Assembly: GCA_029263715.1 (NCBI GenBank)
Contig: JAJUFP010000006.1
Span: forward strand, 1 to 64,000
DNA from: Nitrososphaera sp.
Lineage (GTDB): Archaea; Thermoproteota; Nitrososphaeria; Nitrososphaerales; Nitrososphaeraceae
Length of the DNA: 64,000 nucleotides
Reading direction: 5' to 3'
The notes under the pieces are model-generated. The model did not search any database and was not told the DNA's origin. It saw nothing but the letters and a program-made list of their open reading frames with translations. The position numbers and the translations under genes are program-made. Shown one piece after another: positions 1-64,000 of the stretch; the first letter of the stretch is position 1; every line of letters starts with the position of its first letter.

Positions 1-423
1 AGCCTTGACAACCAGGTCCCTTCTCCCCACAAGCTCCTCTGCCCTCAGGTTGACCTTGGGCAGCAGCTCTTCATAGGTCCGGCCAAGGGCCTTGCCCTTT
101 AGGACTATCTTTAGGTTCCATGTGATGTACTTGACAAAGTAGGCATTCAGCACCGCAGCGCCGCTTGCAAGGGTAACCATCTTGGCGTGGGTGTTAACAA
201 GGTGCTCACGAAGGGCCCCCTCCGCCTTTTCAGCGGAGTACGGCTTTGTAAGCTTGGCAAGCGCATCAAGGTAAATAGTGTTCTTCATCCTTGTGACAAG
301 CTCCTCAATGTCCCTTGACTCTGCAAGAGTCTGAAACTCGCTTCTTGAAAGCATCTTGCCTCTAAGGCTGTGAGCCAGAACAGTGCCAAAGATCTTGTTG
401 GGTATGCTTACCTTGTTGGCCAT
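1..423 (-). CDS. atpC: A-type ATP synthase subunit C (partial, C-terminus outside window)
   Basis: Reading the minus strand from an ATG at 423 gives 141 codons that run off the left edge. The N-terminal part is helical, and a segment with YITWNLK, LKGKALG and TYEELLPKVN matches the style of the V/A-type ATPase C (eukaryotic d) subunit, where an aromatic-x-WN-(I/L)-K-x-(I/L)-L-(R/K)-G-K stretch is typical. In the A-type synthase this subunit links the central stalk to the membrane rotor. No other ATP synthase gene is visible, so the call rests on the partial protein alone. Confidence 0.72.
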   Translation of the reverse strand, partial: MANKVSIPNKIFGTVLAHSLRGKMLSRSEFQTLAESRDIEELVTRMKNTIYLDALAKLTKPYSAEKAEGALREHLVNTHAKMVTLASGAAVLNAYFVKYITWNLKIVLKGKALGRTYEELLPKVNLRAEELVGRRDLVVKA

Positions 424-538
424 GGACTAGCCCTCAATCCCCACAGTACTTTATAAAAATCATTAGTTTTGTTTTCTGACCTTGAGTATGGAAAAAGAAC
501 AAAAGTGGGCAGAAAGGAACCGGCAAAAGCCGGGATGG

Positions 539-745
539 TTAATCAAACAGCTTTGATAATGCTGCCGAAATTCTTCTGGCGAAAACCAGTATGGCAAAGT
601 GAAGGCCAAAGCCCACCACGGCTGCAATGGCAATACCAAAGCCAAGTTCGTAAAGCGTAATGAACACCCCAAGCGGCGGCAGAGCAAATATCATGGCCAG
701 AGCAGTGGTCACCCAGGCAGACTTGGCTAAAAGTTCCGGCGTCAC
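539..745 (-). CDS. Small hydrophobic membrane protein
   Basis: The protein has two to three closely packed hydrophobic segments (ALAMIFALPPLGVFITLY, then GIAIAAVVGFGLHFAILVF) and a short basic tail. The longest frame starts at a GTG at 814, but a TATA-like GTATTAAAATT on the minus strand (about 767-778) lies about 25 nt before a GTG at 743-745. A leaderless 68-residue product from 745 is therefore preferred. I do not recognise a family. It sits alone behind the ATP synthase gene. Confidence 0.55.
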   Translation of the reverse strand: MTPELLAKSAWVTTALAMIFALPPLGVFITLYELGFGIAIAAVVGFGLHFAILVFARRISAALSKLFD

Positions 746-814
746 GTTCTCAAGCCTCTGGCTCTGGAATTTTAATACCCGTATTCCGTTATTAGTCTTG
801 GGGCTAATTTCCAC

Positions 815-1122
815 AATGTTACTTGAGAAAAATTGCGAGATATTAACATTAAGTTGCTAAAATTCACATAAGTAGCGCCGTGTACCAGCCAATTCTTGGA
901 TGAAGATGAGGTGGAAAAAGTCTAGTAATTATAATAATTGACTCTGTAAACGAAAATTTCTATAATCTTTTGATATGAGAAGTTTCCGGCCGTGTACAAT
1001 AATACTACAACTTCTCAAGGATAAATGTTAGAATTTGGATTCGGTAGAATATAATTGAAAAATTGAGAGAAAAGAGTCCGGCAAAATAAACTTAATTAGG
1101 AAGATCGCCGTTAAGATACAAA
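815..1122. other. 308-nt A/T-rich intergenic region with short repeats
   Basis: No convincing gene is seen. The nonamer GCCGTGTAC occurs twice (877-885 and 989-997). The second copy lies inside a perfect 9-bp inverted repeat, TGAGAAGTT at 976-984 and AACTTCTCA at 1009-1017, so it would sit in the loop of a hairpin. The rest holds TATA-like stretches that could serve the rightward gene at 1123. Confidence 0.4.
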
Positions 1123-1599
1123 ATGCAGACTTCCTCGACGCTATCCATTGATGAAGAAAAGGGCAAGCTTGATCCAAAGTACGAGAAGCTTATAGACCAG
1201 TTCGAGCAAGAAGTGGCGCAGTACGACACGATGGCGCGCCTGGCTGCGATTGCAACCTTTGGCGGCGTGATCGCCTCAATTCTGCTGCCGCTCCTGTATC
1301 TGCAGTTCGTGGCAAACGTAAATCCATACCATGCCTTTGCATCCGGGCCGATGCTGTACTTTGTTATTGGCGGGATACTGGCAAGCAAGGCAGTTCCCAA
1401 ACTCTTGATAATGTACTCTAACCACAAAAAGCACGAGATCTCGAGATTAAAGTACAAGCCAGTGACCGGCGTCTGCATGTGCGACCTCTACCAGTTCAGG
1501 ACTCATCTGCACAAGATGGACCAGGCCGAGAATTCTGCTGAAAGGATGCGGCATGCCAAGCTGGCAAGCTACTACAAGCAAAAGATGGGCTGGCAATAA
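1123..1599 (+). CDS. Conserved hypothetical membrane protein (158 aa)
   Basis: A charged, probably helical N-terminus (residues 1-38) is followed by two hydrophobic segments, roughly 42-62 (AAIATFGGVIASILLPLLYL) and 74-95. A basic cytoplasmic tail follows, with a CMCDLY motif near residue 126 and many His/Lys. It looks like a two-pass inner-membrane protein. I do not recognise a family. A separate small membrane protein follows about 50 nt downstream on the same strand. Confidence 0.6.
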   Translation: MQTSSTLSIDEEKGKLDPKYEKLIDQFEQEVAQYDTMARLAAIATFGGVIASILLPLLYLQFVANVNPYHAFASGPMLYFVIGGILASKAVPKLLIMYSNHKKHEISRLKYKPVTGVCMCDLYQFRTHLHKMDQAENSAERMRHAKLASYYKQKMGWQ

Positions 1600-1651
1600 A
1601 ACCGTAAGGATTTTTACCGGCCGTAATCAATGACATGAAAGGCAGCTTCGA

Positions 1652-1951
1652 TTGGATGGCATTAACAAAGTCTATTACATGCGGGTCGCCCTTGGCGTAA
1701 TAGCCGGCATCATTGCCGGATTTGTAATCCAGCCGGACACAGACCAAACAACTTCAGTGGGCATCGCTCTGGGGATAGCCGTTGTAATGTTCATGATATC
1801 GGTAGTTATCGGAAGGGGCATGGCCAAAGGGCTGCCAAAAGAAATGAAGAAAAAGGCTTCATACGATGGCATCATCCCGTTCATCTTCATGCTTTTTGTA
1901 TTCATGATCATAGTCTTTACGGCGCTGCATCAGAACTTGGTTTTAAAATAA
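1652..1951 (+). CDS. Small three-TM membrane protein, possibly archaeal EMC6-like
   Basis: Hydrophobic segments cover about residues 9-26 (MRVALGVIAGIIAGFV), 35-54 and 72-92, with a short KEMKKK cytoplasmic loop between the second and third. This size and arrangement resemble the archaeal EMC6-like family of membrane-insertion-related proteins; that link is from memory of the family. The start is TTG at 1652 or ATG at 1679. It lies 25 nt upstream of cbiT and may share its transcript. Confidence 0.5.
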   Translation: MDGINKVYYMRVALGVIAGIIAGFVIQPDTDQTTSVGIALGIAVVMFMISVVIGRGMAKGLPKEMKKKASYDGIIPFIFMLFVFMIIVFTALHQNLVLK

Positions 1952-1976
1952 ATACAGGCATTCCGGTATTGCGTGT

Positions 1977-2558
1977 ATGTGGGATTACCGCACGCCGGGG
2001 ATTCCTGACGAGCTTTTCGAGCGGACAGACGATGTTCCGATAACAAAGGAGGACGTGAGGGCCCTTGCCATCAGCAAGCTGCGGCTAAAGGAGGGTTATT
2101 CTGCCATCGACGTAGGATGCGGCAGCGGCAGCATAACCGTCGAGCTCTGCCTGCAGACAAGGGGCGCCGTCTACGCCATTGATCTTGACAGCAATGCCGT
2201 CGAGCTGACAAAAAGAAACCTGCAAAAGTTCGGTGTGAATGCCCAGGTGATACTGGCAAAGGCGCAGGATGCCTTGCCGTCGCTTCCGCCGGTGGACGCC
2301 GTGGTTGTTGGTGGGACATGGGGAGATACGAAACAGGTCATACAGCTGGCTGCAGACCGGCTGAAGAAGGGCGGCCGAATAGTCATCGACACCATCCTGA
2401 TCGAGACGATGTACCACGCGCTGTCTGCCGTGAGCGAGATGAACCTGCAGGATGTCGATGTCACGCAGGTAACAATATCCAAGGCGCGCAAGGTGACGAC
2501 GGGCACCATGATGCTGTCCAGAAATCCTGTGATGATGATATCTGCTACAAAAGCCTGA
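1977..2558 (+). CDS. cbiT: Cobalt-precorrin-6B C15-methyltransferase (decarboxylating)
   Basis: A 193-residue class I SAM-dependent methyltransferase. The start [16 protein letters not shown] with [10 protein letters not shown] is the CbiT signature. The SAM-binding motif [16 protein letters not shown] is at about 43-58, with the acidic residue of motif II in [11 protein letters not shown]. CbiT methylates C15 and removes the C12 acetate side chain of cobalt-precorrin-7 in anaerobic-type B12 synthesis, a pathway ammonia-oxidizing archaea carry out. No other cob/cbi gene is in the window. The 3' end overlaps the convergent methyltransferase gene by 14 nt. Confidence 0.88.
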
Positions 2559-3417
2559 GTATTGCGGCATCCAGATATTCTCTGTCTATCTCAAAGCCGA
2601 CAAATGCGATACCAAGGTTCCTGCAGGCCACAGCAGTCGAGCCGATGCCGGCAAAAGGGTCAACTGCCAGCCTTGCCTTGCCATGCAGTTTTATACACAT
2701 CTCTGGCAGCATGACCGGAAAGGTGGCGGGGTGCGGCCTGTCCTTTCTGCTCCTGACTGTCTCGTACGGGATAAACCAGGTGTTGCCCCTGTCGCGCCGG
2801 TCCTCCTTTGCGGCCTTCCACCGGCCGATGTTGGTCTTGTCCTGGTATGGTATGCCCACAGCCAGCTTGTCCAGCCTGACATCGCCGTTCTTTGTGAAAT
2901 GGAATATGTACTCTTGGCAGTCGTTTAGGAACCTGCTGCTTACTATGGGCTTGAAGTGGCCCACAGCTATGTCGCCGGCTATGTTGGGGTAATTGCCAAC
3001 GTCTTTCTTGCTTATTGCAATTGACTTGACCCAGTGGATGACGTTTTGCAAAACGAAATGCCTCCGGAGAACACATGCAACGTCCCAGGCGATCCACTGG
3101 TCTTTGGGTTTGTTGCCGACGTTCAAAAAGAATGAGCCATCTTCAGCAAGCACGCGTTTGACTGACTGGCCGATATCTTCAAGCCATGCCAGATACTCCT
3201 GGCGGGGCAGGCTGTCGCGGTACCTGCTGTAGTTTATGCCAATGTTGTACGGAGGCGACGTGACTACGACATCGACGGATTTCTCCTCAAGGTTCTCGTT
3301 CAAACCAGCCAGACAATCCTTCAGGTAAAAGGTGGCTGCACTACTGCCATAAGGAATTACCCTGTACGGCGTTTCATGGTTCTGCATCGGCCGGATCAAC
3401 GGAATGCCGGCCAACAA
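2545..3417 (-). CDS. Solitary DNA methyltransferase (beta-class N4-C/N6-A type)
   Basis: The catalytic motif [10 protein letters not shown], is near residue 53, and motif [14 protein letters not shown], comes near the C-terminus (about 252-264). That order identifies a beta-class amino-methyltransferase. SPPY rather than DPPY fits either N4-cytosine or N6-adenine modification in this class. The 290-residue length is that of a stand-alone catalytic domain plus a small target-recognition insert. No restriction endonuclease gene is adjacent, so it may be an orphan enzyme. The start at 3417 is the longest possible; ATG codons slightly inside (for example MQNHETPYR) are alternatives. Confidence 0.85.
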
Positions 3418-3430
3418 TTTATCCTTTAAG

Positions 3431-4504
3431 TCAGCGCAGACCAGCCAAAGCGGCCCGGCGGACCATCCTCTCGCTGGCCATCGCGCCTAGCATGCCCATG
3501 GCGGCGGCCGGAACCACCACCAGCGGATAGACGGATTCTATCATTTCAAAGTAAATCACGGCTGTCAGGCTGGCCCATACTGTTTTTTCTGCATCGACCT
3601 TGTTGTACGTGTGGGTGATGAGCGGATAGTAGAGCATAAAGAACGCAATGCCTGCGACCGCGCCGGCAACAAGCAATGCTCTGGCAGACCTCCACTTGGA
3701 CAGGATGATGTCGGCCATTACCAGCGGAATAACCGTCACGACGTAGAACGGGATTGTAGTCGCAAGTGAATCATTAGGCACTATTGACGTGAACGTGTTG
3801 ATAAAGATAAACGCAGCCGCAGCTGCGGACAGGACCCCGAACCTTCTTCCAGCAAGGGCCCACGATGCATAGGATACTGCGGCCGTAACAAACGGGAAGC
3901 CCAGCGTCGCAAAGACCGCCGCAAAGTTTGAGTCTGGATTGAAATCGAAATACGCCGTGCGTGAGAACGGCAGCGAGAACATGTGCACCAGGCCTGCAAC
4001 GGAGATCCAGACAGGAAGCATGGCAACTATGACAAGGGCCGCCGGCAGAATCCTGCTACGCTCTATTTGCGGGTACGAGCGAACCATGCCGGCTGCCGCG
4101 GCAATGCTGCTTGTCACCATGCCGCTTACCAGCACCGAATGGGGCGGGCTCAAAAGCCCGTCAAGCCCAAAAGCAGAATGCCACACAAAGTCAATTGGCC
4201 CGGCAGAGATTAGCAGGGCTGTTCCAGCCATGACCAGCTTGGAAGACCAGTCAAACCTGCCGGCAGACCGGGACGCTGACATGACCAGAACAGCTCCGGC
4301 CAGCGCCGACGCGGCCCCGGAATAAAGCACGGCGTGGGGCGGCGCAAAGAATGTCTCCGGCTTGTTTAGCAGATGGTTTGTCACATCCCACGTGCCCCCG
4401 GATGCGGCAAGCAGTATCCCGATGCTTACAAGCGCGTAGCCGATAACAACCTTCCGGCCCGGGCCATGCATCCTGGCCACCGTGCCGCGCTCAAAGTAGT
4501 TCAA
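3431..4504 (-). CDS. Polytopic membrane protein with duplicated Asp/His/PPH motif
   Basis: About nine hydrophobic segments span 357 residues. An internal duplication is clear in the first third: D40-x3-H44-x12-H57 (PPHAVLYSG) and D105-x3-H109-x12-H122 (PPHSVLVSG) have identical spacing. Conserved Asp and His near membrane segments suggest bound metal or haem, which is inference. The gene lies 13 nt from the methyltransferase start and 27 nt downstream of a gene for an extracellular-type protein, with which it probably forms an operon. I do not recognise a named family. Confidence 0.65.
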
Positions 4505-4531
4505 TGCCTACTGATGCGGCCCTGAACAATT

Positions 4532-5050
4532 TTAAGTCTTTGTCACGTCGACGGAATACACGGAAACAAACTCGTCCTGATGGTCGATGATGCCGTCGCT
4601 TGGCCAGTGGGCCTGATCGCCGTTGTGCGGCAGACCGATGGCCTTGACGAAAACGACGAACCGGCCCTCTGATTGCGGCGTGATTGCAAGTTCAATGCTG
4701 GACGTGACTCCTTTCTCCCAGGGCCGGTTTGACGCCTCGACTGCAGGGTACTGGGCAGCCACTATCCGCTGGGGGCCGACGTATCCTGCGCCTATCTCCT
4801 GGCCTGCCTTGATGAATACCGGAGTCTGCTTGAAGTCGTGCTTCTGTATTGTGACAATGCCGTCGGTCCTTGTCAGGTTTGGAAACGCCACGGAGACTAT
4901 TTGCATGTCAGCGTGATCTCCTCTGTTGGTGGCAGTAACATGCAGGGTAAATGTCTGGCCCAGCTGGATGGAGTCAGGCAGCGTAACATCAGTGATGACG
5001 GGTTCGGGCTTTGGAACCCTGACAGAATCAAGATAGGACTGTGGCAGCAC
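4532..5050 (-). CDS. CARDB/Ig-like extracellular domain protein, probably N-terminally anchored
   Basis: From a GTG at 5050 the frame encodes 172 residues of beta-rich sequence. PEPVITDVTLPDSIQLGQTF and a following TNRGDHAD are CARDB-like (cell-adhesion-type Ig fold), and the end is rich in His/Asp (LPHNGDQAHW, IIDHQDEF). Upstream in the same open frame (about 5051-5146) the sequence continues as KTGRASIKP followed by a hydrophobic ILAGGVSAALAAYFVLSLYV anchor, but no ATG, GTG or TTG precedes it. The true start may be non-standard, for example ATA at 5117-5119. It is likely cotranscribed with the membrane protein gene at 3431-4504. Confidence 0.6.
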   Translation of the reverse strand: MLPQSYLDSVRVPKPEPVITDVTLPDSIQLGQTFTLHVTATNRGDHADMQIVSVAFPNLTRTDGIVTIQKHDFKQTPVFIKAGQEIGAGYVGPQRIVAAQYPAVEASNRPWEKGVTSSIELAITPQSEGRFVVFVKAIGLPHNGDQAHWPSDGIIDHQDEFVSVYSVDVTKT

Positions 5051-5183
5051 GTACAGCGAAAGTACGAAATATGCCGCCAGGGCAGCAGATACGCCGCCGG
5101 CCAGGATGATTGGTTTTATGCTAGCTCGCCCGGTTTTTTGGATCGAATATACTGTTTAAATCTCTTGTTGACCAGTCTTGTAT

Positions 5184-5432
5184 ATGGACAGCTGCGATCC
5201 GCAAGTCAAGGCTTACCGCAACGGCAAGACATTTAACCAGTGCCGGCAAGAAGCAAGGCAAGCTGCCGAGATCCTGTCTGCAGAGATCCGCAGAACCGGC
5301 GAGGTCTCTTGGTCGCAGGTCCTTGAAGCTGCAGGCCACGACGAGATCGTTTACAAGCTGAGCCTGAAATATCTGCGTGAAGCCGGCTATGACATTGGAA
5401 ACTACCAACTTCCCCGCGTCAGACAAAGCTGA
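5184..5432 (+). CDS. Small hypothetical protein (82 aa)
   Basis: The ATG at 5184 gives a soluble, charged, mostly helical protein with MDSCDPQVKAYRNGKTF at the start, then a helix-turn-helix-like stretch (VSWSQVLEAAGHDEIVYKLSLKYLREAGYDI) that could bind nucleic acid. That is a shape argument only. A longer frame opens at a TTG at 5178. It is divergent from the gene ending at 4532 and 30 nt upstream of the next gene on its strand. No family is recognised. Confidence 0.55.
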   Translation: MDSCDPQVKAYRNGKTFNQCRQEARQAAEILSAEIRRTGEVSWSQVLEAAGHDEIVYKLSLKYLREAGYDIGNYQLPRVRQS

Positions 5433-5460
5433 AAAATACTGTTCTTGCCTATATTGATTG

Positions 5461-6066
5461 TTGAAGGCGTACATGGCCATTGCCATTGCCGCCGCGGTTC
5501 TGGCTTTCCTGCTGACCGTGGTCCTTACTGGCAATCAGACAGGCCAGCAAGCAACGTCTCTTGGCTATTACGACGGCCTTGAAAGCAGGATACAAGACAA
5601 GCGCAACGATGCAGTGGCAGTCCAGCAGTACGAGGCCGACGTCGTGCCGGAGGTCCGGGGCTACCATGATATCCTTGCCGCCTCCGTTAAAGAGATCGAC
5701 GGCGCCTTTCTTCTGACCATCGAGCTTGCAGGCAATCCAAACCTGAATGAAAAGTACGAGACAAACTATGTTTGGCACATCATAACAAGGGATCATGTTT
5801 ACGTCGTTTTCATGCCAAACTTTGCAGCCGATTCGAACTTTCCAAAGAAAGGCTGGTACTTTGCCGTCTACGATGAAACTTTGCAAAGATACGTTGTTCC
5901 GATTACAAAGATATCGGATATGCCGGACAACAGCGTCCAGTTTCCGGTAGAATCCAGTTACATCGGAAACCCTTCCTCCTTCAGCTACTGGGTGAGCGTC
6001 CTGGTGAGGGTAGACACCGAGAACCTAGACAAGCCGCCGGAATACCTGATGGACTATGCGCCATGA
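5461..6066 (+). CDS. Membrane-anchored hypothetical protein
   Basis: A single N-terminal hydrophobic segment (AIAIAAAVLAFLLTVVL, about residues 6-22) is followed by about 180 residues of soluble domain, probably outside the cell. TTG codons at 5458 and 5461 or an ATG at 5473 could start it; TTG 5461 leaves a Lys before the anchor. The domain is beta-rich with several aromatic strands (YVWHIITRDHVYVVFMPNF, GWYFAVYDETLQRYVVPI). I do not recognise it. The stop codon overlaps an ATG (ATGATG at 6063-6068) that opens a 48-codon frame of doubtful value. Confidence 0.6.
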   Translation: MKAYMAIAIAAAVLAFLLTVVLTGNQTGQQATSLGYYDGLESRIQDKRNDAVAVQQYEADVVPEVRGYHDILAASVKEIDGAFLLTIELAGNPNLNEKYETNYVWHIITRDHVYVVFMPNFAADSNFPKKGWYFAVYDETLQRYVVPITKISDMPDNSVQFPVESSYIGNPSSFSYWVSVLVRVDTENLDKPPEYLMDYAP

Positions 6067-6374
6067 TGTTTGCAAAAAAGGGAGGGTTTACGGCGCTTGG
6101 CGATCCTGCACCAACGACCTGTTACAGCCCATGCCGTCAAAGCCGCAGTATGCTATCATACCTTTCCGATGCAGTTTTGCTTTCCTTTGCCGCCAAGCGC
6201 CAACTCTAAGCATCGGTTGTTGGCGTCATCGCTGTTATTAAGAAGTTTTTAGTATAAAAGAATTGTGTTTTCAGGGATTTTTATGATATCGACAGCAGAT
6301 TTTAAAATTATCACATATATATAACTGATTAGTCTGGATTCCTATAACCAATCATCCAAATTAGATGCTCGTCA
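6067..6374. other. 308-nt intergenic region; possible structured RNA at 6092-6201
   Basis: A perfect 11-bp inverted repeat, GGCGCTTGGCG at 6092-6102 and CGCCAAGCGCC at 6191-6201, encloses 88 nt. The enclosed part holds further short pairings (CTGCA with TGCAG, GTATG-ctat-CATAC), as in a multibranched RNA. It does not match a tRNA. The right part (about 6240-6335) is A/T-rich with TATA-like AGTATAAAAG and a run of ATATATATA. A 48-codon frame at 6063-6209 overlaps the same segment. Confidence 0.35.
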
Positions 6375-6713
6375 TTAAGCGAATCCAAAATAATGGACCC
6401 GCTGGTGCAGGTTGCGCTCGACTTCGCTGTTGAAAACCATCATGCAAAAGCTGCAAAGATACAGACCCAGCTGCTCGATATCACCCTTTTTCAGGATGGC
6501 AAGCTCGGTAGGATCCTCGGTATTCTCTGCAACGATATAGTCTTCAAATCGCCTTTCTGACAGGACGCGTTCCAGTGCCTGCTTGGCCTTCTGAACCTCG
6601 GTTTCATCGGAAAGGATGATGCTCTGCTTGTCAATGCTGACCTGAGAACCAAACACGTCAAAAACAACCTGCTTTAGCTCGTCGCAGTAACGTGATATGA
6701 CGATCCTGATCAC
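6375..6713 (-). CDS. C2H2 zinc-finger protein
   Basis: The 112-residue protein ends in a textbook classical finger: CSFC, 12 residues, then HQRVH, that is C-x2-C-x12-H-x3-H. The N-terminal 85 residues are alpha/beta and may be a dimerization or ligand domain. Small archaeal C2H2 proteins are generally assumed to bind DNA or partner proteins. The gene faces away from the one starting near 6799, with a strong dyad between them, so it may regulate that divergent pair. Its start overlaps the longest version of the neighbouring frame by 17 nt. Confidence 0.72.
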   Translation of the reverse strand: MIRIVISRYCDELKQVVFDVFGSQVSIDKQSIILSDETEVQKAKQALERVLSERRFEDYIVAENTEDPTELAILKKGDIEQLGLYLCSFCMMVFNSEVERNLHQRVHYFGFA

Positions 6714-6751
6714 AAGGATCCTGATGCGCTGGCCATCTTTAATCCAATCTG

Positions 6752-6775
6752 ATTGGTCATGCTTTTATGACCAAT
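6752..6775 (+). promoter_or_regulatory. Perfect 9-bp dyad over a TATA-like element (candidate operator)
   Basis: ATTGGTCAT at 6752-6760 and ATGACCAAT at 6767-6775 are perfect inverted repeats separated by GCTTTT. The centre contains a TATA-like CTTTTATG about 30 nt upstream of a TTG start at 6799. A further CCAAT at 6743-6747 extends a run of alternating half-sites. A dimeric repressor here would block the TATA box. Confidence 0.5.
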
Positions 6776-6798
6776 GCACGATAGTTGATTGTCAGCAG

Positions 6799-7650
6799 TT
6801 GGAAGTCCAGTCCAATAACCCCGTTACTTCGTTATCAGATAACGTGGAAGTCAGCCTGGTTTATCCGCGCAGCCAGCAGACATTCCGCCGAAACGACGGC
6901 CTGCCCATCAAACTTGCCGTCAGGGATACCGCGCTGATAACTGCCACCTGCATGCATGGCATTGCGCACCTGCTGCAGGCGGAAATTCAGCCGCGCATAA
7001 CATGGGCGATAGAAGGGCCGGCAGAAGAAAAAGGCGCGTTCAAGATTGGCCACTCCGACAGGGCCGAGTATCACCGGCAGGATACCGGAGAGTCCGTGAT
7101 CTACTACCCGCCGCCTGACATACGCGGTGAGGCGGAGATCCAAGTCAAGCTCATGATAAAGGGCGTTTCTGTGAACACATGCAACCTATTGATACGGCTA
7201 AAACGCGAAAAGGGCCTTGGCATTTCATATGTTGCGAATGTTTCGATTGATTACAGGTCTGCGTCAAACATCGCTGCATCAGAGAAATGCAGCCGCTGCA
7301 GCATCGAGCTTTTGATTGAAGAGCAAAAAAAGACTATACAAAACGACGGATACCTGATGACTGACGAAAACATCAAGGTGCAGGCTGCAGAAACAGAAGG
7401 CCGAATCTGGCTTCTGGTAAACGGCCAAAGACAGATCCTAAAGGGCCTGCAGCCAGCCAGCTTTTTGCACTGGGATTGCAGCATGGGAAGCTTTGTCGCA
7501 GGAAACGATGGCTGCGATGTTGTCTATCAAACGCCGGCAGAAAAGGATCTATCTCGGTCGCCTGTAGTGATCACGCTTTCAGAGGCCGGCAAGATACTGG
7601 AGGCAAAGAAATTCTGGCTCTTGCGCCGGCCCTCTGTCATGCATTGTTAA
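6799..7650 (+). CDS. Hypothetical protein with paired cysteines
   Basis: The frame is open from 6697, but a promoter-like dyad lies at 6752-6775, so a downstream start is likely: TTG at 6799 (283 residues) or GTG at 6844. The protein is beta-rich, without a signal peptide or transmembrane segment. It has several cysteines, including CSRC near the middle, and an acidic helical patch. It reads like tandem Ig-type or lipocalin-like domains, but I recognise no family. Together with the zinc-finger gene it forms a divergent pair. Confidence 0.5.
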   Translation: MEVQSNNPVTSLSDNVEVSLVYPRSQQTFRRNDGLPIKLAVRDTALITATCMHGIAHLLQAEIQPRITWAIEGPAEEKGAFKIGHSDRAEYHRQDTGESVIYYPPPDIRGEAEIQVKLMIKGVSVNTCNLLIRLKREKGLGISYVANVSIDYRSASNIAASEKCSRCSIELLIEEQKKTIQNDGYLMTDENIKVQAAETEGRIWLLVNGQRQILKGLQPASFLHWDCSMGSFVAGNDGCDVVYQTPAEKDLSRSPVVITLSEAGKILEAKKFWLLRRPSVMHC

Positions 7651-7678
7651 TAATACAGTGCAAAGAAACGGTACCTGC

Positions 7679-8092
7679 ATGTACAAAGACATGGACGACG
7701 GCCACAGGATAGGCCTGACCGAGGACGTGATGGATCATGCCAAGCAAGTTTTTGATCAAGGTTTGCAGCTTGAAGCTATACTCCTTGCCCATGAGTATCT
7801 TGAGCAAAGGCTGAACGCGCTGTACAAGCAGAACGTGCACAGAAAGTTCAAGCAGATAATAGACTCTATCCGGTCAGAAGACCGGATATCAGACGAGGAT
7901 TATGAAGTTTTAAACGAATTCAACAGGCTGCGGAACGTGAATTCAAACCAGATCCTCAATTTCTCGCTGACCCTGCGCGGCGCAAAGAAGGGCGATATGA
8001 TGAAGGCCATGAGCCTTGCACAAGAATCCGATCAGATCATTTCCAGACTGTTGCAAGGCTTGCACAAGAAAAAGTCCCGCAAGAAGGGCTAG
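7679..8092 (+). CDS. HEPN-like helical protein
   Basis: The 137-residue protein is entirely helical. Its layout, EAILLAHEYLEQRLNALY early and VLNEFNRLRNVNSNQILNF late, resembles HEPN-superfamily domains, whose RNase members carry R-x4-6-H in the second half. Here the equivalent is RNVNSNQ without His, so nuclease activity is doubtful. A GTG at 7658 is an alternative start. The C-terminus is strongly basic (KKKSRKKG). It overlaps the convergent gene by 4 nt. Confidence 0.5.
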   Translation: MYKDMDDGHRIGLTEDVMDHAKQVFDQGLQLEAILLAHEYLEQRLNALYKQNVHRKFKQIIDSIRSEDRISDEDYEVLNEFNRLRNVNSNQILNFSLTLRGAKKGDMMKAMSLAQESDQIISRLLQGLHKKKSRKKG

Positions 8093-8622
8093 AAATACTC
8101 GTCGTCGTATTCTGCCTGGTCTCTGAGATCATCAAGCTCGTCAAGCCACTCCTGGCCAGACCGGATGTCCCACTCGATCTCTATCTTGCGCGGCGGGGCA
8201 AGCACGTCTCTTATGTAAAAGACAGCAAGGGGGAGTTTTATTTTCTCCAGAGCCTCGATCTGGCTGTCTGAAAATGCGCTTTTTCCGGTCTTTACCTCCA
8301 CCCAGCAGAGTGCAAGGGGGCTGGCAACAATCACGCTATCGTACCTATCTTTTTGGCCGACCTTGCAGGCAAGGTAATCAAAAACAAAGCTGGGGTTTTC
8401 CTTGGACTGGTTTGTGGGCTTGCTTATCTCCTTAATCTCCCGGATTATCTGCTCGTGTATCTTGACATGGATTCTGTGAAAGCCCTTCTTGAAGACAAGG
8501 GTGTTGTCCTTGAACTGGATGTTTTCAAGTGAAACGTACGCCCACCCTTTTTGATCGCAATCTTCCTTGTAGTACAGCTCGCCCAGCGAACCCCTAAGAG
8601 ACTTGGTTATCGCCAAACTCAT
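8089..8622 (-). CDS. PD-(D/E)XK nuclease-like protein
   Basis: The motif order fits the PD-(D/E)XK nuclease fold: Glu15 in SLGELYY, Asp82 in VFDYLA, then E109-V-K111 in the strand LCWVEVKTG, followed by a Gln/Glu-rich helix (SQIEALEKI). The length (177 residues) suits a single-domain nuclease related to Holliday-junction resolvases or VRR-NUC-like proteins. The acidic tail (DELDDLRDQAEYDDEYF) is unusual for a DNA-binding protein. The substrate is unknown. It is convergent with the HEPN-like gene rather than in an operon with it. Confidence 0.6.
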   Translation of the reverse strand: MSLAITKSLRGSLGELYYKEDCDQKGWAYVSLENIQFKDNTLVFKKGFHRIHVKIHEQIIREIKEISKPTNQSKENPSFVFDYLACKVGQKDRYDSVIVASPLALCWVEVKTGKSAFSDSQIEALEKIKLPLAVFYIRDVLAPPRKIEIEWDIRSGQEWLDELDDLRDQAEYDDEYF

Positions 8623-8695
8623 GCAAAGAATGGATATCTACCGTTGCAAAAGTTTTACGATGTTTTCTTATACTCGCAGGCTCTGATCATCAGAA

Positions 8696-9253
8696 GTGAG
8701 CGAAGAAAAGCACGGCATCATAACTCCTTATTCCCTCATTATGTTGCTGGTGCCGGTTGCCGGGCTTGCCGCAGTACTTGTCTATGGAAATGTTCTGGCA
8801 TTGAACTACGTCCATGTGATGACCGGGGCAACCTGGACCGGCATCGACCTTTTCATGGGGCTTGTCATGGGCCGGGTGTTAAAGGGCCTTGAGCCGCCGG
8901 CCAGAACGCAGGTGATCAAAAAACTTGTGCCGCTCATGCTGTTTCTCATGCCCGCACTTGCGTCAGTGTCTATAACATCTGGCATCAATCTGGCAGACAG
9001 GATGGGCATGCTGACGCTGCAGTCGCCGACGATAATTGCCGCAGTTGTCATCGTGATAGTACTGTCGCTGCAGGGCTTTGGAATATTGATGCCTACAGAA
9101 CTCAGGATATTTCTTGAGCTTAGAAAGAAAGAGCCGGACAGGGACAGGATAATACGATGGGGGATGAGAAACGTAAAGCTGGCCGGAAGCCAGGGCGCGT
9201 TTCAGGTGGCGCTGATATTTGTCATGGCGAATCTCGCGCTGGGCTTTGTATAG
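8696..9253 (+). CDS. Integral membrane protein, CopD/DUF2269-like
   Basis: A GTG start gives a 185-residue protein with five hydrophobic segments. The second segment contains LNYVHVMTGATWTGIDLFMG, where the His and WxG pattern resembles CopD/DUF2269-type membrane proteins that often handle copper or haem. Family assignment is tentative. The gene stands alone between convergent or divergent neighbours. Confidence 0.55.
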   Translation: MSEEKHGIITPYSLIMLLVPVAGLAAVLVYGNVLALNYVHVMTGATWTGIDLFMGLVMGRVLKGLEPPARTQVIKKLVPLMLFLMPALASVSITSGINLADRMGMLTLQSPTIIAAVVIVIVLSLQGFGILMPTELRIFLELRKKEPDRDRIIRWGMRNVKLAGSQGAFQVALIFVMANLALGFV

Positions 9254-9390
9254 TGGGCCTCCTTTGCAGCTGCTGATCTATCACAGACATTACAGCCAAC
9301 ACACTGCATGCAAGGCCGGCTGCTGCATCTTGCCTTCGTAAATTGTTAGTTTTTCTTCTGTTCATTATGTTCTGCAAAAAGTGTTGCAGA

Positions 9391-9711
9391 TTAAGGAGCA
9401 TCAGGCATTCTCTGCTGTTTTTGTCGAAATTCTTGAGGCATTTCCTTGCAAATGTGGTACCCTCTTCCAAGCCGCTCGTTGCATTTTGGGCAGAGCCTTG
9501 GAGGGGCTGCCTTCTTGGGTCCGTCTTGCAGGTTGCCTCTCATCACTTCATCTTTTTGCCTGAAAAGCGCGTTCAGCTCAGCCTGCAATCTGGGAATATC
9601 TCGTTTGGCCTTTTTGTTACGCATCCGTAGTTGGATCTGGTCAATCTTGTGGTTCAGGTCCCGTATCTTTTTCTTTTTGACATGGCGGATTGGATTAGCC
9701 AATAACGACAA
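9391..9711 (-). CDS. Small basic zinc-binding protein
   Basis: The 106-residue protein has a very basic coiled N-terminus (RHVKKKKIRDLNHKIDQIQL, then KAKRDIPRLQAELNALF) and a C-terminal knuckle CPKC-x8-H-x-C typical of small zinc-binding modules. Nucleic-acid binding is plausible but inferred. It marks the left boundary of the A/T-rich island; its own composition is like the rest of the genome. Confidence 0.55.
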   Translation of the reverse strand: MSLLANPIRHVKKKKIRDLNHKIDQIQLRMRNKKAKRDIPRLQAELNALFRQKDEVMRGNLQDGPKKAAPPRLCPKCNERLGRGYHICKEMPQEFRQKQQRMPDAP

Positions 9712-9886
9712 ACTGTAGTTATTGTTCTAGCAATATAATGGTTTTAAGCAGTTTTGTTGATCATGCGTTCAAAACCATGAGGGAAGGAGATTTCCATTTT
9801 TACTCTTCGAATTCCCAAAAGTTTACACACGGAAATAGTTCTTATCATCTTTCCAACTTTTACTGCGTCTTTCCAATTTTCGTCAT

Positions 9887-10507
9887 TCAAGAATCCTTTA
9901 CAGGGGAACTAACACCATCTGGCGGCCACGGTATAATTGCTCCAAGTTGCTCGAGCTTCTCGCCAGCCAAAGTTAAATCGAAGATGTCCATATTGCCGTC
10001 CTTTACTACCACCATGTACTCTTTACCTTCTTTATCCATAATTACTCCAAAACCCTTCTTTACCTTTACAATGTCCTTGATTGATACTTTCTTTACTTTG
10101 TATTCATGAAGAAATACTGCCTTTTTCTTCTCTATCTGAGATGGAGTAAGCTTGAAGTTAGTTATGATAATTGCTTTTCTTCCCCCAAACCTGACATCAT
10201 TAGAATTAATCCTAGAAGAGAAAAGTACCTTCATTGCCTCTGCAAGAGATTCCAAAAACCTTTGCACATCTACTTCCAACCGTTGCTTCGGATTACTTTC
10301 GATCGTAAGGTGCATGTAGAGTTTACCTTCTCTTTCGTATATGGTCAAATGTCTGTCTCTATCTTGAATTCGCTTTGTAACCAAACCTGGCGTGCCACTT
10401 CTCTTTGCTGAAGTTATTTTAATTATCATTCCTTCATAGCGAAATTCCTTCACAGTTTCTGGGATCCGAGAATCTAAATCATTTGTCTGAGTATCTTTCG
10501 CTGCCAT
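9887..10507 (-). CDS. Unknown protein of the island (206 aa)
   Basis: The protein is soluble, Lys-rich and alternates beta strands with one helix (VQRFLESLAEAMKVLF). Strands such as MIIKITSAK, RHLTIYEREGKLYMHLTI and KAIIITNFKL suggest one or two beta-sandwich or barrel domains. There is no signal peptide. A TATA-like AGATATAACC on the minus strand, about 30 nt upstream of the ATG, suggests its own promoter. It is the most distal gene downstream of the protease, and I recognise no family. Confidence 0.6.
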   Translation of the reverse strand: MAAKDTQTNDLDSRIPETVKEFRYEGMIIKITSAKRSGTPGLVTKRIQDRDRHLTIYEREGKLYMHLTIESNPKQRLEVDVQRFLESLAEAMKVLFSSRINSNDVRFGGRKAIIITNFKLTPSQIEKKKAVFLHEYKVKKVSIKDIVKVKKGFGVIMDKEGKEYMVVVKDGNMDIFDLTLAGEKLEQLGAIIPWPPDGVSSPVKDS

Positions 10508-10593
10508 GTCGTCTTTAATGTATTCGATTTATGTAAGGTTATATCTTTGGATTCACGCACCCAGAATTAGCAGGGATCAGTAATGCAGTAGCA

Positions 10594-12084
10594 TCACTCT
10601 GAGATATATGAAGAGATAGGTTCTAATTTCATACGTTTAAGTTTCCTTAGTTTTTCTGCTTTCATTTCATATTTCTTTGCCTCTCGTGGTTTCTCACTAT
10701 GAAATAGAACAATTGCTTTTACTTCCCAATTTTTAGCATCGAGAGGATCTAATTCCAGAGCTTTACTAACACACTTCAAGGCCTCTTTCGTCTTATTAAT
10801 TTCTACAAGAGCTATTGCTTTGTTACTCCATATCCCTGCATTCCCTGAATCAATACTAAGAGCTTTATCGAAGCATAAAATTGCTTGATCTTTGTCGCCT
10901 TGATGTAGGTATGATAAACCCTTGTTACTCCATATCCATGCCCACTTAGGATTTATCTTAAGAGCTCTATCGAAGCATTCAATAGCCTTCTTAAATCGTC
11001 CCTTTTTATCTAGATTTAGTCCTTTTTCATTCCAAGCGGTTGCATTATTCGGATCAATCCTCAAAGCTTTGTTGGCGCACGTCAGAGACTCATTGAATTT
11101 TCCTAATTCAAATAGTGCGTTTGCTTTGTTTGCTAGTGCCTCCGCATTCTCCTTATCTAGTTGCAGACATTTATCAAAAAGACAAACCGCCTCTTTTAAT
11201 CTGCCAAGGTGAAGGAGGGACAGAGCCTTATTATACCACAGATAGGATGCATCTGGCCGATATTTTAGGACATAATCAAAACAGGCTAGAGCTTCATGCC
11301 ACTTGCCAGAGTCTCCTAATGCAGCACCCTTGTTAGTCCATGCATCCAAATAACGAGGATCATTTATCACTTTATCATAGTATCTTATTGCTTTGCTGAA
11401 TTCTCCATTATTCAAATACTGCCAAGCTTTATCCATGACATACTGAATATTGAATCCCGATGAAGGCATTATCATTTTAGCCCTAATTCCGGATCTATCA
11501 AACACAATATCCGTTGGAATAATGTACGCCGAATTCTCGTCCTTTGCTTCAAATATTCCAACTACTGTCCAATCGCCAGCATAACACACAGGAGCGCCAC
11601 TATAACCTACTTTGAACGATCCATCAAATTTTATAACATTAACATTTACTTCGGGCTTAACATTCCATTTTCGCTTTCCTGCAATCATTTCTTTATTCCA
11701 TTGTATTGGACAGGAAACTTTCGCAAGATGACCCTCTACGTGATTTCCTGATGGAAAGTGTGCTAGCTCTTCGTCTGAAAAGCCCCAAACTACAACATCT
11801 ATATCATGGTACGTCTCGGTTCTAACTTCTAGCGGTTTGAAGATCGATTTTCTTACTCTTAGGATAGCTAGATCAATTCTAGGGTCTGAATACTCTTCTA
11901 GCCACTCTGCAGCAAAGAGTTTTTTGTTATCTCTGGTTACGAATATTTTATCAGCACGAGCAATGTTGTGATGACATGTTATGCAATATCCCCTCTTGAA
12001 AAAGAACCCTGTCCCTAAGAAATTATTATTTTCATCTATAATCTTGACAATATTATCCCTTATGTCATTCAGAGTTTGTGTCAT
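10594..12084 (-). CDS. Trypsin-like serine protease with C-terminal TPR repeats
   Basis: Residues 1-200 form a trypsin/HtrA-fold domain without a signal peptide, hence probably cytoplasmic. GTGFFF at 24-29, catalytic His39 in ITCHHN, Asp71 in RIDLAIL and Ser162 in GYSGAPV make an intact triad. From about 213 to 483 there are roughly eight TPR repeats with 34-residue spacing (motifs such as AWNEKGLNLDKKGRFKKAIE and WIWSNKGLSYLHQGDKDQAI). Bacterial relatives combine such proteases with TPR or NTPase sensors and small Trypco partners in biological-conflict systems. The start overlaps the upstream Trypco1-like gene by 20 nt, showing an operon. Confidence 0.85.
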   Translation of the reverse strand: MTQTLNDIRDNIVKIIDENNNFLGTGFFFKRGYCITCHHNIARADKIFVTRDNKKLFAAEWLEEYSDPRIDLAILRVRKSIFKPLEVRTETYHDIDVVVWGFSDEELAHFPSGNHVEGHLAKVSCPIQWNKEMIAGKRKWNVKPEVNVNVIKFDGSFKVGYSGAPVCYAGDWTVVGIFEAKDENSAYIIPTDIVFDRSGIRAKMIMPSSGFNIQYVMDKAWQYLNNGEFSKAIRYYDKVINDPRYLDAWTNKGAALGDSGKWHEALACFDYVLKYRPDASYLWYNKALSLLHLGRLKEAVCLFDKCLQLDKENAEALANKANALFELGKFNESLTCANKALRIDPNNATAWNEKGLNLDKKGRFKKAIECFDRALKINPKWAWIWSNKGLSYLHQGDKDQAILCFDKALSIDSGNAGIWSNKAIALVEINKTKEALKCVSKALELDPLDAKNWEVKAIVLFHSEKPREAKKYEMKAEKLRKLKRMKLEPISSYISE

Positions 12085-12400
12085 TAAAATCCCAATTCAA
12101 GGTAATCCTAAGGCTTGCCTCGCCAGATGCTTTTACGACAAATAGGCTCCCTTCAGCAGTTAAGCTTAATCCGAATTCAACTGAAGCAGATGAAGGTTTG
12201 TTACCTGGTACATCTATACTTTTCCTAATTGATTCGGATATGGGATTAATTACATCTAGCAATTTGTCCAAATTCCTGTTTATCTTTTCTAGTCCTCCTG
12301 CTTGGACAACCTTGCCTTTGGTTTGACTAATGTCGGAAGATTCTACAAGTACTGTCTGATTGTTCGCCTTAAGCTCTAGTATTTTCCCCACAGCTAGCAA
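12065..12400 (-). CDS. Trypco1-like (trypsin-co-occurring domain 1) protein
   Basis: The 111-residue product ends with ASVEFGLSLTAEGSLFVVKA and ASLRITLNW, which is the hallmark pattern of the Trypco1 domain described next to trypsin-like proteases in bacterial conflict loci (family knowledge from memory). The N-terminal half carries a short strand pair and an amphipathic helix (LEKINRNLDKLLDVINPISE). The start is TTG at 12400 or GTG at 12391. Direct overlap with the protease gene supports the pairing. The protein is presumed to bind or regulate the protease; this is not known for archaea. Confidence 0.75.
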   Translation of the reverse strand: MLAVGKILELKANNQTVLVESSDISQTKGKVVQAGGLEKINRNLDKLLDVINPISESIRKSIDVPGNKPSSASVEFGLSLTAEGSLFVVKASGEASLRITLNWDFNDTNSE

Positions 12401-12417
12401 CTAGCAATAATTCTAAA

Positions 12418-12428
12418 GAATATAAGTT
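12418..12428 (-). promoter_or_regulatory. TATA-like promoter of the Trypco1-protease pair
   Basis: On the minus strand AACTTATATTC lies about 20-30 nt before the TTG/GTG start region (12400-12391), the expected spacing for a short-leader archaeal promoter. It suggests that the pair can be transcribed separately from the membrane-protein gene upstream. Confidence 0.45.
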
Positions 12429-12447
12429 TTGTATGCGATAAGGTGTA

Positions 12448-13200
12448 CTAGAAGAATAAGCCGCTACGGTCGGCCAAAAGCCAAAATGCGGTTCTCAACT
12501 GCTTCATAATTGCAGCATCTCCCTTCTTATCTAATGATTTGACATCTGGCAGGTTCGGAAACCATCTACGTATTACATGTTCGTAAAAGCTAACAAAAGG
12601 ATCACGACCTGCTACGCTAGAGATCAAATAAGATACAGTGGTAGATATCAGTCCGGATGCAAAAGTTAGCAAGGCTGAATCATAGTACTTGTTGACGATT
12701 TGTTCACCTGCCATCTGTCCGCTGATAAAACGGGGTAAGTCAAGTAGAAAGAACCAGACATCAGCTTGGTTTTCTGATAAGCCACTTGAGAAGAACGCAA
12801 CAGCTATAGCAGTCCAATATACTCCCCAAGAACCAATCCCAACAATTACTAATGCAGAAATTATAGCAAACTTCGGGTAACGATACAGTCTCTTTATCTT
12901 ATTTCCATAGGCCAGATAAAAGCTAAAAACTGAAGCTGCTATTATCAAACCTACAACAATTGGATGAACTAGAGGACTAACTACGAGGATCATGTGTTGT
13001 ACGTCTAAGCGAAATAGGAAGAGAGGCTCTAAGAACAGTCCAATTATTGCATATGACAGGGTCTGGTCAATCAATGAGTCCCAATCCCTTTTTGCTAAGC
13101 AGTAAACATACGAAACAACCGTCCACATGATCCGATATTCTTGATTTGTGCTTTTATTCATTCTCCCTAATATTGCATTGATTGTTAAATTCAGCGACAT
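12448..13200 (-). CDS. Multi-pass membrane protein of the island
   Basis: The 250-residue protein has about four hydrophobic stretches (roughly 48-66, 70-98, 110-138 and 178-198). An N-terminal soluble part and a charged cytoplasmic C-terminus (VIRRWFPNLPDVKSLDKKGD) flank them. No enzymatic motif is seen. It lies 47 nt upstream of the Trypco1-like gene and downstream of the cyclase-like gene on the same strand, so it could be a membrane effector or anchor of the system. That role is inference from context. Confidence 0.6.
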   Translation of the reverse strand: MSLNLTINAILGRMNKSTNQEYRIMWTVVSYVYCLAKRDWDSLIDQTLSYAIIGLFLEPLFLFRLDVQHMILVVSPLVHPIVVGLIIAASVFSFYLAYGNKIKRLYRYPKFAIISALVIVGIGSWGVYWTAIAVAFFSSGLSENQADVWFFLLDLPRFISGQMAGEQIVNKYYDSALLTFASGLISTTVSYLISSVAGRDPFVSFYEHVIRRWFPNLPDVKSLDKKGDAAIMKQLRTAFWLLADRSGLFF

Positions 13201-13371
13201 ATGATCAGTTTTACACTTAATCTTCTATCAATGATGGGTTTGCAGCTTTTCATGCGTCAAAGAGGAGATTTCTATTATTACTTCATAAATCGTGCCATTG
13301 AATTAGTCTGTACTAGATATTCAAAGTTTGATTTTGGCGTTTGGAAGATGGAGGCTAGGAATGCAGTCGAT

Positions 13372-14187
13372 TCAGATATAATTAAATGCTCGGCCTGAAA
13401 TATACTCGTAGAATTTCACTGTATTTCTCCACTTAATTGAATGGTTGAAGTCAGTTGTTTTCAAGCCTTCATTTATTTTCTTCTCTATCTCGAGGCTTCT
13501 CTCCTTAATGGTATTCTCATGTTTTCCTTTTTCGGAAAGTAAATCTGAGACCTTTATCCAATTCAGTGCCCAACCGGAAGGTTCTAACCCGATTTTAAGG
13601 GGCACTGGGTACTGTACGAATAGTTCTGCAGCCTCTATTGGAGGTGATTTGTTAGATAATAAGAGATTCGCACTCGGAGCAGCCGAAATACCTATCCATT
13701 GTGGCTGTTCGTAGTACTCTGCAGCCTCAAATAGGGCTGATCCAACAATCATTTTTCCCGTTTCATAAAAATCACCTATGCTTATTGCGCCGCGCAAGAA
13801 AATCTCTTTTTCAAACATTTGAGTAAAAAATAGGGGCAAAAAGGCGGCTGTAGACCTAAGAATCCGTTTGGGAGTAATTTGATCTTTATATAATAGAAAC
13901 TCATGCTTAGAAATCGATAAGGTTATGATAATTGTGTCAGAAAATGCTTTCAATTTGATTTGCAAAGTGCTTGGCAACTTGGCCCATTGTTGATTTTTTA
14001 GATTAATAGGTTGTTCCCATTCATTCAATATTTTTTCATACTTTGAAATGAAAGATTCAACATCTTCCAGAGACGCTTTCTTTCCAAGCTTGGCTTTGGT
14101 TCCAATATTATCAAGAAAAATCACTCCTCCATACCGCCAATTTTCATCCTTTGAGGCAGGAGTCTGAGAAGTTCGATTATTCATCAT
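13372..14187 (-). CDS. Nucleotidyl-cyclase-fold protein of the island
   Basis: The layout matches class III cyclase-like domains. GGVIFLDNIGTKAKL places Asp26 in the first strand, KAFSDTIIITL places Asp84 in the beta-hairpin, and FLRGAISIGDFY (130-141) with IVGSALFEAAEYYE (147-160) is the typical second half (xRGAI-x-G, then GxAL-x-A). Both presumed metal Asp residues are present, but substrate-specifying residues cannot be judged by eye. The protein is soluble, with no sensor domain. Adjacent membrane and protease genes recall signalling-type immune loci, but function is unproven. Confidence 0.6.
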   Translation of the reverse strand: MMNNRTSQTPASKDENWRYGGVIFLDNIGTKAKLGKKASLEDVESFISKYEKILNEWEQPINLKNQQWAKLPSTLQIKLKAFSDTIIITLSISKHEFLLYKDQITPKRILRSTAAFLPLFFTQMFEKEIFLRGAISIGDFYETGKMIVGSALFEAAEYYEQPQWIGISAAPSANLLLSNKSPPIEAAELFVQYPVPLKIGLEPSGWALNWIKVSDLLSEKGKHENTIKERSLEIEKKINEGLKTTDFNHSIKWRNTVKFYEYISGRAFNYI

Positions 14188-14351
14188 TGCATCATTGCAC
14201 CACTCGATAATGGAGTAGATTATTTCTTAAATTTATCGCGATGAATCTGCTTCCTTTTTCCCTTTAGCGTCGCATTTGCTTACACGTTTAAGTTGATCAT
14301 TTACTTTCGACAGCCTGCAGATTTTCCCGTCAAAACTGGGGATTCCTATTT

Positions 14352-15905
14352 CTACTGCGGCTCTATCGTAGCCGGCGGCTTGCTTGACACGGCATAGGTG
14401 ACCCATGTCGCGCCTTCCACCTCGTTGGTGATCCGGTTGCTCATCCTTTCAATGACCTCGTAAGGCAGGCGCGTCCAGTCGGCAGTCATGGCGTCCACCG
14501 ACTCGACCACCCTTATCATGACGATGTGGCCGTACACACGCTCGTCGCCCAGCACTCCAACCGCCCTGTCGTCGCCGACGGCGGCATAAGCCTGCCACAC
14601 TTTATCGTAATAGCCAGCAACTTTCAATTCGTCTTCAACAATCTTGCTGGCATGCTTGGCTATCCTTGTCTTTTCCGGCGTTATCTCGCCAACTATCCTT
14701 ACAGCCAGACCCGGTCCGGGGAACGGATGCCTTTTCAGCAGTTCGTCAGGAACTCCAAGCAGCCTGGCCACCTTCCTAACCTCGTCCTTGTACAGATATC
14801 GCAACGGCTCGATAACCTTCAGGTGCAGCCACTTTGGCAGGCCGCCCACGTTGTGGTGGGTCTTGATCACAGCCGCCGGACCCTTGGACACGCCGCTCTC
14901 AATGACATCGGGGTAAAGCGTGCCCTGCGCAAGCCACTGAAACGGCCCGTGCTTTTTGGCAACAGCCACAAACTCGTTGGCAAACTCCTCGCCGATTATC
15001 TTGCGCTTTTTCTCCGGGTCAGTCACGCCTTTTAGTTTCCGCAGAAAGCGCTTCTCAGCATCAACGTAGATAAGGTCGATGTCAAGGTGCTCTTTAAACA
15101 GCCTGACAACTTCTGTTTCCTCGTCCTGCCGCAAAAGCCCGGTGTTGACAAAAACGCACTGCAGCTGATCGCCGATGGCCCTGTGCAGCAGTGCGGCCAC
15201 CGTCGTGGAGTCGATGCCGCCACTTACTGCCGCCAGCACCCGCTTTTTGCCCACCTTTTCGCGGATTTCCTTGATAGTGGTATCGATAAAGCTCTGCATG
15301 TCCCATTCCGGCTTGGCCCCGGCTATCTCCTGGGCAAAGTTCTTCAGGATCTGCACGCCCCGCTCGGTGTGCACGACTTCGGGATGGAACTGGATCCCGT
15401 ACATCTTTTTGTCCTTGTTCCCTATGGCCGCAGACTGCGAGTTCTCGGTGTGGGCCAGCACCTGAAAGCCGTCTGGGACCTTGTCGGCAGCGTCGCCGTG
15501 GCTCATCCAGCAGTTGATGCCGCTTCCAAGGCTCTTGAAAAGGTCAGCATTGTCATCTATGACCAAACCAGCGCGGCCGTACTCGCGGCTGGCGGCCCGC
15601 TTGACCTTGCCACCAAAGTTGTCCACCAGCACCTGGTGGCCGTAACAGATCCCAAGGATGGGCTTGCCCATACTGAATATCTGCTTGTCCGGCTTGGGTG
15701 CGTCCTTGGCGTAGACGCTTGCCGGCCCGCCGGAGAATATTATGCCCTTTGGGTTCATTTCTTTTAGTACTTTGGCCGGCGTGTTGTACGGCAAGAGCTC
15801 GCAGTAGACGTTTGCCTCCCGGATCCGGCGGCATATCAGGTGACTGTACTGCGATCCAAAGTCCAGGACCACTATCTCGTCCATTTTTTTGTCCTGCTTG
15901 TCCAT
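14352..15905 (-). CDS. guaA: GMP synthase (glutamine-hydrolysing), fused two-domain form
   Basis: The class I glutamine amidotransferase domain has its nucleophile in GICYGHQ (Cys87) and the His/Glu pair in QFHPEVVH (His174, Glu176). The PP-loop ATP pyrophosphatase follows with SGGIDST at 228-234, and the C-terminal dimerization domain ends at residue 517. It converts XMP to GMP with glutamine and ATP. Many euryarchaea split this enzyme into two proteins; here it is fused as in bacteria. The start lies 1 nt after the stop of the preceding gene, indicating cotranscription. guaB is about 9 kb away. Confidence 0.96.
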   Translation of the reverse strand: MDKQDKKMDEIVVLDFGSQYSHLICRRIREANVYCELLPYNTPAKVLKEMNPKGIIFSGGPASVYAKDAPKPDKQIFSMGKPILGICYGHQVLVDNFGGKVKRAASREYGRAGLVIDDNADLFKSLGSGINCWMSHGDAADKVPDGFQVLAHTENSQSAAIGNKDKKMYGIQFHPEVVHTERGVQILKNFAQEIAGAKPEWDMQSFIDTTIKEIREKVGKKRVLAAVSGGIDSTTVAALLHRAIGDQLQCVFVNTGLLRQDEETEVVRLFKEHLDIDLIYVDAEKRFLRKLKGVTDPEKKRKIIGEEFANEFVAVAKKHGPFQWLAQGTLYPDVIESGVSKGPAAVIKTHHNVGGLPKWLHLKVIEPLRYLYKDEVRKVARLLGVPDELLKRHPFPGPGLAVRIVGEITPEKTRIAKHASKIVEDELKVAGYYDKVWQAYAAVGDDRAVGVLGDERVYGHIVMIRVVESVDAMTADWTRLPYEVIERMSNRITNEVEGATWVTYAVSSKPPATIEPQ

Positions 15906-15906
15906 G

Positions 15907-16524
15907 CTAGCTTCCTGCCTTTTCCAGCATCCGGGTAAATACCCAGGCCGACGTGTTGAATATCTCTGACAGCCTCTCTTTTTCCCGGTAGTTGTTTATC
16001 ACAATTCTTTTGATAAGGCCGTTATCATCTTCCACCCTGTAATTGAGGGCGTCAGACTCCTTGAGGGCTCCCTGTCCTGCCCTTTCGGCATCCTTGGACT
16101 TCATGCCCTCCAGAATCCTGTTCAAGAAGAATGACCGGAACGGCGGCGTGTTTATGTTAAGCGTGATCTCTGGCACCGGAACGATGACGACGGCGCCCGG
16201 CGTCACCTCGGCGTTGGCAAGCACAAAGTCGTCCTTGGCGCGCTTGAGCGGCCTGACCTCCTTGCCTACCTCAAGGCTTGACTGCTTGGCCGGTGGCGGG
16301 GGTGCTGTGGCCATCGCCTGCTTGGTCGGCGCTATCTGGGCCCGGGGCTGTTCCGTGGCAAGGGTGGCCGCGGCCTTGAAGCTGCCCTGCTTTAGCAGAC
16401 TATCGACAACTGCAAGAGTATTTCTCAGCCTGTCCAGCTCTTCCTGTTTGTCTGCAATCTGCTTTATGAGCCACTCGCGAATTTCGGCAGCGCGCCTGAT
16501 ATCATCTTCAGAATAGCTGGACAT
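15907..16524 (-). CDS. Coiled-coil protein upstream of guaA
   Basis: An N-terminal coiled coil (about residues 5-50, WLIKQIADKQEELDRLRNTL) is followed by a Pro/Ala-rich linker (APPPPAKQ) and a C-terminal folded domain of about 100 residues ending in a helix (SEIFNTSAWVFTRMLEKAG). I recognise it only as a type of conserved hypothetical found in ammonia-oxidizing archaea. It probably heads the guaA transcript, with a single nucleotide between the genes, but no functional link to GMP synthesis is evident. Confidence 0.6.
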   Translation of the reverse strand: MSSYSEDDIRRAAEIREWLIKQIADKQEELDRLRNTLAVVDSLLKQGSFKAAATLATEQPRAQIAPTKQAMATAPPPPAKQSSLEVGKEVRPLKRAKDDFVLANAEVTPGAVVIVPVPEITLNINTPPFRSFFLNRILEGMKSKDAERAGQGALKESDALNYRVEDDNGLIKRIVINNYREKERLSEIFNTSAWVFTRMLEKAGS

Positions 16525-16794
16525 TAGCAGACCAGATTGATCGCAAATGGTATAATATCTTTTAGGGCGCGATTAACAAAGAATTACGGCACTTGGAGCT
16601 GGCACCGGTCTAACCGTCTATCCAGTGGGGCTGATAAAGGAGAAGCAGCGGCTATGTGGTGGCTATGCAAACAGTATACCGATGCCACAGCATGGGGAAA
16701 AGCCAAGACGATAAGGTAAAATAGTTTAAAACCCTGCCGGATTTTACTGCCACCCAAAAAACCACCGGGCAGGAAGACAAAAATCAAGATTGTG

Positions 16795-17430
16795 ATGTGG
16801 GCTATACGAGCCTTTGGCGTAGCGATTATCGCGGTTTTCGTTTACATGCTATATGAAGACGTGTACAAAGAACCGTTGCTAAAGCTATCATTTTCCATTT
16901 ATGATATCGAAAATGATCATTCTGTGACAGAACTTGGCCTTGAAAATAAGGGTCAATCGCCTGCAACAAATTTACAAGTAGCCATCGATTCCAATAACAA
17001 AATACTTTATTTCGAAGCAAAGTCTGATGAAGAAATCAGTTCCCGTCAAATAGACTCCAACGAGGACAAGCTAATAGTAACAATGCCACGATTGACCAGG
17101 GAAGCATTCTTGAGCACTGTCCTTACTAATGATTTTAAGGCGTCGAACGTTTCTTACAGTATTGATATCACCCACGACAGCGATTCCATACACATAAACC
17201 AAAAAGATATCTCGGTGGATTTCAAAGCCAAGGGCCTTAACATGGAAGCGATGGCCTTGGAAAACGAAACCTTTCATTACGAATATGATCAAGAGAAAAT
17301 AAAATTATCAGAATTTCTAACTAAAGATTCGACAAACCTTACTTTAGTAATAGCTTTGACTTATGCTGCAATTTACACTTCCTTGGAAATATACACGAAA
17401 TATCTAAAGAAGTCTAGCAAAAAATATTGA
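16795..17430 (+). CDS. Bitopic membrane protein with extracellular domain
   Basis: A hydrophobic N-terminal segment (AIRAFGVAIIAVFVYMLY) precedes about 160 residues of beta-rich domain, and a second hydrophobic segment (TLVIALTYAAIYTSLEIY) comes before a basic tail. The middle domain (LELGL-type strands, ENKGQSPATNLQVAI) looks like an Ig/CARDB-type fold. The start is ATG 16795 or GTG 16792. Codon use is more A/T-rich than in neighbouring core genes, suggesting an accessory gene. No family is recognised. Confidence 0.55.
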   Translation: MWAIRAFGVAIIAVFVYMLYEDVYKEPLLKLSFSIYDIENDHSVTELGLENKGQSPATNLQVAIDSNNKILYFEAKSDEEISSRQIDSNEDKLIVTMPRLTREAFLSTVLTNDFKASNVSYSIDITHDSDSIHINQKDISVDFKAKGLNMEAMALENETFHYEYDQEKIKLSEFLTKDSTNLTLVIALTYAAIYTSLEIYTKYLKKSSKKY

Positions 17431-17604
17431 ACTAGTTACGATCCGTTCTTCATCTAATTCTGCCCAATACTTCCATTGCATTCGAAAAAATTGGGATAGA
17501 TTGCGCAGGAAGGGGCATCTGGTTATGTTCACAAAAGATGAACGCTGGGAACTGGACTAAGAAAAAGATCATTCTTTTAAAATGGTTAGTGTTATTGGCA
17601 GCCT

Positions 17605-18003
17605 ATGCTAGGCAATTTAGTCTTCGAAGGGAAAGGAAAAACTACAGGAAAGAGAGTATTGTCGGCAGAAGGCCCAAAAATAGAGGTATCGTTTGCAACC
17701 CAAGGAAAATACAAAGACATTGAAATCAAAGAGATCGGCACATTTACAGCAATTCCTCGCCCAGGCGGCGCGATGTACGGAGAAGGCAACGGTGCTATCA
17801 TGACAAAGGACGGAGAAATGGCCTCGTGGTCTGGCAGTGGAATCGGAAGGAACGAAGGAGGAAAAATGTTCTGGCGCGGCGCAGTGTATTATCAAACAGC
17901 ATCACAGGGCAAGCTGGCCCCGCTTAACAATGCTGTAGTGGTCTTTGAATACGACGTCGATGAAGAGGAAAACTCTACTGAGAAAGGCTGGGAATGGAAG
18001 TAG
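17605..18003 (+). CDS. Conserved hypothetical beta-rich protein
   Basis: The 132-residue protein is Gly-rich with successive strands: GKRVLSAEGPKIEVSFATQG, then PGGAMYGEGNGAIMTKDGEM, a GSGIGR motif, and a final VVVFEYDVDE. I recall similar proteins in soil archaea and bacteria, always uncharacterised; they resemble small beta-barrel or allene-oxide-cyclase-like folds. A TATA-like TTCTTTTAAAATGG lies about 25-30 nt upstream, which favours this ATG as a nearly leaderless start. Confidence 0.6.
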   Translation: MLGNLVFEGKGKTTGKRVLSAEGPKIEVSFATQGKYKDIEIKEIGTFTAIPRPGGAMYGEGNGAIMTKDGEMASWSGSGIGRNEGGKMFWRGAVYYQTASQGKLAPLNNAVVVFEYDVDEEENSTEKGWEWK

Positions 18004-18090
18004 AACCCACCTCCACGAAGTTGCACTGCTGACAATATCATCTTCCGCTATGAAGCAATATTGGCCCCCAACATCATGGAGGTAAATCTC

Positions 18091-18243
18091 TTACCGCTTT
18101 CTCTTGTTTATCTTGAGGAGTATTATCACGGCCACGCCCCACAGGATGGCTGCAGGAATATGCTGCTGCAAAAACCATGCCGCGCCGCCGGCAACAGCAA
18201 ATGCCATGCCCAGTATGGCGGTGGCCTGCCTTTTGCCGACCAT
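18091..18243 (-). CDS. 50-residue membrane protein downstream of mptE
   Basis: Read directly from the minus strand (ATG at 18243, TAA at 18091), the product begins MVGKRQATAILGMAF, has two hydrophobic segments separated by WFLQQHIPAA, and ends in KINKRKR. It begins 2 nt after the mptE stop codon, so the two are translated from one message. Basic ends and two short transmembrane helices suggest a hairpin in the membrane. The function is unknown. Confidence 0.6.
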   Translation of the reverse strand: MVGKRQATAILGMAFAVAGGAAWFLQQHIPAAILWGVAVIILLKINKRKR

Positions 18244-18245
18244 GC

Positions 18246-18962
18246 CTAGAATGGCTCAAAACCCTTGATGGGCTTCTTGGCGGTGTCATACAGCTTTGAA
18301 CGCGAGTGTTTTGCCAGCATCTCCAAAAGGTGCTTGCCAGACTGCATCTTGCGCTTCTTTAGCTCCGGGTCTTTGACCTCTTCTTTTGAGTACCGGCCAA
18401 TGACGTTTCCAAAGTCCATGCCAACAAGCACGATGCTTTTGGCCCCGAATTCCTCGGCTAAAAACACGCATCTGTCGCCGTCGGTAAATCCGCCAAAATT
18501 GTAAACGTTTTGGACCGGCATCACCTGCGTTGTGCCAACCACCTTCTTGAATTTGGGGACCATCTTCTTAAGGGCTTCAGTGTTGTCGCCGTGCGCGTGC
18601 ACCACCATTATGGCGCCCATCTTCTCTGCCTTCTGCAGTGCTGCCGGACTTCCGTCAAGGTCTGTAACTACGATGTCTGGCCTGATCTTGTTTTCAAGCA
18701 GCGCCTGAACAGTGCCGTCGGCTGCTATCTTGACAAAACTCTTGTTCTTTTTGATAAGCGCAATTTTTTCATCCAGGCTGGGGCCGGCCCCTATCACAAA
18801 GACGTCCTTGCCGGCCAGCTTCTTTTGCAGCACCTTGGCGTCAAGGGCTTTTCTCTTTATCATGCCGGAGAGCATGTTTGCCGCCTCCTGGTCCTTTTCT
18901 GTGCTGTAGCCAAATTCTGCACGGATCCCCTGATAGTAAGGGAACCAGTCGACGAATTTCAC
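18246..18962 (-). CDS. mptE: 6-hydroxymethyl-7,8-dihydropterin pyrophosphokinase, MptE type
   Basis: The 238-residue protein belongs to the DUF115/MptE family. It has a nucleotide-binding start, DVFVIGAGPSLDEKI (about 54-68), then AADGTVQALL, IVVTDLDGSP (about 97-106) and VHAHGDNTEAL (about 121-131), the order seen in MptE. The enzyme transfers pyrophosphate from ATP to hydroxymethyl-dihydropterin on the way to tetrahydromethanopterin or folate. The window also holds a dihydropteroate-synthase homologue at 23780-24628, which would act next. Confidence 0.85.
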   Translation of the reverse strand: MKFVDWFPYYQGIRAEFGYSTEKDQEAANMLSGMIKRKALDAKVLQKKLAGKDVFVIGAGPSLDEKIALIKKNKSFVKIAADGTVQALLENKIRPDIVVTDLDGSPAALQKAEKMGAIMVVHAHGDNTEALKKMVPKFKKVVGTTQVMPVQNVYNFGGFTDGDRCVFLAEEFGAKSIVLVGMDFGNVIGRYSKEEVKDPELKKRKMQSGKHLLEMLAKHSRSKLYDTAKKPIKGFEPF

Positions 18963-19055
18963 AAAAATTGTGCGTGAACTTTGGTATTAATATCTTCTGT
19001 GCCTGCTAACGTTAATAACGGTATCCGATGCCACTAGACAGGACACTCAAGACCA

Positions 19056-21407
19056 ATGGAACCCAAGATACAGAGCAAGTCATGGAACCACGAGATTGAA
19101 AAGGAGATCCTGAGCCGATGGGAGCAGGATGACATTTACCGGTTTGCAATAACAGACAAACCGGCCTTTGTCATCGACACGCCGCCTCCCTATCCTTCTG
19201 GCAGGCCCTGGCACATCGGAGCTGCGGCGCACTATGCCCAGATAGACATGATTGCCCGGACTGCAAGGATGACTGGAAGAAACGTGCTTTTCCCCATAGG
19301 AATAGACAGAAACGGCCTTCCAGTAGAGATCTACACCGAAAAGAAGTACAAGGTCCGGATGCGGCAGATGGACCGGCAAAAGTTCCTTGACCTCTGCAGG
19401 GGCGCCCTTGACGATCTGGAAGCCGAGATGCTTCAGATAATGAAGAACATGGGTCTGTCAGGCAATTTCAAGGAATACTACCGTACCGATTCTGATGAAT
19501 ACCGTGCACTGACCCAGAGCACGTTCATAGAACTCTGGAACCGGGGGCTGGTCTACCTGGCAAACAGGCCCAACAATTACTGCCCGGACTGCGGGACAAC
19601 CATCGCGGACGCCGAGATCATTTACAACGACCTGCCAACCAAGCTGGTGTACATGAAGTTCAAGGTAAGCGGAAGCGACGACCAGATAATTATCGCATCT
19701 ACTCGGCCAGAACTGCTGTGCTCCTGTCAGGCAGTCATCGTCAATCCAGAAGACGAGCGTTACCTTGATTATCAGGACCGAAAAGTCATTCTGCCCTTGT
19801 TTAACAGGGAAGTTCCTGTCAAGTTCCACCATTCCGCCAAGATGGAGTTTGGATCCGGCGCCGTGATGGTCTGCAGCTACGGCGATCAAAACGATGTGCA
19901 GGTCTTTCGGGAGCTGGGATTGAAGGAAATAGTTGCCCTCAACGAGAACGGCTTTACCACAGAGGCTGCCGGCCCGTACGCCGGCCTGCGCGTGAATCAA
20001 GCAAGGACAAAGGTGATCGAGGACCTGAAGGCTGCAGGTTTTGTGGAGAAGGAGGAGAACATCATGCACAGGACGCCGCTTTGCGAGCGGAGCAAGACTC
20101 CAATAGAGATAATCCCGTTGCACGACTATTACGTCAAACAGCTGGATTTCATCCCGCAGCTGCATGAGATGTCCAAGAACCTGAAATTCCATCCAGAGAT
20201 GCACAGGCAGATCCTGCTCAACTGGCTTGATTCCATAGCCATAGACTGGCCGGTCTCCCGCCGCCGTTTCTACGGAACCGAGATCCCGATATGGTACTGC
20301 AATTCGTGCAAGTCACCACTGCTGCCAAATCCGGGAAGGTACTACCGGCCGTGGAAGGAAGATCCGCCGTTTTCAAACTGCCAAAAGTGCGGCGGCACGG
20401 AATTCACCGGCGAGGACAGGACGTTTGACACCTGGATGGATTCAAGCATCAGCCCGCTTTTTGTAACCAAGTTCTGCAGAAACGAAGAATTGCACAGCTA
20501 CACGTATCCTACAGCAGTCAGACCGCAGGCCAAGGACATCATCCGAACTTGGCTGCACTACACCATGCTCAGGTGCGTGCAGCTGACCGGCAAGCTTCCT
20601 TGGTCTGAAGCGTGGATCATGGGGTACGGCGTTGATGAAAAAGGAGAAAAGATGAGCAAGAGCAAGGGAAACGTCATTGACCCGTTCCCCGTCATACAGC
20701 AGTACGGCGCCGATACATTCCGGTTCTGGTCTGCAAGCGAGGCCAACCTCGGATACGATTTCAGATGCTCAGAGCAGAGGATAGCCGGCGCGCAGAAGTT
20801 CATGTCCAAACTGTGGAATGTGGGCCGCTTCCTTTCGTCCTTTGACGTGGTCAGCGACAGGCCATCAGAGCTTGAAGCCTCTGACAGGTGGATACTTGCA
20901 GAGCTGGCCAAGCTGGTCGAGGAGTGCCGGCGCGGCTACGATGAATACAATTTCTTTGTCCCTGCAAACGCTGTCCGTGACTTTGCATGGAACCTCTTTG
21001 CCGCCCACTACGTGGAGATGGTCAAGGGCCGCGCCTACAACCAGGCAAGCCCGGGCCATGCTTCCGCCCTTTACACGTTGCACAAATGCTTCAAGACTAT
21101 ACTGTTGCTGCTGGCGCCGATAGCGCCTTTCATAACCGAGGAGCTCTGGACCAAGATGTATTCGGACAAAACCATCCATCATCAGGATCTGCCGCATTTC
21201 AATCAGCTGGATGTAGATGGCGAGATGACCAGGTTCACGACACCCATAACCGAGTTCAACTCCCTTGTCTGGAACAAAAAGAAGGAGACTGTATCAAAGG
21301 AGACCGGCAAGCCGCTTTCACTAAAGGATCCTATAGACATCCCGGTCCCAGACCAGCTGGCGCCGTTTAGAAAAGACCTTGAAGAGATGCACAATCTCCA
21401 GAAATGA
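19056..21407 (+). CDS. valS: Valyl-tRNA synthetase (archaeal type)
   Basis: The 783-residue class I synthetase has PPPYPSGRPWHIGAAAHY (HIGH-like motif at 53-56) and KMSKS at 532-536. It contains the CP1 editing domain and zinc-type knuckles CPDCGT and CNSC...CQKCG. The archaeal ValRS signature IGIDRNGLPVEIYTEKKY is present. It charges tRNA-Val with valine. The length is slightly short for the family because the C-terminal region is compact. The next gene overlaps its stop by 4 nt (ATGA), so the two are translationally coupled. Confidence 0.95.
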   Translation: MEPKIQSKSWNHEIEKEILSRWEQDDIYRFAITDKPAFVIDTPPPYPSGRPWHIGAAAHYAQIDMIARTARMTGRNVLFPIGIDRNGLPVEIYTEKKYKVRMRQMDRQKFLDLCRGALDDLEAEMLQIMKNMGLSGNFKEYYRTDSDEYRALTQSTFIELWNRGLVYLANRPNNYCPDCGTTIADAEIIYNDLPTKLVYMKFKVSGSDDQIIIASTRPELLCSCQAVIVNPEDERYLDYQDRKVILPLFNREVPVKFHHSAKMEFGSGAVMVCSYGDQNDVQVFRELGLKEIVALNENGFTTEAAGPYAGLRVNQARTKVIEDLKAAGFVEKEENIMHRTPLCERSKTPIEIIPLHDYYVKQLDFIPQLHEMSKNLKFHPEMHRQILLNWLDSIAIDWPVSRRRFYGTEIPIWYCNSCKSPLLPNPGRYYRPWKEDPPFSNCQKCGGTEFTGEDRTFDTWMDSSISPLFVTKFCRNEELHSYTYPTAVRPQAKDIIRTWLHYTMLRCVQLTGKLPWSEAWIMGYGVDEKGEKMSKSKGNVIDPFPVIQQYGADTFRFWSASEANLGYDFRCSEQRIAGAQKFMSKLWNVGRFLSSFDVVSDRPSELEASDRWILAELAKLVEECRRGYDEYNFFVPANAVRDFAWNLFAAHYVEMVKGRAYNQASPGHASALYTLHKCFKTILLLLAPIAPFITEELWTKMYSDKTIHHQDLPHFNQLDVDGEMTRFTTPITEFNSLVWNKKKETVSKETGKPLSLKDPIDIPVPDQLAPFRKDLEEMHNLQK

Positions 21408-22429
21408 AGGCCGTTGTATTTCACCAACACGGGTCTGTCGACGTCCTGCAGTACCAGGATGTTTCAGACCCGGTACCCGGCAAGGACGATGTTCTAGTCG
21501 ACGTCGACTACTGCGGCGTTAACCATCTTGACATCTGGACAAGGCAGGGCATAGCCGGCAAAAAGATAAGGCTACCACACATCTGTGGCTGCGACATTGT
21601 CGGGACTGTTAGCAAGGACGCGGCCGGATTAAAAGCCGGCGAGCCGGTGATGGTATATCCTGGCATCAGCTGCCATCAGTGCGAGCATTGCAAAAGCGGG
21701 CATGAAAACCTGTGCAGCAGGTTTGCCATTCTGGGCGGCCTAAGCGACTACGACGGCGGCTACGCGCAGCAGGTGGCAGTGCCGGCGGCAAACCTTATCA
21801 AGTTATCGGGTTTGGAAAGCAAGACAGCTGCAGCTCTGGCTGTTTCGTACCTGACGTCATGGAACATGCTTAGGACCAACGGCGCCGGCAAGGGCCAATC
21901 CCTTCTCGTATACGGAGCTGCCAGCGGCGTAGGAATGGCGACGATTCAGCTGGCAAAAGCCCTTGGCATGTCTGTAATTACCACGGCAGCCGGCAGCCAA
22001 AAGGCAGAATTCGGCAGAAGACTGGGGGCCCATCACATCATTGACCGGCTGCAAACCAAGGATATCGCCGGCGAGGTCATGAAGCTGACCGAGAACCGCG
22101 GCGTGGATATCGTCATAGACCATGTGGGTGCAGCTACATGGCAGACCAGCATCGCTTCCGTCAGGACCGGAGGAAGGATGGCAGTCTGCGGCATGACATC
22201 CGGCAACGAGGCCACGGTGCCAGTACGGATGTTTTACAGCAAACAGATAACTATGACCGGCGCGCTTTTGGGTTCCAGATCGCAGCTGCTAGAACTGGTT
22301 GATTTTGTTAAAGCAAACAAAATTCAGCCAGTCATAGATTCCATCTACCAGCTCAAGGAAGCAAAAGACGCACAGACAAGGATGGAGCAGGACCTGCACG
22401 CCGGCAAGATACTGCTTAAATGCAGCTAG
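21404..22429 (+). CDS. Zinc-type medium-chain dehydrogenase/reductase
   Basis: The 341-residue MDR protein has the N-terminal GroES-like domain with CGVNHLDIWTRQG, a structural-zinc knuckle CHQCEHCKSGHENLC, and a Rossmann motif YGAASGVGMATIQLAKALG. The catalytic zinc ligands of classical alcohol dehydrogenases are only partly kept, as in quinone-oxidoreductase-like or acryloyl/crotonyl-CoA reductase-like members. Ammonia-oxidizing archaea have several such genes of unclear substrate. Coupling to valS by ATGA overlap is probably incidental to function. Confidence 0.8.
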   Translation: MKAVVFHQHGSVDVLQYQDVSDPVPGKDDVLVDVDYCGVNHLDIWTRQGIAGKKIRLPHICGCDIVGTVSKDAAGLKAGEPVMVYPGISCHQCEHCKSGHENLCSRFAILGGLSDYDGGYAQQVAVPAANLIKLSGLESKTAAALAVSYLTSWNMLRTNGAGKGQSLLVYGAASGVGMATIQLAKALGMSVITTAAGSQKAEFGRRLGAHHIIDRLQTKDIAGEVMKLTENRGVDIVIDHVGAATWQTSIASVRTGGRMAVCGMTSGNEATVPVRMFYSKQITMTGALLGSRSQLLELVDFVKANKIQPVIDSIYQLKEAKDAQTRMEQDLHAGKILLKCS

Positions 22430-22806
22430 AACTTGCCGTTTAGCAGCTCCAGCGTGTCTTCGGCAATGTCCATCGCAGTATGCGAGCCAATGTTGGGCTC
22501 AAGGGCCAGAACCAGTGTATGCCCGTCAAGGTAAAATGTAAGGATCGAAAGCTTTTCACGTTCGACGTATGCAAAGCGTGCCCTGCCCATGGTGGCATCA
22601 AACTTTTGCCGCATGGTCTTGCGCAGCGCCGTCTGGGCCAGGTAAAGCTCGTCGTTGGCCTGGTCGGTTATCGAGTCGATGCCCTTGCGCATGCCCCCGG
22701 CAATCAGTACACCGACATCATCTATCACGCCGGCGTACCTGATGTCGTCATTTAGATCAAGGACACGTTCACATAGTTTCGCATAATCCATATTCATACC
22801 TGACAA
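22426..22806 (-). CDS. Small thaumarchaeal regulatory-type protein (DUF6659-like)
   Basis: The 126-residue alpha/beta protein has a beta hairpin near the start (IRYAGVIDDVGVLIAGGMRKG), a long charged helix with TALRKTMRQKFDATMG, and two closing strands (KLSILTFYLDGHTLVLALE). It aligns by eye with the protein at 50806-51183, so the window contains two paralogues. Both resemble a family abundant in ammonia-oxidizing archaea (DUF6659, from memory) with a roadblock- or PAS-like fold. It overlaps the convergent dehydrogenase gene by 4 nt. Confidence 0.6.
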   Translation of the reverse strand: MSGMNMDYAKLCERVLDLNDDIRYAGVIDDVGVLIAGGMRKGIDSITDQANDELYLAQTALRKTMRQKFDATMGRARFAYVEREKLSILTFYLDGHTLVLALEPNIGSHTAMDIAEDTLELLNGKF

Positions 22807-22830
22807 GGGCTCTCTTTTATTTTGATATGT

Positions 22831-23700
22831 CTACCTGACTGCCTCGATGAACAACTCAAGGGCCCTTCCATCAAGCGGATCCAAAAATGCAAGCAGCATC
22901 TGTTGCACGCCTGCCTTTTCATACGCCCTTACTTTTTCTGCGATAGCATCCGGCTTGCCAACCAAGCCGCGGTCTGCGTCATAGGCAAGGCCGCGTTCTC
23001 TTGCAAACTGATTCTCCTTTTGCTGCAGTTCAGAATCCGAGTCGGCTATCACAACGTCCAGCTCAAGGGATCTGACGATGTCCCTGTCTGTCATCTTGCT
23101 GAATACGGAATTCAGGTCACGGAACTGCTCCGGACTGAGGTAAGAGGCCTCCCAGACATCGGCGTGTTTGGCCGCGATTTCCAGCATCCGGGGACCTTTG
23201 GCCGCAACGGTGACAGGAATACGATATGATCTCTGCAGGTCTGCACAGTCAACCTTGAAGTACTTTCCCCTGAAATAGACGGAAGATTTTGTCCACAAGC
23301 CCTGCAGCACCTGCAGGCCTTCTTCCAGAATTGCTGTCCTCTGCAAATTGTCAGGATAGTCTATGCCGTACGGCTGCCACCATGCCGATGCGTACCGTGG
23401 AATGGCGCCAGCGCCTGTGCGGAATTCAAGCCTGCCAGCCGATATCTGCTGTAGCGTCGTTGCCTGCTTTGCCAGCAGTGCAATGCTTTTGTATTGCGGC
23501 AGGACATATGTAATGACCGGGCCCAGGTGGATTGCATCGGTTTTTTCTGCAAGCCCTGAAAGGACCGTCCAGCAATCAAGGTCTATGTCTGTCAGCGACT
23601 CGCCGTAGTAAAAGCCGTCGTATCCAAGCTTTTCAGCAAGAATGCAGGTGTCCCTTATCCTTGCATAGTCTGTCCCCCACACCTCGAGGCAGTACTTCAC
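22831..23700 (-). CDS. LLM-class F420-dependent oxidoreductase
   Basis: The 289-residue luciferase-like TIM-barrel protein contains AEKLGYDGFYYGES, the substrate/flavin strand LGPVITYVLPQY, RLEFRTGAGAIP and VTVAAKGPRMLEIAAKHAD. These are typical of coenzyme F420-dependent members such as methylene-tetrahydromethanopterin reductase-like enzymes. The substrate cannot be read from sequence. It is separated from the pterin gene at 23780 by a divergent promoter region. Confidence 0.83.
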   Translation of the reverse strand: MKYCLEVWGTDYARIRDTCILAEKLGYDGFYYGESLTDIDLDCWTVLSGLAEKTDAIHLGPVITYVLPQYKSIALLAKQATTLQQISAGRLEFRTGAGAIPRYASAWWQPYGIDYPDNLQRTAILEEGLQVLQGLWTKSSVYFRGKYFKVDCADLQRSYRIPVTVAAKGPRMLEIAAKHADVWEASYLSPEQFRDLNSVFSKMTDRDIVRSLELDVVIADSDSELQQKENQFARERGLAYDADRGLVGKPDAIAEKVRAYEKAGVQQMLLAFLDPLDGRALELFIEAVR

Positions 23701-23779
23701 ACGGCGTTTGAAGCAGAGGCAGGATTACTAGTTTGCGTAAAGTTCTGCGAATAAATTACAGGGCGGCCATACAAGACCG

Positions 23780-24628
23780 TTGGCTGCCATCGGCAGGATA
23801 AGGGTTGGAGGAAAATCCTCTGCAAAGGTAATGGGCATAATCAACGCCAGCCCTGAATCGTTTTACAAGGGCTCCATAAGGACAAGCCCCGGCGATATTG
23901 CCAAGACTGCAGCGGAGATGCAGCAGAGTGGCGCACAGATAATCGACATAGGCGCCATGTCCACCGCCCCGTACCTCAAAACCATGATACCCGTTGAAGA
24001 GGAGATCCGCCGGCTGAGGGTGGCCATCAAAGCAGTAAAGGACAGCTGCAGCCTGCCTGTCTCGGTGGACACGCCCCGAGCTGAGGTGGCGCAGGACGCC
24101 ATCAGGGCAGGAGCCGATGCTATCAATGATGTAACGGGGCTAAAGTACGACGGCAAGATGGCCAGGCTGGTGGCAGAGGCCGGCATCCCTGTCATTGTCG
24201 GAGCATACAGCCGGTCGACTGTCACCGGTAGAATTGCAGGCACGCTCTCAGCCTTGGAAGAAAGCCTGTCAATAGCAGAGCAGGCCGGCATCAAGCAAGA
24301 CAGGATCATAGTCGACCCATCAATAGGGTTTTTCAGGCAGGAAGGCAGAAATCAGTTTTTCACGATGATGACAGACATGCCCTGGTACACCCGTGACATC
24401 GAGGTGTTGTCAAACCTGGGAAAACTCAGGACGCTAAGAAAACCCGTCTGCGTATCGGTTTCAAGAAAGTCGTTCATCGGTCACCTACTAAACCTGCAGC
24501 CAGAAGACCGGCTTGTACCTTCGGTGGTCTGCGAGGCAATGGCCGTTATCAACGGCGCCAGCATCATCAGGACGCACAACGTCAAGGAAACCGTGCAGGC
24601 TCTTGCCATGCTCGGGCTGATCCGCTGA
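23780..24628 (+). CDS. folP: Dihydropteroate synthase homologue
   Basis: The TTG-started 282-residue TIM barrel has the pterin-binding signature: VMGIINASPESFYKGS near residue 18, IIDIGAMSTAP near 54, PVSVDTPRAEVAQ near 93, AINDVTG near 113, and SRKSFIGHLL near the end. In bacteria this enzyme joins dihydropterin pyrophosphate with p-aminobenzoate. In archaea with methanopterin the homologue may instead act on a ribosyl-type acceptor, so the exact reaction is uncertain. A TATA-like AATAAATTA lies about 30 nt upstream. Confidence 0.85.
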   Translation: MAAIGRIRVGGKSSAKVMGIINASPESFYKGSIRTSPGDIAKTAAEMQQSGAQIIDIGAMSTAPYLKTMIPVEEEIRRLRVAIKAVKDSCSLPVSVDTPRAEVAQDAIRAGADAINDVTGLKYDGKMARLVAEAGIPVIVGAYSRSTVTGRIAGTLSALEESLSIAEQAGIKQDRIIVDPSIGFFRQEGRNQFFTMMTDMPWYTRDIEVLSNLGKLRTLRKPVCVSVSRKSFIGHLLNLQPEDRLVPSVVCEAMAVINGASIIRTHNVKETVQALAMLGLIR

Positions 24629-24679
24629 TTCTTGCAAACGCTTATAATCCTACAAATGGACTAGACAGCAAGGTAATAT

Positions 24680-26113
24680 TTGGACTTTAGAGAAGGTCTG
24701 ACATTTGACGATGTGCTTCTCGTTCCCAAACGGTCTCCTATAGTTTCCAGGTTGCAGACAGATGTCCGCACCCGGCTGTCAAGAAAGATCAACCTCAATA
24801 TCCCGCTAATAAGCGCGAACATGGATACCGTGACCGAGTCGCAGATGGCCATAGCCATTGCAAGGGAAGGGGGGATCGGTATCGTACACCGGTTCATGAC
24901 CATCGAAGATCAGGTGGACCAGGTCCTGAAGGTGAAACGGTCCGAATCCGTGGTAATCGAACAGCCATACACTGTCAGGCCTGACGTGACAGTGCAGGAA
25001 CTGAAGAAGAAGATGGCCGAATACGGTGTTTCCGGCATGCTGGTGGAAGACCAGGGCAAGCTGGCCGGCATCATTACAAGACGTGATATCACTTTTGAAA
25101 AGAATCTAAAGCGCAAGGTCTCAGACCTCATGACAAGGGACGTTATCACGGCCAAGGCCGGCACGACCATCGAGCAGGCCAAGGAGATCCTGCACAAAAA
25201 CAGGATAGAAAAGCTCCCGCTGGTAGACGACAAGAAACGCATTGCAGGGCTTATCACCAGCAAAGACATTCTCATGATGGAGCAGTACCCGCAGGCGTCA
25301 AAGGACAAGAAAGGCCGGCTTTTAGTAGGCGCGGCGGTGGGCGTTAAAGGCGATTATCTTGAACGCACAGAGGCCCTGCTTGAGGCCGGCGCCGATGCTA
25401 TAGTGGTAGACATTGCTCACGGCCACAGCGAAAACGCCATCAACACGGTCCGGATGATCAAAAAGGCGTTCCCGGATTGCGAGCTGATTGCAGGAAACGT
25501 GGCAACCGGCGACGGTGCGCTGGACCTCATACGGGCCGGCGTTGACGCCGTCAAGGTAGGTGTAGGCTCTGGCTCGATCTGCATCACCAGGGTGATCACC
25601 GGCTCCGGCGTCCCGCAACTGACGGCTGTTATCGACGCCGTCAAGGTATCCAAGGAGTACGACATCCCGGTAATTTCAGACGGCGGCATCAGGACTTCTG
25701 GCGATCTGACCAAGGCGCTGGCAGCCGGCGCGTCTTCAGTTATGGTTGGAAGCCTTTTCGGCGGCACGGACGAAAGCCCCGGCAAGACTCTTGTCAAGAA
25801 CGGCAAAAAGTACAAAATGTATCGTGGAATGGCTTCATTCTACGCCTCCCTTGGAAGAAAATACCGGGAGGAGGGGCCGGAGGTGATAGACTCTGACGAC
25901 CTAAACGACTACGTGCCCGAAGGCGTGGAGGCCATGGTTCCGTACAAGGGAAGCGTAGTAGAGATAGCAAGGCAGCTTGTGGGCGGCCTTCGTTCCGGGC
26001 TGAGCTACTGTGGTGCAAAGACCATCCCAGAGATGCAGCGCAACGCCGAATTCGTCAGAATAACATCGGCAGGTTACATCGAAAGTCAGCCGCACGACGT
26101 AGACCTCATGTGA
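24680..26113 (+). CDS. guaB: Inosine-5'-monophosphate dehydrogenase
   Basis: The 477-residue protein (TTG start) has the IMPDH barrel start [14 protein letters not shown], two CBS domains at about 93-205, and the active-site loop GSGSICITR with catalytic Cys301. The flap region [15 protein letters not shown] is also present. It oxidises IMP to XMP with NAD, the step before GuaA. The loop reads GSGSICITR rather than the more usual GPGSICTTR, a mild deviation around an intact Cys. A TATA-like CTTATAAT lies about 35 nt upstream. Confidence 0.96.
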
Positions 26114-26170
26114 AGCTGATCTCAAAGCCCGGCAATTACAACATGGTTTATCTAAGGCCTTGACGGCGTC

Positions 26171-26629
26171 ATGGTATTGGCATCGCCAAAGACCTTCTAC
26201 GCGACTCTGGGTGCCGGGGCTGTGTTCATTGTTGTAGGGATAGCCGCTGCCATATACTCCAGCGTGCCTGTAGATGTATCGCTTGACGGCACGCTAAGGC
26301 CGGGGCTGACCGATGTGCTTTCGCCGGACATGAATACCGGGAACACGGCGTCGGTCATGATTAACGGATCTGTTTTTGATGTAACGATTGAAGATCCAGA
26401 CAGGCAGGTCGTCAAGTCAGAAAAGGGCCTGTCAACATTCAGCTACGAGCTTACAGCCCAAAAGTCCGGCGAACACAGGATAACAATTACCAATACCGGC
26501 AACGAGGAGCTTGAAATAAAAGGACGCGCTCAGACCAAGGGAAGCCCGCTTGGCTTCAGCGGCCCGATGCTGCTCATGATCACCGGCGTCATAGTAATCG
26601 GCATGAGCCTGCGGTTCAAGAACAGATAA
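26171..26629 (+). CDS. Membrane protein with external GOLD-like beta domain
   Basis: An N-terminal hydrophobic segment (ATLGAGAVFIVVGIAAAIY) and a C-terminal one (FSGPMLLMITGVIVIGMSL) enclose about 100 residues of beta-rich domain (SVMINGSVFDVTIEDPDRQ, SGEHRITITNTGNEELEI). The order of anchor, beta-sandwich and anchor recalls emp24/GOLD-like proteins. This is a structural resemblance only. It is convergent with pheA, with 3 nt between stop codons. Confidence 0.6.
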   Translation: MVLASPKTFYATLGAGAVFIVVGIAAAIYSSVPVDVSLDGTLRPGLTDVLSPDMNTGNTASVMINGSVFDVTIEDPDRQVVKSEKGLSTFSYELTAQKSGEHRITITNTGNEELEIKGRAQTKGSPLGFSGPMLLMITGVIVIGMSLRFKNR

Positions 26630-26632
26630 TGC

Positions 26633-27466
26633 TCAGTGAAATTCTGCTTTCCTGTAAGAACCCAGGACTCTGAGGTACGATGTCTTGGTCTTGATGGCCT
26701 TGATAACCTGCTTGACTACCTCGTCGTCGGTATGGCCTTCAAAATCAACGTAAAAGTTGTACTCCCACGGTTTTTCCTTGGTCGGCCTAGACTCTATCTT
26801 TGTCAGGTTCAGGTTGCTTGCTGCGAACTCACCCAGTATGCCGAACAGGGCTCCAGGCTTGTGCTTGATTGAAAATATGATGGATGTTTTGTATCCTGCG
26901 TTTTTATCTATGGGCTTCTTTTTGACAGCCGGAGAAAGGACCAGGAACCTTGTATAGTTGTTCTTTCTGTCCTCTATTCCCTCGTCTAGGATCTGCATGC
27001 CGTACAGTTCGCCGGCCCTCCTACTTGCGATGGCCGCCGCATCCATCAATCTCTTTTCCTTTATCATCTTTACAGCGCCAGCAGTGTCGTATGCGGCCAG
27101 CGGTTCCAGCTTTTTCTTTTGCAGATAATTCCTGCACTGCCCAAGAGCCTGCGGGTGGGAATACACGGATCTTATGTCGCTTAACTTTACGTCCTTGTTT
27201 GCTATCATGCAATGCCTCACGCGCTGGTAGACTTCGCCGATAACCTTCATCTTTGTCTGCAGCAAAAGGTCGTATATCTCGCCTACGCTGCCTTCGATGG
27301 AATTTTCCACCGGAACAACTGCAAAGTCCACCTTTCCTTTTTCAGCGGCCTCAAAAACATCGTGGAAGGATTTGCGTGGAACCAGTTTGGCAGACGGGAA
27401 GTACTGCAGGACTGCCATCTCGCCGTAGGCTCCGCGCTCACCTTGGAAGGCAACCCTGGCTGCCAT
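26633..27466 (-). CDS. pheA: Prephenate dehydratase
   Basis: The 277-residue protein has the bilobal catalytic domain (VAFQGERGAYGEMAV at the N-terminus, VVPVENSIEGSV, and the NNYTRFLVL motif containing the TRF signature). A C-terminal ACT domain (KPGALFGILGEFAASNLNLTK then ESRPTK) follows, as in feedback-regulated enzymes that bind phenylalanine. It converts prephenate to phenylpyruvate. There is no chorismate mutase fusion. The start lies 7 nt beyond the csl4 stop, so they are probably cotranscribed. Confidence 0.95.
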   Translation of the reverse strand: MAARVAFQGERGAYGEMAVLQYFPSAKLVPRKSFHDVFEAAEKGKVDFAVVPVENSIEGSVGEIYDLLLQTKMKVIGEVYQRVRHCMIANKDVKLSDIRSVYSHPQALGQCRNYLQKKKLEPLAAYDTAGAVKMIKEKRLMDAAAIASRRAGELYGMQILDEGIEDRKNNYTRFLVLSPAVKKKPIDKNAGYKTSIIFSIKHKPGALFGILGEFAASNLNLTKIESRPTKEKPWEYNFYVDFEGHTDDEVVKQVIKAIKTKTSYLRVLGSYRKAEFH

Positions 27467-27473
27467 CCCGGAC

Positions 27474-28061
27474 CTACTTTCCTGATCTGTGTATTAGCCG
27501 GATCGTCTCTTTGCCGTAATCGTTGGTCAGTTTGCGCGGTTCGTAGGCTCCGCACTCGATGCATTTGATGGAATCGTTTATCCTGACGGTATCGCCGCCA
27601 CACTGGAAGCAAAGCGCATACAGCACGCCAAACTCCTTTTCAGCCACGGTCAGGTGCACGGTGGAATTCAAAAGGCTCACTACCCTTCCACGAACAATGT
27701 CGCCGGCCCTGAAGACGGGCCTGTCTCTCCTGTCGCGGCCTCCGCCCAGCCTTATTGAAGCTATGGCCGAATAGCCGGAAGTGGACTTTTTGTTGTTAAT
27801 GTACAGGATCTTGACGGAGATCATGCTGCTGAAAAGCATGTCTATGAAGCCCACCACTATGTCGCCGACCTTGGGCAGCATGGGCGAGTTCTTTTGTTCT
27901 ATCTTTACTGTGCGCCGCTTGAAATCGTAAACCTTGTTTCCCACAGCCGCGGATCTTACCATCCCGTCTGCAGCAATGTATGTATTCTTGCCGCCTTCAA
28001 ATTCTTCAATGGAGGCAAGCTGTTCTCCTGGTAATATCGGCTGATCATCTGTCTTGCTCAA
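27474..28061 (-). CDS. csl4: Exosome RNA-binding subunit Csl4
   Basis: The 195-residue protein has the N-terminal PGEQLASIEEF motif, a central S1 domain (about 64-150, VGDIVVGFIDMLFSSMISVKI to GRVVSLLNSTVHLTV) and a C-terminal zinc ribbon CFQCGG-x10-CIECG. Csl4 caps the archaeal exosome and recruits substrates or DnaG. The gene is divergent from cdc48, and the 156-nt spacer holds promoters for both. Confidence 0.93.
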   Translation of the reverse strand: MSKTDDQPILPGEQLASIEEFEGGKNTYIAADGMVRSAAVGNKVYDFKRRTVKIEQKNSPMLPKVGDIVVGFIDMLFSSMISVKILYINNKKSTSGYSAIASIRLGGGRDRRDRPVFRAGDIVRGRVVSLLNSTVHLTVAEKEFGVLYALCFQCGGDTVRINDSIKCIECGAYEPRKLTNDYGKETIRLIHRSGK

Positions 28062-28186
28062 TTCGGATTGAACACCGCGTCGGCAAGTTATAACTGTTTA
28101 TGGAATTGAAAAATGCAAAATTTGAAATTAATGGCTGCAAAATATGCGCGTTTCTTAAGGGTCGGCAAGAGCGAAAGATAATAAAG

Positions 28187-28195
28187 GTATAAAGA
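28187..28195 (+). promoter_or_regulatory. TATA-like promoter of cdc48
   Basis: GGTATAAAG lies about 25 nt upstream of the GTG start at 28218, consistent with transcription starting at or just before the start codon. The GTG choice is supported by this spacing and by the protein alignment ([13 protein letters not shown]). Confidence 0.5.
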
Positions 28196-28217
28196 CCAGT
28201 TAGTTGAAGGTGTTAAT

Positions 28218-30386
28218 GTGAGCCAGAATACATTATCCCTAAAGGTGCTTGAGGCGTACACAAGGGACGTCGGTAGAGGAGTAGCAAGGATCGACTACGA
28301 CTCGATGGACTCTCTGGGCGCATCAACTGGTGATGTTATTGAAATAAGAGGCAAACGCAGAACCGTTGCCAAGTGTTTACCGCTTTACCCGTCTGACGAA
28401 GGCAAGGGTATCATCCGGGTTGACGGTCTTGTGAGAAACAATGCCGGCATAGCGATAGGCGATACCGTTACCGTCAAAAAGATCAAGGCTGTTCCGGCCG
28501 AAAAGATCATCGTTGCGCCGCTGGAAGCAATTCCTCCCATCGATGAGCGCTACCTTGCCGATGCGCTGGAAAGCGTGCCGCTGATCAAGGGCGACAACGT
28601 CATGGTCCCGTACTTTGGCGGCAGACTCACGTTCCAGGTCATCGGCGTCACGCCGGCGGCAGACGCTGTCCTGGTTACCCAGAAGACGATATTCCACATC
28701 GCCGAGAAGGGCGAGACCATGAGGGGCGTTCCGCAGGTCACCTACGAGGATATCGGCGGTCTCAAGGAAGAGATCCAGAAGGTCCGCGAGATGATAGAGC
28801 TGCCCCTGAGGCACCCTGAAATATTTGAAAAGCTGGGCATCGAGGCTCCTAAAGGCGTGCTGCTGTACGGTCCTCCTGGAACCGGCAAGACCCTGCTGGC
28901 AAAGGCTGTTGCAAACGAAAGCAACGCGCACTTTATCAGCATATCCGGTCCGGAGATCATGAGCAAGTTCTACGGCGAATCAGAGGCCCGCTTGAGGGAA
29001 ATATTCAAGGAGGCAAAGGAAAAGGCTCCATCCATCATATTCATCGACGAAATAGACTCCATCGCACCAAAGAGAGAAGAGGTGACCGGCGAGGTCGAAA
29101 GAAGAGTCGTATCACAGCTGCTCTCGCTTATGGACGGCCTTGAAGCAAGAGGCAAGGTCATTGTCATTGCTGCGACCAACAGACCAAACGCCATAGACCC
29201 GGCGCTGAGACGTCCAGGCAGGTTCGACAGGGAGATTGAGATCAAAGTCCCAGACAAGCGTGGCAGGCTGGAGATACTTCAGATTCACACCCGCAACATG
29301 CCCCTTGACACGGACGTGGACCAGGACAAGATAGCAGCCGTGACGCACGGCTTTGTAGGAGCAGACTTGGAGTACCTCTGCAAGGAAGCCGCGATGAAAT
29401 GCCTCCGCAGGCTGCTGCCGGAGCTCAACTTGGAAGACGAAAAACTTTCTCCGGATGTCCTGAACAGGCTTATAGTCACCATGGGAGACTTTGAAAACGC
29501 GGTCAAGGAAGTCATGCCTTCTGCCATGAGGGAAGTCTACCTAGAATCGCCGGACATACCATGGTCTGCAATCGGCGGGCTGGAAGAAGTCAAGCGCGAA
29601 TTGCAGGAAGCTGTTGAATGGCCCTTGCGCTACCCAGAGCTCTATGCAAAGCTTGGACACACGATGCCCAAGGGAATACTGATGCACGGCCCGTCGGGAA
29701 CCGGCAAGACCATGCTGGCAAAGGCCGTGGCCACAGAATCAGAAGCGAACTTTATCAGTGTCAGAGGCCCGGAGCTTCTCAGCAAGTGGGTCGGCGAATC
29801 TGAGCGCGGCATCAGGGAGATATTCCGGCGCGCAAGACAGGCTGCGCCATGCGTTGTGTTCTTTGATGAAATCGATTCCATCGCTCCAACTAGGGGCATG
29901 GGCGGCGACAGCATGGTTACCGAGCGCGTAGTATCACAGTTGCTTACAGAGCTGGATGGAATTCAGGCTCTTTCCGGCGTCGTCGTTATCGCTGCAACAA
30001 ACAGAGCCGATATCATCGACCCGGCGCTGCTGCGTCCAGGCAGGTTCGACAAGATAGTGTTCGTGCCAATGCCGGACAAGGCTACCAGACAAAAGATCCT
30101 GGAGATTCATGTCAAGAACAAGCCAATCAGCCCGGACATCGACGTGGTCAAGATAGCCGAGCTGACGGATGGTTTCAGCGGCGCAGACACCAGCTCGGTG
30201 GTGAACACTGCCGTCTCGCTGGTACTGCACGAGTACCTCGCCAAGTATCCGACTCCAGAAGAGGCTTCCAAGCATGCAGCAGAAGCGCACGTGATGATGC
30301 GTCACTTTGAAGAGGCCGTCAAGAAGATAAAGACGCAGCGTGAAGGCAAGCCCGGAGAAAAAGTCACAGTACAGTACTACAGGTAA
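28218..30386 (+). CDS. cdc48: Cdc48/VCP-type AAA+ ATPase
   Basis: The 722-residue protein has the Cdc48 N-domain (double-psi barrel, about 1-180) and two AAA modules. D1 has Walker A GPPGTGKT at 218-225 and Walker [11 protein letters not shown]2 has GPSGTGKT at 491-498 and VVFFDEIDS. Both SRH regions keep AATNR and the RPGRFD arginine finger. The enzyme unfolds proteins with ATP, probably feeding the 20S proteasome. The C-terminus ends in YYR, which fits the HbYX proteasome-docking motif. Ser replaces the usual second Pro in the D2 P-loop. Confidence 0.96.
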
Positions 30387-30403
30387 GTACTGCTGGCCCA
30401 CAC

Positions 30404-30417
30404 TTTTTTCATTTTTG
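30404..30417 (+). terminator. Oligo-T terminator after cdc48
   Basis: Two T-runs (TTTTTT and ATTTTTG) follow about 18 nt after the cdc48 stop, as is usual for intrinsic archaeal termination. No stable hairpin is needed or seen. Confidence 0.4.
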
Positions 30418-30524
30418 TTGATAAAAAATTTTCGCGCGTTGTCATGAATTGACGCCGCGCAACAATTTTGCGGGGCAATGTTTTTAAACTGATGGTTTTA
30501 TGATAACAACATCCAAAAAAATTG

Positions 30525-31871
30525 ATGGAAAATTCCCAAGTCCAACTGGTACAAAAATCAATACCGCCGCTGAATCGTTTTGTAACAGCGCTTGACATCA
30601 ACAATCTAGTCGCACAGTATGGCACGCCACTCTATCTTGTTGACGAGGATACCCTGCACGCCAAAGCAAGAGAGCTCCACAGAGCCTACTCTAAATTCCG
30701 GGGGCCAGTCAAGGTGGCGTACTCTATCAAGGCGAACTTTACGCCCGCGATAATCCGCGCATTCATGAAGGACGGACTGACCTTCGACCTGACTTCGCTT
30801 GGCGAGCTTTACTTTGTCAAGCAGTGCAAGGCAGATCCGGAGAACATCATCTACACCAGCGTCACCGAAGAACCGGATGAATATCTGGAAGTCCTTCGTA
30901 ATGGAGTCCGAAGAATAGTTGTCAGCTCACACAAGGGCATGATGAATCTGGCCATGGCTGCAGGAAAGCTGGGGGTCAGGCCGATGACCATGATTCGCGT
31001 CAACCCCGAGGTCGGCGTCAAGGCCGAGGTCCGCGCGTCGTACAAGAACGGCAAATTCGGAGTTCCGTTCAACGGCGGAACCATCGATAGCGCGACCAAG
31101 ATGGTCAAGCACATGATGGAAAGCGACCTTTTGAAGTTTGAGGGATTCCACTTCCATCTGGGTTCGCAGATCACAGACTTTTCCTGCTATACGCATGCGC
31201 TGGACAAGATGGACGCCTTCATGACCAAGATGAAGAAGGAGCATCCAAACTTCCATGTCAATACGTTTGACATTGGCGGCGGAACTCCGGTATTCTACAA
31301 CGACCCAGTACCTACGCCGGCAGAGATGGCCAAGAACCACGTGGACAGACTGGACCAGCTTGCAGAGAATCATGGCACTTTCACACTGATGATCGAGTCA
31401 GGCCGCTTCCTTGTGGCTGAATCGTCCATATTGGTATCAAGGATTGTAAATACCAAGGAGTACAACGAGCACAAGATAGTGATCGTCGATGCCGGCTACC
31501 ACATCTTGCTTGACGCCGCACTGCTCAAGCAGGAATACCCGCAGGAGATAATCCCGGTCATCGACAGCAATAACAGGACCACAAGCCTGGCAGCACCAGC
31601 CACGGTCAAAAACACACACCTTGCTGGAAGGCTTTGCGATACGTACGACGTATTTCCAGTCTCCAGGGCTTCAGACCTCAACGGGGCGGATGTCGGCAAG
31701 TACGTCTCCTTCTACAACGTCGGCGCCTACTCTGTGGTGTTCAACATGCCCTTCCACTGCCAGACCAAGCCGCCCATAGTCATGAAGGAAAGCGACGGCA
31801 AGTTCCGGCTGGTCAGAAAAGGGACTACCTATCAGCAGCTTTACACCGAAGAAGGCGGAGATCTGGCCTAG
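30525..31871 (+). CDS. lysA: PLP-dependent fold-III decarboxylase, diaminopimelate decarboxylase-like
   Basis: The 448-residue protein has PLP-Lys in KVAYSIKANFTPAI, the HFHLGSQI strand, the phosphate-binding FDIGGGTPVFY, and the second-subunit active site CDTYDVF with GAYSVVFNMPF. LysA enzymes normally have CESGD; CDTYD is closer to ornithine/carboxynorspermidine-type decarboxylases, so the substrate is uncertain. Ammonia-oxidizing archaea usually make lysine by the aminoadipate route, which adds to this doubt. The start is ATG 30525 (TTG 30522 precedes it), with TTTTTAAA about 40 nt upstream. Confidence 0.75.
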   Translation: MENSQVQLVQKSIPPLNRFVTALDINNLVAQYGTPLYLVDEDTLHAKARELHRAYSKFRGPVKVAYSIKANFTPAIIRAFMKDGLTFDLTSLGELYFVKQCKADPENIIYTSVTEEPDEYLEVLRNGVRRIVVSSHKGMMNLAMAAGKLGVRPMTMIRVNPEVGVKAEVRASYKNGKFGVPFNGGTIDSATKMVKHMMESDLLKFEGFHFHLGSQITDFSCYTHALDKMDAFMTKMKKEHPNFHVNTFDIGGGTPVFYNDPVPTPAEMAKNHVDRLDQLAENHGTFTLMIESGRFLVAESSILVSRIVNTKEYNEHKIVIVDAGYHILLDAALLKQEYPQEIIPVIDSNNRTTSLAAPATVKNTHLAGRLCDTYDVFPVSRASDLNGADVGKYVSFYNVGAYSVVFNMPFHCQTKPPIVMKESDGKFRLVRKGTTYQQLYTEEGGDLA

Positions 31872-31878
31872 TTTTTTT
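31872..31878 (+). terminator. Oligo-T terminator after the lysA-like gene
   Basis: Seven consecutive T follow the TAG stop almost directly, a typical archaeal termination signal. Confidence 0.45.
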
Positions 31879-31990
31879 ACAGATCTCTTGACATCTTTTT
31901 CAAGACCGTAGAACTGAAAGCAAAGCCGCGCAGGGTCTGGAACTGTTGTCTATAAAGGATAAATCAAGATCAACAACCAGGTACTAGCGT

Positions 31991-33316
31991 ATGACAAGAA
32001 AGGCCATCATCATCGGTGCTGCAGGAAGGGACTTCCACAACTTCAACATGTTCTTCAGGGAAAACCCGGACTACCAAGTCGTGGCTTTTACGGCGGCCCA
32101 GATACCGTACATCGAAAACAGAGTCTATCCGGCAGAGCTGGCAGGCAGCATGTACCCTGATGGGATACCGATTCACAGCGAGGAAAAACTCGAAGAGCTA
32201 ATCAAACACCATGGTGTCGATGAAGTCTTTTTCTCGTACAGCGACATTTCGTACGAAAACCTGATGCACCTTGCTTCCCGGGCAATGGCCGCCGGTGCAT
32301 CGTTCTGCCTGCTTGGAACAAAAGACACGCAGCTTGTATCCAGCAAGCCGGTTGTAGCCGTGCTAGCTACCAGGACCGGCGCAGGCAAAAGCACCATAGC
32401 AAGGATGGTGACTAAAGCCGCGCAGGAAGCGGGGCTAAAGCCGGCGGTAGTCAGGCATCCAATGCCGTACGGCGATCTCCGGGTTGCGGTACAGCATTTC
32501 AAAAGTTACGAGGACTTTAAGAAATACAGCATCACGGTCGAGGAGGAAGAGGAATACTCTGACCACATCGGAAGGGGCATCGATGTCTTTGCCGGCGTCG
32601 ACTACAGGCAGATACTTGAGCAGGCAGAAAGGATCTGCGATGTACTAATATGGGATGGAGGTAACAATGACTTTTCATTTTACAGGGCAGACTGCACCAT
32701 CGTCGTGGCCGACCCGCTTAGAGCCGGACATGAAACAGGCTACCATCCAAGCGAGGTAAATGTGAGGATTGCCGACGCCGTGGTGATAAACAAGGCCAAT
32801 GCCGCGACTGCAGAGATGATAGACAAGACCGTGAGATCCTGCAGCAGCATCCATCCTGGGGCCAAGATCTTCAAGGTGAATTCCGAGGTGACCGTTGACC
32901 GCCCAGACCTTGTCAGGAACAAGGCAGTACTCGTAGTAGAAGACGGACCGTCCATCACCCATGGCGAGCTTGGAGAGGGCGCCGGCGGTTTTGCCGCCAG
33001 GATGCTCAACTGTCGGCAGGTTGACCCCCGGGCAAACGCGGTGGGAACAATCAAGCAAGCATATGAAAAGTATCCGTGGATGGGCGCGGTCATGCCGGCC
33101 CTTGGCTACAGTGCCGAACAGCTGGCAGAACTTGAGGCCAGCATAAACGCAACCGACTGCGATGCTGTCATACTGGGGACGCCAGCGGACCTGAGAAAAA
33201 GGATCAAGATCCACAAACCTGCGGCAAAGGTTACGTTTGAAGGACGGGATGCCGGAGAACCGGCTTTCTCTTTGTACCTGAAAGAAATGTTTGGCAGGCT
33301 TAAAGGCAGGGCCTAA
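31991..33316 (+). CDS. P-loop NTPase related to cyclic 2,3-diphosphoglycerate synthetase
   Basis: The 441-residue protein starts with a Rossmann-like segment (KAIIIGAAGRDFHNFNMFFREN). It then has a P-loop in VLATRTGAGKSTIARMV (about 124-140) and a Walker B-like DVLIWDGGNNDFSFY, with VVADPLRAGHE after it. This order matches the COG2403 family named for cyclic 2,3-diphosphoglycerate synthetase of methanogens. Homologues occur in many archaea without known cyclic diphosphoglycerate, so the reaction is uncertain. acyP follows 30 nt downstream and may be cotranscribed. Confidence 0.75.
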   Translation: MTRKAIIIGAAGRDFHNFNMFFRENPDYQVVAFTAAQIPYIENRVYPAELAGSMYPDGIPIHSEEKLEELIKHHGVDEVFFSYSDISYENLMHLASRAMAAGASFCLLGTKDTQLVSSKPVVAVLATRTGAGKSTIARMVTKAAQEAGLKPAVVRHPMPYGDLRVAVQHFKSYEDFKKYSITVEEEEEYSDHIGRGIDVFAGVDYRQILEQAERICDVLIWDGGNNDFSFYRADCTIVVADPLRAGHETGYHPSEVNVRIADAVVINKANAATAEMIDKTVRSCSSIHPGAKIFKVNSEVTVDRPDLVRNKAVLVVEDGPSITHGELGEGAGGFAARMLNCRQVDPRANAVGTIKQAYEKYPWMGAVMPALGYSAEQLAELEASINATDCDAVILGTPADLRKRIKIHKPAAKVTFEGRDAGEPAFSLYLKEMFGRLKGRA

Positions 33317-33346
33317 CAATTTTAGCCCGGAAAGGGGCCATAAAGC

Positions 33347-33637
33347 ATGATGGAAGTAAATGGCAAGAGCCGCGCGCACATACTGGTCAGCGGCAAGGTG
33401 CAGGGAGTCTACTTTCGGCAGAACACGCTGATTGTTGCTACCGAGCACGGCGTCATGGGCTGGGTGCGAAATCTTCCGGACGGGCGGGTTGAAGCGGTAC
33501 TAGAAGGCGAGCAAGAAAATGTCAGTAAGGTGATTAAATGGTGCCACAGAGGGCCGCCAGAAGCACGCGTTGACGACCTGAACGTCAAGTATGAAAGTTA
33601 CACTGGTGAATTCAGGGACTTTACCATCACCGACTAG
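33347..33637 (+). CDS. acyP: Acylphosphatase
   Basis: The 96-residue protein has the acylphosphatase signature VSGKVQGVYFRQNT with catalytic Arg24, and GWVRNLPDGRVEA with catalytic Asn42. It hydrolyses acyl phosphates such as carbamoyl phosphate and 1,3-bisphosphoglycerate. It follows a gene whose named family makes a phosphoglycerate derivative, which hints at a metabolic link. The stop overlaps the convergent gene by 4 nt. Confidence 0.93.
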   Translation: MMEVNGKSRAHILVSGKVQGVYFRQNTLIVATEHGVMGWVRNLPDGRVEAVLEGEQENVSKVIKWCHRGPPEARVDDLNVKYESYTGEFRDFTITD

Positions 33638-33972
33638 CGGATCTTCTCGTAGGCCTCTGCTATCGTCTTCTTTATGCCTTCAGCTTCCTGCTGCGTCCTT
33701 ACCATGGCTCTGGTTGGAGGGCTTGCCCTGCTGGATCTTATTTCAATTACCAGATGATCCACCACAGGCTCGATGTCAAGAAAAGTGCGAAACGTCAGTG
33801 TCTTGGCGTAAACCACCCGATGCGGCCGCACTTCCTCTATCACGTTGGCACCAAGCGACATGGCAAATTTCCTGAGATCCAGCATCACAGACCTGACAGG
33901 CTCGTCCAGCTTCTCAAGGTGAGTCTCGAACTTGCCGCCGGAAGGAAACATGCCGAATTTCTCCATGCTCAA
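33634..33972 (-). CDS. DUF5655-like small protein
   Basis: The 112-residue protein (MEKFGMFPSGGKFETHLEKLD) continues with VIEEVRPHRVVYAKTLTFRTF and VIEIRSSRASPPTRAMV. This pattern resembles the DUF5655/DUF1801-like fold that binds small ligands or DNA-damage factors, from memory and tentative. It lies 18 nt upstream of the complete his operon end and could be an independent unit. Confidence 0.55.
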   Translation of the reverse strand: MSMEKFGMFPSGGKFETHLEKLDEPVRSVMLDLRKFAMSLGANVIEEVRPHRVVYAKTLTFRTFLDIEPVVDHLVIEIRSSRASPPTRAMVRTQQEAEGIKKTIAEAYEKIR

Positions 33973-33990
33973 AATATCGGATGGCCAGCA

Positions 33991-34803
33991 TTATATTCTG
34001 ATCTTGATGCCGCTTCGCTTCAGGTATTTTTTGACCTTGTCGACGGTGGACTTTTCATAATGGAATATGGATGCAGCCAGCGCTGCGTCGACATCGGCCT
34101 TGGCGAATACTTCAAGCATGTGGCGCGCCTTACCGCAACCACCTGATGCGATAACCGGTACGCTGGCTGATTTGCAGATGGCCCGGGTAAGCTCTATGTC
34201 GTAGCCGTTCTCGGTCCCGTCGGCATCGATGCTGGTTAGAAGGATCTCGCCGGCGCCCCGTGTTTCTACTTCCTGCGCCCACTTGGTTGCATCAAGGCCT
34301 GTGCCTTGCTTGCCGCCGTAGATCATCACTTCAAACCAGTATCTGCGGCCCTTTTTGTCTTTGAAGGTCTTTTTGCCCTCGCAGCCATCATCGCAGTACC
34401 GCCTTTTTACATCGATGGCAACTACCACGCATTGCTTACCGAAAATCTCCATGAGTTGGGTTATCAGTTCCGGGTTTTTGACAGCCGCCGTGTTGATGGA
34501 GACCTTGTCTGCGCCGGAAAGCAGGATGTCCCTGGCGTCTTCCAGCTTGCGTATGCCGCCCCCCACGGTAAAGGGGATGTCTATGACGCTGGCCACCTTC
34601 CTGACCACGTTTTTCATGGTGTCGCGGCCTTCCTGGGAAGCCGTTATGTCAAGGAACACAAGCTCATCGGCGCCCTGCTCGCTGTACTTTTTTGCCAGCT
34701 CCGCCGGGTCGCCGGCATCTTTTACATCGGCAAAATGTACCCCCTTGACTACCCTGCCGCTGTCAACATCCAGGCATGGGATTATGCGCTTTGCCAGCGT
34801 CAT
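33991..34803 (-). CDS. hisF: Imidazole glycerol phosphate synthase, cyclase subunit
   Basis: The 270-residue (beta/alpha)8 barrel contains [19 protein letters not shown] at the start with catalytic Asp in CLDV, then [40 protein letters not shown] with the second catalytic Asp, and IASGGCGK. With HisH it turns PRFAR into imidazole glycerol phosphate and AICAR. It is the last gene of the operon; its ATG overlaps the hisA stop as ATGA. Confidence 0.96.
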
Positions 34804-35510
34804 GCTACAGCCTTCACCCTCTCGATGCTAACCTTGCCGTCGTACATGGCCTTGCCCAGGATTACGGCAGAGCAGCCCACGCTTTTTACTCTTATGGCAT
34901 CCTCAACGCTGGATATGCCGCCGCTGGCGATCACACCGACCCTTTCGCTGAAGGCAGCGGCCTCTGCCAAAGTCGCGATGTCCGGCCCCTGCAGCGTGCC
35001 GTCGCGTTCTATGCTGGTGAGCAAAAACTCGTCAATTCCCATGGCATTGAACTGCGCCATGGCGTCGGCCACCTTCACGCCGGATGACTCTGTCCAGCCC
35101 TTCACCATGACTTTTCCGTCAACCTGGTCGATGGATACCACGACCCTGCCGGGGTATTTTTTGGCCAGCTTTCTGACAGATTCCGGATCGCTGTAGGCCA
35201 GAGTACCAATGACTACTCTGGCCGCCTTTTCAAGGGCCTCTTTTGCAGATTCGGCAGACCTGATGCCGCCGGCCACCTGCACGGGGATTTTTATAGCATC
35301 GGTAATCTTGGAAATGACCTCAGCGTTGTTGCTTCCAGTCTGAATTGCGGCATCAAGATCCACGACGTGGAGCATGTCCGCGCCAGCCGCCTCCCATTTC
35401 TTTGCCATCTCTACAGGGTCGCTGCTATAGACAACCTTGTTGGCTGGATCTCCCTTGACTAGCCGGACGACGCTGCCGCCCATTATGTCAACGGCTGGTA
35501 TGACTTTCAT
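34800..35510 (-). CDS. hisA: ProFAR isomerase
   Basis: The 236-residue half-barrel duplication enzyme begins [21 protein letters not shown], with the catalytic Asp in AVDIMGG, and carries [29 protein letters not shown] and IASGGISS. The frame stays open further upstream into hisH, but ATG 35510 gives the correct N-terminus and overlaps the hisH stop by 4 nt. It isomerises the ProFAR intermediate of histidine synthesis. Confidence 0.95.
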
Positions 35511-36130
35511 TTCTTTGACTTTTTGGCCTCTTTGCACATCTGGATAAAGTTCTTGATCATGATCGAGCCCACTTCGCCGGACTTTTCTGGATGGAACTGC
35601 ACGCCCACCAGGTTGTCCTTTTCCACGACGGCGGGGATGCTGACACCGTAGTCCGATGTGGCTGCCACCAAACCCTTGCTGGTGGGGGCAGCCCGGTACG
35701 AATGCACAAAGTAAACCCATGAACCGTCTTTAACGCCCTTGAGAAACTTGCTTTCGCCTTTTATCTTCAGATTGTTCCATCCCATGTGCGGGATCTTGAC
35801 CTTGCCTTTGGGAAGCATGACCACATCTCCGTCAAGTATCTTCAGACCAGGCAGCTTGCCTTCCTCGCTTCTGTTGAAAAGCATCTCCATGCCAAGGCAG
35901 ATTCCCATGATGGGCATTCCCTGGTTCATGGCCTCTGAAAGCCTGCCTGCGTCCTTTTCGATGGATCTGATGGCAGGATCAAAATTTCCGACGCCTGGCA
36001 GCACCAGCCCGTCGTATTCGTCCAGACTTTTCATGTCATGGATTATCTCGGCCTTGGCGCCGTTTCTCTGCAATGCCGCCTTTAGGCTGAACAGGTTGCC
36101 CGCCCCGTAATCAAATATGGCTATCTTCAA
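35507..36130 (-). CDS. hisH: Imidazole glycerol phosphate synthase, glutamine amidotransferase subunit
   Basis: The TTG at 36130 gives the usual start (M)KIAIFDYGAGN; a GTG at 36142 would overlap hisB by 11 nt and add four unusual residues. The class I amidotransferase triad is visible: Cys in GICLGMEMLF, then His and Glu in VQFHPEKSG. It supplies ammonia to HisF. Confidence 0.94.
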   Translation of the reverse strand: MKIAIFDYGAGNLFSLKAALQRNGAKAEIIHDMKSLDEYDGLVLPGVGNFDPAIRSIEKDAGRLSEAMNQGMPIMGICLGMEMLFNRSEEGKLPGLKILDGDVVMLPKGKVKIPHMGWNNLKIKGESKFLKGVKDGSWVYFVHSYRAAPTSKGLVAATSDYGVSIPAVVEKDNLVGVQFHPEKSGEVGSIMIKNFIQMCKEAKKSKK

Positions 36131-36131
36131 G

Positions 36132-36725
36132 TCACATCGCACCTTTGGTGCTTGGAACCCCTTCTCTCTTGCTGTCTATGCCTGATGCCGCTCTCAGCGC
36201 GACGGCAAAGGCTTTGAGGGCTGCCTCTACCTTGTGGTGATCGTTATCCCCGTACTCCACTATTACATGGGTGCATGCATTGAGGTTCTGCATCAGTGAC
36301 CTGACAAAATGTTCAAGGTCCTCCCTTGGAAGGCCCTCTATGCTATCGCGTACAAGCTTGAGCTCAATCTTGTGGAATTGGCGTTTGACCAGGTCTATTG
36401 CTGAATAGGCCAGCGATTCGTCCATCGGGACCATGGCTGAGCCAAACCTTGTAATCCTTGACCTATCGCCCAGAGCCTTGTCGATTGCCTGCGAGAGCGC
36501 AATTGCCACATCCTCTGCAAGGTGGTGCAGTATCCCGTCGCTGGACTTGCCAGTAAGGGTAATGTCCATCATGGAATGCTTGCCAATGGAAGTTACAAGA
36601 TGATCTATAAACGGAATACTCGTGTTGACCGCGGTGTTGCCGCTGCCGTCAATATTGACCTCTACAGTGACCGCCGTCTCTTTTGTAACCCTCTCTAGCT
36701 TTGCGGTCCTTTTCACTGCTGCCAA
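36132..36725 (-). CDS. hisB: Imidazoleglycerol-phosphate dehydratase
   Basis: The 197-residue monofunctional dehydratase (TTG start) has the two duplicated metal motifs: [13 protein letters not shown] with [15 protein letters not shown], and [15 protein letters not shown] with [14 protein letters not shown]. The bacterial histidinol-phosphatase domain fused in some HisB proteins is absent, so that step needs a separate enzyme. The adjacent HAD gene is a candidate. Confidence 0.95.
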
Positions 36726-36733
36726 GTGTACGT

Positions 36734-37669
36734 TTAGGCTGCTAATACTTTATTTATTATTGTCGGCAAACCGTCGACGCTTCTTGAAACAGCATCGGCG
36801 CCATGCTCCTTGAGAAGCTTGAGGGTCTTGCCTGGCTGGGAGCTAAAGCCGTATATGCCGACAAAGGCTATTTTTGCTCCTGTCTCCCTCTCTGCCCTGC
36901 GGGCCATGAGCATATCCTCCTCCGAATCGCCGGCGTACACCGCGGTTGCGGCCTTCATGATGCTCATCGCTCTTTTAACAGAATAGGGGTTGGGCTTGGC
37001 ATACTCTCTTTTCTCGTCCTCAAGAAACACACAGGCATCCATCTTGAAGTAATTCATTACCGGCTTGAGGGAGTATTCCGCGGCCAGCCTGCTTCTGCCG
37101 GATACGATAGCAAGTTTGCCATCGAATCTGTCGTGCAGAACCTTCATGGTTTTTTTGCTCACCACAAGCCGGTCTTTTTTGATGAAGGGCTTCATGTTTG
37201 TGCAGTATTTTGGATCAAGGCCATTCTGCTTCCTAAACAGCTCGGGGCCGTAGAACAATTCATCAAACACCCTGCCGATGTAGCTGTCTTTTACCGGTGC
37301 AGGATACACCAGCGTCTCCTTGTGCTTGGCGATGTCGTAGCCGGACAGGAACTTTTCTACCGAGGATATGCCGGTCTCATCCGCGTTCTCTGCGACTTGC
37401 AGCAGAAACTTTCTTGCCTCTGTCACGGTCCTTTGCGGGTTGGCAAGCATAGAAAGGGCTATGGCGTAGCTGGTGTCCGTATCGTTGTTAAAGCCGCCGG
37501 ACTGCCTGAACCTCAGGATAAGGCTGTCCGTTACAAGGTTGCTGTACTTTTTGCCTGCCACGTGGCTGAGGACGAACTCCACGGTCTTTTTGATGGCGTC
37601 GTTGTACGACTTTCTGATGTCTACAAGCACGCCGTCGATGTCAAAAAGCGCACAGTCAAAATCGTCCAT
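36734..37669 (-). CDS. HAD-family phosphatase in the his operon (candidate histidinol-phosphate phosphatase)
   Basis: The 311-residue HAD hydrolase has motif I in [12 protein letters not shown] (Asp10 and Asp12), motif II in LAIVSGRSR, motif III Lys near EYAKPNP, and motif IV in [11 protein letters not shown] large helical cap lies between motifs I and II (about 20-185). It sits between hisC and hisB, overlapping the hisC stop by one base. HisB here lacks a phosphatase domain and no other phosphatase is in the operon. Acting on histidinol phosphate is therefore a reasonable inference, not shown by sequence alone. Confidence 0.8.
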
Positions 37670-38736
37670 CAGTTCATGGCAGCCTCTTCGATGCAGCGTA
37701 GGAACCTGTCGTTCATTTCCCTTGTGCCTATGGTGACCCTCATGCAGCCGGCATGGCCGTTTACCCTGTCAAGAAGCTTGACAACTATGCTTGCCTGCTT
37801 CAATGCCCGACAGACCGCCCTGTACTTGCTGCCTGTTTCTATGAATATGAAATTGGCGTCCGACTTGAAGGCCCTTATGCCCTTTATCTCTGCAAGCCTG
37901 TCAGACATCCTCTTGCGCTCGCTTCTGACCTCCGTTATTGTCTTTCTGACGCTATCGGCTTTCTGAAGGACGCTGGCAGCGATGGTAAGCGAAAGCGTGC
38001 TAACAGGGTAAGGCGACTGGATGGTTGACCTGAACAGCCTGGCCAGCCTTTCGTTGGTCACCATGTATCCGACACGCGCGCCGGCAAGACCAAAGGCCTT
38101 TGACAATGTCCGCAGCACAATCATGTTGTCTTGCTTTGTGGCGCTGGCCGCCAGCGAGTAATCTGCAAAATCCGAGTAGGCCTCATCAACAAGGACAAGT
38201 TTGCCATGCAGCGAGTCGATGACCTGCATGACGGTCTTTTTGTCGAATTGATTGCCCGTCGGGTTGTTGGGCGAGCATATGTATGCGATATCTGACTTGG
38301 CCGCGCTTTTCAGGAAGGCCTTAACGTCCAGATCAAAGTTTCCGTCCAGCGGGACCGTGCTTACCTTGATGCCGTGAAGCTCGCATCTGTTGATGAAATA
38401 CGAGAAGGTCGGCGTAAATACCGTGGCGCGGCAGCCCCTCCCAAGGGTTGTAAGTAAAAGCTCGATTATCTGGTCAGACCCACTTCCAATGCCGATGAAC
38501 TTTTCCTTGACACCTGCATAGCCTGCTAGCTCCGAATACAGGCAATCCAGCTGGTCAAGCGGGTACTCTCTTAGGTCTGCCCTTCTTGCAGATTCGGTGG
38601 CTACAGAATTGATAAACTCCCAGTCCAGCGCGAAATTCTCGTTTGAATCCAGCTTTAGGGCGTCATCAATTTTAGCTGGTCTGACATAGTGCTCAAGCTC
38701 AGAGATCCTCTCGATCTCTTTTAATATCCTGCTCAT
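37669..38736 (-). CDS. hisC: Histidinol-phosphate aminotransferase
   Basis: The 355-residue class I/II aminotransferase has KLDSNENFALD early, YICSPNNPTGNQF, VLVDEAYSDFAD and the PLP lysine in LRTLSKAFGLAGARVGY. It interconverts imidazole-acetol phosphate and histidinol phosphate with glutamate. The start overlaps the hisD stop by 4 nt. Confidence 0.95.
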   Translation of the reverse strand: MSRILKEIERISELEHYVRPAKIDDALKLDSNENFALDWEFINSVATESARRADLREYPLDQLDCLYSELAGYAGVKEKFIGIGSGSDQIIELLLTTLGRGCRATVFTPTFSYFINRCELHGIKVSTVPLDGNFDLDVKAFLKSAAKSDIAYICSPNNPTGNQFDKKTVMQVIDSLHGKLVLVDEAYSDFADYSLAASATKQDNMIVLRTLSKAFGLAGARVGYMVTNERLARLFRSTIQSPYPVSTLSLTIAASVLQKADSVRKTITEVRSERKRMSDRLAEIKGIRAFKSDANFIFIETGSKYRAVCRALKQASIVVKLLDRVNGHAGCMRVTIGTREMNDRFLRCIEEAAMN

Positions 38737-40013
38737 TTGCGCTTCCTCGCTCTTACAGCCTCGTAGTGGTTGGGCAGACCCTCTGCACCGGTCATTTCCT
38801 TTATGGCCTTGTCGACCTTTGCCAGACCTGACCTTGAGGCCTTGACCCTGTTGACGATCTTGACAAAATCAAGAACCGAAAGCGAGGCACGGGACTTGCC
38901 AAACCCCATGGTTGGAAGGACATGGTTGGAACCCAGACAGTAGTCGCTGGCAGACGACGGCGTCTCCTGACCTATCAGGACAAGCCCGGCCGATTCGACT
39001 TTTCTTGCTATCTGGTCAGGCTTTCTGCAAATGATCTCCAGGTGTTCTGGCGCAAATTCATTGATAAATTCTATACACGCGTTATCATCCTTGCAGACCG
39101 CGATGAATCCGTTGTCCTGCAGGCTCTTTCTTACGATGTCTGACCTTGCAATTTTTTCTGTCATGGAATTCAGCGCGGATTTGACCTGCATTGCCAGTTT
39201 CTCAGACGTCGTGACCAGTCCGCAGACCGTGTCGGGGCTGTGCTCTGCCTGGGAGATGAGATCCACAGCAACAATGGCCGGGTCGGCAGACAGGTCGGCA
39301 TACACCAAGAGCTCCGTTGGCCCGGCAACCATGTCCGTTGACAGCCGGCTGGATGCTGCCAGCTTGGCTGCTGTAACAAACATGCCACCGGGGCCCACTA
39401 TCTTGCTGATCGGGCTGATGGACTGGGTTCCAAACGTCAGGGCGGCTATGCCATGTGCTCCGCCGACCTTGTAGAATTCATCAACACCACAAATATCGGC
39501 GGCAACCAGAGTGAGAGGATCCACGTTTCCATCCTTGGTCGGCGGAGAAATTGCCACTATGCGCTTGACGCCGGCAACCTTTGCCGGGACGGCGCACATT
39601 ACCACGGTGCTTGGGTACCGTGCCCTGCCGCCGGGTATGTAACAGCCGACGCTGGCCACCGGCTGCACCATGCGGTTTATGATGACGCCTTCTGACTTGA
39701 TGGAGATGTTGCGAAGCCGTTTCAGGACTGCCAGCTCGCTTTTCTCAAGCCTTGATTTCATCAGCTTCAGGGCCTTGATCTGGTCCTTTGTAACCTTGTT
39801 GTAGGCATCCTGCGTCTCCTTGTCTGTAACCCTCAGCGCGTCCAGCCTTACTCCGTCGAACTTGGCAGTATAGTCAAGGACGGCCTGGTCGCCGTACTTT
39901 GCAACATCACCCATTATTTCCTTGGTCTGCTGGATCAGGGCTTCAGAGATCTCGTTGGTCTTGCGAAGCCGCGCCGCCTCTGCTTGCGGGTTTACAACAC
40001 CGATGATCTTCAT
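38733..40013 (-). CDS. hisD: Histidinol dehydrogenase
   Basis: The 426-residue enzyme shows PVASVGCYIPGGRARYPSTV, KVGGAHGIAALTFGT, GPGGMFVTAAK, the zinc-region AEHSPDT, and EFAPEHLEI near the C-terminus. It carries out the last two oxidations to histidine with NAD and zinc. It overlaps hisG by one base. Confidence 0.96.
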   Translation of the reverse strand: MKIIGVVNPQAEAARLRKTNEISEALIQQTKEIMGDVAKYGDQAVLDYTAKFDGVRLDALRVTDKETQDAYNKVTKDQIKALKLMKSRLEKSELAVLKRLRNISIKSEGVIINRMVQPVASVGCYIPGGRARYPSTVVMCAVPAKVAGVKRIVAISPPTKDGNVDPLTLVAADICGVDEFYKVGGAHGIAALTFGTQSISPISKIVGPGGMFVTAAKLAASSRLSTDMVAGPTELLVYADLSADPAIVAVDLISQAEHSPDTVCGLVTTSEKLAMQVKSALNSMTEKIARSDIVRKSLQDNGFIAVCKDDNACIEFINEFAPEHLEIICRKPDQIARKVESAGLVLIGQETPSSASDYCLGSNHVLPTMGFGKSRASLSVLDFVKIVNRVKASRSGLAKVDKAIKEMTGAEGLPNHYEAVRARKRK

Positions 40014-40990
40014 TACGAGTATCCGTCCAAGTTTATCTCTTCAAGGGGAAGTATCTGCCTTGGCTCAAGAACCACTAGACCCTGCGCCAGCTTCCTCATC
40101 TTGGGGACAATCCTGATGAACTCGTTCTTGTCTATGATGGTGTTGACGCTGAACCAGCCTTCCTCGCTGAGCGGGCTTACCGTCGGCCTCTTGAGGGCCG
40201 GCAACGTCTGCAAAAGCTTGTCAAGGTTCTCCTTCTTGACATTTACAAATATGTGCAATTTCTTGCGGCCTTCCACAACGCCTCTGAGTAACGCGACCAT
40301 GTCTGCTATCTTCTCGCGCTTGGCATCGTTCTTCAATGCCTTCTTGTTTGCCACCAGCACGGCGGTGGATTCAGCCACGATATCGATGATCTTCAGGTTG
40401 TTCTGAACAAGCGTTGTCCCTGTCTCGGTAATATCGAATATCGCGTCCACGTCCTCTGGCGGCTTGGCCTCCGTGGCTCCAAAGGAGAGGAATATCTGGA
40501 CATTCTTGTTGCTGCCAACCCTCAGCCAGGGGGTTATTATCATAGGGTCTGCATCCCCGAAATGCTCCTTGTAGGCTTTGCTGGCCTTGATGTGGGCCGA
40601 TGTCGTGGTAAGGTATTCGGAGGAAAACCGCAGAGTCTTGCCTTTCTGCGCAAAATCCGCGATAAGCTCGTCTAAATTGTTATACGGAAAGCTGCTGGGT
40701 ATGGCTATCACTTGTTTGACCCGCCCGATCTCCAGGTCCAGCAATACCTCGATGTCGGCCTTGGCCTCCAGTATCCAGTCGCGACCTGTAATGCCCACAT
40801 CGTAGAACCCCTCCTGCACATAGGTGGGGATCTCTTGCGGTCTGAGGATCTTGACATCGATCTCTGGGTCTGAAAGCCTGACCCTGTATGTGCGGCCCCG
40901 CCCGCTGACTGTCTGCCAGGCCTGCTCAAGTACCTTGAATGTAACTTCCTCTATGCTACCCTTTGGAACCGCAAATTTCACCGTGGACAT
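40013..40990 (-). CDS. hisG: ATP phosphoribosyltransferase, long form
   Basis: The 325-residue protein has the catalytic domain (AVPKGSIEEVTFKVLEQA, EGFYDVGITGRDWI) and the phosphate/PRPP loop in DAIFDITETGTTLVQNNL. A C-terminal ACT-like regulatory domain (about 240-310) follows, as in long-form HisG inhibited by histidine. No HisZ is needed. It is the first gene of the operon, 31 nt after a clear TATA box. Confidence 0.95.
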   Translation of the reverse strand: MSTVKFAVPKGSIEEVTFKVLEQAWQTVSGRGRTYRVRLSDPEIDVKILRPQEIPTYVQEGFYDVGITGRDWILEAKADIEVLLDLEIGRVKQVIAIPSSFPYNNLDELIADFAQKGKTLRFSSEYLTTTSAHIKASKAYKEHFGDADPMIITPWLRVGSNKNVQIFLSFGATEAKPPEDVDAIFDITETGTTLVQNNLKIIDIVAESTAVLVANKKALKNDAKREKIADMVALLRGVVEGRKKLHIFVNVKKENLDKLLQTLPALKRPTVSPLSEEGWFSVNTIIDKNEFIRIVPKMRKLAQGLVVLEPRQILPLEEINLDGYS

Positions 40991-41015
40991 GAATAATTGT
41001 GCAAGGCTCCTTACT

Positions 41016-41026
41016 GGATATATACC
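41016..41026 (-). promoter_or_regulatory. TATA box of the his operon
   Basis: GGTATATATCC on the minus strand lies about 26-36 nt before the hisG ATG (40990), consistent with a short-leader transcript. It sits in the 47-nt gap after the HMG-CoA reductase gene, so the his operon has its own promoter. Confidence 0.6.
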
Positions 41027-41037
41027 TTATATCCTTC

Positions 41038-42276
41038 TTATTTGCGCAGTGAGTCGAGTATCTGCTTTGCACGGTCGATGGTGACCGGTCCGTCGGCAAC
41101 CTTCTTGGCAACGATATCGATCTCCTCCCCTCTTGCACCGGCCATGACCGCGATGTTCCTTGCATGAAGCCGCATGTGACCCTTCTGTATTCCTTCAGAA
41201 GCCAGTGCCCTTATGGCAGCAAGGTTCTGCGCAAGGCCTGCTGCCGCCATGACCATGGCAAGCTCCTTGGCGCTTTTTATGCCAAGTATCTTTAGTGCAG
41301 CTTTTGCGGTGGGGTGCACCGCCGTCACGCCGCCTACTATGCCTACTGCCAGTGGAAGCTCGATCTCGCCGGCAAGATGGCCGGCTTTTGTGCGCCACCA
41401 TCTGGTAAGGGAACGGTACGTGCCGTCCCTTGCGGCGTAGGCGTGGGCTGAGGCCTCGATGGCCCTGAAATCCTGCCCAGTTGCGAGGGCGACGGCATCG
41501 ATGCCATTCATGACTCCCTTGTTGTGCGTGACTGCTCGGTAGACATCTGAATATGCCAGGGCATAGGCGTACAGTATGCGCTTGACTATCTCGCTTCCGC
41601 CCAGCTCATCCTTGTCAAAGACCGCGCGGCATCTCACCATCCTTTTAGTCGCATAATTCGAAAGTATCTTGAGGACCACTTCTCCACCCGTTATCTCGGC
41701 TACCTTTGGCGCTATGGCCTCACACATGGTGTTTATGGCATTGGCACCCATGGCGTCCTTGGTGTCGGCCGTCAATTCCACGACAAGCATCCTGCCCATC
41801 CTGTTGGGACTGCCGTCGCGCAGCTCTCGCACCTGCAGGCCGACGGCGGCAACGGACCTACTCTTGGAGTTGGCTATCTCTAGCAGCTCCTTTTTGCGGG
41901 CAAGCACCCTTCTTTTGGCCGCTGCCACCTTGGACAGGGATACAACTTGGACCTGCCCTATCATGTAGGATTCGTCTGCGTCTGCGGTAAAGCCACCTTG
42001 GAGCCTGGCTATCTTGGCAGCCTTGCTTGCGGCAGCGATGACCGACGGCTCCTCTATGGCCATGGGAACAAGCCGCTCTATGCCGTTGACGACAAAATTG
42101 GTTGCAATGCCCAGCGGGATGGATGTGATTCCAACCGCGTTTTCTACCATCCTGTTGGCGTCATCAAACGTAAGTGGGTTGCCCAGCACGGCAACCTCCT
42201 CATCAGACAGGCCGGTCTCTTTCTTCAGATGATCAAGGCGTTCGTCCCTGTCCATTTCATGAAATTTCTTGGGCAT
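41038..42276 (-). CDS. HMG-CoA reductase, class II type
   Basis: The 412-residue protein follows class II enzymes closely (as in Pseudomonas mevalonii): MVENAVGITSIPLGIATNFV with Glu45, DAMGANAINTM, THNKGVMNGID with Lys253, ATGQDFRAIEASAHAY with Asp269, and GHMRLHARNIAV with the catalytic His (367 or 371). It makes mevalonate, the precursor of archaeal membrane lipids. Many archaea use class I instead, so transfer from a bacterial-type lineage in the past is likely. Cofactor preference cannot be read by eye. Confidence 0.92.
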   Translation of the reverse strand: MPKKFHEMDRDERLDHLKKETGLSDEEVAVLGNPLTFDDANRMVENAVGITSIPLGIATNFVVNGIERLVPMAIEEPSVIAAASKAAKIARLQGGFTADADESYMIGQVQVVSLSKVAAAKRRVLARKKELLEIANSKSRSVAAVGLQVRELRDGSPNRMGRMLVVELTADTKDAMGANAINTMCEAIAPKVAEITGGEVVLKILSNYATKRMVRCRAVFDKDELGGSEIVKRILYAYALAYSDVYRAVTHNKGVMNGIDAVALATGQDFRAIEASAHAYAARDGTYRSLTRWWRTKAGHLAGEIELPLAVGIVGGVTAVHPTAKAALKILGIKSAKELAMVMAAAGLAQNLAAIRALASEGIQKGHMRLHARNIAVMAGARGEEIDIVAKKVADGPVTIDRAKQILDSLRK

Positions 42277-42286
42277 TGCCAGCAGA

Positions 42287-43405
42287 CTACGGGCTTGACA
42301 CCCTTAAAATCTTGTCATCGCCGGGTTCTGCTATTGCCCTGCCGTCGCGGTTGCTTGTGAGGACGTACAGCGTTCCGTCCGGCGCCTCTGTCACATCGCG
42401 CAGCCTGCCAAAGCTGGCAAGGATGTTGCTCTCGGTCCCTGATTCCAGGTCCACAAGTCGGAGCTGCTTGGCTTTCAGGGCCGTCAACAGTATGTCGTTT
42501 TCGTACCCAAGCCTGTCAGAGGATGCAAAAGTCATGCCTGCCGGCGCTATGGCCGGGTTAAAGCACACCACCGGCTTTTCAAACTGGGTTGCATCGCATT
42601 CCTCGACGGGCCAGCCGTAATTCTGGCCGGGCCTGATAAGGTTGATCTCGTCGTTGCCGGACTCGCCATGCTCGCTGACATAAAGCTCGCCTGTTACGGG
42701 GTGCCACGCCATCCCCTGAATGTTGCGGTGGCCGTACGAGTATACAAGGGATCCCGGGAACGGATTGTCCTCGGGGATGCTGCCGTCCGGATTAACCCGC
42801 AGTATCTTGCCAGCCAGAGATTTTGCATTCTGTGCCAGCTCCGGCTGCCTTGCATCGCCGGTGCTGATGTACAGCTTGCCGTCGGGCCCAAACTTGATGC
42901 GGCCGCCGTCGTTTCTGTCGGCAGCCGGTATGCCGTCTATGATGACCTTGGAATCGACGATCTTGTTGTCCTTCTCCGTCAGCATCAGGACCTTGTTGTA
43001 AACGCCGGTCCCGTTGGAATATGTGTGATAAACGTACAGAAGATGGTTGTTGATAAAATCCGGGTGCAGGGCAAGACCAAGCAGCCCTGACTCGCCACGC
43101 TGCTCAACGTTGATGTAAGCAACAGGATCGGCAAGCAGCGTACCGCTGGAATCGATGACCCTTATCCTGCCGACGCGCTCGGTAAAGAACATCCTTCCAT
43201 CCTGTGCTATGTCGATGGCCCAGGGAACCTCCAGATTGTCGGCTACAATTTTGATTCCCGAACTGATGCCCGCGCCGTCGCCTCCCCTGCTGTCCGGCTC
43301 CGGGATCGGGATGCTCGTGCCCGGCGGGGTGTAAAAATAGGTAACTACAGCAGCAATGGCAACGGCCGCCACGGCTACCAGGGACAGCTTGCGTTCCTTA
43401 TCCAT
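42287..43405 (-). CDS. PQQ-type sugar dehydrogenase (glucose/sorbosone dehydrogenase family), exported
   Basis: An N-terminal hydrophobic segment (VAVAAVAIAAVVTYFYT) anchors or exports a six-bladed beta-propeller. Family motifs include VPWAIDIAQDGRMFFTERVG, GLLGLALHPDF, GGRIKFGPDGKLYISTGDA, GHRNIQGMAWHP, and SEHGESGNDEIN. Relatives are soluble aldose dehydrogenases using PQQ with calcium. Whether this archaeon has PQQ is unknown; the protein may act on extracellular sugars. It ends 10 nt from the HMG-CoA reductase gene. Confidence 0.85.
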   Translation of the reverse strand: MDKERKLSLVAVAAVAIAAVVTYFYTPPGTSIPIPEPDSRGGDGAGISSGIKIVADNLEVPWAIDIAQDGRMFFTERVGRIRVIDSSGTLLADPVAYINVEQRGESGLLGLALHPDFINNHLLYVYHTYSNGTGVYNKVLMLTEKDNKIVDSKVIIDGIPAADRNDGGRIKFGPDGKLYISTGDARQPELAQNAKSLAGKILRVNPDGSIPEDNPFPGSLVYSYGHRNIQGMAWHPVTGELYVSEHGESGNDEINLIRPGQNYGWPVEECDATQFEKPVVCFNPAIAPAGMTFASSDRLGYENDILLTALKAKQLRLVDLESGTESNILASFGRLRDVTEAPDGTLYVLTSNRDGRAIAEPGDDKILRVSSP

Positions 43406-43457
43406 CTACAGAGGTTGGAAATACGAAGGCTTAAAATGTAATCCCCTGAATCTGAAT

Positions 43458-44561
43458 ATGGTAATGAAAGTTTCAGAGATAATGGTTACGAATGTAGCCA
43501 CTCTAACAGTAGAGGACACGATAGCCAGGGCATTCAACCTGATGGGAGACAAATCCATCAACCAGGTGCCCGTGGTTGATGAACAGGGCAGCTATGTGGG
43601 GATGATATCTGCCAAGCATCTTTTGGGCTCAAGCGCCCAGCCTTCCTCAAAGCTGAAGGGTTTTGTGGTCAGTACGTCAACACTAAATCCTGCTGATGAG
43701 ATTGAAAAGGCCGCCCAGCTTGTGATTGGAACCGGCAACCGCGCCCTTCCGGTGGTAGAGAATGGCCGACTCGTGGGCCTAGTAAGCGAGACGGATATAG
43801 TCCAGACTGCCGATTTCGGGCACGCTACCGTCGATGAGGTGATGTCCGGCGCCATAGTGATAGAAGACGATACCCTGCTGGCTGATGCGCTTACCAAGAT
43901 GCGTCGTTACAACATTTCCCGCCTGCCTGTGATCGACAAGAAGGGGATTCTCCGCGGCACACTGAACATTCTTGATGCCGCCCAGGTGATAGCTGCCCCC
44001 AAAGAGCGGACCAGCAAGTCAGCCGCTATAAGCGGCGCAACTTCCAAGGTCAAGGGCAACGTCAAGGTAAAGGACCTCATGCGCCGGGCCGTCTCTGTTG
44101 AACGCGGCACCAAGCTCAACGATCTGGTCAGCAACTTCAAGAACAAGGAAGAGGTCATTGTTGTCGGCGACGGCAGACCCATGGGAATTGTAACCCCGAA
44201 GGATGCCCTGGAGCTGATCTTGCCAAAGAAAGACGAGCCGGTTATTCACATGGCGCACCTTGACAATGAGGATGACCGTAGAGATATAGAGGAGCATCTG
44301 GCACGGTTTTTGAAAAAGATCCAAGGCAAGCTAGGCAACGTGCTATCGGTGGTGGTGTATGCTGACAAGCACAAGACAAGAAAATACTCCATCAGAACAC
44401 GTCTTATCACTGCAAAAGGCGTGATAAACGCCAGGGCCGTTGGCTACGATCCCATCAGCGCCGTCAAGGAGCTGATAGCCAGGCTTGACCGCCAGATCAA
44501 GGCAGAGCACACACAGAAAGTAAAGGGCAGAAAACAGAGAGAATCTGCAAGAAAGATGTAG
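43458..44561 (+). CDS. Four-CBS-domain protein fused to a ribosome-hibernation (HPF/YfiA)-like domain
   Basis: From ATG 43458 the 367-residue protein has four CBS motifs (about 3-55, 72-118, 126-178 and 203-252), each with the VPVVDxxGxxVG-type strand pair. The tail at about 262-350 (HLDNEDDRRDIEEHLARFL, NVLSVVVYADKH, KYSIRTRLITAKGVINARAV, DPISAVKELIARLDRQI) matches the beta-alpha-beta-beta-beta-alpha order of HPF/YfiA-type ribosome hibernation factors, followed by a basic end. CBS pairs bind adenylates. An energy-sensing ribosome or RNA-binding regulator is a plausible inference. The frame opens at 43356, but upstream codons lie inside the divergent gene. Confidence 0.78.
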   Translation: MVMKVSEIMVTNVATLTVEDTIARAFNLMGDKSINQVPVVDEQGSYVGMISAKHLLGSSAQPSSKLKGFVVSTSTLNPADEIEKAAQLVIGTGNRALPVVENGRLVGLVSETDIVQTADFGHATVDEVMSGAIVIEDDTLLADALTKMRRYNISRLPVIDKKGILRGTLNILDAAQVIAAPKERTSKSAAISGATSKVKGNVKVKDLMRRAVSVERGTKLNDLVSNFKNKEEVIVVGDGRPMGIVTPKDALELILPKKDEPVIHMAHLDNEDDRRDIEEHLARFLKKIQGKLGNVLSVVVYADKHKTRKYSIRTRLITAKGVINARAVGYDPISAVKELIARLDRQIKAEHTQKVKGRKQRESARKM

Positions 44562-44562
44562 G

Positions 44563-44686
44563 CGCAGATGAGGAGATTCGAACTCCTGATCGCCCGAAGG
44601 CGAATCGGCTCTCCGGCCTGAAACCGACTCAAGGCCGACGCATTATTTTGTCCCCACGTCGGGGGAGACCACTCTGCCACATCTGC
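44563..44686 (-). tRNA. tRNA-Ser (anticodon UGA) with two apparent introns
   Basis: The acceptor GCAGATG/CATCTGC, D-stem GCA/TGC, anticodon stem TCGGC/GCCGA, long variable arm TCGCC-TTCG-GGCGA and T-arm AGGAG-TTCGAAT-CTCCT fold as a serine tRNA with discriminator G. Anticodon TGA is at 44629-44631. To fold, about 17 nt after position 37 (near 44611-44627) and about 22 nt in the D-loop (near 44646-44667, with a TCCCC/GGGGA hairpin) must be removed, giving about 85 nt. Exact splice sites are uncertain. CCA is not encoded. Confidence 0.8.
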
Positions 44687-44792
44687 GCAAGCTCATTTCT
44701 TTGCCAACCTACTATTATATGTTAACAGGCTTGCTGATTGTCAGAATTTTGGAACTTGAGACGCCTTCGATTTTTATACCTGAAACGAGTTA

Positions 44793-45077
44793 ATGACTGT
44801 GTTGGACAAAGGCGGTAAACAGCAGCTAAAATCCATTTCGGTACTGATCCCGCTAGAAAGGGTGGAGGCTAGCCTCTCAGAGATTGGCTTTGTCCTTCAA
44901 ACAACCGCAACGGTGGTTGCGGACGGCAAGTTCTGGACCAAGATGCTGTACGCCAGGGGAAGCGAGACCATCAGCGTTTCTGAAGAGATCGGGGACGCAT
45001 ATCCCAAGGATCCTATCATCACCATATGCGGGTCTAGGGAAACCATAACCCATGTTGTCAAGGGTGTTGGTGGATAA
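44793..45077 (+). CDS. Small hypothetical protein
   Basis: The 94-residue protein alternates strands and helices (ISVLIPLERVEASLSEIGF, TATVVADGKFWTKMLYARG, PIITICGSRETITHVV), with no transmembrane segment. The stop overlaps the next start by one base, so it is cotranscribed with the gene at 45077. I recognise no family. Confidence 0.55.
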   Translation: MTVLDKGGKQQLKSISVLIPLERVEASLSEIGFVLQTTATVVADGKFWTKMLYARGSETISVSEEIGDAYPKDPIITICGSRETITHVVKGVGG

Positions 45078-45628
45078 TGCCGCTGTACGAGTGCAACGAA
45101 AACCAGTTCGTGGAGAACATCCGGCGGCTTTTGGAGGCCGGCGAAAAGTTCCTTGTCAACCGTCGCGTGACGGTTCACGACGATGCAAAATACGGGCCAG
45201 CAACGCTGCCAGACGAGGAATTCAAGCGCTACGAGATGCTCTGCACAAGAAAGTCTGTAAACTCGACCGTTTATTCCAAGATTCCGTTCATAGACAGCTT
45301 CCATGGCAGCAGAATGTATGACGCCGGCGAGAATCTGCACTCTGCGACAGCGCTCAAGTTTCCGCGCATGTCCATCCCGTATTTCAAGGTAGAATACTCC
45401 GTGAATGTCTGGGGCGGCACCTACTTCTTTACTTTCGACGTGTTGTTTGATCCGGAAGTGGTTATGGAGCGGCGCAGCGGAAGAAAGCTGGGCCGGGGCG
45501 CGCTAGTTCACGTGTTGAAGTACAATCCGCCGCAGGAGCGTGTGCTGACGATAAACCTGCCCAAGGATGTAATGGTTTTTGACGTCAAACACATGGTGCG
45601 CGTAGTCGACCATTCATCCAACTTTTGA
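45077..45628 (+). CDS. Hypothetical protein (183 aa)
   Basis: The mixed alpha/beta protein begins MPLYECNENQFVENIRRLLE and has a central aromatic beta region (YFKVEYSVNVWGGTYFFTF). No signal peptide or membrane segment is seen, and no catalytic motif stands out. It is the second gene of a two-gene operon and its 3' end overlaps a convergent gene by 15 nt. Confidence 0.55.
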   Translation: MPLYECNENQFVENIRRLLEAGEKFLVNRRVTVHDDAKYGPATLPDEEFKRYEMLCTRKSVNSTVYSKIPFIDSFHGSRMYDAGENLHSATALKFPRMSIPYFKVEYSVNVWGGTYFFTFDVLFDPEVVMERRSGRKLGRGALVHVLKYNPPQERVLTINLPKDVMVFDVKHMVRVVDHSSNF

Positions 45629-46204
45629 TGACATCCACCTGAAGAACGGCTCAAGGGAGCTGGCAAATGCAAGTGACCGCGAGCTCTTTACGTTAAAGCC
45701 AAGAAGCAGCATTCTTGCCGCAAGTCTTCCCTGCAGCGAACGCGGCAGCTGCTCATCTCTAAAGGGACCAAAAATCTCAAAGTAATAATCCTGCCTGTAG
45801 TGCGCTATGTGCTGGGCAAAGCAGTCCGACAGTATGGCAGGATCTCCGGCTACCCGTTTGTTTATCTCTGCCTGGTCCATGCCTGCACAGTCAACTATTA
45901 TCTGCAGCGATCTTTTGGTATAGTTCTCCCTGGTAAATGCGGGGTTCAACCGGTTGGGCGTCACTGCATACATCCTGATGTCCTTGGCAGCCTGCTCCAC
46001 AGTCCTTCTGGCCAAGTCCTTTGCTTCCTTTATCTCGGCATCGCCATGAACGCCATGGTCTTTGCCAAAAATGTAAAACGCAGCGATGGTTTCTTGTCTT
46101 TTTATGTACGGAAAGTCAACCTCGCCGGCCAGAAAGCGCGTTATCCTGCTTGAAATATCGGCAGGCATGAAGATGCCCATGTACGAGTCTACAAGGACCG
46201 GCAA
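45614..46204 (-). CDS. Hypothetical protein (196 aa)
   Basis: The protein has an extended N-terminus (MPVLVDSYMGIFMPADISS), charged helices (EIKEAKDLARRTVEQAAKD), and a C-terminal helical part. Position-specific features do not point to a known enzyme. It overlaps the convergent gene at its 3' end and is separated from the ferredoxin gene upstream by 63 nt. Confidence 0.55.
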   Translation of the reverse strand: MPVLVDSYMGIFMPADISSRITRFLAGEVDFPYIKRQETIAAFYIFGKDHGVHGDAEIKEAKDLARRTVEQAAKDIRMYAVTPNRLNPAFTRENYTKRSLQIIVDCAGMDQAEINKRVAGDPAILSDCFAQHIAHYRQDYYFEIFGPFRDEQLPRSLQGRLAARMLLLGFNVKSSRSLAFASSLEPFFRWMSSKVG

Positions 46205-46267
46205 CGGCTATCAAATAGCAGGGGCTTGATTTAATCTTAAAGACAACAAAAGAAAGGAAAAAAGGGT

Positions 46268-46804
46268 TTAGTGCGCGTGCGGTGGTGCCTGTGAGCTTTT
46301 TGCCAGCGCCTCGTTGAAGGTGCCTGCAGCCTTCTCATGGAATTCGAGATTGGACTGGTCGACCTTGACTGCCTGCGGCGGGCATACCGAAACGCATGCC
46401 ATGCACCAGATGCAGTCGTGCTCCCTTATGGGGTCTGCCTTGTCGGTGTAGTCCTTGCGTTCTTCCTTCACAGAGCTACCGGTTCCAGCATATGTCTGGT
46501 TGTGTGCTTCAGCTGCCGGAACGTCATGCTCTGTCCTGTACCACTGGTACACCTGGACCGGGCACGCTTCAATGCATGCACCATCAGCAACACATGAGTC
46601 CCAGTCGATGGCAACCATTGTGCCACTTACGCCCAACGGGACTAACTCTTCACCTCTTGCTTCGTATGCATGCTTGACCTCTTCATTCTCGGCGGCCTCG
46701 GCTACCTTGCCTGGCCCCCATCTAAAGTGGTAGTGCTCGCCATCTGCATGCACGATCTTACCGATCACTTGATGATTCCTTGGAAAGTCTGGGTCTATCG
46801 GCAT
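46268..46804 (-). CDS. Zinc-containing dicluster ferredoxin
   Basis: The 178-residue protein has an N-terminal extension with His-rich [32 protein letters not shown] and [16 protein letters not shown] follow. The first motif has a Cys-x5-Cys spacing with Asp, as in Sulfolobus zinc-containing ferredoxin, where one cluster is [3Fe-4S]-like. Two Fe-S clusters plus a zinc site are expected. This is a main electron carrier in ammonia-oxidizing archaea, likely serving oxoacid oxidoreductases. It has its own promoter. Confidence 0.88.
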
Positions 46805-46835
46805 TTTCTATTCTGGGTGTAAAGAGATGTAAATA

Positions 46836-46844
46836 TTATATAAA
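46836..46844 (-). promoter_or_regulatory. TATA box of the ferredoxin gene
   Basis: TTTATATAA on the minus strand lies about 32-40 nt upstream of the ferredoxin ATG (46804). The surrounding 140 nt are strongly A/T-rich and hold no other gene, consistent with a strong promoter. Confidence 0.5.
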
Positions 46845-46946
46845 CTGTTTGACAGGCAATTGTCATAAAATATATAACCGAAAACTGACGGTTTGGGCCT
46901 CGATCCCGACAGCAGTTAAGAACGGATACCGTTGTTATGGGCAGAT

Positions 46947-48125
46947 CTAAGCCCCTTTCTCGAAGAGCACCTTTAGCTTCCGATCTTCGAGTTTTGCACG
47001 GGCAAGCCTCATACCTGCCGTTGCTATGGGCAGCGGAACAATGTTGACGATCCGGCCTGCAGCGGTCTTGACGCCTACTGAAAGCTGGTCGCCAATTCTC
47101 TCGATGTCAAAGTCGTCTTTTTCTGAAAATGGCACTTGAACTGTCATGTGTATTGAAGTGCCTTCAGATTCGAATTTGTACGGCTGGCCACGGTAAAATA
47201 CCTGTGCAGGATCATCGTCCCCAAAAAGCTTGTCTCCATGACGCGATAGCATGTCTATGCCGCGCAGCTCCGTGGGAAAGAGCTGTACCTCCCTGATGGG
47301 GAGCGGGTAAAAGTTGGCCCTGGCTTCCTCGACCTTTGACTGCTGGAAGTTGGCCCACCGCGCATAATATTCGTCTGAAGAGGGGATCATTATCTTGTTT
47401 ATCACTGCCATGTCGACATTTATGCCGTACAGACTTGCCGACATGAGCGCCCGCTTGGCATTTTCAATGCTAAACGTGTCAGGGTTGGCCACAAGCCGTA
47501 TGCTGGTGACATCGCCGTTCTTTATTATGTCAGCAAGGTTGTCGAGCCGGTCCAAGAGCTCCACCTCGCTGGTTATGACGTCCTTGCTTGGAGCCGGGAT
47601 CTTTGCAAGGGGCTGAAAGACCTTGGCAAAGCCGCTGAACAGGCCCGCAAGGCCGGAGAGCTTGCGCCCTATACTTCCAACAAGCTTGGGAAAGTAAAGG
47701 TACCGCAGGGCCTCGCCGGATGCTGGCATGTCCAGTACGATGGCATCAAACATCTTGGTCTGCCAGACTTCCTCGATCTTGAGAAGCGAGAATAATTGCG
47801 TCATTCCCGGCAGCATCGCAACTTCGTAGGCAAGAGTCTCGTCAATGCCTTTTGCCGAGAACACCGATGCCATGTACGACAGTATGACATTGTACTGCCT
47901 GCTCATCTCGGCCACAGGATCTATCTGCAGGGCATGAAGGTTTGTCTGAACCTGCTTTTGTTCGTGGCCGAAGTCTTGAATCATGAGGGCGTCGCTTAAG
48001 GTATGGGCCGGGTCGGCGGATATGACCAAAGTCTTGTGGCCGCGCTCGGCAAGCTTGATGGCTGTGGCACAGGATGTCACTGTTTTGCCGGTGCCGCCCT
48101 TGCCGGTGTACACTATTAATCGCAA
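46947..48125 (-). CDS. ArsA/Get3-family ATPase with C-terminal beta domain
   Basis: The 392-residue protein begins with the deviant P-loop GKGGTGKT (8-15) and has SADPAHTLSDAL (switch I), VLDMPASGEALRYL and the adenine-binding VANPDTFSIENA. A single ATPase domain is followed by a C-terminal segment of about 70 residues (TSIHMTVQVPFSEKDDFDI onward) that looks like the alpha-crystallin-like domain of Get3d proteins. No arsenic genes are nearby. Tail-anchored or membrane protein handling is inferred; the amt gene just upstream is a possible client or incidental neighbour. Confidence 0.82.
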   Translation of the reverse strand: MRLIVYTGKGGTGKTVTSCATAIKLAERGHKTLVISADPAHTLSDALMIQDFGHEQKQVQTNLHALQIDPVAEMSRQYNVILSYMASVFSAKGIDETLAYEVAMLPGMTQLFSLLKIEEVWQTKMFDAIVLDMPASGEALRYLYFPKLVGSIGRKLSGLAGLFSGFAKVFQPLAKIPAPSKDVITSEVELLDRLDNLADIIKNGDVTSIRLVANPDTFSIENAKRALMSASLYGINVDMAVINKIMIPSSDEYYARWANFQQSKVEEARANFYPLPIREVQLFPTELRGIDMLSRHGDKLFGDDDPAQVFYRGQPYKFESEGTSIHMTVQVPFSEKDDFDIERIGDQLSVGVKTAAGRIVNIVPLPIATAGMRLARAKLEDRKLKVLFEKGA

Positions 48126-48191
48126 AGCAACAAAATTGTGGCTTGTTGGGATAAAAGGATTTAGAAAATAAAAAGGAAAAAGGACGGGAGC

Positions 48192-49418
48192 CTAGCTGAC
48201 GTAGGCCCGTTCTGCGTGCTGGGTGATGTCCAGGCCGATGTCTTCTTCTTCTTCCTTGACCTTCAGGCCTATGGTCTTGTCTATGATCTTCATGATCACC
48301 ACGGTTCCAGCAAATCCCATCACTGCGGCTACGCCAACACCCAGGGCCTGGATGGCAAACTGCATAGGGTTTCCATACAGCAAGCCGTTTGGACCAGCTG
48401 GGTTGACAATCTGGGTTGCAAGGATACCTATGGCCAGAGATCCCACGATGCCTGTGACACCGTGCACAGAGCTGACGTCCAGCGCATCGTCGATGTGCAA
48501 GTGCTCCTTCAGAAGAAGGATCGCGTAGTACGAGGCAAAGCCAAGGACGATACCCAAGAAGAACGAGCTCTGGGCGTCTATGAAGCCTGCCGCTGGTGTT
48601 ACACCGGCAAGTCCTGCAATCGCGCCGTTGATGACCGCTGTGGTAGAAGGCTTGCCCGATCTCTTCCATGAGAGGAAGATCCAGACCATTGCCGAGGTGG
48701 CTGAGCCTATGTGCGTGACAAGCAGCGTGTTGGCGGCAAGGGCTCCTGACGCCAGCGCGCTGCCTGCATTAAAGCCAAACCAGCCTATCCACAGCAGCGC
48801 CGCTCCTATCACTGCAAGGGGGATGTTGTGTGGAACCATGATGTCTGGTCCAAAGTTCTTTCTGCGGCCAAGCACCAGTGCTGCTGCAAGAGAGCCTAGA
48901 CCTGCGCTGGTGTGAATGACTATACCGCCTGCAAAGTCAAACACACCCATATCGGCCAGCCAGCCCCTTCCCCAGACCCAGTGGGCAAGCGGGAAGTAGA
49001 TCAGCAGGCTCCATGCGATTATGAACACAAAGAATGAACTCCACTTGAGCCTTTCTGCAAATGCGCCTGTCATGAGTAACGGAGTAATAACTGCAAACAT
49101 CATCTGGTACGAGCCAAAGGTCACACCCGGTATAGTAGGTGCATAATCTAGTGCGTCGTTGAACGGAACGTTGTTGAAGAATACCCAGTCAAGTCCGCCA
49201 ATGATTCCACCCTGTGAGGGGGCAAACACAAGCGAGAACCCGAGGATAAACCAGAGCGTAGAGAGTATTGCCAGTCCGGAAAAAGTCTGCATTATGATGG
49301 ACAGCGAGTTTTTACTTCGTATCAGACCTGCTTCAAAAAAACCAAGCGCCGGCGTCATCAGCATGACGAGGCCTGTAGAGATAAGCATCCATGTTGTATC
49401 TCCAGTATCGATCGGCAT
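48192..49418 (-). CDS. amt: Ammonium transporter Amt
   Basis: The 408-residue protein has about eleven transmembrane segments and Amt signatures: DTTWMLISTGLVMLMTPALGFFEAGL, the pore region FAGGIVIHTSAGLGSLAAALVLG, and VHGVTGIVGSLAIGIL carrying the second twin-His residue. It takes up ammonium, the energy and nitrogen source of ammonia-oxidizing archaea. The C-terminal tail (GLKVKEEEEDIGL) is charged and may contact GlnK. The gene has its own strong promoter. Confidence 0.95.
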   Translation of the reverse strand: MPIDTGDTTWMLISTGLVMLMTPALGFFEAGLIRSKNSLSIIMQTFSGLAILSTLWFILGFSLVFAPSQGGIIGGLDWVFFNNVPFNDALDYAPTIPGVTFGSYQMMFAVITPLLMTGAFAERLKWSSFFVFIIAWSLLIYFPLAHWVWGRGWLADMGVFDFAGGIVIHTSAGLGSLAAALVLGRRKNFGPDIMVPHNIPLAVIGAALLWIGWFGFNAGSALASGALAANTLLVTHIGSATSAMVWIFLSWKRSGKPSTTAVINGAIAGLAGVTPAAGFIDAQSSFFLGIVLGFASYYAILLLKEHLHIDDALDVSSVHGVTGIVGSLAIGILATQIVNPAGPNGLLYGNPMQFAIQALGVGVAAVMGFAGTVVIMKIIDKTIGLKVKEEEEDIGLDITQHAERAYVS

Positions 49419-49444
49419 TTCCAGCCCATATCTGCAAGATATTT

Positions 49445-49484
49445 GATATAAAAAGGCATCGAATTCGTGATATTATCATAATAT
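49445..49484 (-). promoter_or_regulatory. amt promoter with upstream palindrome
   Basis: A TATA box (TTTTTATA, near 49447-49454) lies about 30-36 nt upstream of the amt ATG. Sixteen nt further upstream, ATATTAT-C-ATAATAT (49470-49484) is a perfect 7-bp palindrome. Its position suits an activator site, such as a nitrogen or redox regulator. Confidence 0.5.
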
Positions 49485-49551
49485 ATTATTTTTATGATAC
49501 ACTGGGTAAAATTGCGATAATTTTATGCCATGATCCTCTGATACCCGCAAT

Positions 49552-50652
49552 CTAGAGGCTTTTGACAGCAGCCCGAAGAGCGGAGGCAATTCTATGAATG
49601 CCCTCCTCGTCGACACCGGAGTGGACCGGCAGCGACAGGACATGTTTTGCACTCCACTCTGTTTCTGGCAGTTTTGTTTCCGGCGCCATCGTGCGATAAT
49701 AAGGCGTCTGGTGAACCGGCGGGTCGTAGTAAACAGCCGTGCCAATGCCATTGGCCTGCATCTCGCTTTTGACCCTGTCCCTATCCTCAATAGCCACAGT
49801 ATACAGGTACCAGTTGAACCTGCTGTCCCGCCCTTCTTGCGGGATCCTGACCTTGCCGCAATCCCTGAGCAGATCCGACATCATGTTTGCGTTGCCTCTT
49901 CTTACCTCAAGCAGGCCGGCAAGCTTGCCCATCTGCACTTTGGCTATGGCCGCGCATATCTCCGGCAGCCTCATGTTCAGGCCAAAGATTTGAGTGTCAT
50001 AGCCTTCCACCATCCCGTGATTTCGGATCATCCTCAGCTTGTCTGCAAGGCTGTCGTCGTTGGTTGCTATCGCGCCGCCCTCGCCGGCGGTGATTACCTT
50101 GCTGGCGTACATGCTGTAGCAACCCATGATCCCAAAGGTGCCTGTCTGTTTCCCCTTGTACGTCGAGCCAAGGGATTGGCAGGCGTCTTCGATGACGGAA
50201 AGAGAATGCTTTCCGGCCACTTCCAGCAGTCCGTCCATGCCGCAGGGGTGGCCGTACAGATGGACTGGTATTACCGCCCTAGACTTGGCCGTGATTCTGC
50301 GCCTGAGATCTGCAATATCCATGGTGTAATCGTCTCTTTTTATGTCGACAAATACCGGCCTGGCACCAGCGGCAACGACGGCGTTGGCGGTGGCCACAAA
50401 GGTAAAGGATGGCAAAAGGACCTCGTCCCCCTCCCCTATGCCGGCGGCAAGGAGTGACGCATGAAGCGCGGCGGTGCCGGAATTAACGGCAACAACATGC
50501 CTGACTTGAAGAAAATCGCGCAGGAGAGCTTCAAGATCCTGGATGCGTCTGCCGCCCTTAAGCGATGCATTTGTAAGCGCGCCTTCTTCAAGCACGCTCA
50601 ATACCTCGCGTACTTCCTGGTCGTCAATCAAGGGCTTGTTTATGGGAATCAT
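49552..50652 (-). CDS. DegT/DnrJ/EryC1/StrS-type sugar aminotransferase
   Basis: The 366-residue protein has AVNSGTAALHASLLAAGIGEGDEVLLPSF and DACQSLGSTYKGKQTGTFG. The PLP lysine is in SMYASKVITAGEGGAI, then RNHGMVEGYDTQIFGLNMRLPEI. This family transfers an amino group to keto-sugars used in cell-envelope glycans or glycoprotein modification. It stands alone in the window, so the sugar is unknown. Confidence 0.92.
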   Translation of the reverse strand: MIPINKPLIDDQEVREVLSVLEEGALTNASLKGGRRIQDLEALLRDFLQVRHVVAVNSGTAALHASLLAAGIGEGDEVLLPSFTFVATANAVVAAGARPVFVDIKRDDYTMDIADLRRRITAKSRAVIPVHLYGHPCGMDGLLEVAGKHSLSVIEDACQSLGSTYKGKQTGTFGIMGCYSMYASKVITAGEGGAIATNDDSLADKLRMIRNHGMVEGYDTQIFGLNMRLPEICAAIAKVQMGKLAGLLEVRRGNANMMSDLLRDCGKVRIPQEGRDSRFNWYLYTVAIEDRDRVKSEMQANGIGTAVYYDPPVHQTPYYRTMAPETKLPETEWSAKHVLSLPVHSGVDEEGIHRIASALRAAVKSL

Positions 50653-50805
50653 ACCAGTCCCTACAGACTAACGTTAATGGCTATGCATTAAGTTTGTTTT
50701 TGCCGTCACGCCAGAACAAGTTAATAAGATCAGCTACCGGGGCATGTGAATTCTCTTCAGAGTAGCACCATTAAATTAATAACATTGTTCTACGATCTTT
50801 GTTAA

Positions 50806-51183
50806 ATGGCTAACTATCGAGACGTGTGCAATGAAATATTGCAGCTCGATAGTGTGTCTTTTGTTGGCGTTATTACCATGGGCGGCAAGATCCTGTTTTC
50901 CGATTACAAGAAGAGCAAACCCATGTATAAAAAATCGGAGGCAGAAAGCGCGCTCATGAAAGCAGCCATAAGGATGGGCTCAAGAAAAGAGTTCCTAGAA
51001 AGGCTAGGAGAGGTAAACTACTCACTTACAGAGTACAGTCTAGCAAAACAGTTCACCATCCCGCTGGAAAAAGACATCCGTACCTTGCTTTTTGTTTCAG
51101 AGTACAACGGCAACAACGGATCGAATGACAAAATAACCATAGACAGCATAATGGAGATTCTAGTGAAGCACGGCTTGAGATGA
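50806..51183 (+). CDS. Small thaumarchaeal regulatory-type protein (DUF6659-like), paralogue
   Basis: The 125-residue alpha/beta protein shares order and key positions with the protein at 22426-22806: VCNEILQLDSVSFVGVITMGGKILF at the start, an internal helix (KAAIRMGSRKEFLERLG), and strands KQFTIPLEKDIRTLLFVSEY. Such proteins are numerous in Nitrososphaera-type genomes and are proposed sensors or adaptors. It is convergent with the MEDS gene. Confidence 0.58.
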   Translation: MANYRDVCNEILQLDSVSFVGVITMGGKILFSDYKKSKPMYKKSEAESALMKAAIRMGSRKEFLERLGEVNYSLTEYSLAKQFTIPLEKDIRTLLFVSEYNGNNGSNDKITIDSIMEILVKHGLR

Positions 51184-51184
51184 T

Positions 51185-51964
51185 CTAAGGCCTGGACAGG
51201 ATCTCTTTTTTGATCTCGGCTTTGATGGAATCAAAAATGATCTCGGCCGATTGGCCAAACATTCCCCTTATGGATTCTTCAAAAGCTTCCGGCTGCAAGA
51301 TATTGTCTGCATAATTCCCGGCAGTCCTGAGAATCAGCTTCGACATCTCACTTGGAAAGAACCTGTTCAAGGCGTTTTCTACAAGTTCGATGCTTTTCTC
51401 AGGAGTCCAGACCGACCGTTCAAAGTCGGGGTAAATGATGCGCTGATGCGAGTTCAGCAGACCAAGTATGTAGCTCAGTGGCAACCTCTCGATGCACTCC
51501 ATGGTATAGCAACAAATGGCTTCAATTCCAGAAAGGTTCTCGAAGTTTTTTGCCACCAGCTTCTCATATTCTACGATCTTCTTTTGGATCCGGCTTCTTT
51601 CAAAGAACGCATCCGGAAGCATGCCCATAACCAGAAAACCCTTGAAACTGCCGCTTTCCTTGATCTTGGAAAGAAGACCGTACCATTCATCCAGCATTGG
51701 GCGGCCGTAAAAATTCATTTTCTTGGGCAAGTAGAACGTATTTTTGTCTATCAGGGTCAGTGCTTTGGATTCCAGAAATCTCTTGCTTTTCGGATCCACA
51801 CTGGCAATCTTGCTTGCAACCTGGCTTGGGTTAGATTCCACCACGTAAACGACGGCGTAACCTTCAGAAAGATACTTGCTTATCTGTTCGTAAAGCTGAT
51901 GGTAGCCAGAATTAGGTGCAACACCCTCCAGGATGTACATAGAGTGAAAATGTTGCACATTCAA
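51185..51964 (-). CDS. MEDS (DcmR sensory)-domain protein with C-terminal module
   Basis: The 259-residue protein has the MEDS pattern: SGYHQLYEQISKYLSEGYAVVYVVES, LTLIDKNTFYLP, FKGFLVMGMLPDAFFE, and ICCYTMECIERLPLSYILGLLNSHQRII. MEDS is a P-loop-like sensory fold found with histidine kinases and DcmR. A C-terminal helical segment with MFGQSAEIIFDSIKAEI closes it, a segment resembled in the protein at 52299-52772. No kinase or DNA-binding domain is attached, so it may act as a one-domain sensor protein. Confidence 0.68.
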   Translation of the reverse strand: MNVQHFHSMYILEGVAPNSGYHQLYEQISKYLSEGYAVVYVVESNPSQVASKIASVDPKSKRFLESKALTLIDKNTFYLPKKMNFYGRPMLDEWYGLLSKIKESGSFKGFLVMGMLPDAFFERSRIQKKIVEYEKLVAKNFENLSGIEAICCYTMECIERLPLSYILGLLNSHQRIIYPDFERSVWTPEKSIELVENALNRFFPSEMSKLILRTAGNYADNILQPEAFEESIRGMFGQSAEIIFDSIKAEIKKEILSRP

Positions 51965-52298
51965 TAAACAACCATGACATTTTTATAAAGTTGATGCCAC
52001 ATGACGCAAAGACGCGTATTAAAGGCCGCGGCTTAGAGAGTGTGCGATTTTGAGCTGTTGTGCCAAACCTGCTTACGTTCCGTAATTTGCAATATTGCAT
52101 TCCAGCAAGGTCGTTTTTGTTTACCGATTAACAGCTGTCCGTAGCATGCATAACTGGCTGGTATTGGTATTTGTAACCATTAAATGCCGATAATTGTCAA
52201 ATCAAGCTATTATTTCTGTCCTTTTTATGATACTAGTTAGAGACTTTACCCCGCATCAAAAATTGTTTAAATATGCCCCAAACAATTGCGGTTCTGCC
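51965..52298. other. 334-nt intergenic region with divergent promoters
   Basis: No gene is evident. The left part contains the promoter area of the MEDS gene (for example TTTATAAAG near 51978-51990, minus strand). The right part contains TTTAAATA at 52266-52273, 26-33 nt before the ATG at 52299. An 8-bp inverted repeat AATTGTTT (52261-52268) and AAACAATT (52280-52287) surrounds that TATA element. Confidence 0.45.
52261..52287 (+). promoter_or_regulatory. Promoter dyad overlapping TATA box
   Basis: The perfect 8-bp inverted repeat AATTGTTT/AAACAATT with an 11-nt spacer overlaps TTTAAATA. A bound dimer would compete with TBP. It is the second dyad-over-TATA arrangement in the window after 6752-6775, with a different sequence. 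Confidence 0.45.
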
Positions 52299-52772
52299 AT
52301 GTCACACGTTTCTAACAGCAATGAAGGGCCATCGGATTTCACATCCTGTATGCTGCAGGCGCTGGATCTGGTGGGAAAGGAATCAAGGGAAGTAGTCCTA
52401 AGCTACATCGAGAACAGATATGGTGTGGAGCGTGACTTTGTTGCAGGACACAAAGATGAATTTTACAACTATCTCCGTGAGACTCTGGACTCTAGCGCAG
52501 AGATAATAATTTCAAAGATCAATCAGGCGCTGGAACAAAACAACGGTGCACAAAAGAGCAAAAGAATATCTTCAGATGTCCGCTTTCTAATCTGCAATTC
52601 ATGCTTCTGGTGCGCCTCACAGCTATCCTCCCAGTTTGAGCAAACATGTCCTTCCTGCGGTCAGCGCATAACCGAATCCATACCCATTTTAGTCAACGAA
52701 TTGTACAAATTCGATTGTCATCCAAAACATGGCGTTATGCTTGAATTCAAAAGAGATACCGTAGCTGAATAA
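52299..52772 (+). CDS. Small protein with SAEII-type module and zinc ribbon
   Basis: From the ATG at 52299 the protein has 157 residues; the frame opens upstream at 52194, but the TATA box lies at 52266. The N-terminal half has helices ending in YLRETLDSSAEIIISKINQAL. The C-terminal half holds a zinc ribbon CNSCFWC-x12-CPSCG. Its helical half resembles the end of the neighbouring MEDS protein, so the divergent pair may work together. The function is unknown. Confidence 0.58.
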   Translation: MSHVSNSNEGPSDFTSCMLQALDLVGKESREVVLSYIENRYGVERDFVAGHKDEFYNYLRETLDSSAEIIISKINQALEQNNGAQKSKRISSDVRFLICNSCFWCASQLSSQFEQTCPSCGQRITESIPILVNELYKFDCHPKHGVMLEFKRDTVAE

Positions 52773-52883
52773 TTGAACGTCAATTATTAAGCCTCACTGA
52801 TAGCAGCAAAGGCATTGCTGGGCGCATTTTAGAATTTTACGATACTACAAAGATTCGATCTTGTGTTATTTCTGGCAAAGTTA

Positions 52884-52961
52884 TGGTGGATGGGGAGAGA
52901 TTCGAACTCTCGACCACCTGTGTGTGAGACAGGTATCCTAACCAGGCTAGACTACCCATCC
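52884..52961 (-). tRNA. tRNA-Val (anticodon CAC)
   Basis: The minus strand folds with acceptor GGATGGG/CCCATCC, anticodon stem CCTGT/ACAGG around CTCACAC (anticodon CAC), and T-arm GAGAG-TTCGAAT-CTCTC. Discriminator A is followed by an encoded CCA. No intron is needed. Confidence 0.93.
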
Positions 52962-53011
52962 ACCTGACACCTGTTCTCTAAAAGATTGATTATATATTTT
53001 CAGCTACTGGT

Positions 53012-54160
53012 TTAAGCTGGGTAGTTGACCAGGTACGGGTCAGGCTGGTAAAATGACCCGTATTTTGAGGCCATGTCTTCAAGGGTCTTGACCACTTCTC
53101 TGATGCCGAATTCCTGCACGGTGGCAAACAACTCTTTTTTCAGACCCATGCCGAGTTTCAGGGCCTTCTCCAGATCCTCCTTGCTGCACACGTTGTTTGA
53201 GATGAGCCATGCAGCATTGTTTGCCGCCACCGCAACCAGCTTGATGGGGTTGTATTTTGCGGCCTCTTCCTCTGTAAGGTTGATCCTCTCGTATTTCTCG
53301 CCCTTGTATTCGTAAAAGCCCTTGCCGGTCTTCTGGCCCAGGTTCTTTTCATCGAAAAGCTGCTTGACTGCCGGATGGGGGTTGATTACCTTGTCATCGC
53401 GGGATTGCATCTCGATGGTGGCCTTGTGGATGACATCGATGCCCGTGTAGTCGGCCAGCTCGAGTATCCCCATGGGAAATGACATCCTGAACTTGACGGC
53501 AGAATCTATCTGGGTCATGGTCGCGCCGTCTCGGTCCTTGCAGTGCACGGCCTCATGGACAAGCGGTATAAAGATGCGGTTGACGATAAAGCCAGCGACG
53601 TCCTTTCTGCACAGCACTGGCTGCTTGCCTACCTTCTTGATAAAGTCCAGCGCCAGGTTGGTGATGGATTCATCAGTCTTGCCGCCAGGAATGACCTCCA
53701 CCAGGGGCATGAGCTGCGGCGGGTTGAAAAAGTGGATTCCTACAAAACGCTCCGGCCTGCTGGTAAGGGCGGCCATCTCCGTTATGGGTAGGGTGCTGGT
53801 GTTGGATGCAAAGACCGTCTTTTTCTCTGCAACGCTTTCAACCTCAGCGTAAACCTTCTTCTTCAGGTTCATGTCTTCTGGGACAGCCTCGATGAGCAGA
53901 TCCGCGTCCTTGAGCGCCTGCTTTAGGTCCACCACCGGCGTGATGCGGGCAAAGATCTTGTCGGCCTCAGCCTGGGACATCTTTTGCTTCTCAACAAGCT
54001 TTCCAAGGGACCACTTGATCTTGTCCATGGCCTTGTCAAGAAAAGACTGCTCGATATCGCGCAGCGTCACGGTATATCCGGCCATGGCAGAGACCTGCGC
54101 AATGCCGTGCCCCATTATGCCTGAGCCCAGAACGGTTATCTTGTTAACTGTGAATGACAT
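53012..54160 (-). CDS. 3-hydroxyacyl-CoA (3-hydroxybutyryl-CoA) dehydrogenase
   Basis: The 382-residue protein has the NAD-binding VLGSGIMGHGIAQVSAMAGY, the catalytic HFFNPPQLMPLVEV (His with EVIPG), NRIFIPLVHEAV, and two C-terminal helical domains including TGKGFYEYKG. In ammonia-oxidizing archaea this enzyme type oxidises (S)-3-hydroxybutyryl-CoA to acetoacetyl-CoA in the 3HP/4HB carbon-fixation cycle. There is no crotonase fusion domain, unlike the bifunctional protein of Sulfolobales. A TATA-like AAAAATTA lies about 25-30 nt upstream. Confidence 0.9.
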   Translation of the reverse strand: MSFTVNKITVLGSGIMGHGIAQVSAMAGYTVTLRDIEQSFLDKAMDKIKWSLGKLVEKQKMSQAEADKIFARITPVVDLKQALKDADLLIEAVPEDMNLKKKVYAEVESVAEKKTVFASNTSTLPITEMAALTSRPERFVGIHFFNPPQLMPLVEVIPGGKTDESITNLALDFIKKVGKQPVLCRKDVAGFIVNRIFIPLVHEAVHCKDRDGATMTQIDSAVKFRMSFPMGILELADYTGIDVIHKATIEMQSRDDKVINPHPAVKQLFDEKNLGQKTGKGFYEYKGEKYERINLTEEEAAKYNPIKLVAVAANNAAWLISNNVCSKEDLEKALKLGMGLKKELFATVQEFGIREVVKTLEDMASKYGSFYQPDPYLVNYPA

Positions 54161-54232
54161 TTTCCTTGATCCGGCGCCGGGTAATTTTTAATGTTGCTAC
54201 AGAACAAAATGAATAGTAAGGCTGTTGCAGGA

Positions 54233-55993
54233 CTAGCCGGCCATCACAAGCATGGCAACGTAAGTAGCAAAGGTTATGCCGATAAAGACCTTTGTTATGT
54301 TCATGGATCTGTCCAGGGCTTTTGAGTAGTCCTCAAACTGCTGCTTGCCCATCACCTTGACTGACGACTGGGAGCTGCAAACCTCAAATTCTGCCCTTGC
54401 TGCGCGGGACAAAGCCTTCTGGACCATTGTCTTAAAGGCAGCGGCAATTCTTTCATGGTTGCTGGCAGTGCCAAGGGCAAAATACCCCTCGCGGGTCCTC
54501 TTGCCGGAAGTTGAATGGGTGTCCGAGCTGCAGACCTCAAGCATCGTCACTTCAGATGCGGCGATTATCTTGTCTCTAAGTGTGTTTTCCATGTTGTTTG
54601 AGTCCGCCCATCCTATGGCATACTTCCGCCCGCCTACGCTTATGGCCATGATGGCAAGGCCAGCCTGGCCAAGTTCAGTTACTGACCCAAATTCATTGGA
54701 CGGCAGGTCTTCCAAGTTTGCATACCCTACCTCAAATTCCTGCTGCGGCCGGCGCTTCAACTCCTCAAGGCATTCTTTTGCCGCAGCCATCAGGTCGCCC
54801 TCATCTTCCGCACTTATCTGTCCGCCCATGGCATTGTGGCAGTCAACAACCAGAATATCGCCAAATCCAAGGCTTGAGGCAAGGGATTCCAGCTGGATCC
54901 GTATACTCTGGGGGACGTCTTCCATACCCTTTGGGGCAAGCGAGAGCATGATCAATGCGGACCGGCCAAAGGCCAGCCCGGTGGCAGTGGCGTTGCCCTT
55001 CTTTATCTGGACTGGTTCTGTGCATCTGTCGCCTCTGGCCTGTACGGAGAGCCTCTGAAGGCCGGATACGTATCTGCCCACTTCCCGCTGGGATGGGATG
55101 TTAAGCGAATGATCGGAGACGCTGTGCATAACTAGCGCCTGTCTGGAAAAGGAATCGTACAGCACGTAGGGCAGGTTGCTTCCCCCCACCATGCTAAAGG
55201 GGCCGGGATGGACGTCTGGCAGCACCACCGTGCACAGCTGCTTTTCTGAAGAAAAGCGGATTATCTTTGTACCCACCTCTGACTCGTAGGCCCTGCCTTC
55301 AAAGTATTCTTCCATCTTGTCTACCTTGTTCTCGGTCCATGCATCAAGAAAAGCCTGCAGCAGTTTGAAAGTGCTGGGAACGGCCGGCCTGCCGGCCTTG
55401 TCAGCAATAACGGTCCAGACTATGCCCAGTATGACAAAGGCAGATCCAAAGGCAAGTGCCACGGGGTTTGCGATAACACCGTAAAATGATGGCGGCAGGA
55501 AGGCAAAAAGAAAGATCACTGGCTGAATAAAAGCGATGGCAACCGCCCTTGACAGGCTTGAACCAAACACCGATACGTAGATGCCGATCCTCAGGCCGGC
55601 AGCAAGCATCATGCCGGCAACGATGTAGTCCGTGGTGCCTGCCGGCTTGGAAAACACGGCGTTGGCCGCAATTCCCATGATGACGGTGAGGGCCCAAAGC
55701 AGGTTGGCAAACGACGAAACGTGGATAACCTTTGACAGCTTGTTGACCGGCGTGCCTCGCAAAGTCAGGTGATCAAGCAACGTGGTTCCAAAAAGCACGC
55801 CCAGACTGAGGGGCAGGTACACCGCCAGCTCAGAGATGCTGCTTTGAAGGTGAAAGATGTGGGAGACTGCTACCACCACAGCGGCGCAGGCCAAGGTCAT
55901 CGCGTACGACGACTTGAGCGAACCTGGAGTAAGTCTGGTAAAAGACCATCTTCTATGTATGTTGGAAACGTCGTCTTGTTCTGCGGCCAGCAT
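54233..55993 (-). CDS. DUF2070 archaeal membrane protein
   Basis: The 586-residue protein has six to seven N-terminal transmembrane segments (about 30-190), a large soluble domain (about 200-560) with VVLPDVHPGPFSMVGGSNLP, VDCHNAMGG and SSDTHSTSGKRTREGYFALG, and a final hydrophobic helix. This architecture and the DVHPGP/DCHN/SDTH metal-binding-like motifs define DUF2070, conserved across archaea. Conserved Asp/His suggest a hydrolase facing the cytoplasm. It begins 6 nt after the secG stop. Confidence 0.85.
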   Translation of the reverse strand: MLAAEQDDVSNIHRRWSFTRLTPGSLKSSYAMTLACAAVVVAVSHIFHLQSSISELAVYLPLSLGVLFGTTLLDHLTLRGTPVNKLSKVIHVSSFANLLWALTVIMGIAANAVFSKPAGTTDYIVAGMMLAAGLRIGIYVSVFGSSLSRAVAIAFIQPVIFLFAFLPPSFYGVIANPVALAFGSAFVILGIVWTVIADKAGRPAVPSTFKLLQAFLDAWTENKVDKMEEYFEGRAYESEVGTKIIRFSSEKQLCTVVLPDVHPGPFSMVGGSNLPYVLYDSFSRQALVMHSVSDHSLNIPSQREVGRYVSGLQRLSVQARGDRCTEPVQIKKGNATATGLAFGRSALIMLSLAPKGMEDVPQSIRIQLESLASSLGFGDILVVDCHNAMGGQISAEDEGDLMAAAKECLEELKRRPQQEFEVGYANLEDLPSNEFGSVTELGQAGLAIMAISVGGRKYAIGWADSNNMENTLRDKIIAASEVTMLEVCSSDTHSTSGKRTREGYFALGTASNHERIAAAFKTMVQKALSRAARAEFEVCSSQSSVKVMGKQQFEDYSKALDRSMNITKVFIGITFATYVAMLVMAG

Positions 55994-55999
55994 CAGAGA

Positions 56000-56167
56000 T
56001 CAGACGGGGAAGACGATCCTGATGATAATAGAGACTCCTATCATCGCACCAGCTATGGCCAGCACGATCTGGGGCTTGATCTTGATGCCCCTAGTCTCGT
56101 CTTCAAAGAATCTAAGCAGACCAGCGCTTGAAGCCGGCAGTGGGGCATTCTTCTTCTTACTGCTCAT
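56000..56167 (-). CDS. secG: Sec61-beta (archaeal SecG), protein translocase subunit
   Basis: Read directly, the 55-residue protein begins MSSKKKNAPLPASSAGLLRF and has the conserved FEDETRGIKIKP before one transmembrane helix (VLAIAGAMIGVSIIIRIVF). This is a close match to archaeal Sec61-beta, a peripheral subunit of the SecYE channel. An ATG at 56173 would add two residues. It precedes the DUF2070 gene by 6 nt, forming an operon. Confidence 0.92.
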   Translation of the reverse strand: MSSKKKNAPLPASSAGLLRFFEDETRGIKIKPQIVLAIAGAMIGVSIIIRIVFPV

Positions 56168-56207
56168 TGTCATAGTAGGTTAGTTGCAATCTTTTAAATA
56201 CATTCCG

Positions 56208-56588
56208 CTATTGCTTCCGGGTCAGCAGCCTTAGCTTTTCAAGAATCCTCAGGTACGCTTCTATTAATTCGGCCTTTTGCCTCTGGATGGCAGTATCGTT
56301 CTCGGTCTTTATCTCTGCGACAAGGCTGGTGATCTTGTCTTCTATGGTGCCTGCTGCCGCAGCCAGGTCAGGCCTGATGGCTGGAGCACTTTCTGGTTTT
56401 GGCTCCTGCACAGCAGTGGTGGTTTCGTTGCCGCAGTTGACGCAGGTAACCTTGTCGCCGAATTTTACCTGCACTCCTCCGCACTTTGAGCAGGCCTCGT
56501 TGATAAGTGAGCCGCCCTTTACAAGCAGTGAAGCGGCAGACCTGATCCTTGCCTCTGGACGGTCGGAGACTTGCTCTTCAGTCATCAA
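56208..56588 (-). CDS. UPF0148 / Sjogren-autoantigen-like zinc-ribbon protein
   Basis: The 126-residue protein has the family pattern IRSAASLLVKGGSLINEACSKCGGVQVKFGDKVTCVNCG, giving a CxxC...CxxC zinc ribbon. A disordered Pro/Glu linker and a C-terminal coiled coil (AELIEAYLRILEKLRLL) follow. The archaeal UPF0148 family has no settled function. It lies 40 nt upstream of secG on the same strand and may share the transcript. Confidence 0.85.
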   Translation of the reverse strand: MMTEEQVSDRPEARIRSAASLLVKGGSLINEACSKCGGVQVKFGDKVTCVNCGNETTTAVQEPKPESAPAIRPDLAAAAGTIEDKITSLVAEIKTENDTAIQRQKAELIEAYLRILEKLRLLTRKQ

Positions 56589-56673
56589 CGTATCAATTAT
56601 CGCGCTTCGTAAAATCCTTTGTGCAGGCAGGAATAAGGCTTAATAATAGGCCCTGTGAAAATCGAGGTACCTG

Positions 56674-56982
56674 ATGGCGGTTATCTGCAAAAAATGCGGC
56701 CTCCCAGACGACCTGTGCGCCTGCGGTGAGCTGGACAAGGAAGAAGCACGAATCGTTGTCCGCCTGGAAACAAGACGCTTCTCCAAGACAACCACCTTGA
56801 TTGAGGGGATAAACCCAAAGCAGAGCGATATGCACAAGATAGTCAAGGAACTGAAAAGTACCTTTGCCTGCGGCGGCACTGCCAAGGACGGCTTTATCAT
56901 GCTGCAGGGAGACCACAGGGATGATGTGCGCGATTACCTGGTCAAGATGGGCTTTAACAAGGCAGCCATTGAGGTACAGTAA
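56674..56982 (+). CDS. Translation initiation factor aIF1 (SUI1)
   Basis: The 102-residue protein has an N-terminal zinc knuckle CKKCGLPDDLCACG, and the SUI1 fold TTLIEGINPKQSDMHKIVKEL, then STFACGGTAKDGFIMLQGDHRDDV. aIF1 supports start-codon selection on the 30S subunit. The divergent neighbour is the zinc-ribbon gene. Confidence 0.96.
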   Translation: MAVICKKCGLPDDLCACGELDKEEARIVVRLETRRFSKTTTLIEGINPKQSDMHKIVKELKSTFACGGTAKDGFIMLQGDHRDDVRDYLVKMGFNKAAIEVQ

Positions 56983-57061
56983 CAACGGCCATTGTCGTAG
57001 CTGACGTCATTACCTGATTTCTGGTTTAAGACCATCAATCCGATGAAACAATCAGACCCGG

Positions 57062-58276
57062 CTAATCCACCGTTACTTGGGACGTAACCACTGCAGAAAG
57101 GATACCGGGGCTATCGACAATACGGTCAAGGACCAGCACTCTTACCTCATATTCGCCGGCTGCCTCCGGCGTCCAGAACAGACCGATTCCAGTGACGGCG
57201 TCTGGATTCAATGTTCCTGCCTGCCATTGCAGGTATACTGTCCTGTCTTCAGAATCCCTTACTTCCATGATTGCCACAAACGGCTGCACCCTGGCCCTGT
57301 TGTTCTCGATCTCTGTGGACAGCGCCACCTGCTGGCCAGCCTCTATCTGGGTCAGCTCATTGCCGGTAAAGTCCCTGATTTTTGGTGGTGACGGAGTCGT
57401 CGCATCTAGGCCTGCTAACTCTCCGACAATAAACGTGTAATAGATATCTTTGTCTGGGTTGTCGGTCTCTTCAAGCCTCTCAGCATAGTCTGCCGGAAAC
57501 TCGTCGGTGTAAACTATGGTGACCATGTCTCCATCTCGGACCATCACTGCTCCTCCCTGCGCCTCGTCTGCAAGTTGGAATGACAGCCGGAATTCGCCTG
57601 TGTTCTCGCCGGTTTCCAAGGCAGAGTACGTCTGGCCCACGGCGTCGCTGTCGGAGAACACCCTGATATCGGTCAGCGAGTCGGCAATGTCCGGGTCTCT
57701 GTTGGCGTCCGGATCAACTATGGTTATCGTCACGCGATCGTTTACGTCGTACGATTCTTTGTCCTGGGTGAACTCTGGATCCCAGCTTTTGACCTCAACG
57801 GTCTTGGACAACACTTCCGAGCGACCTTCTGCGTTCCTGTTGTCCTCGTACCTTATCATCAGCAGATCGCCGGGAAGCACGCCAATCCTGGGATCTGAGC
57901 CTCCACGCACTGGGATTGGCTGGCCGTCATCGCCGCCTTCTATGGGGACCAGCTGTATCTCAAACTCGAACACGCCAGTGTTGGGGCCAGTCTCCTCAAG
58001 GTCCGGGCTTGCCTGCCCCGCCTCGCTCCTGTCGGTCCTAAATACCACCAGACCGTCGCCGGTATCGTCGCCCTCAAACTCGTCGGTCCTTTGCGGGTTT
58101 ATGTTAAGGTCAAAATCCGCTATCTGGATTCCCAGCTTGGCACCTGGACCGATGGCATCCGCCGTTGTTCCGATGGCATCCGACGTACTGGCAGAAGCAT
58201 AGCTGACGTTTGCAAGAACCAGACTGACAACCAGGCCTGCAGCCAAAAACAAGCAGAGCGCTTGTCTCACGCTCAT
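57062..58276 (-). CDS. Secreted surface protein with repeated ETGxNTGxF domains
   Basis: A signal peptide (about 1-30, LCLFLAAGLVVSLVLANVSYASA) is followed by two similar beta domains. Each has a strand pair ending in LEETGPNTGVFEFEIQL or LETGENTGEFRLSFQL and Asp-rich loops (DPDANRDPD). A third domain (PPKIRDFTGNELTQIEAGQQV) has an Ig-like end. There is no C-terminal anchor. Similar Asp-rich repeat domains occur in thaumarchaeal surface-layer-associated proteins. The Asp-rich loops may bind calcium. Exact function is unknown. Confidence 0.68.
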   Translation of the reverse strand: MSVRQALCLFLAAGLVVSLVLANVSYASASTSDAIGTTADAIGPGAKLGIQIADFDLNINPQRTDEFEGDDTGDGLVVFRTDRSEAGQASPDLEETGPNTGVFEFEIQLVPIEGGDDGQPIPVRGGSDPRIGVLPGDLLMIRYEDNRNAEGRSEVLSKTVEVKSWDPEFTQDKESYDVNDRVTITIVDPDANRDPDIADSLTDIRVFSDSDAVGQTYSALETGENTGEFRLSFQLADEAQGGAVMVRDGDMVTIVYTDEFPADYAERLEETDNPDKDIYYTFIVGELAGLDATTPSPPKIRDFTGNELTQIEAGQQVALSTEIENNRARVQPFVAIMEVRDSEDRTVYLQWQAGTLNPDAVTGIGLFWTPEAAGEYEVRVLVLDRIVDSPGILSAVVTSQVTVD

Positions 58277-58338
58277 TTATGCAGTATCTAGGCATTTTTT
58301 AACTAATAGAGTTTTGCTCTGCTCACAGCGCCTGCAAG

Positions 58339-58803
58339 TCACATGTGATACCTGATGCCGCACTTTTCGTAGTACTGCTGGTGGTATTCTTCTGCCTTCC
58401 AGAATGTGGAGGCTGGAACTATCTCTGTTACTATCTTCCTTTTGAACAGCCCGGAGTCCTGCAGCTTTTCCTTCATCGACTTTGCAGCCGCCTCTTGCTC
58501 TGGTGTGTGGAAGAAAACCGCGGACCTGTACTGCTTTCCGATGTCCGGACCCTGCCGGTTTGGCGTGGTGGGGTCATGGTTGCTCCAGAACACCTTGAGA
58601 ATCTCCTCATAGGATATGGAAGCAGGGTCGTACTCCACCTGCACCACCTCTGCATGCCCAGTCCTGTCGGTGCATACCTCCTCATAGGTGGGGTTATCAA
58701 GCCAGCCGCCCATGTACCCGACCTGGGTTGACTTGACTCCCTTTATCTTGCGGAAAACATCTTCAGAGCACCAGAAACAGCCCATACCAAAGGTTGCTTT
58801 CAT
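58339..58803 (-). CDS. msrA: Peptide methionine sulfoxide reductase A
   Basis: The 154-residue protein has the MsrA signature [17 protein letters not shown] with catalytic Cys9. [22 protein letters not shown], and [18 protein letters not shown] follow. It repairs S-methionine sulfoxide, a stress function fitting nitric-oxide and hydrogen-peroxide exposure in ammonia oxidizers. The start at 58803 is well placed. Confidence 0.95.
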
Positions 58804-58871
58804 GCCGCAAGTAGCACCGTTTGAAGAATTAAGCGTTTTTCCAATTCATTTCCATATCTTTGGATTCTGTA

Positions 58872-59708
58872 TTACTTGATGCTGCACCGGGAAATGGATC
58901 TGATGCTGCGCGCCAGCAGAAACGGCGCGACCGCAAGGGCCGGGATGCTTGCCAGTATGAAAACAGTCTGAAACGAGGCAAGCGCGCTGGTGCTGGCGCC
59001 GGCTCCTGCCACGCCAAGGCCAAGGACTGTCGAGAAAATGCTTCCTGCGCAGGTTGGGCATCCCACAAAAAGGCCGGTAGTTGCACCGATCCCACCGACC
59101 ATAGACGTCCTTGTCTGGACAGTCTTGCTTAGCCGGTAGGCGTACACGCTCAGGGCAACGTTAAAGCCGACCATTATGGAGACCATCACTGCCAGAATCA
59201 CGTTGACGGGTATGACCAGCAAAAGGAAGTGGTCCGTGAAATACACTGTGAACATGGGCATGTACCCCGGCGCTGCGCAGCAGGGTATCATCTCAAACGA
59301 GGGGACTGCGATCCCGTTTTCAGCAAAGGAGACGTCTGGCCTGTAAACGAGTATCTGGGACAAGAACGCGAAAAATATTCCGTAGCCTATGCTTGCTGCC
59401 ACCATGATCTTCCAGTACTTGCTGTCAGAAAATGCAGCGGTGATAAACGACATCAGCCTGTCAGTGTTGGCCGTGCGGATCTTTTCTGCACGAAAGATGG
59501 TGTACGCGCCGTGGACGGCAGCGGCCATCGAGGCAGCTGTTATTGCAAGCACCGCGTATGCTAGATTCGTCAGCTGAGATGCTTCAAGTGGCACACCAGA
59601 CGGCGAAGAAAGGCGCGAGTAAATGATAAACGCAATGGCTATGGAGAACAAGCCTATGAAGAATACCCTAAAGCCGCTCTCCCGAAGAGTCTGCCACTCT
59701 GCGTTCAT
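58872..59708 (-). CDS. Polytopic membrane protein with CC and CPTC motifs
   Basis: The 278-residue protein has about six transmembrane segments. Two cysteine sites stand out: PSFEMIPCCAAPGYMP in a loop and FVGCPTCAGSIF at the start of a helix. Such CC/CxxC pairs in a membrane context suggest copper handling or a thiol redox role. I recall similar proteins as conserved hypotheticals in ammonia-oxidizing archaea. Function is inference; the gene has no operon partner. Confidence 0.6.
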   Translation of the reverse strand: MNAEWQTLRESGFRVFFIGLFSIAIAFIIYSRLSSPSGVPLEASQLTNLAYAVLAITAASMAAAVHGAYTIFRAEKIRTANTDRLMSFITAAFSDSKYWKIMVAASIGYGIFFAFLSQILVYRPDVSFAENGIAVPSFEMIPCCAAPGYMPMFTVYFTDHFLLLVIPVNVILAVMVSIMVGFNVALSVYAYRLSKTVQTRTSMVGGIGATTGLFVGCPTCAGSIFSTVLGLGVAGAGASTSALASFQTVFILASIPALAVAPFLLARSIRSISRCSIK

Positions 59709-59791
59709 GCCTGATATAGCCCCTCTTACAGCAAATTAAATCCTACCTTTCCCTGTAAATACTTAATTCATCGTGTCTCCAATAGTAGCAC

Positions 59792-60223
59792 ATGAGCGGA
59801 AACGCCTCCCAGGAGGACGATGAATACGTTCTGGCCAGGATCAGCTATGTTGGGTTTGCAGACCAGATGGGGCTTGAAGGCGTCGTCATACTGAAGTCCG
59901 AGGATGAACGGGAATTTCCGATGCGGGCCTTTTCTGGTGAGGTGGCAAGGCATATTTCGCGGTTTCGGGAGGGGGACAAGGGCAGCATACCCACCATCTA
60001 CAACCTTGTTGAGGAGATATCCGTCATGCAGGATCTCTTGCTTACCGAGATCCGGGTTTACCAGAGCGGCACCGTCCTGCGGGCCAACCTGTACTTCAAG
60101 AACAGGAAGGGCGAGATCATCCTCCGCAACTACCGGGCATCTGATTCGATAGCTCTTGCGGCCTTTTACGACATCCCCATCAAGGTTCGCAAAAGCCTGT
60201 TTGAAGAGGCAATAGAGCACTAG
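59792..60223 (+). CDS. Bifunctional-nuclease (BFN/DUF151)-domain protein
   Basis: The 143-residue protein has the BFN pattern: VVILKSEDEREFPMRAFSGEVARHI, PTIYNLVEEISVMQDLLLTEIRVYQ, LRANLYFKNRKGEIILRN and the DSIALAAFYDIPIKV motif with conserved Ala/Leu near the end. Plant and bacterial BFN proteins act on RNA and DNA; the archaeal role is unknown. Its stop overlaps the convergent purP gene by 4 nt. Confidence 0.85.
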   Translation: MSGNASQEDDEYVLARISYVGFADQMGLEGVVILKSEDEREFPMRAFSGEVARHISRFREGDKGSIPTIYNLVEEISVMQDLLLTEIRVYQSGTVLRANLYFKNRKGEIILRNYRASDSIALAAFYDIPIKVRKSLFEEAIEH

Positions 60224-61317
60224 GTTACGATATCGCGCAGCTTTCGCTGGGCCGCGGCGCTTTTGATCTCCATGGCTATTCTGCGGCCGACTCCCATCGT
60301 GTGGCCATAGTAGTACTTTGTGTATGGGCTTGTGGTGGCCATGATGGGGTTTCCGGGAACCCGCAGCGATACGTCGTATACCACGAATTCCAGGTCTGTC
60401 GTGACCGCGCTTTGAAGCGAGATGGGGCCTATTATGCCCGGCGGGTATTCTTTTCTGACCGCGACGGTAAATTTGTCGCCCATTTCAAACACCTTCTCAA
60501 GGAGCGACTCGCGGATGCTTGCCGGCGTGTGCCCGACTTCGATGTTCTGCGTCTGGATGTCCATCTCCAACTGCTGCCTGGCGGGCATCGAAACAAAGTC
60601 GTGGAGGTTGGTCTGAAGCCTCCTCTCGATTCCAAGGAATTCTGTCTCGCCGGTAAGCGGCGAGTGAAAGAAGTTCAGGTTAAAGTACGTCCCAAGCACG
60701 TATTCCTCGATAACGGCCGATTCCAGGTCCTGCTGGCTTACAAGACCCTGCTCGATCTTTTGCTGGGATTTTTTCCTGTAATCCTCAAACGAGGTCACGA
60801 TGAAAAACGCCCGCTCCAGCTTGCGTTTGGCCTCCTGCACCTTAACCATGGCCGGGCCGTCAATGTCTGATGGCTTTCTGTAGATCTTGGGGTGCCTTAT
60901 GCCGGCCTTCTCAAGCAGGTAGTACTGGTTTCTTGCCGCGGTCCGCTCTTCTGCACGCAAAAGGGATCTGTTGCCAAACACCGGAACCTTGAAGTTGTTC
61001 TCGATGTTGTCGTAGCCAAGGTATGCCGTAAAAGCGCGGTGGGCCACCATGATACAGTTGAGATCGCGCAGGCGTTCCTGGTTCTCGCGGTTTAAGACGT
61101 CTGAGAATTTGTCAAGCAGGATTATCTCGTCAGCAAGCCTTTTGAACCGCCGATAGGGGAGGTCTCGACCCTTCTGGCAGATGCAGACCGTCTTCATGTC
61201 CTCGTCTTTAGCGCCGTCCATGACCTCCAGCGCGGAGTGGCTGCCAATGGTGCCTATGGTTATGTTCTTTGGGTCGTACTGGTCTACAATGCCGGCTATC
61301 TGCTGAAGGCCTATCAA
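60220..61317 (-). CDS. purP: Formate-dependent FAICAR synthetase PurP
   Basis: The 365-residue ATP-grasp protein begins with IGTIGSHSALEVMDGAKDE. It shows MVAHRAFTAYLGYDNIE, VPVFGNRSLLRAEER, VIEEYVLGTYFNLNFFHS, and GIERRLQTNLHDFVSMPARQQ, the PurP signatures. It forms FAICAR from AICAR, formate and ATP in archaeal purine synthesis. Together with GuaA and GuaB it marks purine synthesis in this window. Confidence 0.95.
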   Translation of the reverse strand: MIGLQQIAGIVDQYDPKNITIGTIGSHSALEVMDGAKDEDMKTVCICQKGRDLPYRRFKRLADEIILLDKFSDVLNRENQERLRDLNCIMVAHRAFTAYLGYDNIENNFKVPVFGNRSLLRAEERTAARNQYYLLEKAGIRHPKIYRKPSDIDGPAMVKVQEAKRKLERAFFIVTSFEDYRKKSQQKIEQGLVSQQDLESAVIEEYVLGTYFNLNFFHSPLTGETEFLGIERRLQTNLHDFVSMPARQQLEMDIQTQNIEVGHTPASIRESLLEKVFEMGDKFTVAVRKEYPPGIIGPISLQSAVTTDLEFVVYDVSLRVPGNPIMATTSPYTKYYYGHTMGVGRRIAMEIKSAAAQRKLRDIVT

Positions 61318-61350
61318 CGGCTACAAAGTCAGAGGATTGTAATAAAAAGC

Positions 61351-61674
61351 CTACTTTTTGGTTCCCTTGTTCAGCTCTATCTCTATGGCTGCTTTGAGCT
61401 CCTCGTCGTTCTTGTTGGTGTAGTCAATGCCAAGGGACTCGGCGATCTCTTCAAGCTTTTCTCTGCCCACATTGTTCTGGCTCTTGATCTGCTGCAGTTC
61501 GCGCTTGGCCTCGATCTTGGCCTTTTCGTATTCAGCTGATGCCTTGCCAAAGGATCTGGCAATCTCGGGGATCTTTTTCACGCCAAAAAAGATGACTACC
61601 ACTGCGATTACGATGAAAATCCATTCCATACCTGAAGGAATCTGCATTACCAGGTCAAGCAGTCCTGCGGACAT
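61351..61674 (-). CDS. tatA: Twin-arginine translocase subunit TatA
   Basis: The 107-residue protein has a single N-terminal transmembrane helix (MEWIFIVIAVVVIFFGVKKIPEIARSFGKA) with the FG hinge and an amphipathic helix, followed by a charged tail. It lies 34 nt downstream of tatC on the same strand and 33 nt before purP. It probably forms the protein-conducting multimer with TatC. Confidence 0.93.
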   Translation of the reverse strand: MSAGLLDLVMQIPSGMEWIFIVIAVVVIFFGVKKIPEIARSFGKASAEYEKAKIEAKRELQQIKSQNNVGREKLEEIAESLGIDYTNKNDEELKAAIEIELNKGTKK

Positions 61675-61708
61675 CTATACCGGATTACAGCCGATTGGAA
61701 TTTAAGTG

Positions 61709-62515
61709 TTAGGTATTGGCCCTAGCCGTGCTTTCAATCCTTTTGGCCCTTCTCTCGACGGCCACCATTCCCACAAGGTACAGGGCAATCATGGGCCCGG
61801 CGACAAACCACATGGTGACGCCGCTTCCATCGGGGGTTATGATGGCCCCAAAGATCACAAGGACGATGACGGCATACCTAAAGTTGTTCCTCCAGAACTT
61901 GGGCGACATGGTATCGGTCAGCGATACGGCATACATCATTATCGGAAGCTCAAAGGCTATCCCAAAGCCAAGGAAGAACTGCATCACAAATGAGATAAAG
62001 TCGCTTATGTTGATGAGGGGAAGGACGCCTATCGCCTCACCGTACTGGTAAAGGAAGTTCAGGGTAAACGGGACAGCCGCAAAATACGCAAAGGCAACGC
62101 CGGCCACAAAAAGTATGACGGCGGGAAGCATTATCCTTGAGATGCTTTTCCTGCTACGCGGGCTTATGGCCGGCGAGATGAACAGGGCAATCTCTCTGAC
62201 TATGATTGGCATCGAGGCTATCAGGCCGATGAGAGCCGAGACGTAGATCTGTGCAAAGAACGCCTGGCCCGGTGCTGTCTGGACAAGGGTCACGCTGGGA
62301 GGCAAAAGAGTCTGCTGCATGTACAGCGTTATCCTGGCCGAGAGGTTGTGTATGGGGTCGGGAAACGGGTAGGCCAGCATGATCCCGTTGTAGTCTATCG
62401 GCCGCAGGTCAAAGGACATGGCAAAGACGGTTATCACTATTATGGAGATGACTATGCGAACCACGCGCATGCGTAGCTCTTCTAGGTGCTCGCCGATGGT
62501 CATCTCCGTGGCCAT
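61709..62515 (-). CDS. tatC: Twin-arginine translocase subunit TatC
   Basis: The 268-residue protein begins EMTIGEHLEELRMRVVRIVISI, the TatC entry motif. It has six transmembrane segments, with FLGFGIAFELPIMMYAVSL near the fifth. TatC recognises RR signal peptides; the folded exported proteins served are not obvious here. The tatC-tatA order suggests a small operon, possibly extended to purP. Confidence 0.94.
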   Translation of the reverse strand: MATEMTIGEHLEELRMRVVRIVISIIVITVFAMSFDLRPIDYNGIMLAYPFPDPIHNLSARITLYMQQTLLPPSVTLVQTAPGQAFFAQIYVSALIGLIASMPIIVREIALFISPAISPRSRKSISRIMLPAVILFVAGVAFAYFAAVPFTLNFLYQYGEAIGVLPLINISDFISFVMQFFLGFGIAFELPIMMYAVSLTDTMSPKFWRNNFRYAVIVLVIFGAIITPDGSGVTMWFVAGPMIALYLVGMVAVERRAKRIESTARANT

Positions 62516-62549
62516 TGAATATATACAATAAACGCCTGTGAAATATAAT

Positions 62550-63011
62550 TTAGTCGGGGCCGGGGATTGGAAGCGCTTTGCCGGCGGGAAGCTTCCAAGA
62601 TTCTTTGTCTACCTCATCCTTCGTTGCTTTTTCAAATTCCAGCGTGAGCTCGACGGGAGCATTGAACTTGAGGCTCAGCTCGTTGGCAAGCACGGCGACA
62701 GATTTTGCATCCGCAAATTCCTTGGAGCCCTGCAGGAAGCCTCTGTTTTGCCTGTATAGCAGCTGGCCTCCAAACTTGCCCTGCAAAAATGCGGCCAGGT
62801 CTTGCACTGTCTTTTGTGGCACGTCGTTAAAGTAAAAACAGATGCCGTGCACGGGCTCCTTGTCAAAGGGAGTGCCGTACCTGTACCAGAAAACACCAAA
62901 ATGCTCGTACTCGCCCTGCATGCACTTGATGTCCCAGTGGTTTGCCTTTTCAGCGGGATAGTCCGCCGAGAGGACATCGGTGATTACAAGACGCCAGTAC
63001 CTGACGCGCAT
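62550..63011 (-). CDS. Hypothetical protein (153 aa)
   Basis: The soluble alpha/beta protein has aromatic strands (EHFGVFWYRYG, VHGICFYFNDVP) and helices (TVQDLAAFLQGKF). It ends with a Pro-rich GKALPIPGPD. No motif pointed to a known enzyme. It lies upstream of tatC on the same strand, 34 nt away, and may be cotranscribed. Confidence 0.55.
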   Translation of the reverse strand: MRVRYWRLVITDVLSADYPAEKANHWDIKCMQGEYEHFGVFWYRYGTPFDKEPVHGICFYFNDVPQKTVQDLAAFLQGKFGGQLLYRQNRGFLQGSKEFADAKSVAVLANELSLKFNAPVELTLEFEKATKDEVDKESWKLPAGKALPIPGPD

Positions 63012-63088
63012 GGCAGTCGTGTAGAATACGGCATTATAATAACGTTAGATCGGGTAAAAATAAATGAACCTTACCTGCCATTGGCTGT

Positions 63089-63589
63089 ATGCCAGCTACA
63101 AAATACACACTTTCCCCTGACCGGAACAAGCTTTTCGAGGAAATGGAACGGCAGTTTGAAAGCAAGGACATACAGTATTTCAAGAACCTGCTGACCCATC
63201 AAGACAGCGTGGTCAGAACACGGGCCATCTGCATTCTGGCCGAGATTGCCGGTGAAAGTGCCATCGAGCCCATTAGCAACGTTCTCAAACTTGACAAAAA
63301 CGATCTTGTAAGGCATGAAGCCGCCTTCTCCCTTGGCCAGCTGGGTCTTAACAGCGGCATCCCGGCCCTTGCCGAGGCCGTCAAGAAGGATTCAAGCTTC
63401 TTTGTCCGCCACGAGGCCGCGGTGGCCCTGGGCGTTATCGGGTCCGAGGATGCAAGGGAGACGCTGAACCAAGCCCTGAACGATGAAAGCGAAGAAGTCC
63501 GAGATTCAGCAGTGGTCGCGCTTGCCAACCTTGATTATATCAAAGCGGTAAACAGAATAAACGACTTTACGAGAATGACCGGCGGCTAA
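63089..63589 (+). CDS. HEAT-repeat (PBS-lyase-type) protein
   Basis: The 166-residue protein consists of five helical repeats of about 31 residues: IQYFKNLLTHQDSVVRTRAI, DLVRHEAAFSLGQL, SFFVRHEAAVALGVI, EEVRDSAVVALANL. The VRHEAA-type repeats are characteristic of PBS-lyase HEAT-like proteins. They form scaffolds in protein binding; there is no catalytic site. Confidence 0.87.
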   Translation: MPATKYTLSPDRNKLFEEMERQFESKDIQYFKNLLTHQDSVVRTRAICILAEIAGESAIEPISNVLKLDKNDLVRHEAAFSLGQLGLNSGIPALAEAVKKDSSFFVRHEAAVALGVIGSEDARETLNQALNDESEEVRDSAVVALANLDYIKAVNRINDFTRMTGG

Positions 63590-63612
63590 ACAGTATAATA
63601 CGGGGTAGAGAA

Positions 63613-63933
63613 ATGTACAGAAATTCCATGTCCAAGGGGGTCTGGCTTGAGAACATCTCCGGCAGCTGGCGTGATGTCAAGTGCCCCTGCGGAAGCACAT
63701 TTCATTTCCGCGGCAAGATAGACGACCTCTTTGCATGGGAACGGATTCATCTGCGCCACATGGCCTCTGACTACGACAATCACGAGATGCTGTCCTTCTA
63801 CCCAAAGGACATGGTGATAATCTACCACTCTACTTCCGGCTACGTGATTGAAAGACGGAAGCACAAAAAAGAAGAGATAAGCGAGGTCAACCAAGCTCGC
63901 ATGTACGGGCAGGTTAAACTGGCCGGTGTCTAG
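63613..63933 (+). CDS. Small protein with CPCG motif
   Basis: The 106-residue protein has SWRDVKCPCGSTFHFRGKIDDLF near its start, which could be a half zinc knuckle, and a His-rich middle (WERIHLRHMASDYDNHEM). The C-terminus is basic. It follows the HEAT-repeat gene by 23 nt and is probably cotranscribed. No family is recognised. Its stop codon directly abuts the stop of the convergent partial gene. Confidence 0.55.
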   Translation: MYRNSMSKGVWLENISGSWRDVKCPCGSTFHFRGKIDDLFAWERIHLRHMASDYDNHEMLSFYPKDMVIIYHSTSGYVIERRKHKKEEISEVNQARMYGQVKLAGV

Positions 63934-64000
63934 TTACTTTTCCATGGGTTCCCACAGCGCAAAGGTGTTGTTTTCCGTATCCGTGCACACGGCAAACCAG
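63934..64000 (-). CDS. VOC/glyoxalase-like protein (partial, C-terminus only)
   Basis: On the minus strand the last 21 residues before a TAA at 63934 read WFAVCTDTENNTFALWEPME and a final Lys. The D-T-E-x-N-x-F-A-L-W-E pattern is the usual end of small vicinal-oxygen-chelate proteins. Its N-terminal part lies beyond the right edge. Confidence 0.5.
   Translation of the reverse strand, partial: WFAVCTDTENNTFALWEPMEK

Follow-up and report, generated by a model that had tools for sequence, protein, structure and literature searches.

A Trypco1–trypsin gene pair with a TPR-only protease in an ammonia-oxidising archaeon

The window, a stretch of 64 000 nucleotides from a Nitrososphaera sp. contig (JAJUFP010000006.1), carries on its minus strand a Trypco1 gene immediately followed by the gene of a trypsin-like peptidase, which as read from the sequence form an NTPase-free build of the Trypco1–trypsin modules with tetratricopeptide repeats (TPRs). 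We consider it somewhat better than an even chance (roughly 0.55) that these two genes arrived by lateral transfer and make up a proteolytic module of the Trypco1–trypsin kind known from bacterial conflict systems, inducible and switched by its TPRs. The pair is probably a rare and simplified relative of those systems. Its novelty lies in the TPR-only, NTPase-free build and in its occurrence in ammonia oxidisers, while archaeal Trypco1 was already known. Trypco1–trypsin systems now extend to ammonia-oxidising archaea, which are globally important soil nitrifiers. Trypco1 was defined by gene neighbourhood only (PMC7159879). The pair comes close to the smallest natural version of such a system (two genes, without NTPase or extra adaptors) and offers a compact, testable form of an uncharacterised system, one that could reveal which part Trypco1 plays towards the trypsin domain (inhibiting, activating or feeding it) and the type of signal that a repeat-only sensor requires.

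The two proteins and their kinship to known systems

The Trypco1 gene (12065..12400, minus strand; CU044_2847 family) encodes 111 amino acids when read from a TTG at 12400, or 108 from a GTG at 12391 (MGKILELK...), the latter being the likelier start because of the alignment with relatives. The first-pass annotation had recognised a Trypco1 pattern in this protein and proposed an HMM search, and our Pfam scan bore this out with a match to PF19493 (65.4 bits against a cut-off of 24.6; E = 7.3e-18; profile positions 4–97 of 98), accompanied by a match to the NCBIfam model CU044_2847_fam (NF041216; E = 8e-15). Its stop codon, TGA, lies within the protease gene, and by direct reading the overlap (12065..12084, minus strand) is exactly the 20 nt previously claimed, which suggests translational coupling of the two proteins. 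The AlphaFold model of Trypco1 (pLDDT 46) gives only an outline, strand–strand–long helix–strand–strand, and comparison of the profile with the PDB returned chance-level matches only. Conserved positions fall mainly in the C-terminal strand pair.

The protease gene (10594..12084, minus strand) encodes 496 amino acids. Residues 24–177 (11554..12015, minus strand) match the full Trypsin_2 profile with the cut-off passed (E = 4e-13), and the triad can be read directly as H39 (CITCHH), D71 (DPRIDLAIL) and S162 (GYSGAP). The region C-terminal of this domain is wholly occupied by TPRs, eight 34-residue repeats by direct reading from residue 213 to 483 (10636..11448, minus strand), seven stretches of which reach significance with TPR_1 in the Pfam scan. 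We found no hydrophobic segment, signal peptide or transmembrane (TM) helix in the protein (maximum KD19 of 0.83), so the enzyme should remain cytoplasmic. The intact triad, the missing signal peptide and the approximate number of repeats had all been noted at first pass, correctly in each case. Among the best 25 of 38 Pfam matches in the protease, all were of trypsin or TPR type. In the AlphaFold model of the full protease the TPR region forms 16 helices (pLDDT 80–92 across residues 281–480), while the trypsin domain was modelled poorly because an alignment was lacking. Among solved structures, the repeats come closest to canonical peptide-binding superhelices, OGT and consensus TPRs for example, and the trypsin domain to HtrA, DegS and DegP. 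The PADLOC models LmuA and RT-Protease matched the protease domain, and the PADLOC matches in general were limited to that domain or to the TPRs.

Kaur et al. (2020) coined the names Trypco1 and Trypco2 for domains that frequently, and to the exclusion of one another, neighbour trypsin-like VMAP peptidases in the conflict systems of multicellular prokaryotes, systems of which the authors mention a few archaeal occurrences (PMC7159879). The bacterial conflict connection drawn at first pass is thus documented. Another source treats Trypco1 as an adaptor (PMC10907252); in the literature searched, where these two articles alone name Trypco, we found neither an experiment on any Trypco1 nor a statement of its role. 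The Trypco1–trypsin–VMAP (vWA–MoxR) ternary system (PMC7159879) resembles our pair in having Trypco1 just upstream of an N-terminal trypsin domain and in being intracellular, patchy and mobile, but it comprises VMAP-M/C, MoxR and vWA in three or four genes, whereas the pair has none of these, carries TPRs and consists of two genes. No VMAP-M or VMAP-C region was present behind the peptidase domain among the best 25 of the 38 Pfam matches, and a VMAP-C search of the genome itself gave no match, with the controls of that search equally silent; the same Pfam library did detect VMAP-C in Nostoc and Acaryochloris proteins. The pairs at three loci on Streptomyces or cyanobacterial plasmids (L040, L099 and L105) and at one archaeal locus (L006) have the gene order and trypsin module of the window in common, but there the trypsin is followed by an NTPase and often WD40 repeats, in contrast to the TPRs alone of the window protease.

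The nuclease–protease pairs of Hachiman, AVAST and Lamassu also place the partner upstream and the trypsin downstream (PMC12799240), although their partner is an MBL-fold pro-nuclease and ours is Trypco1, without the C-terminal part of HamA, Avs or LmuA. No MBL-fold nuclease lies upstream of the protease, where Trypco1 is found instead and the genes preceding it lack an MBL match. It is the trypsin domain that activates the pro-nuclease in Hachiman and AVAST, and forced oligomerisation turns the Hachiman one on (PMC12799240). In Caulobacter LypABC, a bacterial CARD-NLR, the peptidase serines of the trypsin-like LypA and LypC are required for lysis (PMC13236601). TPR-CHAT (Csx29) of type III-E CRISPR systems offers a works-like comparison only: its protease activation is relayed through an eight-repeat TPR domain (PMC10028731), but Csx29 is caspase-like with an RNA-guided partner, whereas the window protease is of trypsin type and lacks a CHAT domain among the best 25 of its 38 Pfam matches. 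HtrA/Deg proteins, although nearest in solved catalytic structure, possess a signal or TM anchor and a PDZ domain, unlike the window protease with its TPRs, its Trypco1 partner, no export signal and no PDZ among the same best 25 of 38 matches. Identity with the VMAP ternary system, the nuclease–protease pairs, HtrA or TPR-CHAT was rejected, the parts that define each of them not being seen at the locus (for domains within the protease, among the best 25 of 38 Pfam matches). When compared by HMM with Trypco1-associated trypsins, the window domain scored 40.7 bits and the HtrA of the same genome 36.2 bits, so it is not clearly closer to them.

Occurrence in archaea and on bacterial plasmids

Trypco1 was found in three of 201 genomes (the genome under study and 200 relatives), each from a different genus of Nitrososphaeraceae, and the same three were the only ones among 400 genomes of the order. 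Extending the search to the whole phylum added one more (G416), from another archaeal class, where a transposase-like gene fragment is followed by Trypco1 and then by a trypsin-NACHT protein. Trypco1 is also present in Methanosarcina acetivorans, a control genome of the search. Trypco1 is thus rare in the archaeal groups searched, yet not new to archaea; the annotation's view of an archaeal pair as unusual holds with regard to rarity and has to be tempered by the Methanosarcina genome and by the mentions in PMC7159879. Scans with a Trypco1 alignment returned only an already known relative (G040) from genome contigs and nothing from viral contigs.

Close orthologues of the trypsin domain (E < 1e-30; 44% and 38% identity) were restricted to two of the 200 relatives, G040 and G043, and both lie directly behind Trypco1. 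In the former (Nitrososphaerales archaeon CRAIB_MAG96) the protease likewise has eight TPRs. In the latter (L008:4821-6225) several frameshifts or in-frame stops interrupt both genes of the pair but not the metabolic genes next to them, a pattern suggestive of joint decay, with assembly error a possible explanation. Approximately 1.4 kb upstream of the pair in G040 lies a gene (L007:984-4709) for a 1241-amino-acid protein with PDZ, a clostripain-type (C11) peptidase and PsbP-like repeats. Another member of the Nitrososphaeraceae, G055, encodes a protein with trypsin, a weak NTPase-like region and pentapeptide repeats (L109:1356-5018); no Trypco1 was found in that genome. A divergent gene nearby (L109:5505-5813) encodes 102 amino acids with a strand-rich ITLKP end, possibly a small partner of another kind, and its interpretation as a distant Trypco1 was rejected at an hhalign probability of 0.1%.

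In bacteria, tblastn located Trypco1 on plasmids of Streptomyces, Arthrobacter, Embleya and cyanobacteria and in none of the phage records, so that there is no sign of phage carriage. A trypsin gene lay immediately downstream of Trypco1 in all 14 plasmid loci that we opened, a non-random sample drawn from the Trypco1 searches in which two unannotated trypsins (L103 and L104) were identified by their His and Ser motifs alone, and also at the archaeal locus in G416. A fifteenth locus, in which the Trypco1 neighbour is divergent on the opposite strand, came independently from a search that started from the trypsin domain. The scanned partner trypsins carry VMAP-M/C, NACHT, nSTAND1 with WD40, or TIR with AAA_35, and those with VMAP-M/C are followed by MoxR or AAA and FGE genes. 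The recurrent pairing sought in the proposed neighbourhood survey is hence seen in the two relatives, in G416 and at the plasmid loci. Neither of the outcomes that the first-pass annotation had named as contrary to its proposal was encountered: similarity to Trypco1 is detectable, and the close homologues of the protease keep the small partner. Pairwise distances among Trypco1 and among trypsin sequences are correlated (rho 0.79; 0 of 5000 permutations as high), a co-variation that matches co-inheritance but that shared species history alone could also produce.

A low-GC block downstream of guaA

The pair lies within a putative acquired island not mentioned at first pass, a block of approximately 4.3 kb (9887..14187, minus strand; within 9.8–14.2 kb) with five co-directional genes and a GC content of 38–40%, as against 48–57% for most genes around it and 50–57% for the surrounding chromosome. 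The block belongs to a 186-kb contig of an assembly of 1.92 Mb (94% complete) and ends 165 nt from guaA, downstream of that gene. The stretch between c8089 and guaA measures 5.7 kb here compared with about 1.0–1.3 kb in the relatives G016 and G013; it contains remnants in G016, where the genes either side of the site are conserved, and an unrelated low-GC gene in G013. These differences between members of the genus in the sequence downstream of guaA (the 14352 region) suggest a variable insertion site. We found no convincing direct repeats at the borders of the block, and terminal repeats or an integrase were not found. The low GC of the block, together with the presence of Trypco1 in only three of 400 genomes of the order, makes lateral acquisition very probable. 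Bacterial contamination was rejected, since the same 186-kb contig carries a guaA 82–89% identical to that of other genus members. No VMAP, MoxR, vWA or nuclease gene adjoins the pair (its neighbours are without Pfam matches above the cut-off), and we saw no obvious executioner or substrate gene adjoining it. The gene at the downstream end of the block (9887..10507, minus strand) encodes a 206-amino-acid protein of no known family.

Possible mechanism and competing readings

In the mechanism that we propose for a TPR-switched module, Trypco1 would be co-produced with the protease through the gene overlap and would bind the N-terminal trypsin domain, either keeping it inactive or presenting a substrate to it. 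The eight-repeat TPR superhelix would capture a protein or peptide derived from an invader or from stress, and this binding, perhaps with clustering, would turn the trypsin domain on. The active enzyme would then cut one or a few intracellular targets, and the cell would die, cease to grow or mount a defence response. In this scheme the TPRs would take over the sensing and switching role that a STAND or VMAP NTPase module has in the bacterial relatives. Precedents are the partner-gated trypsin modules of Hachiman and AVAST (PMC12799240), the trypsin-like LypA and LypC (PMC13236601) and the activation of Csx29 through its TPRs (PMC10028731). A role in defence or regulated suicide is our best guess by analogy, because of the company that Trypco1 keeps and the accessory, decaying distribution of the pair, and Trypco1 itself may be a brake, an activator, an adaptor or a substrate, the sequence fitting any of these. 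That the pair forms a minimal two-gene archaeal suicide system, in which the TPR superhelix of a ligand-gated, NTPase-free immune protease directly senses an invader protein and frees the trypsin domain from its dedicated gate, Trypco1, is proposed tentatively.

The tails of chaperones are often bound by TPRs. Such binding and the nearness of the trypsin domain to HtrA, DegS and DegP among solved structures would both suit a housekeeping protease for cytoplasmic quality control, whose TPRs would hold chaperones or misfolded clients, with Trypco1 as a chaperone-like cofactor. Such a function is nonetheless unlikely for a gene pair whose Trypco1 occurs in three of 400 genomes of the order, which sits in a low-GC block at a variable site and which has decayed in one of its orthologous loci (G043); moreover, the only other Trypsin_2 protein of the genome resembles an ordinary membrane-anchored HtrA, and the bacterial partners of Trypco1 are conflict proteins.

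Trypco1 might instead be the substrate of the protease, a pro-effector whose cleaved form is active, as with HamM and its trypsin-fused partner. The gene order does match that of the nuclease–protease pairs, but a protein of about 110 amino acids without a known enzymatic domain makes this rather improbable, and its conserved positions, which are not decisive here, gather mainly in the C-terminal strand pair and not round a variable loop. Still more doubtful is an addiction pair of toxin–antitoxin type, its toxin being the protease and its antitoxin Trypco1, that keeps the island without any antiviral sensing: the small overlapping partner upstream, the low-GC context at a variable site and the plasmid residence of the bacterial relatives agree with it, whereas the sensor-type C-terminal modules of those relatives and the eight TPRs here suggest control by a ligand, not simple neutralisation.

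The least probable reading is a larger unit in which the multi-TM protein, possibly with the 271-amino-acid protein, serves the protease as substrate or executioner. Although all five genes of the block share its low GC and direction and homologues of both proteins lie near defence genes, neither gene has a detectable counterpart, by inspection, among the neighbours of the pair in G040 and G043, and 271-amino-acid homologues also occur without the pair. The multi-TM protein (12448..13200, minus strand; 250 amino acids; 47 nt upstream of Trypco1), whose link to the pair is putative, gave no family match, and its sole homologue found among the relatives (L097:6162-6737, 31% identity) has a BsaWI-type restriction enzyme and a DNA methylase as neighbours. 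The 271-amino-acid protein (13372..14187, minus strand), likewise only putatively linked to the pair, has no match in Pfam, PDB or PADLOC. A class III nucleotidyl cyclase, considered from its motifs, was unsupported by Pfam, the PDB profile or hhalign comparison. Its family, with homologues at L058:5295-6371, L059:4848-5648, L060:4941-5720 and L063:4739-5563, conserves the motifs FLD.LG, SDTIII and RG.IS.G and resembles a so far undescribed effector domain of defence systems. One homologue has Mrr_N fused in front and belongs to an element that also encodes a family B DNA polymerase of viral type, and another directly follows cas7-cas5-cas3.

Follow-up and report, generated by a model that had tools for sequence, protein, structure and literature searches.

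Archaeal tRNAs with up to three introns are described in the available text of PMC8450103, where Thaumarchaeota genomes account for 107 non-canonical introns, for which a separate model was trained. Thaumarchaeota are likewise named among the phyla with non-canonical introns in the accessible part of PMC3218864, and the accessible part of PMC4090602 includes 20/21 among the known non-canonical intron positions and assigns to Thaumarchaeota a heterotetrameric endonuclease associated with such introns. According to the portion of PMC6379350 that is available, heterotetrameric archaeal endonucleases accept relaxed motifs.

Set beside these systems, a tRNA-Ser(UGA) gene on the minus strand of the window (the whole 64,000-nt stretch of DNA analysed, part of a host genome of 1.92 Mb in 14 contigs) is a well-supported further example of introns already known in this archaeal group. 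Judged from its sequence and its homologues, the locus is very probably a working tRNA-Ser(UGA) gene, the transcript of which would contain two introns. Its features are given below with the evidence for each.

44563..44686, minus strand: tRNA-Ser(UGA) gene (sequence; ARAGORN on the joined exons; model R1; orthologues)
44667..44686, minus strand: exon 1, nt 1-20a (GTGGTC end in 53/53 parsed copies)
44646..44666, minus strand: putative D-loop intron, 21 nt, position 20a/20b (insert-free homologues; register scan 1/198; covariation)
44662-44666 with 44651-44655, minus strand: hairpin of the D insert, TCCCC with GGGGA
44628..44645, minus strand: exon 2, nt 20b-37 (parsed copies; ARAGORN; register scan)
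44629-44631, minus strand: anticodon TGA within exon 2
44611..44627, minus strand: 17-nt putative intron in the anticodon loop, at the canonical 37/38 site (L062 and L067 lack it; register scan 1/66)
44563..44610, minus strand: exon 3, nt 38-73, including the variable arm and the T-arm (parsed copies; ARAGORN)
44712..44721, minus strand: TATA-like element catataatag, 26-35 nt before G1 (similar in orthologues by eye)

The insert in the anticodon loop resembles the archaeal bulge-helix-bulge intron at 37/38 in its position, its 17-nt length, the existence of intronless homologues and the anticodon stem as outer helix, but differs in that the inner helix of the window copy is weak (one of four pairs at the proposed register, by eye) and the central helix has three of four pairs. 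The D-loop insert shares with the non-canonical archaeal introns described in the available text of PMC4090602 (20/21) and PMC8450103 (Thaumarchaeota, tRNAscan-SE 2.0) its D-loop site, the form of a short hairpin intron, the use of the D-loop GTGG in the central helix, the presence of a second intron in the gene and the lineage itself. In contrast to these, its best junction lies at 20a/20b and its central helix contains only two of four standard pairs (G-A, U-A, G-C, G-A, by eye). With central helices of two and three pairs out of four, the motif in the window copy is therefore relaxed at best. As in the multiple-intron tRNAs of Thermoproteales (available part of PMC4033280), there are two introns per gene, one canonical and one not; however, the window belongs to an ammonia-oxidising soil lineage rather than to a hyperthermophile, and the D-loop intron is found in every parsed member of its family. 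The original prediction had regarded two introns in one tRNA as notable for this lineage, a claim that fails because non-canonical as well as multiple tRNA introns are already on record in Thaumarchaeota and other archaea (PMC8450103, in the text available).

The gene runs on the minus strand from G1 (44686) to G73 (44563), and the predicted coordinates 44563-44686, given without a strand, were exact. The exons of 20, 18 and 48 nt yield a joined product of 86 nt, which is favoured over the 85 nt first proposed. Perfect pairing, predicted for the acceptor, T-arm, variable arm and D-stem, is borne out by the sequence: the acceptor stem has 7 bp, and the D-stem (GCA/TGC), anticodon stem (TCGGC/GCCGA), variable arm (TCGCC/GGCGA) and T-arm (AGGAG/CTCCT) are likewise without mismatch. 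Once the exons are joined, a cloverleaf with a long variable arm and a UGA anticodon is present (ARAGORN; stems by eye), and the predicted identity as tRNA-Ser(UGA) is strongly supported by this Ser(tga) call together with the comparison of homologues. When all 124 nt of the RNA were folded with RNAfold without constraints, the TCCCC/GGGGA hairpin, which had also been foreseen, appeared together with the acceptor arm and the D, variable and T arms. CCA is not encoded by the gene, and the next bases are CCT. Tail to tail with the gene lies an ORF (43356-44561, plus strand), CBS-domain-like as judged by eye, which ends one base before the 3' end of the tRNA.

The gene went unreported by ARAGORN without introns and by Rfam in the window. 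When the Rfam tRNA model was run over the entire genome, the unspliced gene scored 13.5 bits vs a cut-off of 29 bits, and ARAGORN without introns, silent on the unspliced and on either half-spliced form, called Ser(tga) only after the removal of both inserts. The score of 83.4 bits with model R1 is in-sample, since family members were among the sequences used to build R1. With ARAGORN and the Rfam tRNA model blank at this gene, an essential tRNA can escape standard annotation. The sole tRNA reported by ARAGORN and Rfam in the window was a tRNA-Val(CAC) without insert at 52884-52961 on the minus strand.

A blastn search found matches in 53 of 101 genomes, all of them in the family of the window genome, with the closest at G007:C210. 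From the 54 loci taken, 53 copies were parsed from 52 genomes, one genome having two copies, while the remaining locus (L063) lay at a contig end and was left unparsed. The joined exons of these copies measured 85-86 nt and formed 22 distinct sequences with a mean pairwise identity of 0.96 (equal-length pairs), compared with 0.59 for the D inserts (17-35 nt) and 0.49 for the anticodon inserts (13-42 nt). Chance or mis-folding was ruled out as a source of the pattern because all 53 copies parse the same way. The D insert was present in 53/53 parsed copies, and a pattern that also admitted insert-free D-loops matched 36 places, spread over 35 of the 70 family genomes, each place with an insert (the other 35 genomes were unmatched). 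The 37/38 insert was missing in two of the 53 copies (L062 and L067), in which the loop reads directly CTTGAGA. An A+T-rich element similar to that of the window was seen upstream of the parsed orthologues by eye.

Insert-free D-loops were found in other families of the order, for which 62 tRNA-like rows were chosen by eye and 60 classified. Between the D-loop and the anticodon, 42 of these 60 copies had no insert, 11 had an insert of 14-20 nt at the D site of the window and seven had one just 3' of G26. Among the insert-free copies, that of G150 reads GAGTGGTCTAATGCG, which is the exact predicted join. At least three of the four central-helix pairs between GTGG and the 3' part of the intron were present in 11/11 D-site inserts outside the family, and all four in five. 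In family f9, tRNA-Ser(UGA) without insert was found in eight of nine sampled genomes (eight readable); order- and class-wide pattern searches had given no tRNA-like match in f9, whose D-arm differs, and its copies were found by model R1 instead. The reading of both inserts as introns, proposed at the outset, is thus strongly supported by insert-free homologues at both sites. The copies form a clean set, insert-bearing and insert-free at two sites of one tRNA, which would lend itself to tests of how permissive the splicing endonuclease of ammonia-oxidising archaea is in reading its target, and to studies of gain and loss of tRNA introns.

The cut sites were examined by a register scan, in which pairing of the central (4 bp) and inner (4 bp) helices was scored over combined shifted cut sites, leaving out registers scorable in less than 80% of the copies. 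Family-wide, the proposed sites ranked 1/198 for the D insert and 1/66 for the anticodon insert. One-base shifts scored nearly as high (6.62 and 6.60 vs 6.68 for the D insert; 5.50 vs 5.64 for the anticodon insert), and the exact cut nucleotide is therefore uncertain by one. At the D site, the 21-nt cut after GTGGTC and before TAATGCG is preferred because the flanking geometry and the G150 homologue support it. A 22-nt cut giving GTGGTTAATGCG would be possible as well, if less favoured, and other insert-free copies carry the shorter loop that it would give. The D-loop insert of the original prediction was thus present, at a favoured length of 21 nt (44646-44666) instead of about 22, and the insert of about 17 nt after position 37 is 17 nt at 37/38. 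Among 46 distinct D inserts, 200 of 230 inner-stem cells were paired, whereas 5000 shuffles, with relatedness uncontrolled, averaged 162 and never exceeded 179. Pairing in the five inner pairs survives substitutions, T-A to C-G for instance. Other parts of the D-site motif are less regular: two mismatches adjoin GCA/TGC in the outer helix of the window copy, nearly every family copy likewise has two in that helix, and outer pair 1 is paired in 0/46 and central pair 4 in 9/46 inserts. The outer helix of the anticodon insert, which is the anticodon stem, was paired in 42/42 distinct rows. The best RNAfold structure kept both hairpins, outside the exact bulge-helix-bulge register.

An alternative in which only the anticodon-loop insert is spliced, with the mature tRNA keeping the D-loop insert as an additional hairpin, has to be weighed against these data. 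It would account for the occurrence of the insert in every parsed family copy, for a hairpin kept stable under covariation and for the imperfect helices that flank the insert in the window copy. A retained insert would however be expected to be more constant in length and sequence, whereas the D inserts range from 17 to 35 nt within the family and from 14 to 20 nt in the 11 copies outside it. Moreover, the 42 insert-free copies lack it at the exact site, and in several other families GTGG faces CCAY or ACAY in a central helix at the D site, an arrangement of the splicing type. Retention of the D insert is for these reasons highly improbable.

An even smaller chance, close to negligible, is given to the locus being a decaying pseudogene with another tRNA-Ser(UGA) serving the cell. 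The low unspliced score with the general tRNA model would fit such a gene, but all stems are perfect and the exons are near identical in 53 copies. In addition, no other Ser(UGA) was found among the genome matches listed, the next best R1 match being Ser(GGA) with 62.1 bits. An apparent second Ser(UGA) at L047 (contig C6), called Ser(tga) by ARAGORN with introns, was rejected because by eye its sequence reads Thr(UGU) with a 37/38 insert.

With the locus read as a working gene with two introns, transcription would be driven by the putative TATA box about 26-35 nt upstream, and the precursor would fold into the cloverleaf, to which the inserts add two hairpins. Cleavage would then fall to the archaeal splicing endonuclease, which is probably a heterotetramer built from a catalytic and a structural type of subunit and would cut twice per insert, at relaxed bulge-helix-bulge motifs located at 20a/20b and 37/38. 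RtcB would probably join the exons to the 86-nt tRNA, and the addition of CCA would follow. The genome encodes one RtcB and two PF01974 splicing-endonuclease proteins, which score 104 and 80 bits. By eye, one of the PF01974 proteins contains the stretch VYEHG...DHAPYLV, where the other has KKPAKYVV. We take this to be the expected endonuclease histidine stretch, which is then kept in only one of the two.

Beyond the window's family, it is about an even question whether the tRNA-Ser(UGA) gene of this archaeal order is an intron hot spot, with introns gained, lost or moved at five sites (8/9, 20a/20b, 3' of G26, 37/38 and 59/60) and up to three per gene, the D-loop intron having become fixed in the window's family and the canonical one lost in places.

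Several further inserts were observed in the tRNA-Ser(UGA) genes of other families. The insert 3' of G26 takes the place of the D-loop insert in L217, L218, L219, L220, L221, L222 and L223. An insert of 13-34 nt at 8/9, between T8 and N9, was present in nine of 20 sampled loci (L207, L209, L212, L213, L220, L221, L222, L224 and L225), a proportion that is not a frequency since the 20 loci were picked for variety. The 3' part of these inserts pairs with the acceptor bases CGGG, with four of four central pairs in seven of the nine and three of four in the other two. The central helix of an 8/9 intron would thus use acceptor-stem bases CGGG (nt 3-6), and if this is true, splicing of such a gene would have to precede formation of the acceptor stem. 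Position 8/9 is not among the tRNA intron positions named in the available text of the review literature, and a literature search on position 8 brought up nothing relevant among the entries listed. ARAGORN without the intron option was mostly uninformative on the other-family genes because other inserts remained, and gave a clean Ser(tga) only for G103 (L224), once the 8/9 insert was removed. Three inserts were apparent by eye in five of the 20 loci (G167, G076, G087, G122 and G098), and the apparent third insert of the G167 copy (L209) lies in the T-loop, around 59/60.

Inserts outside 37/38 were also seen by eye in other tRNA genes of the window genome (L061, L087, L088, L256 and L258). Its insert-bearing tRNA genes include Trp(CCA), with the insert in the T-loop, a Gly-like gene with an insert in the variable region, Leu genes and Ser(CGA).
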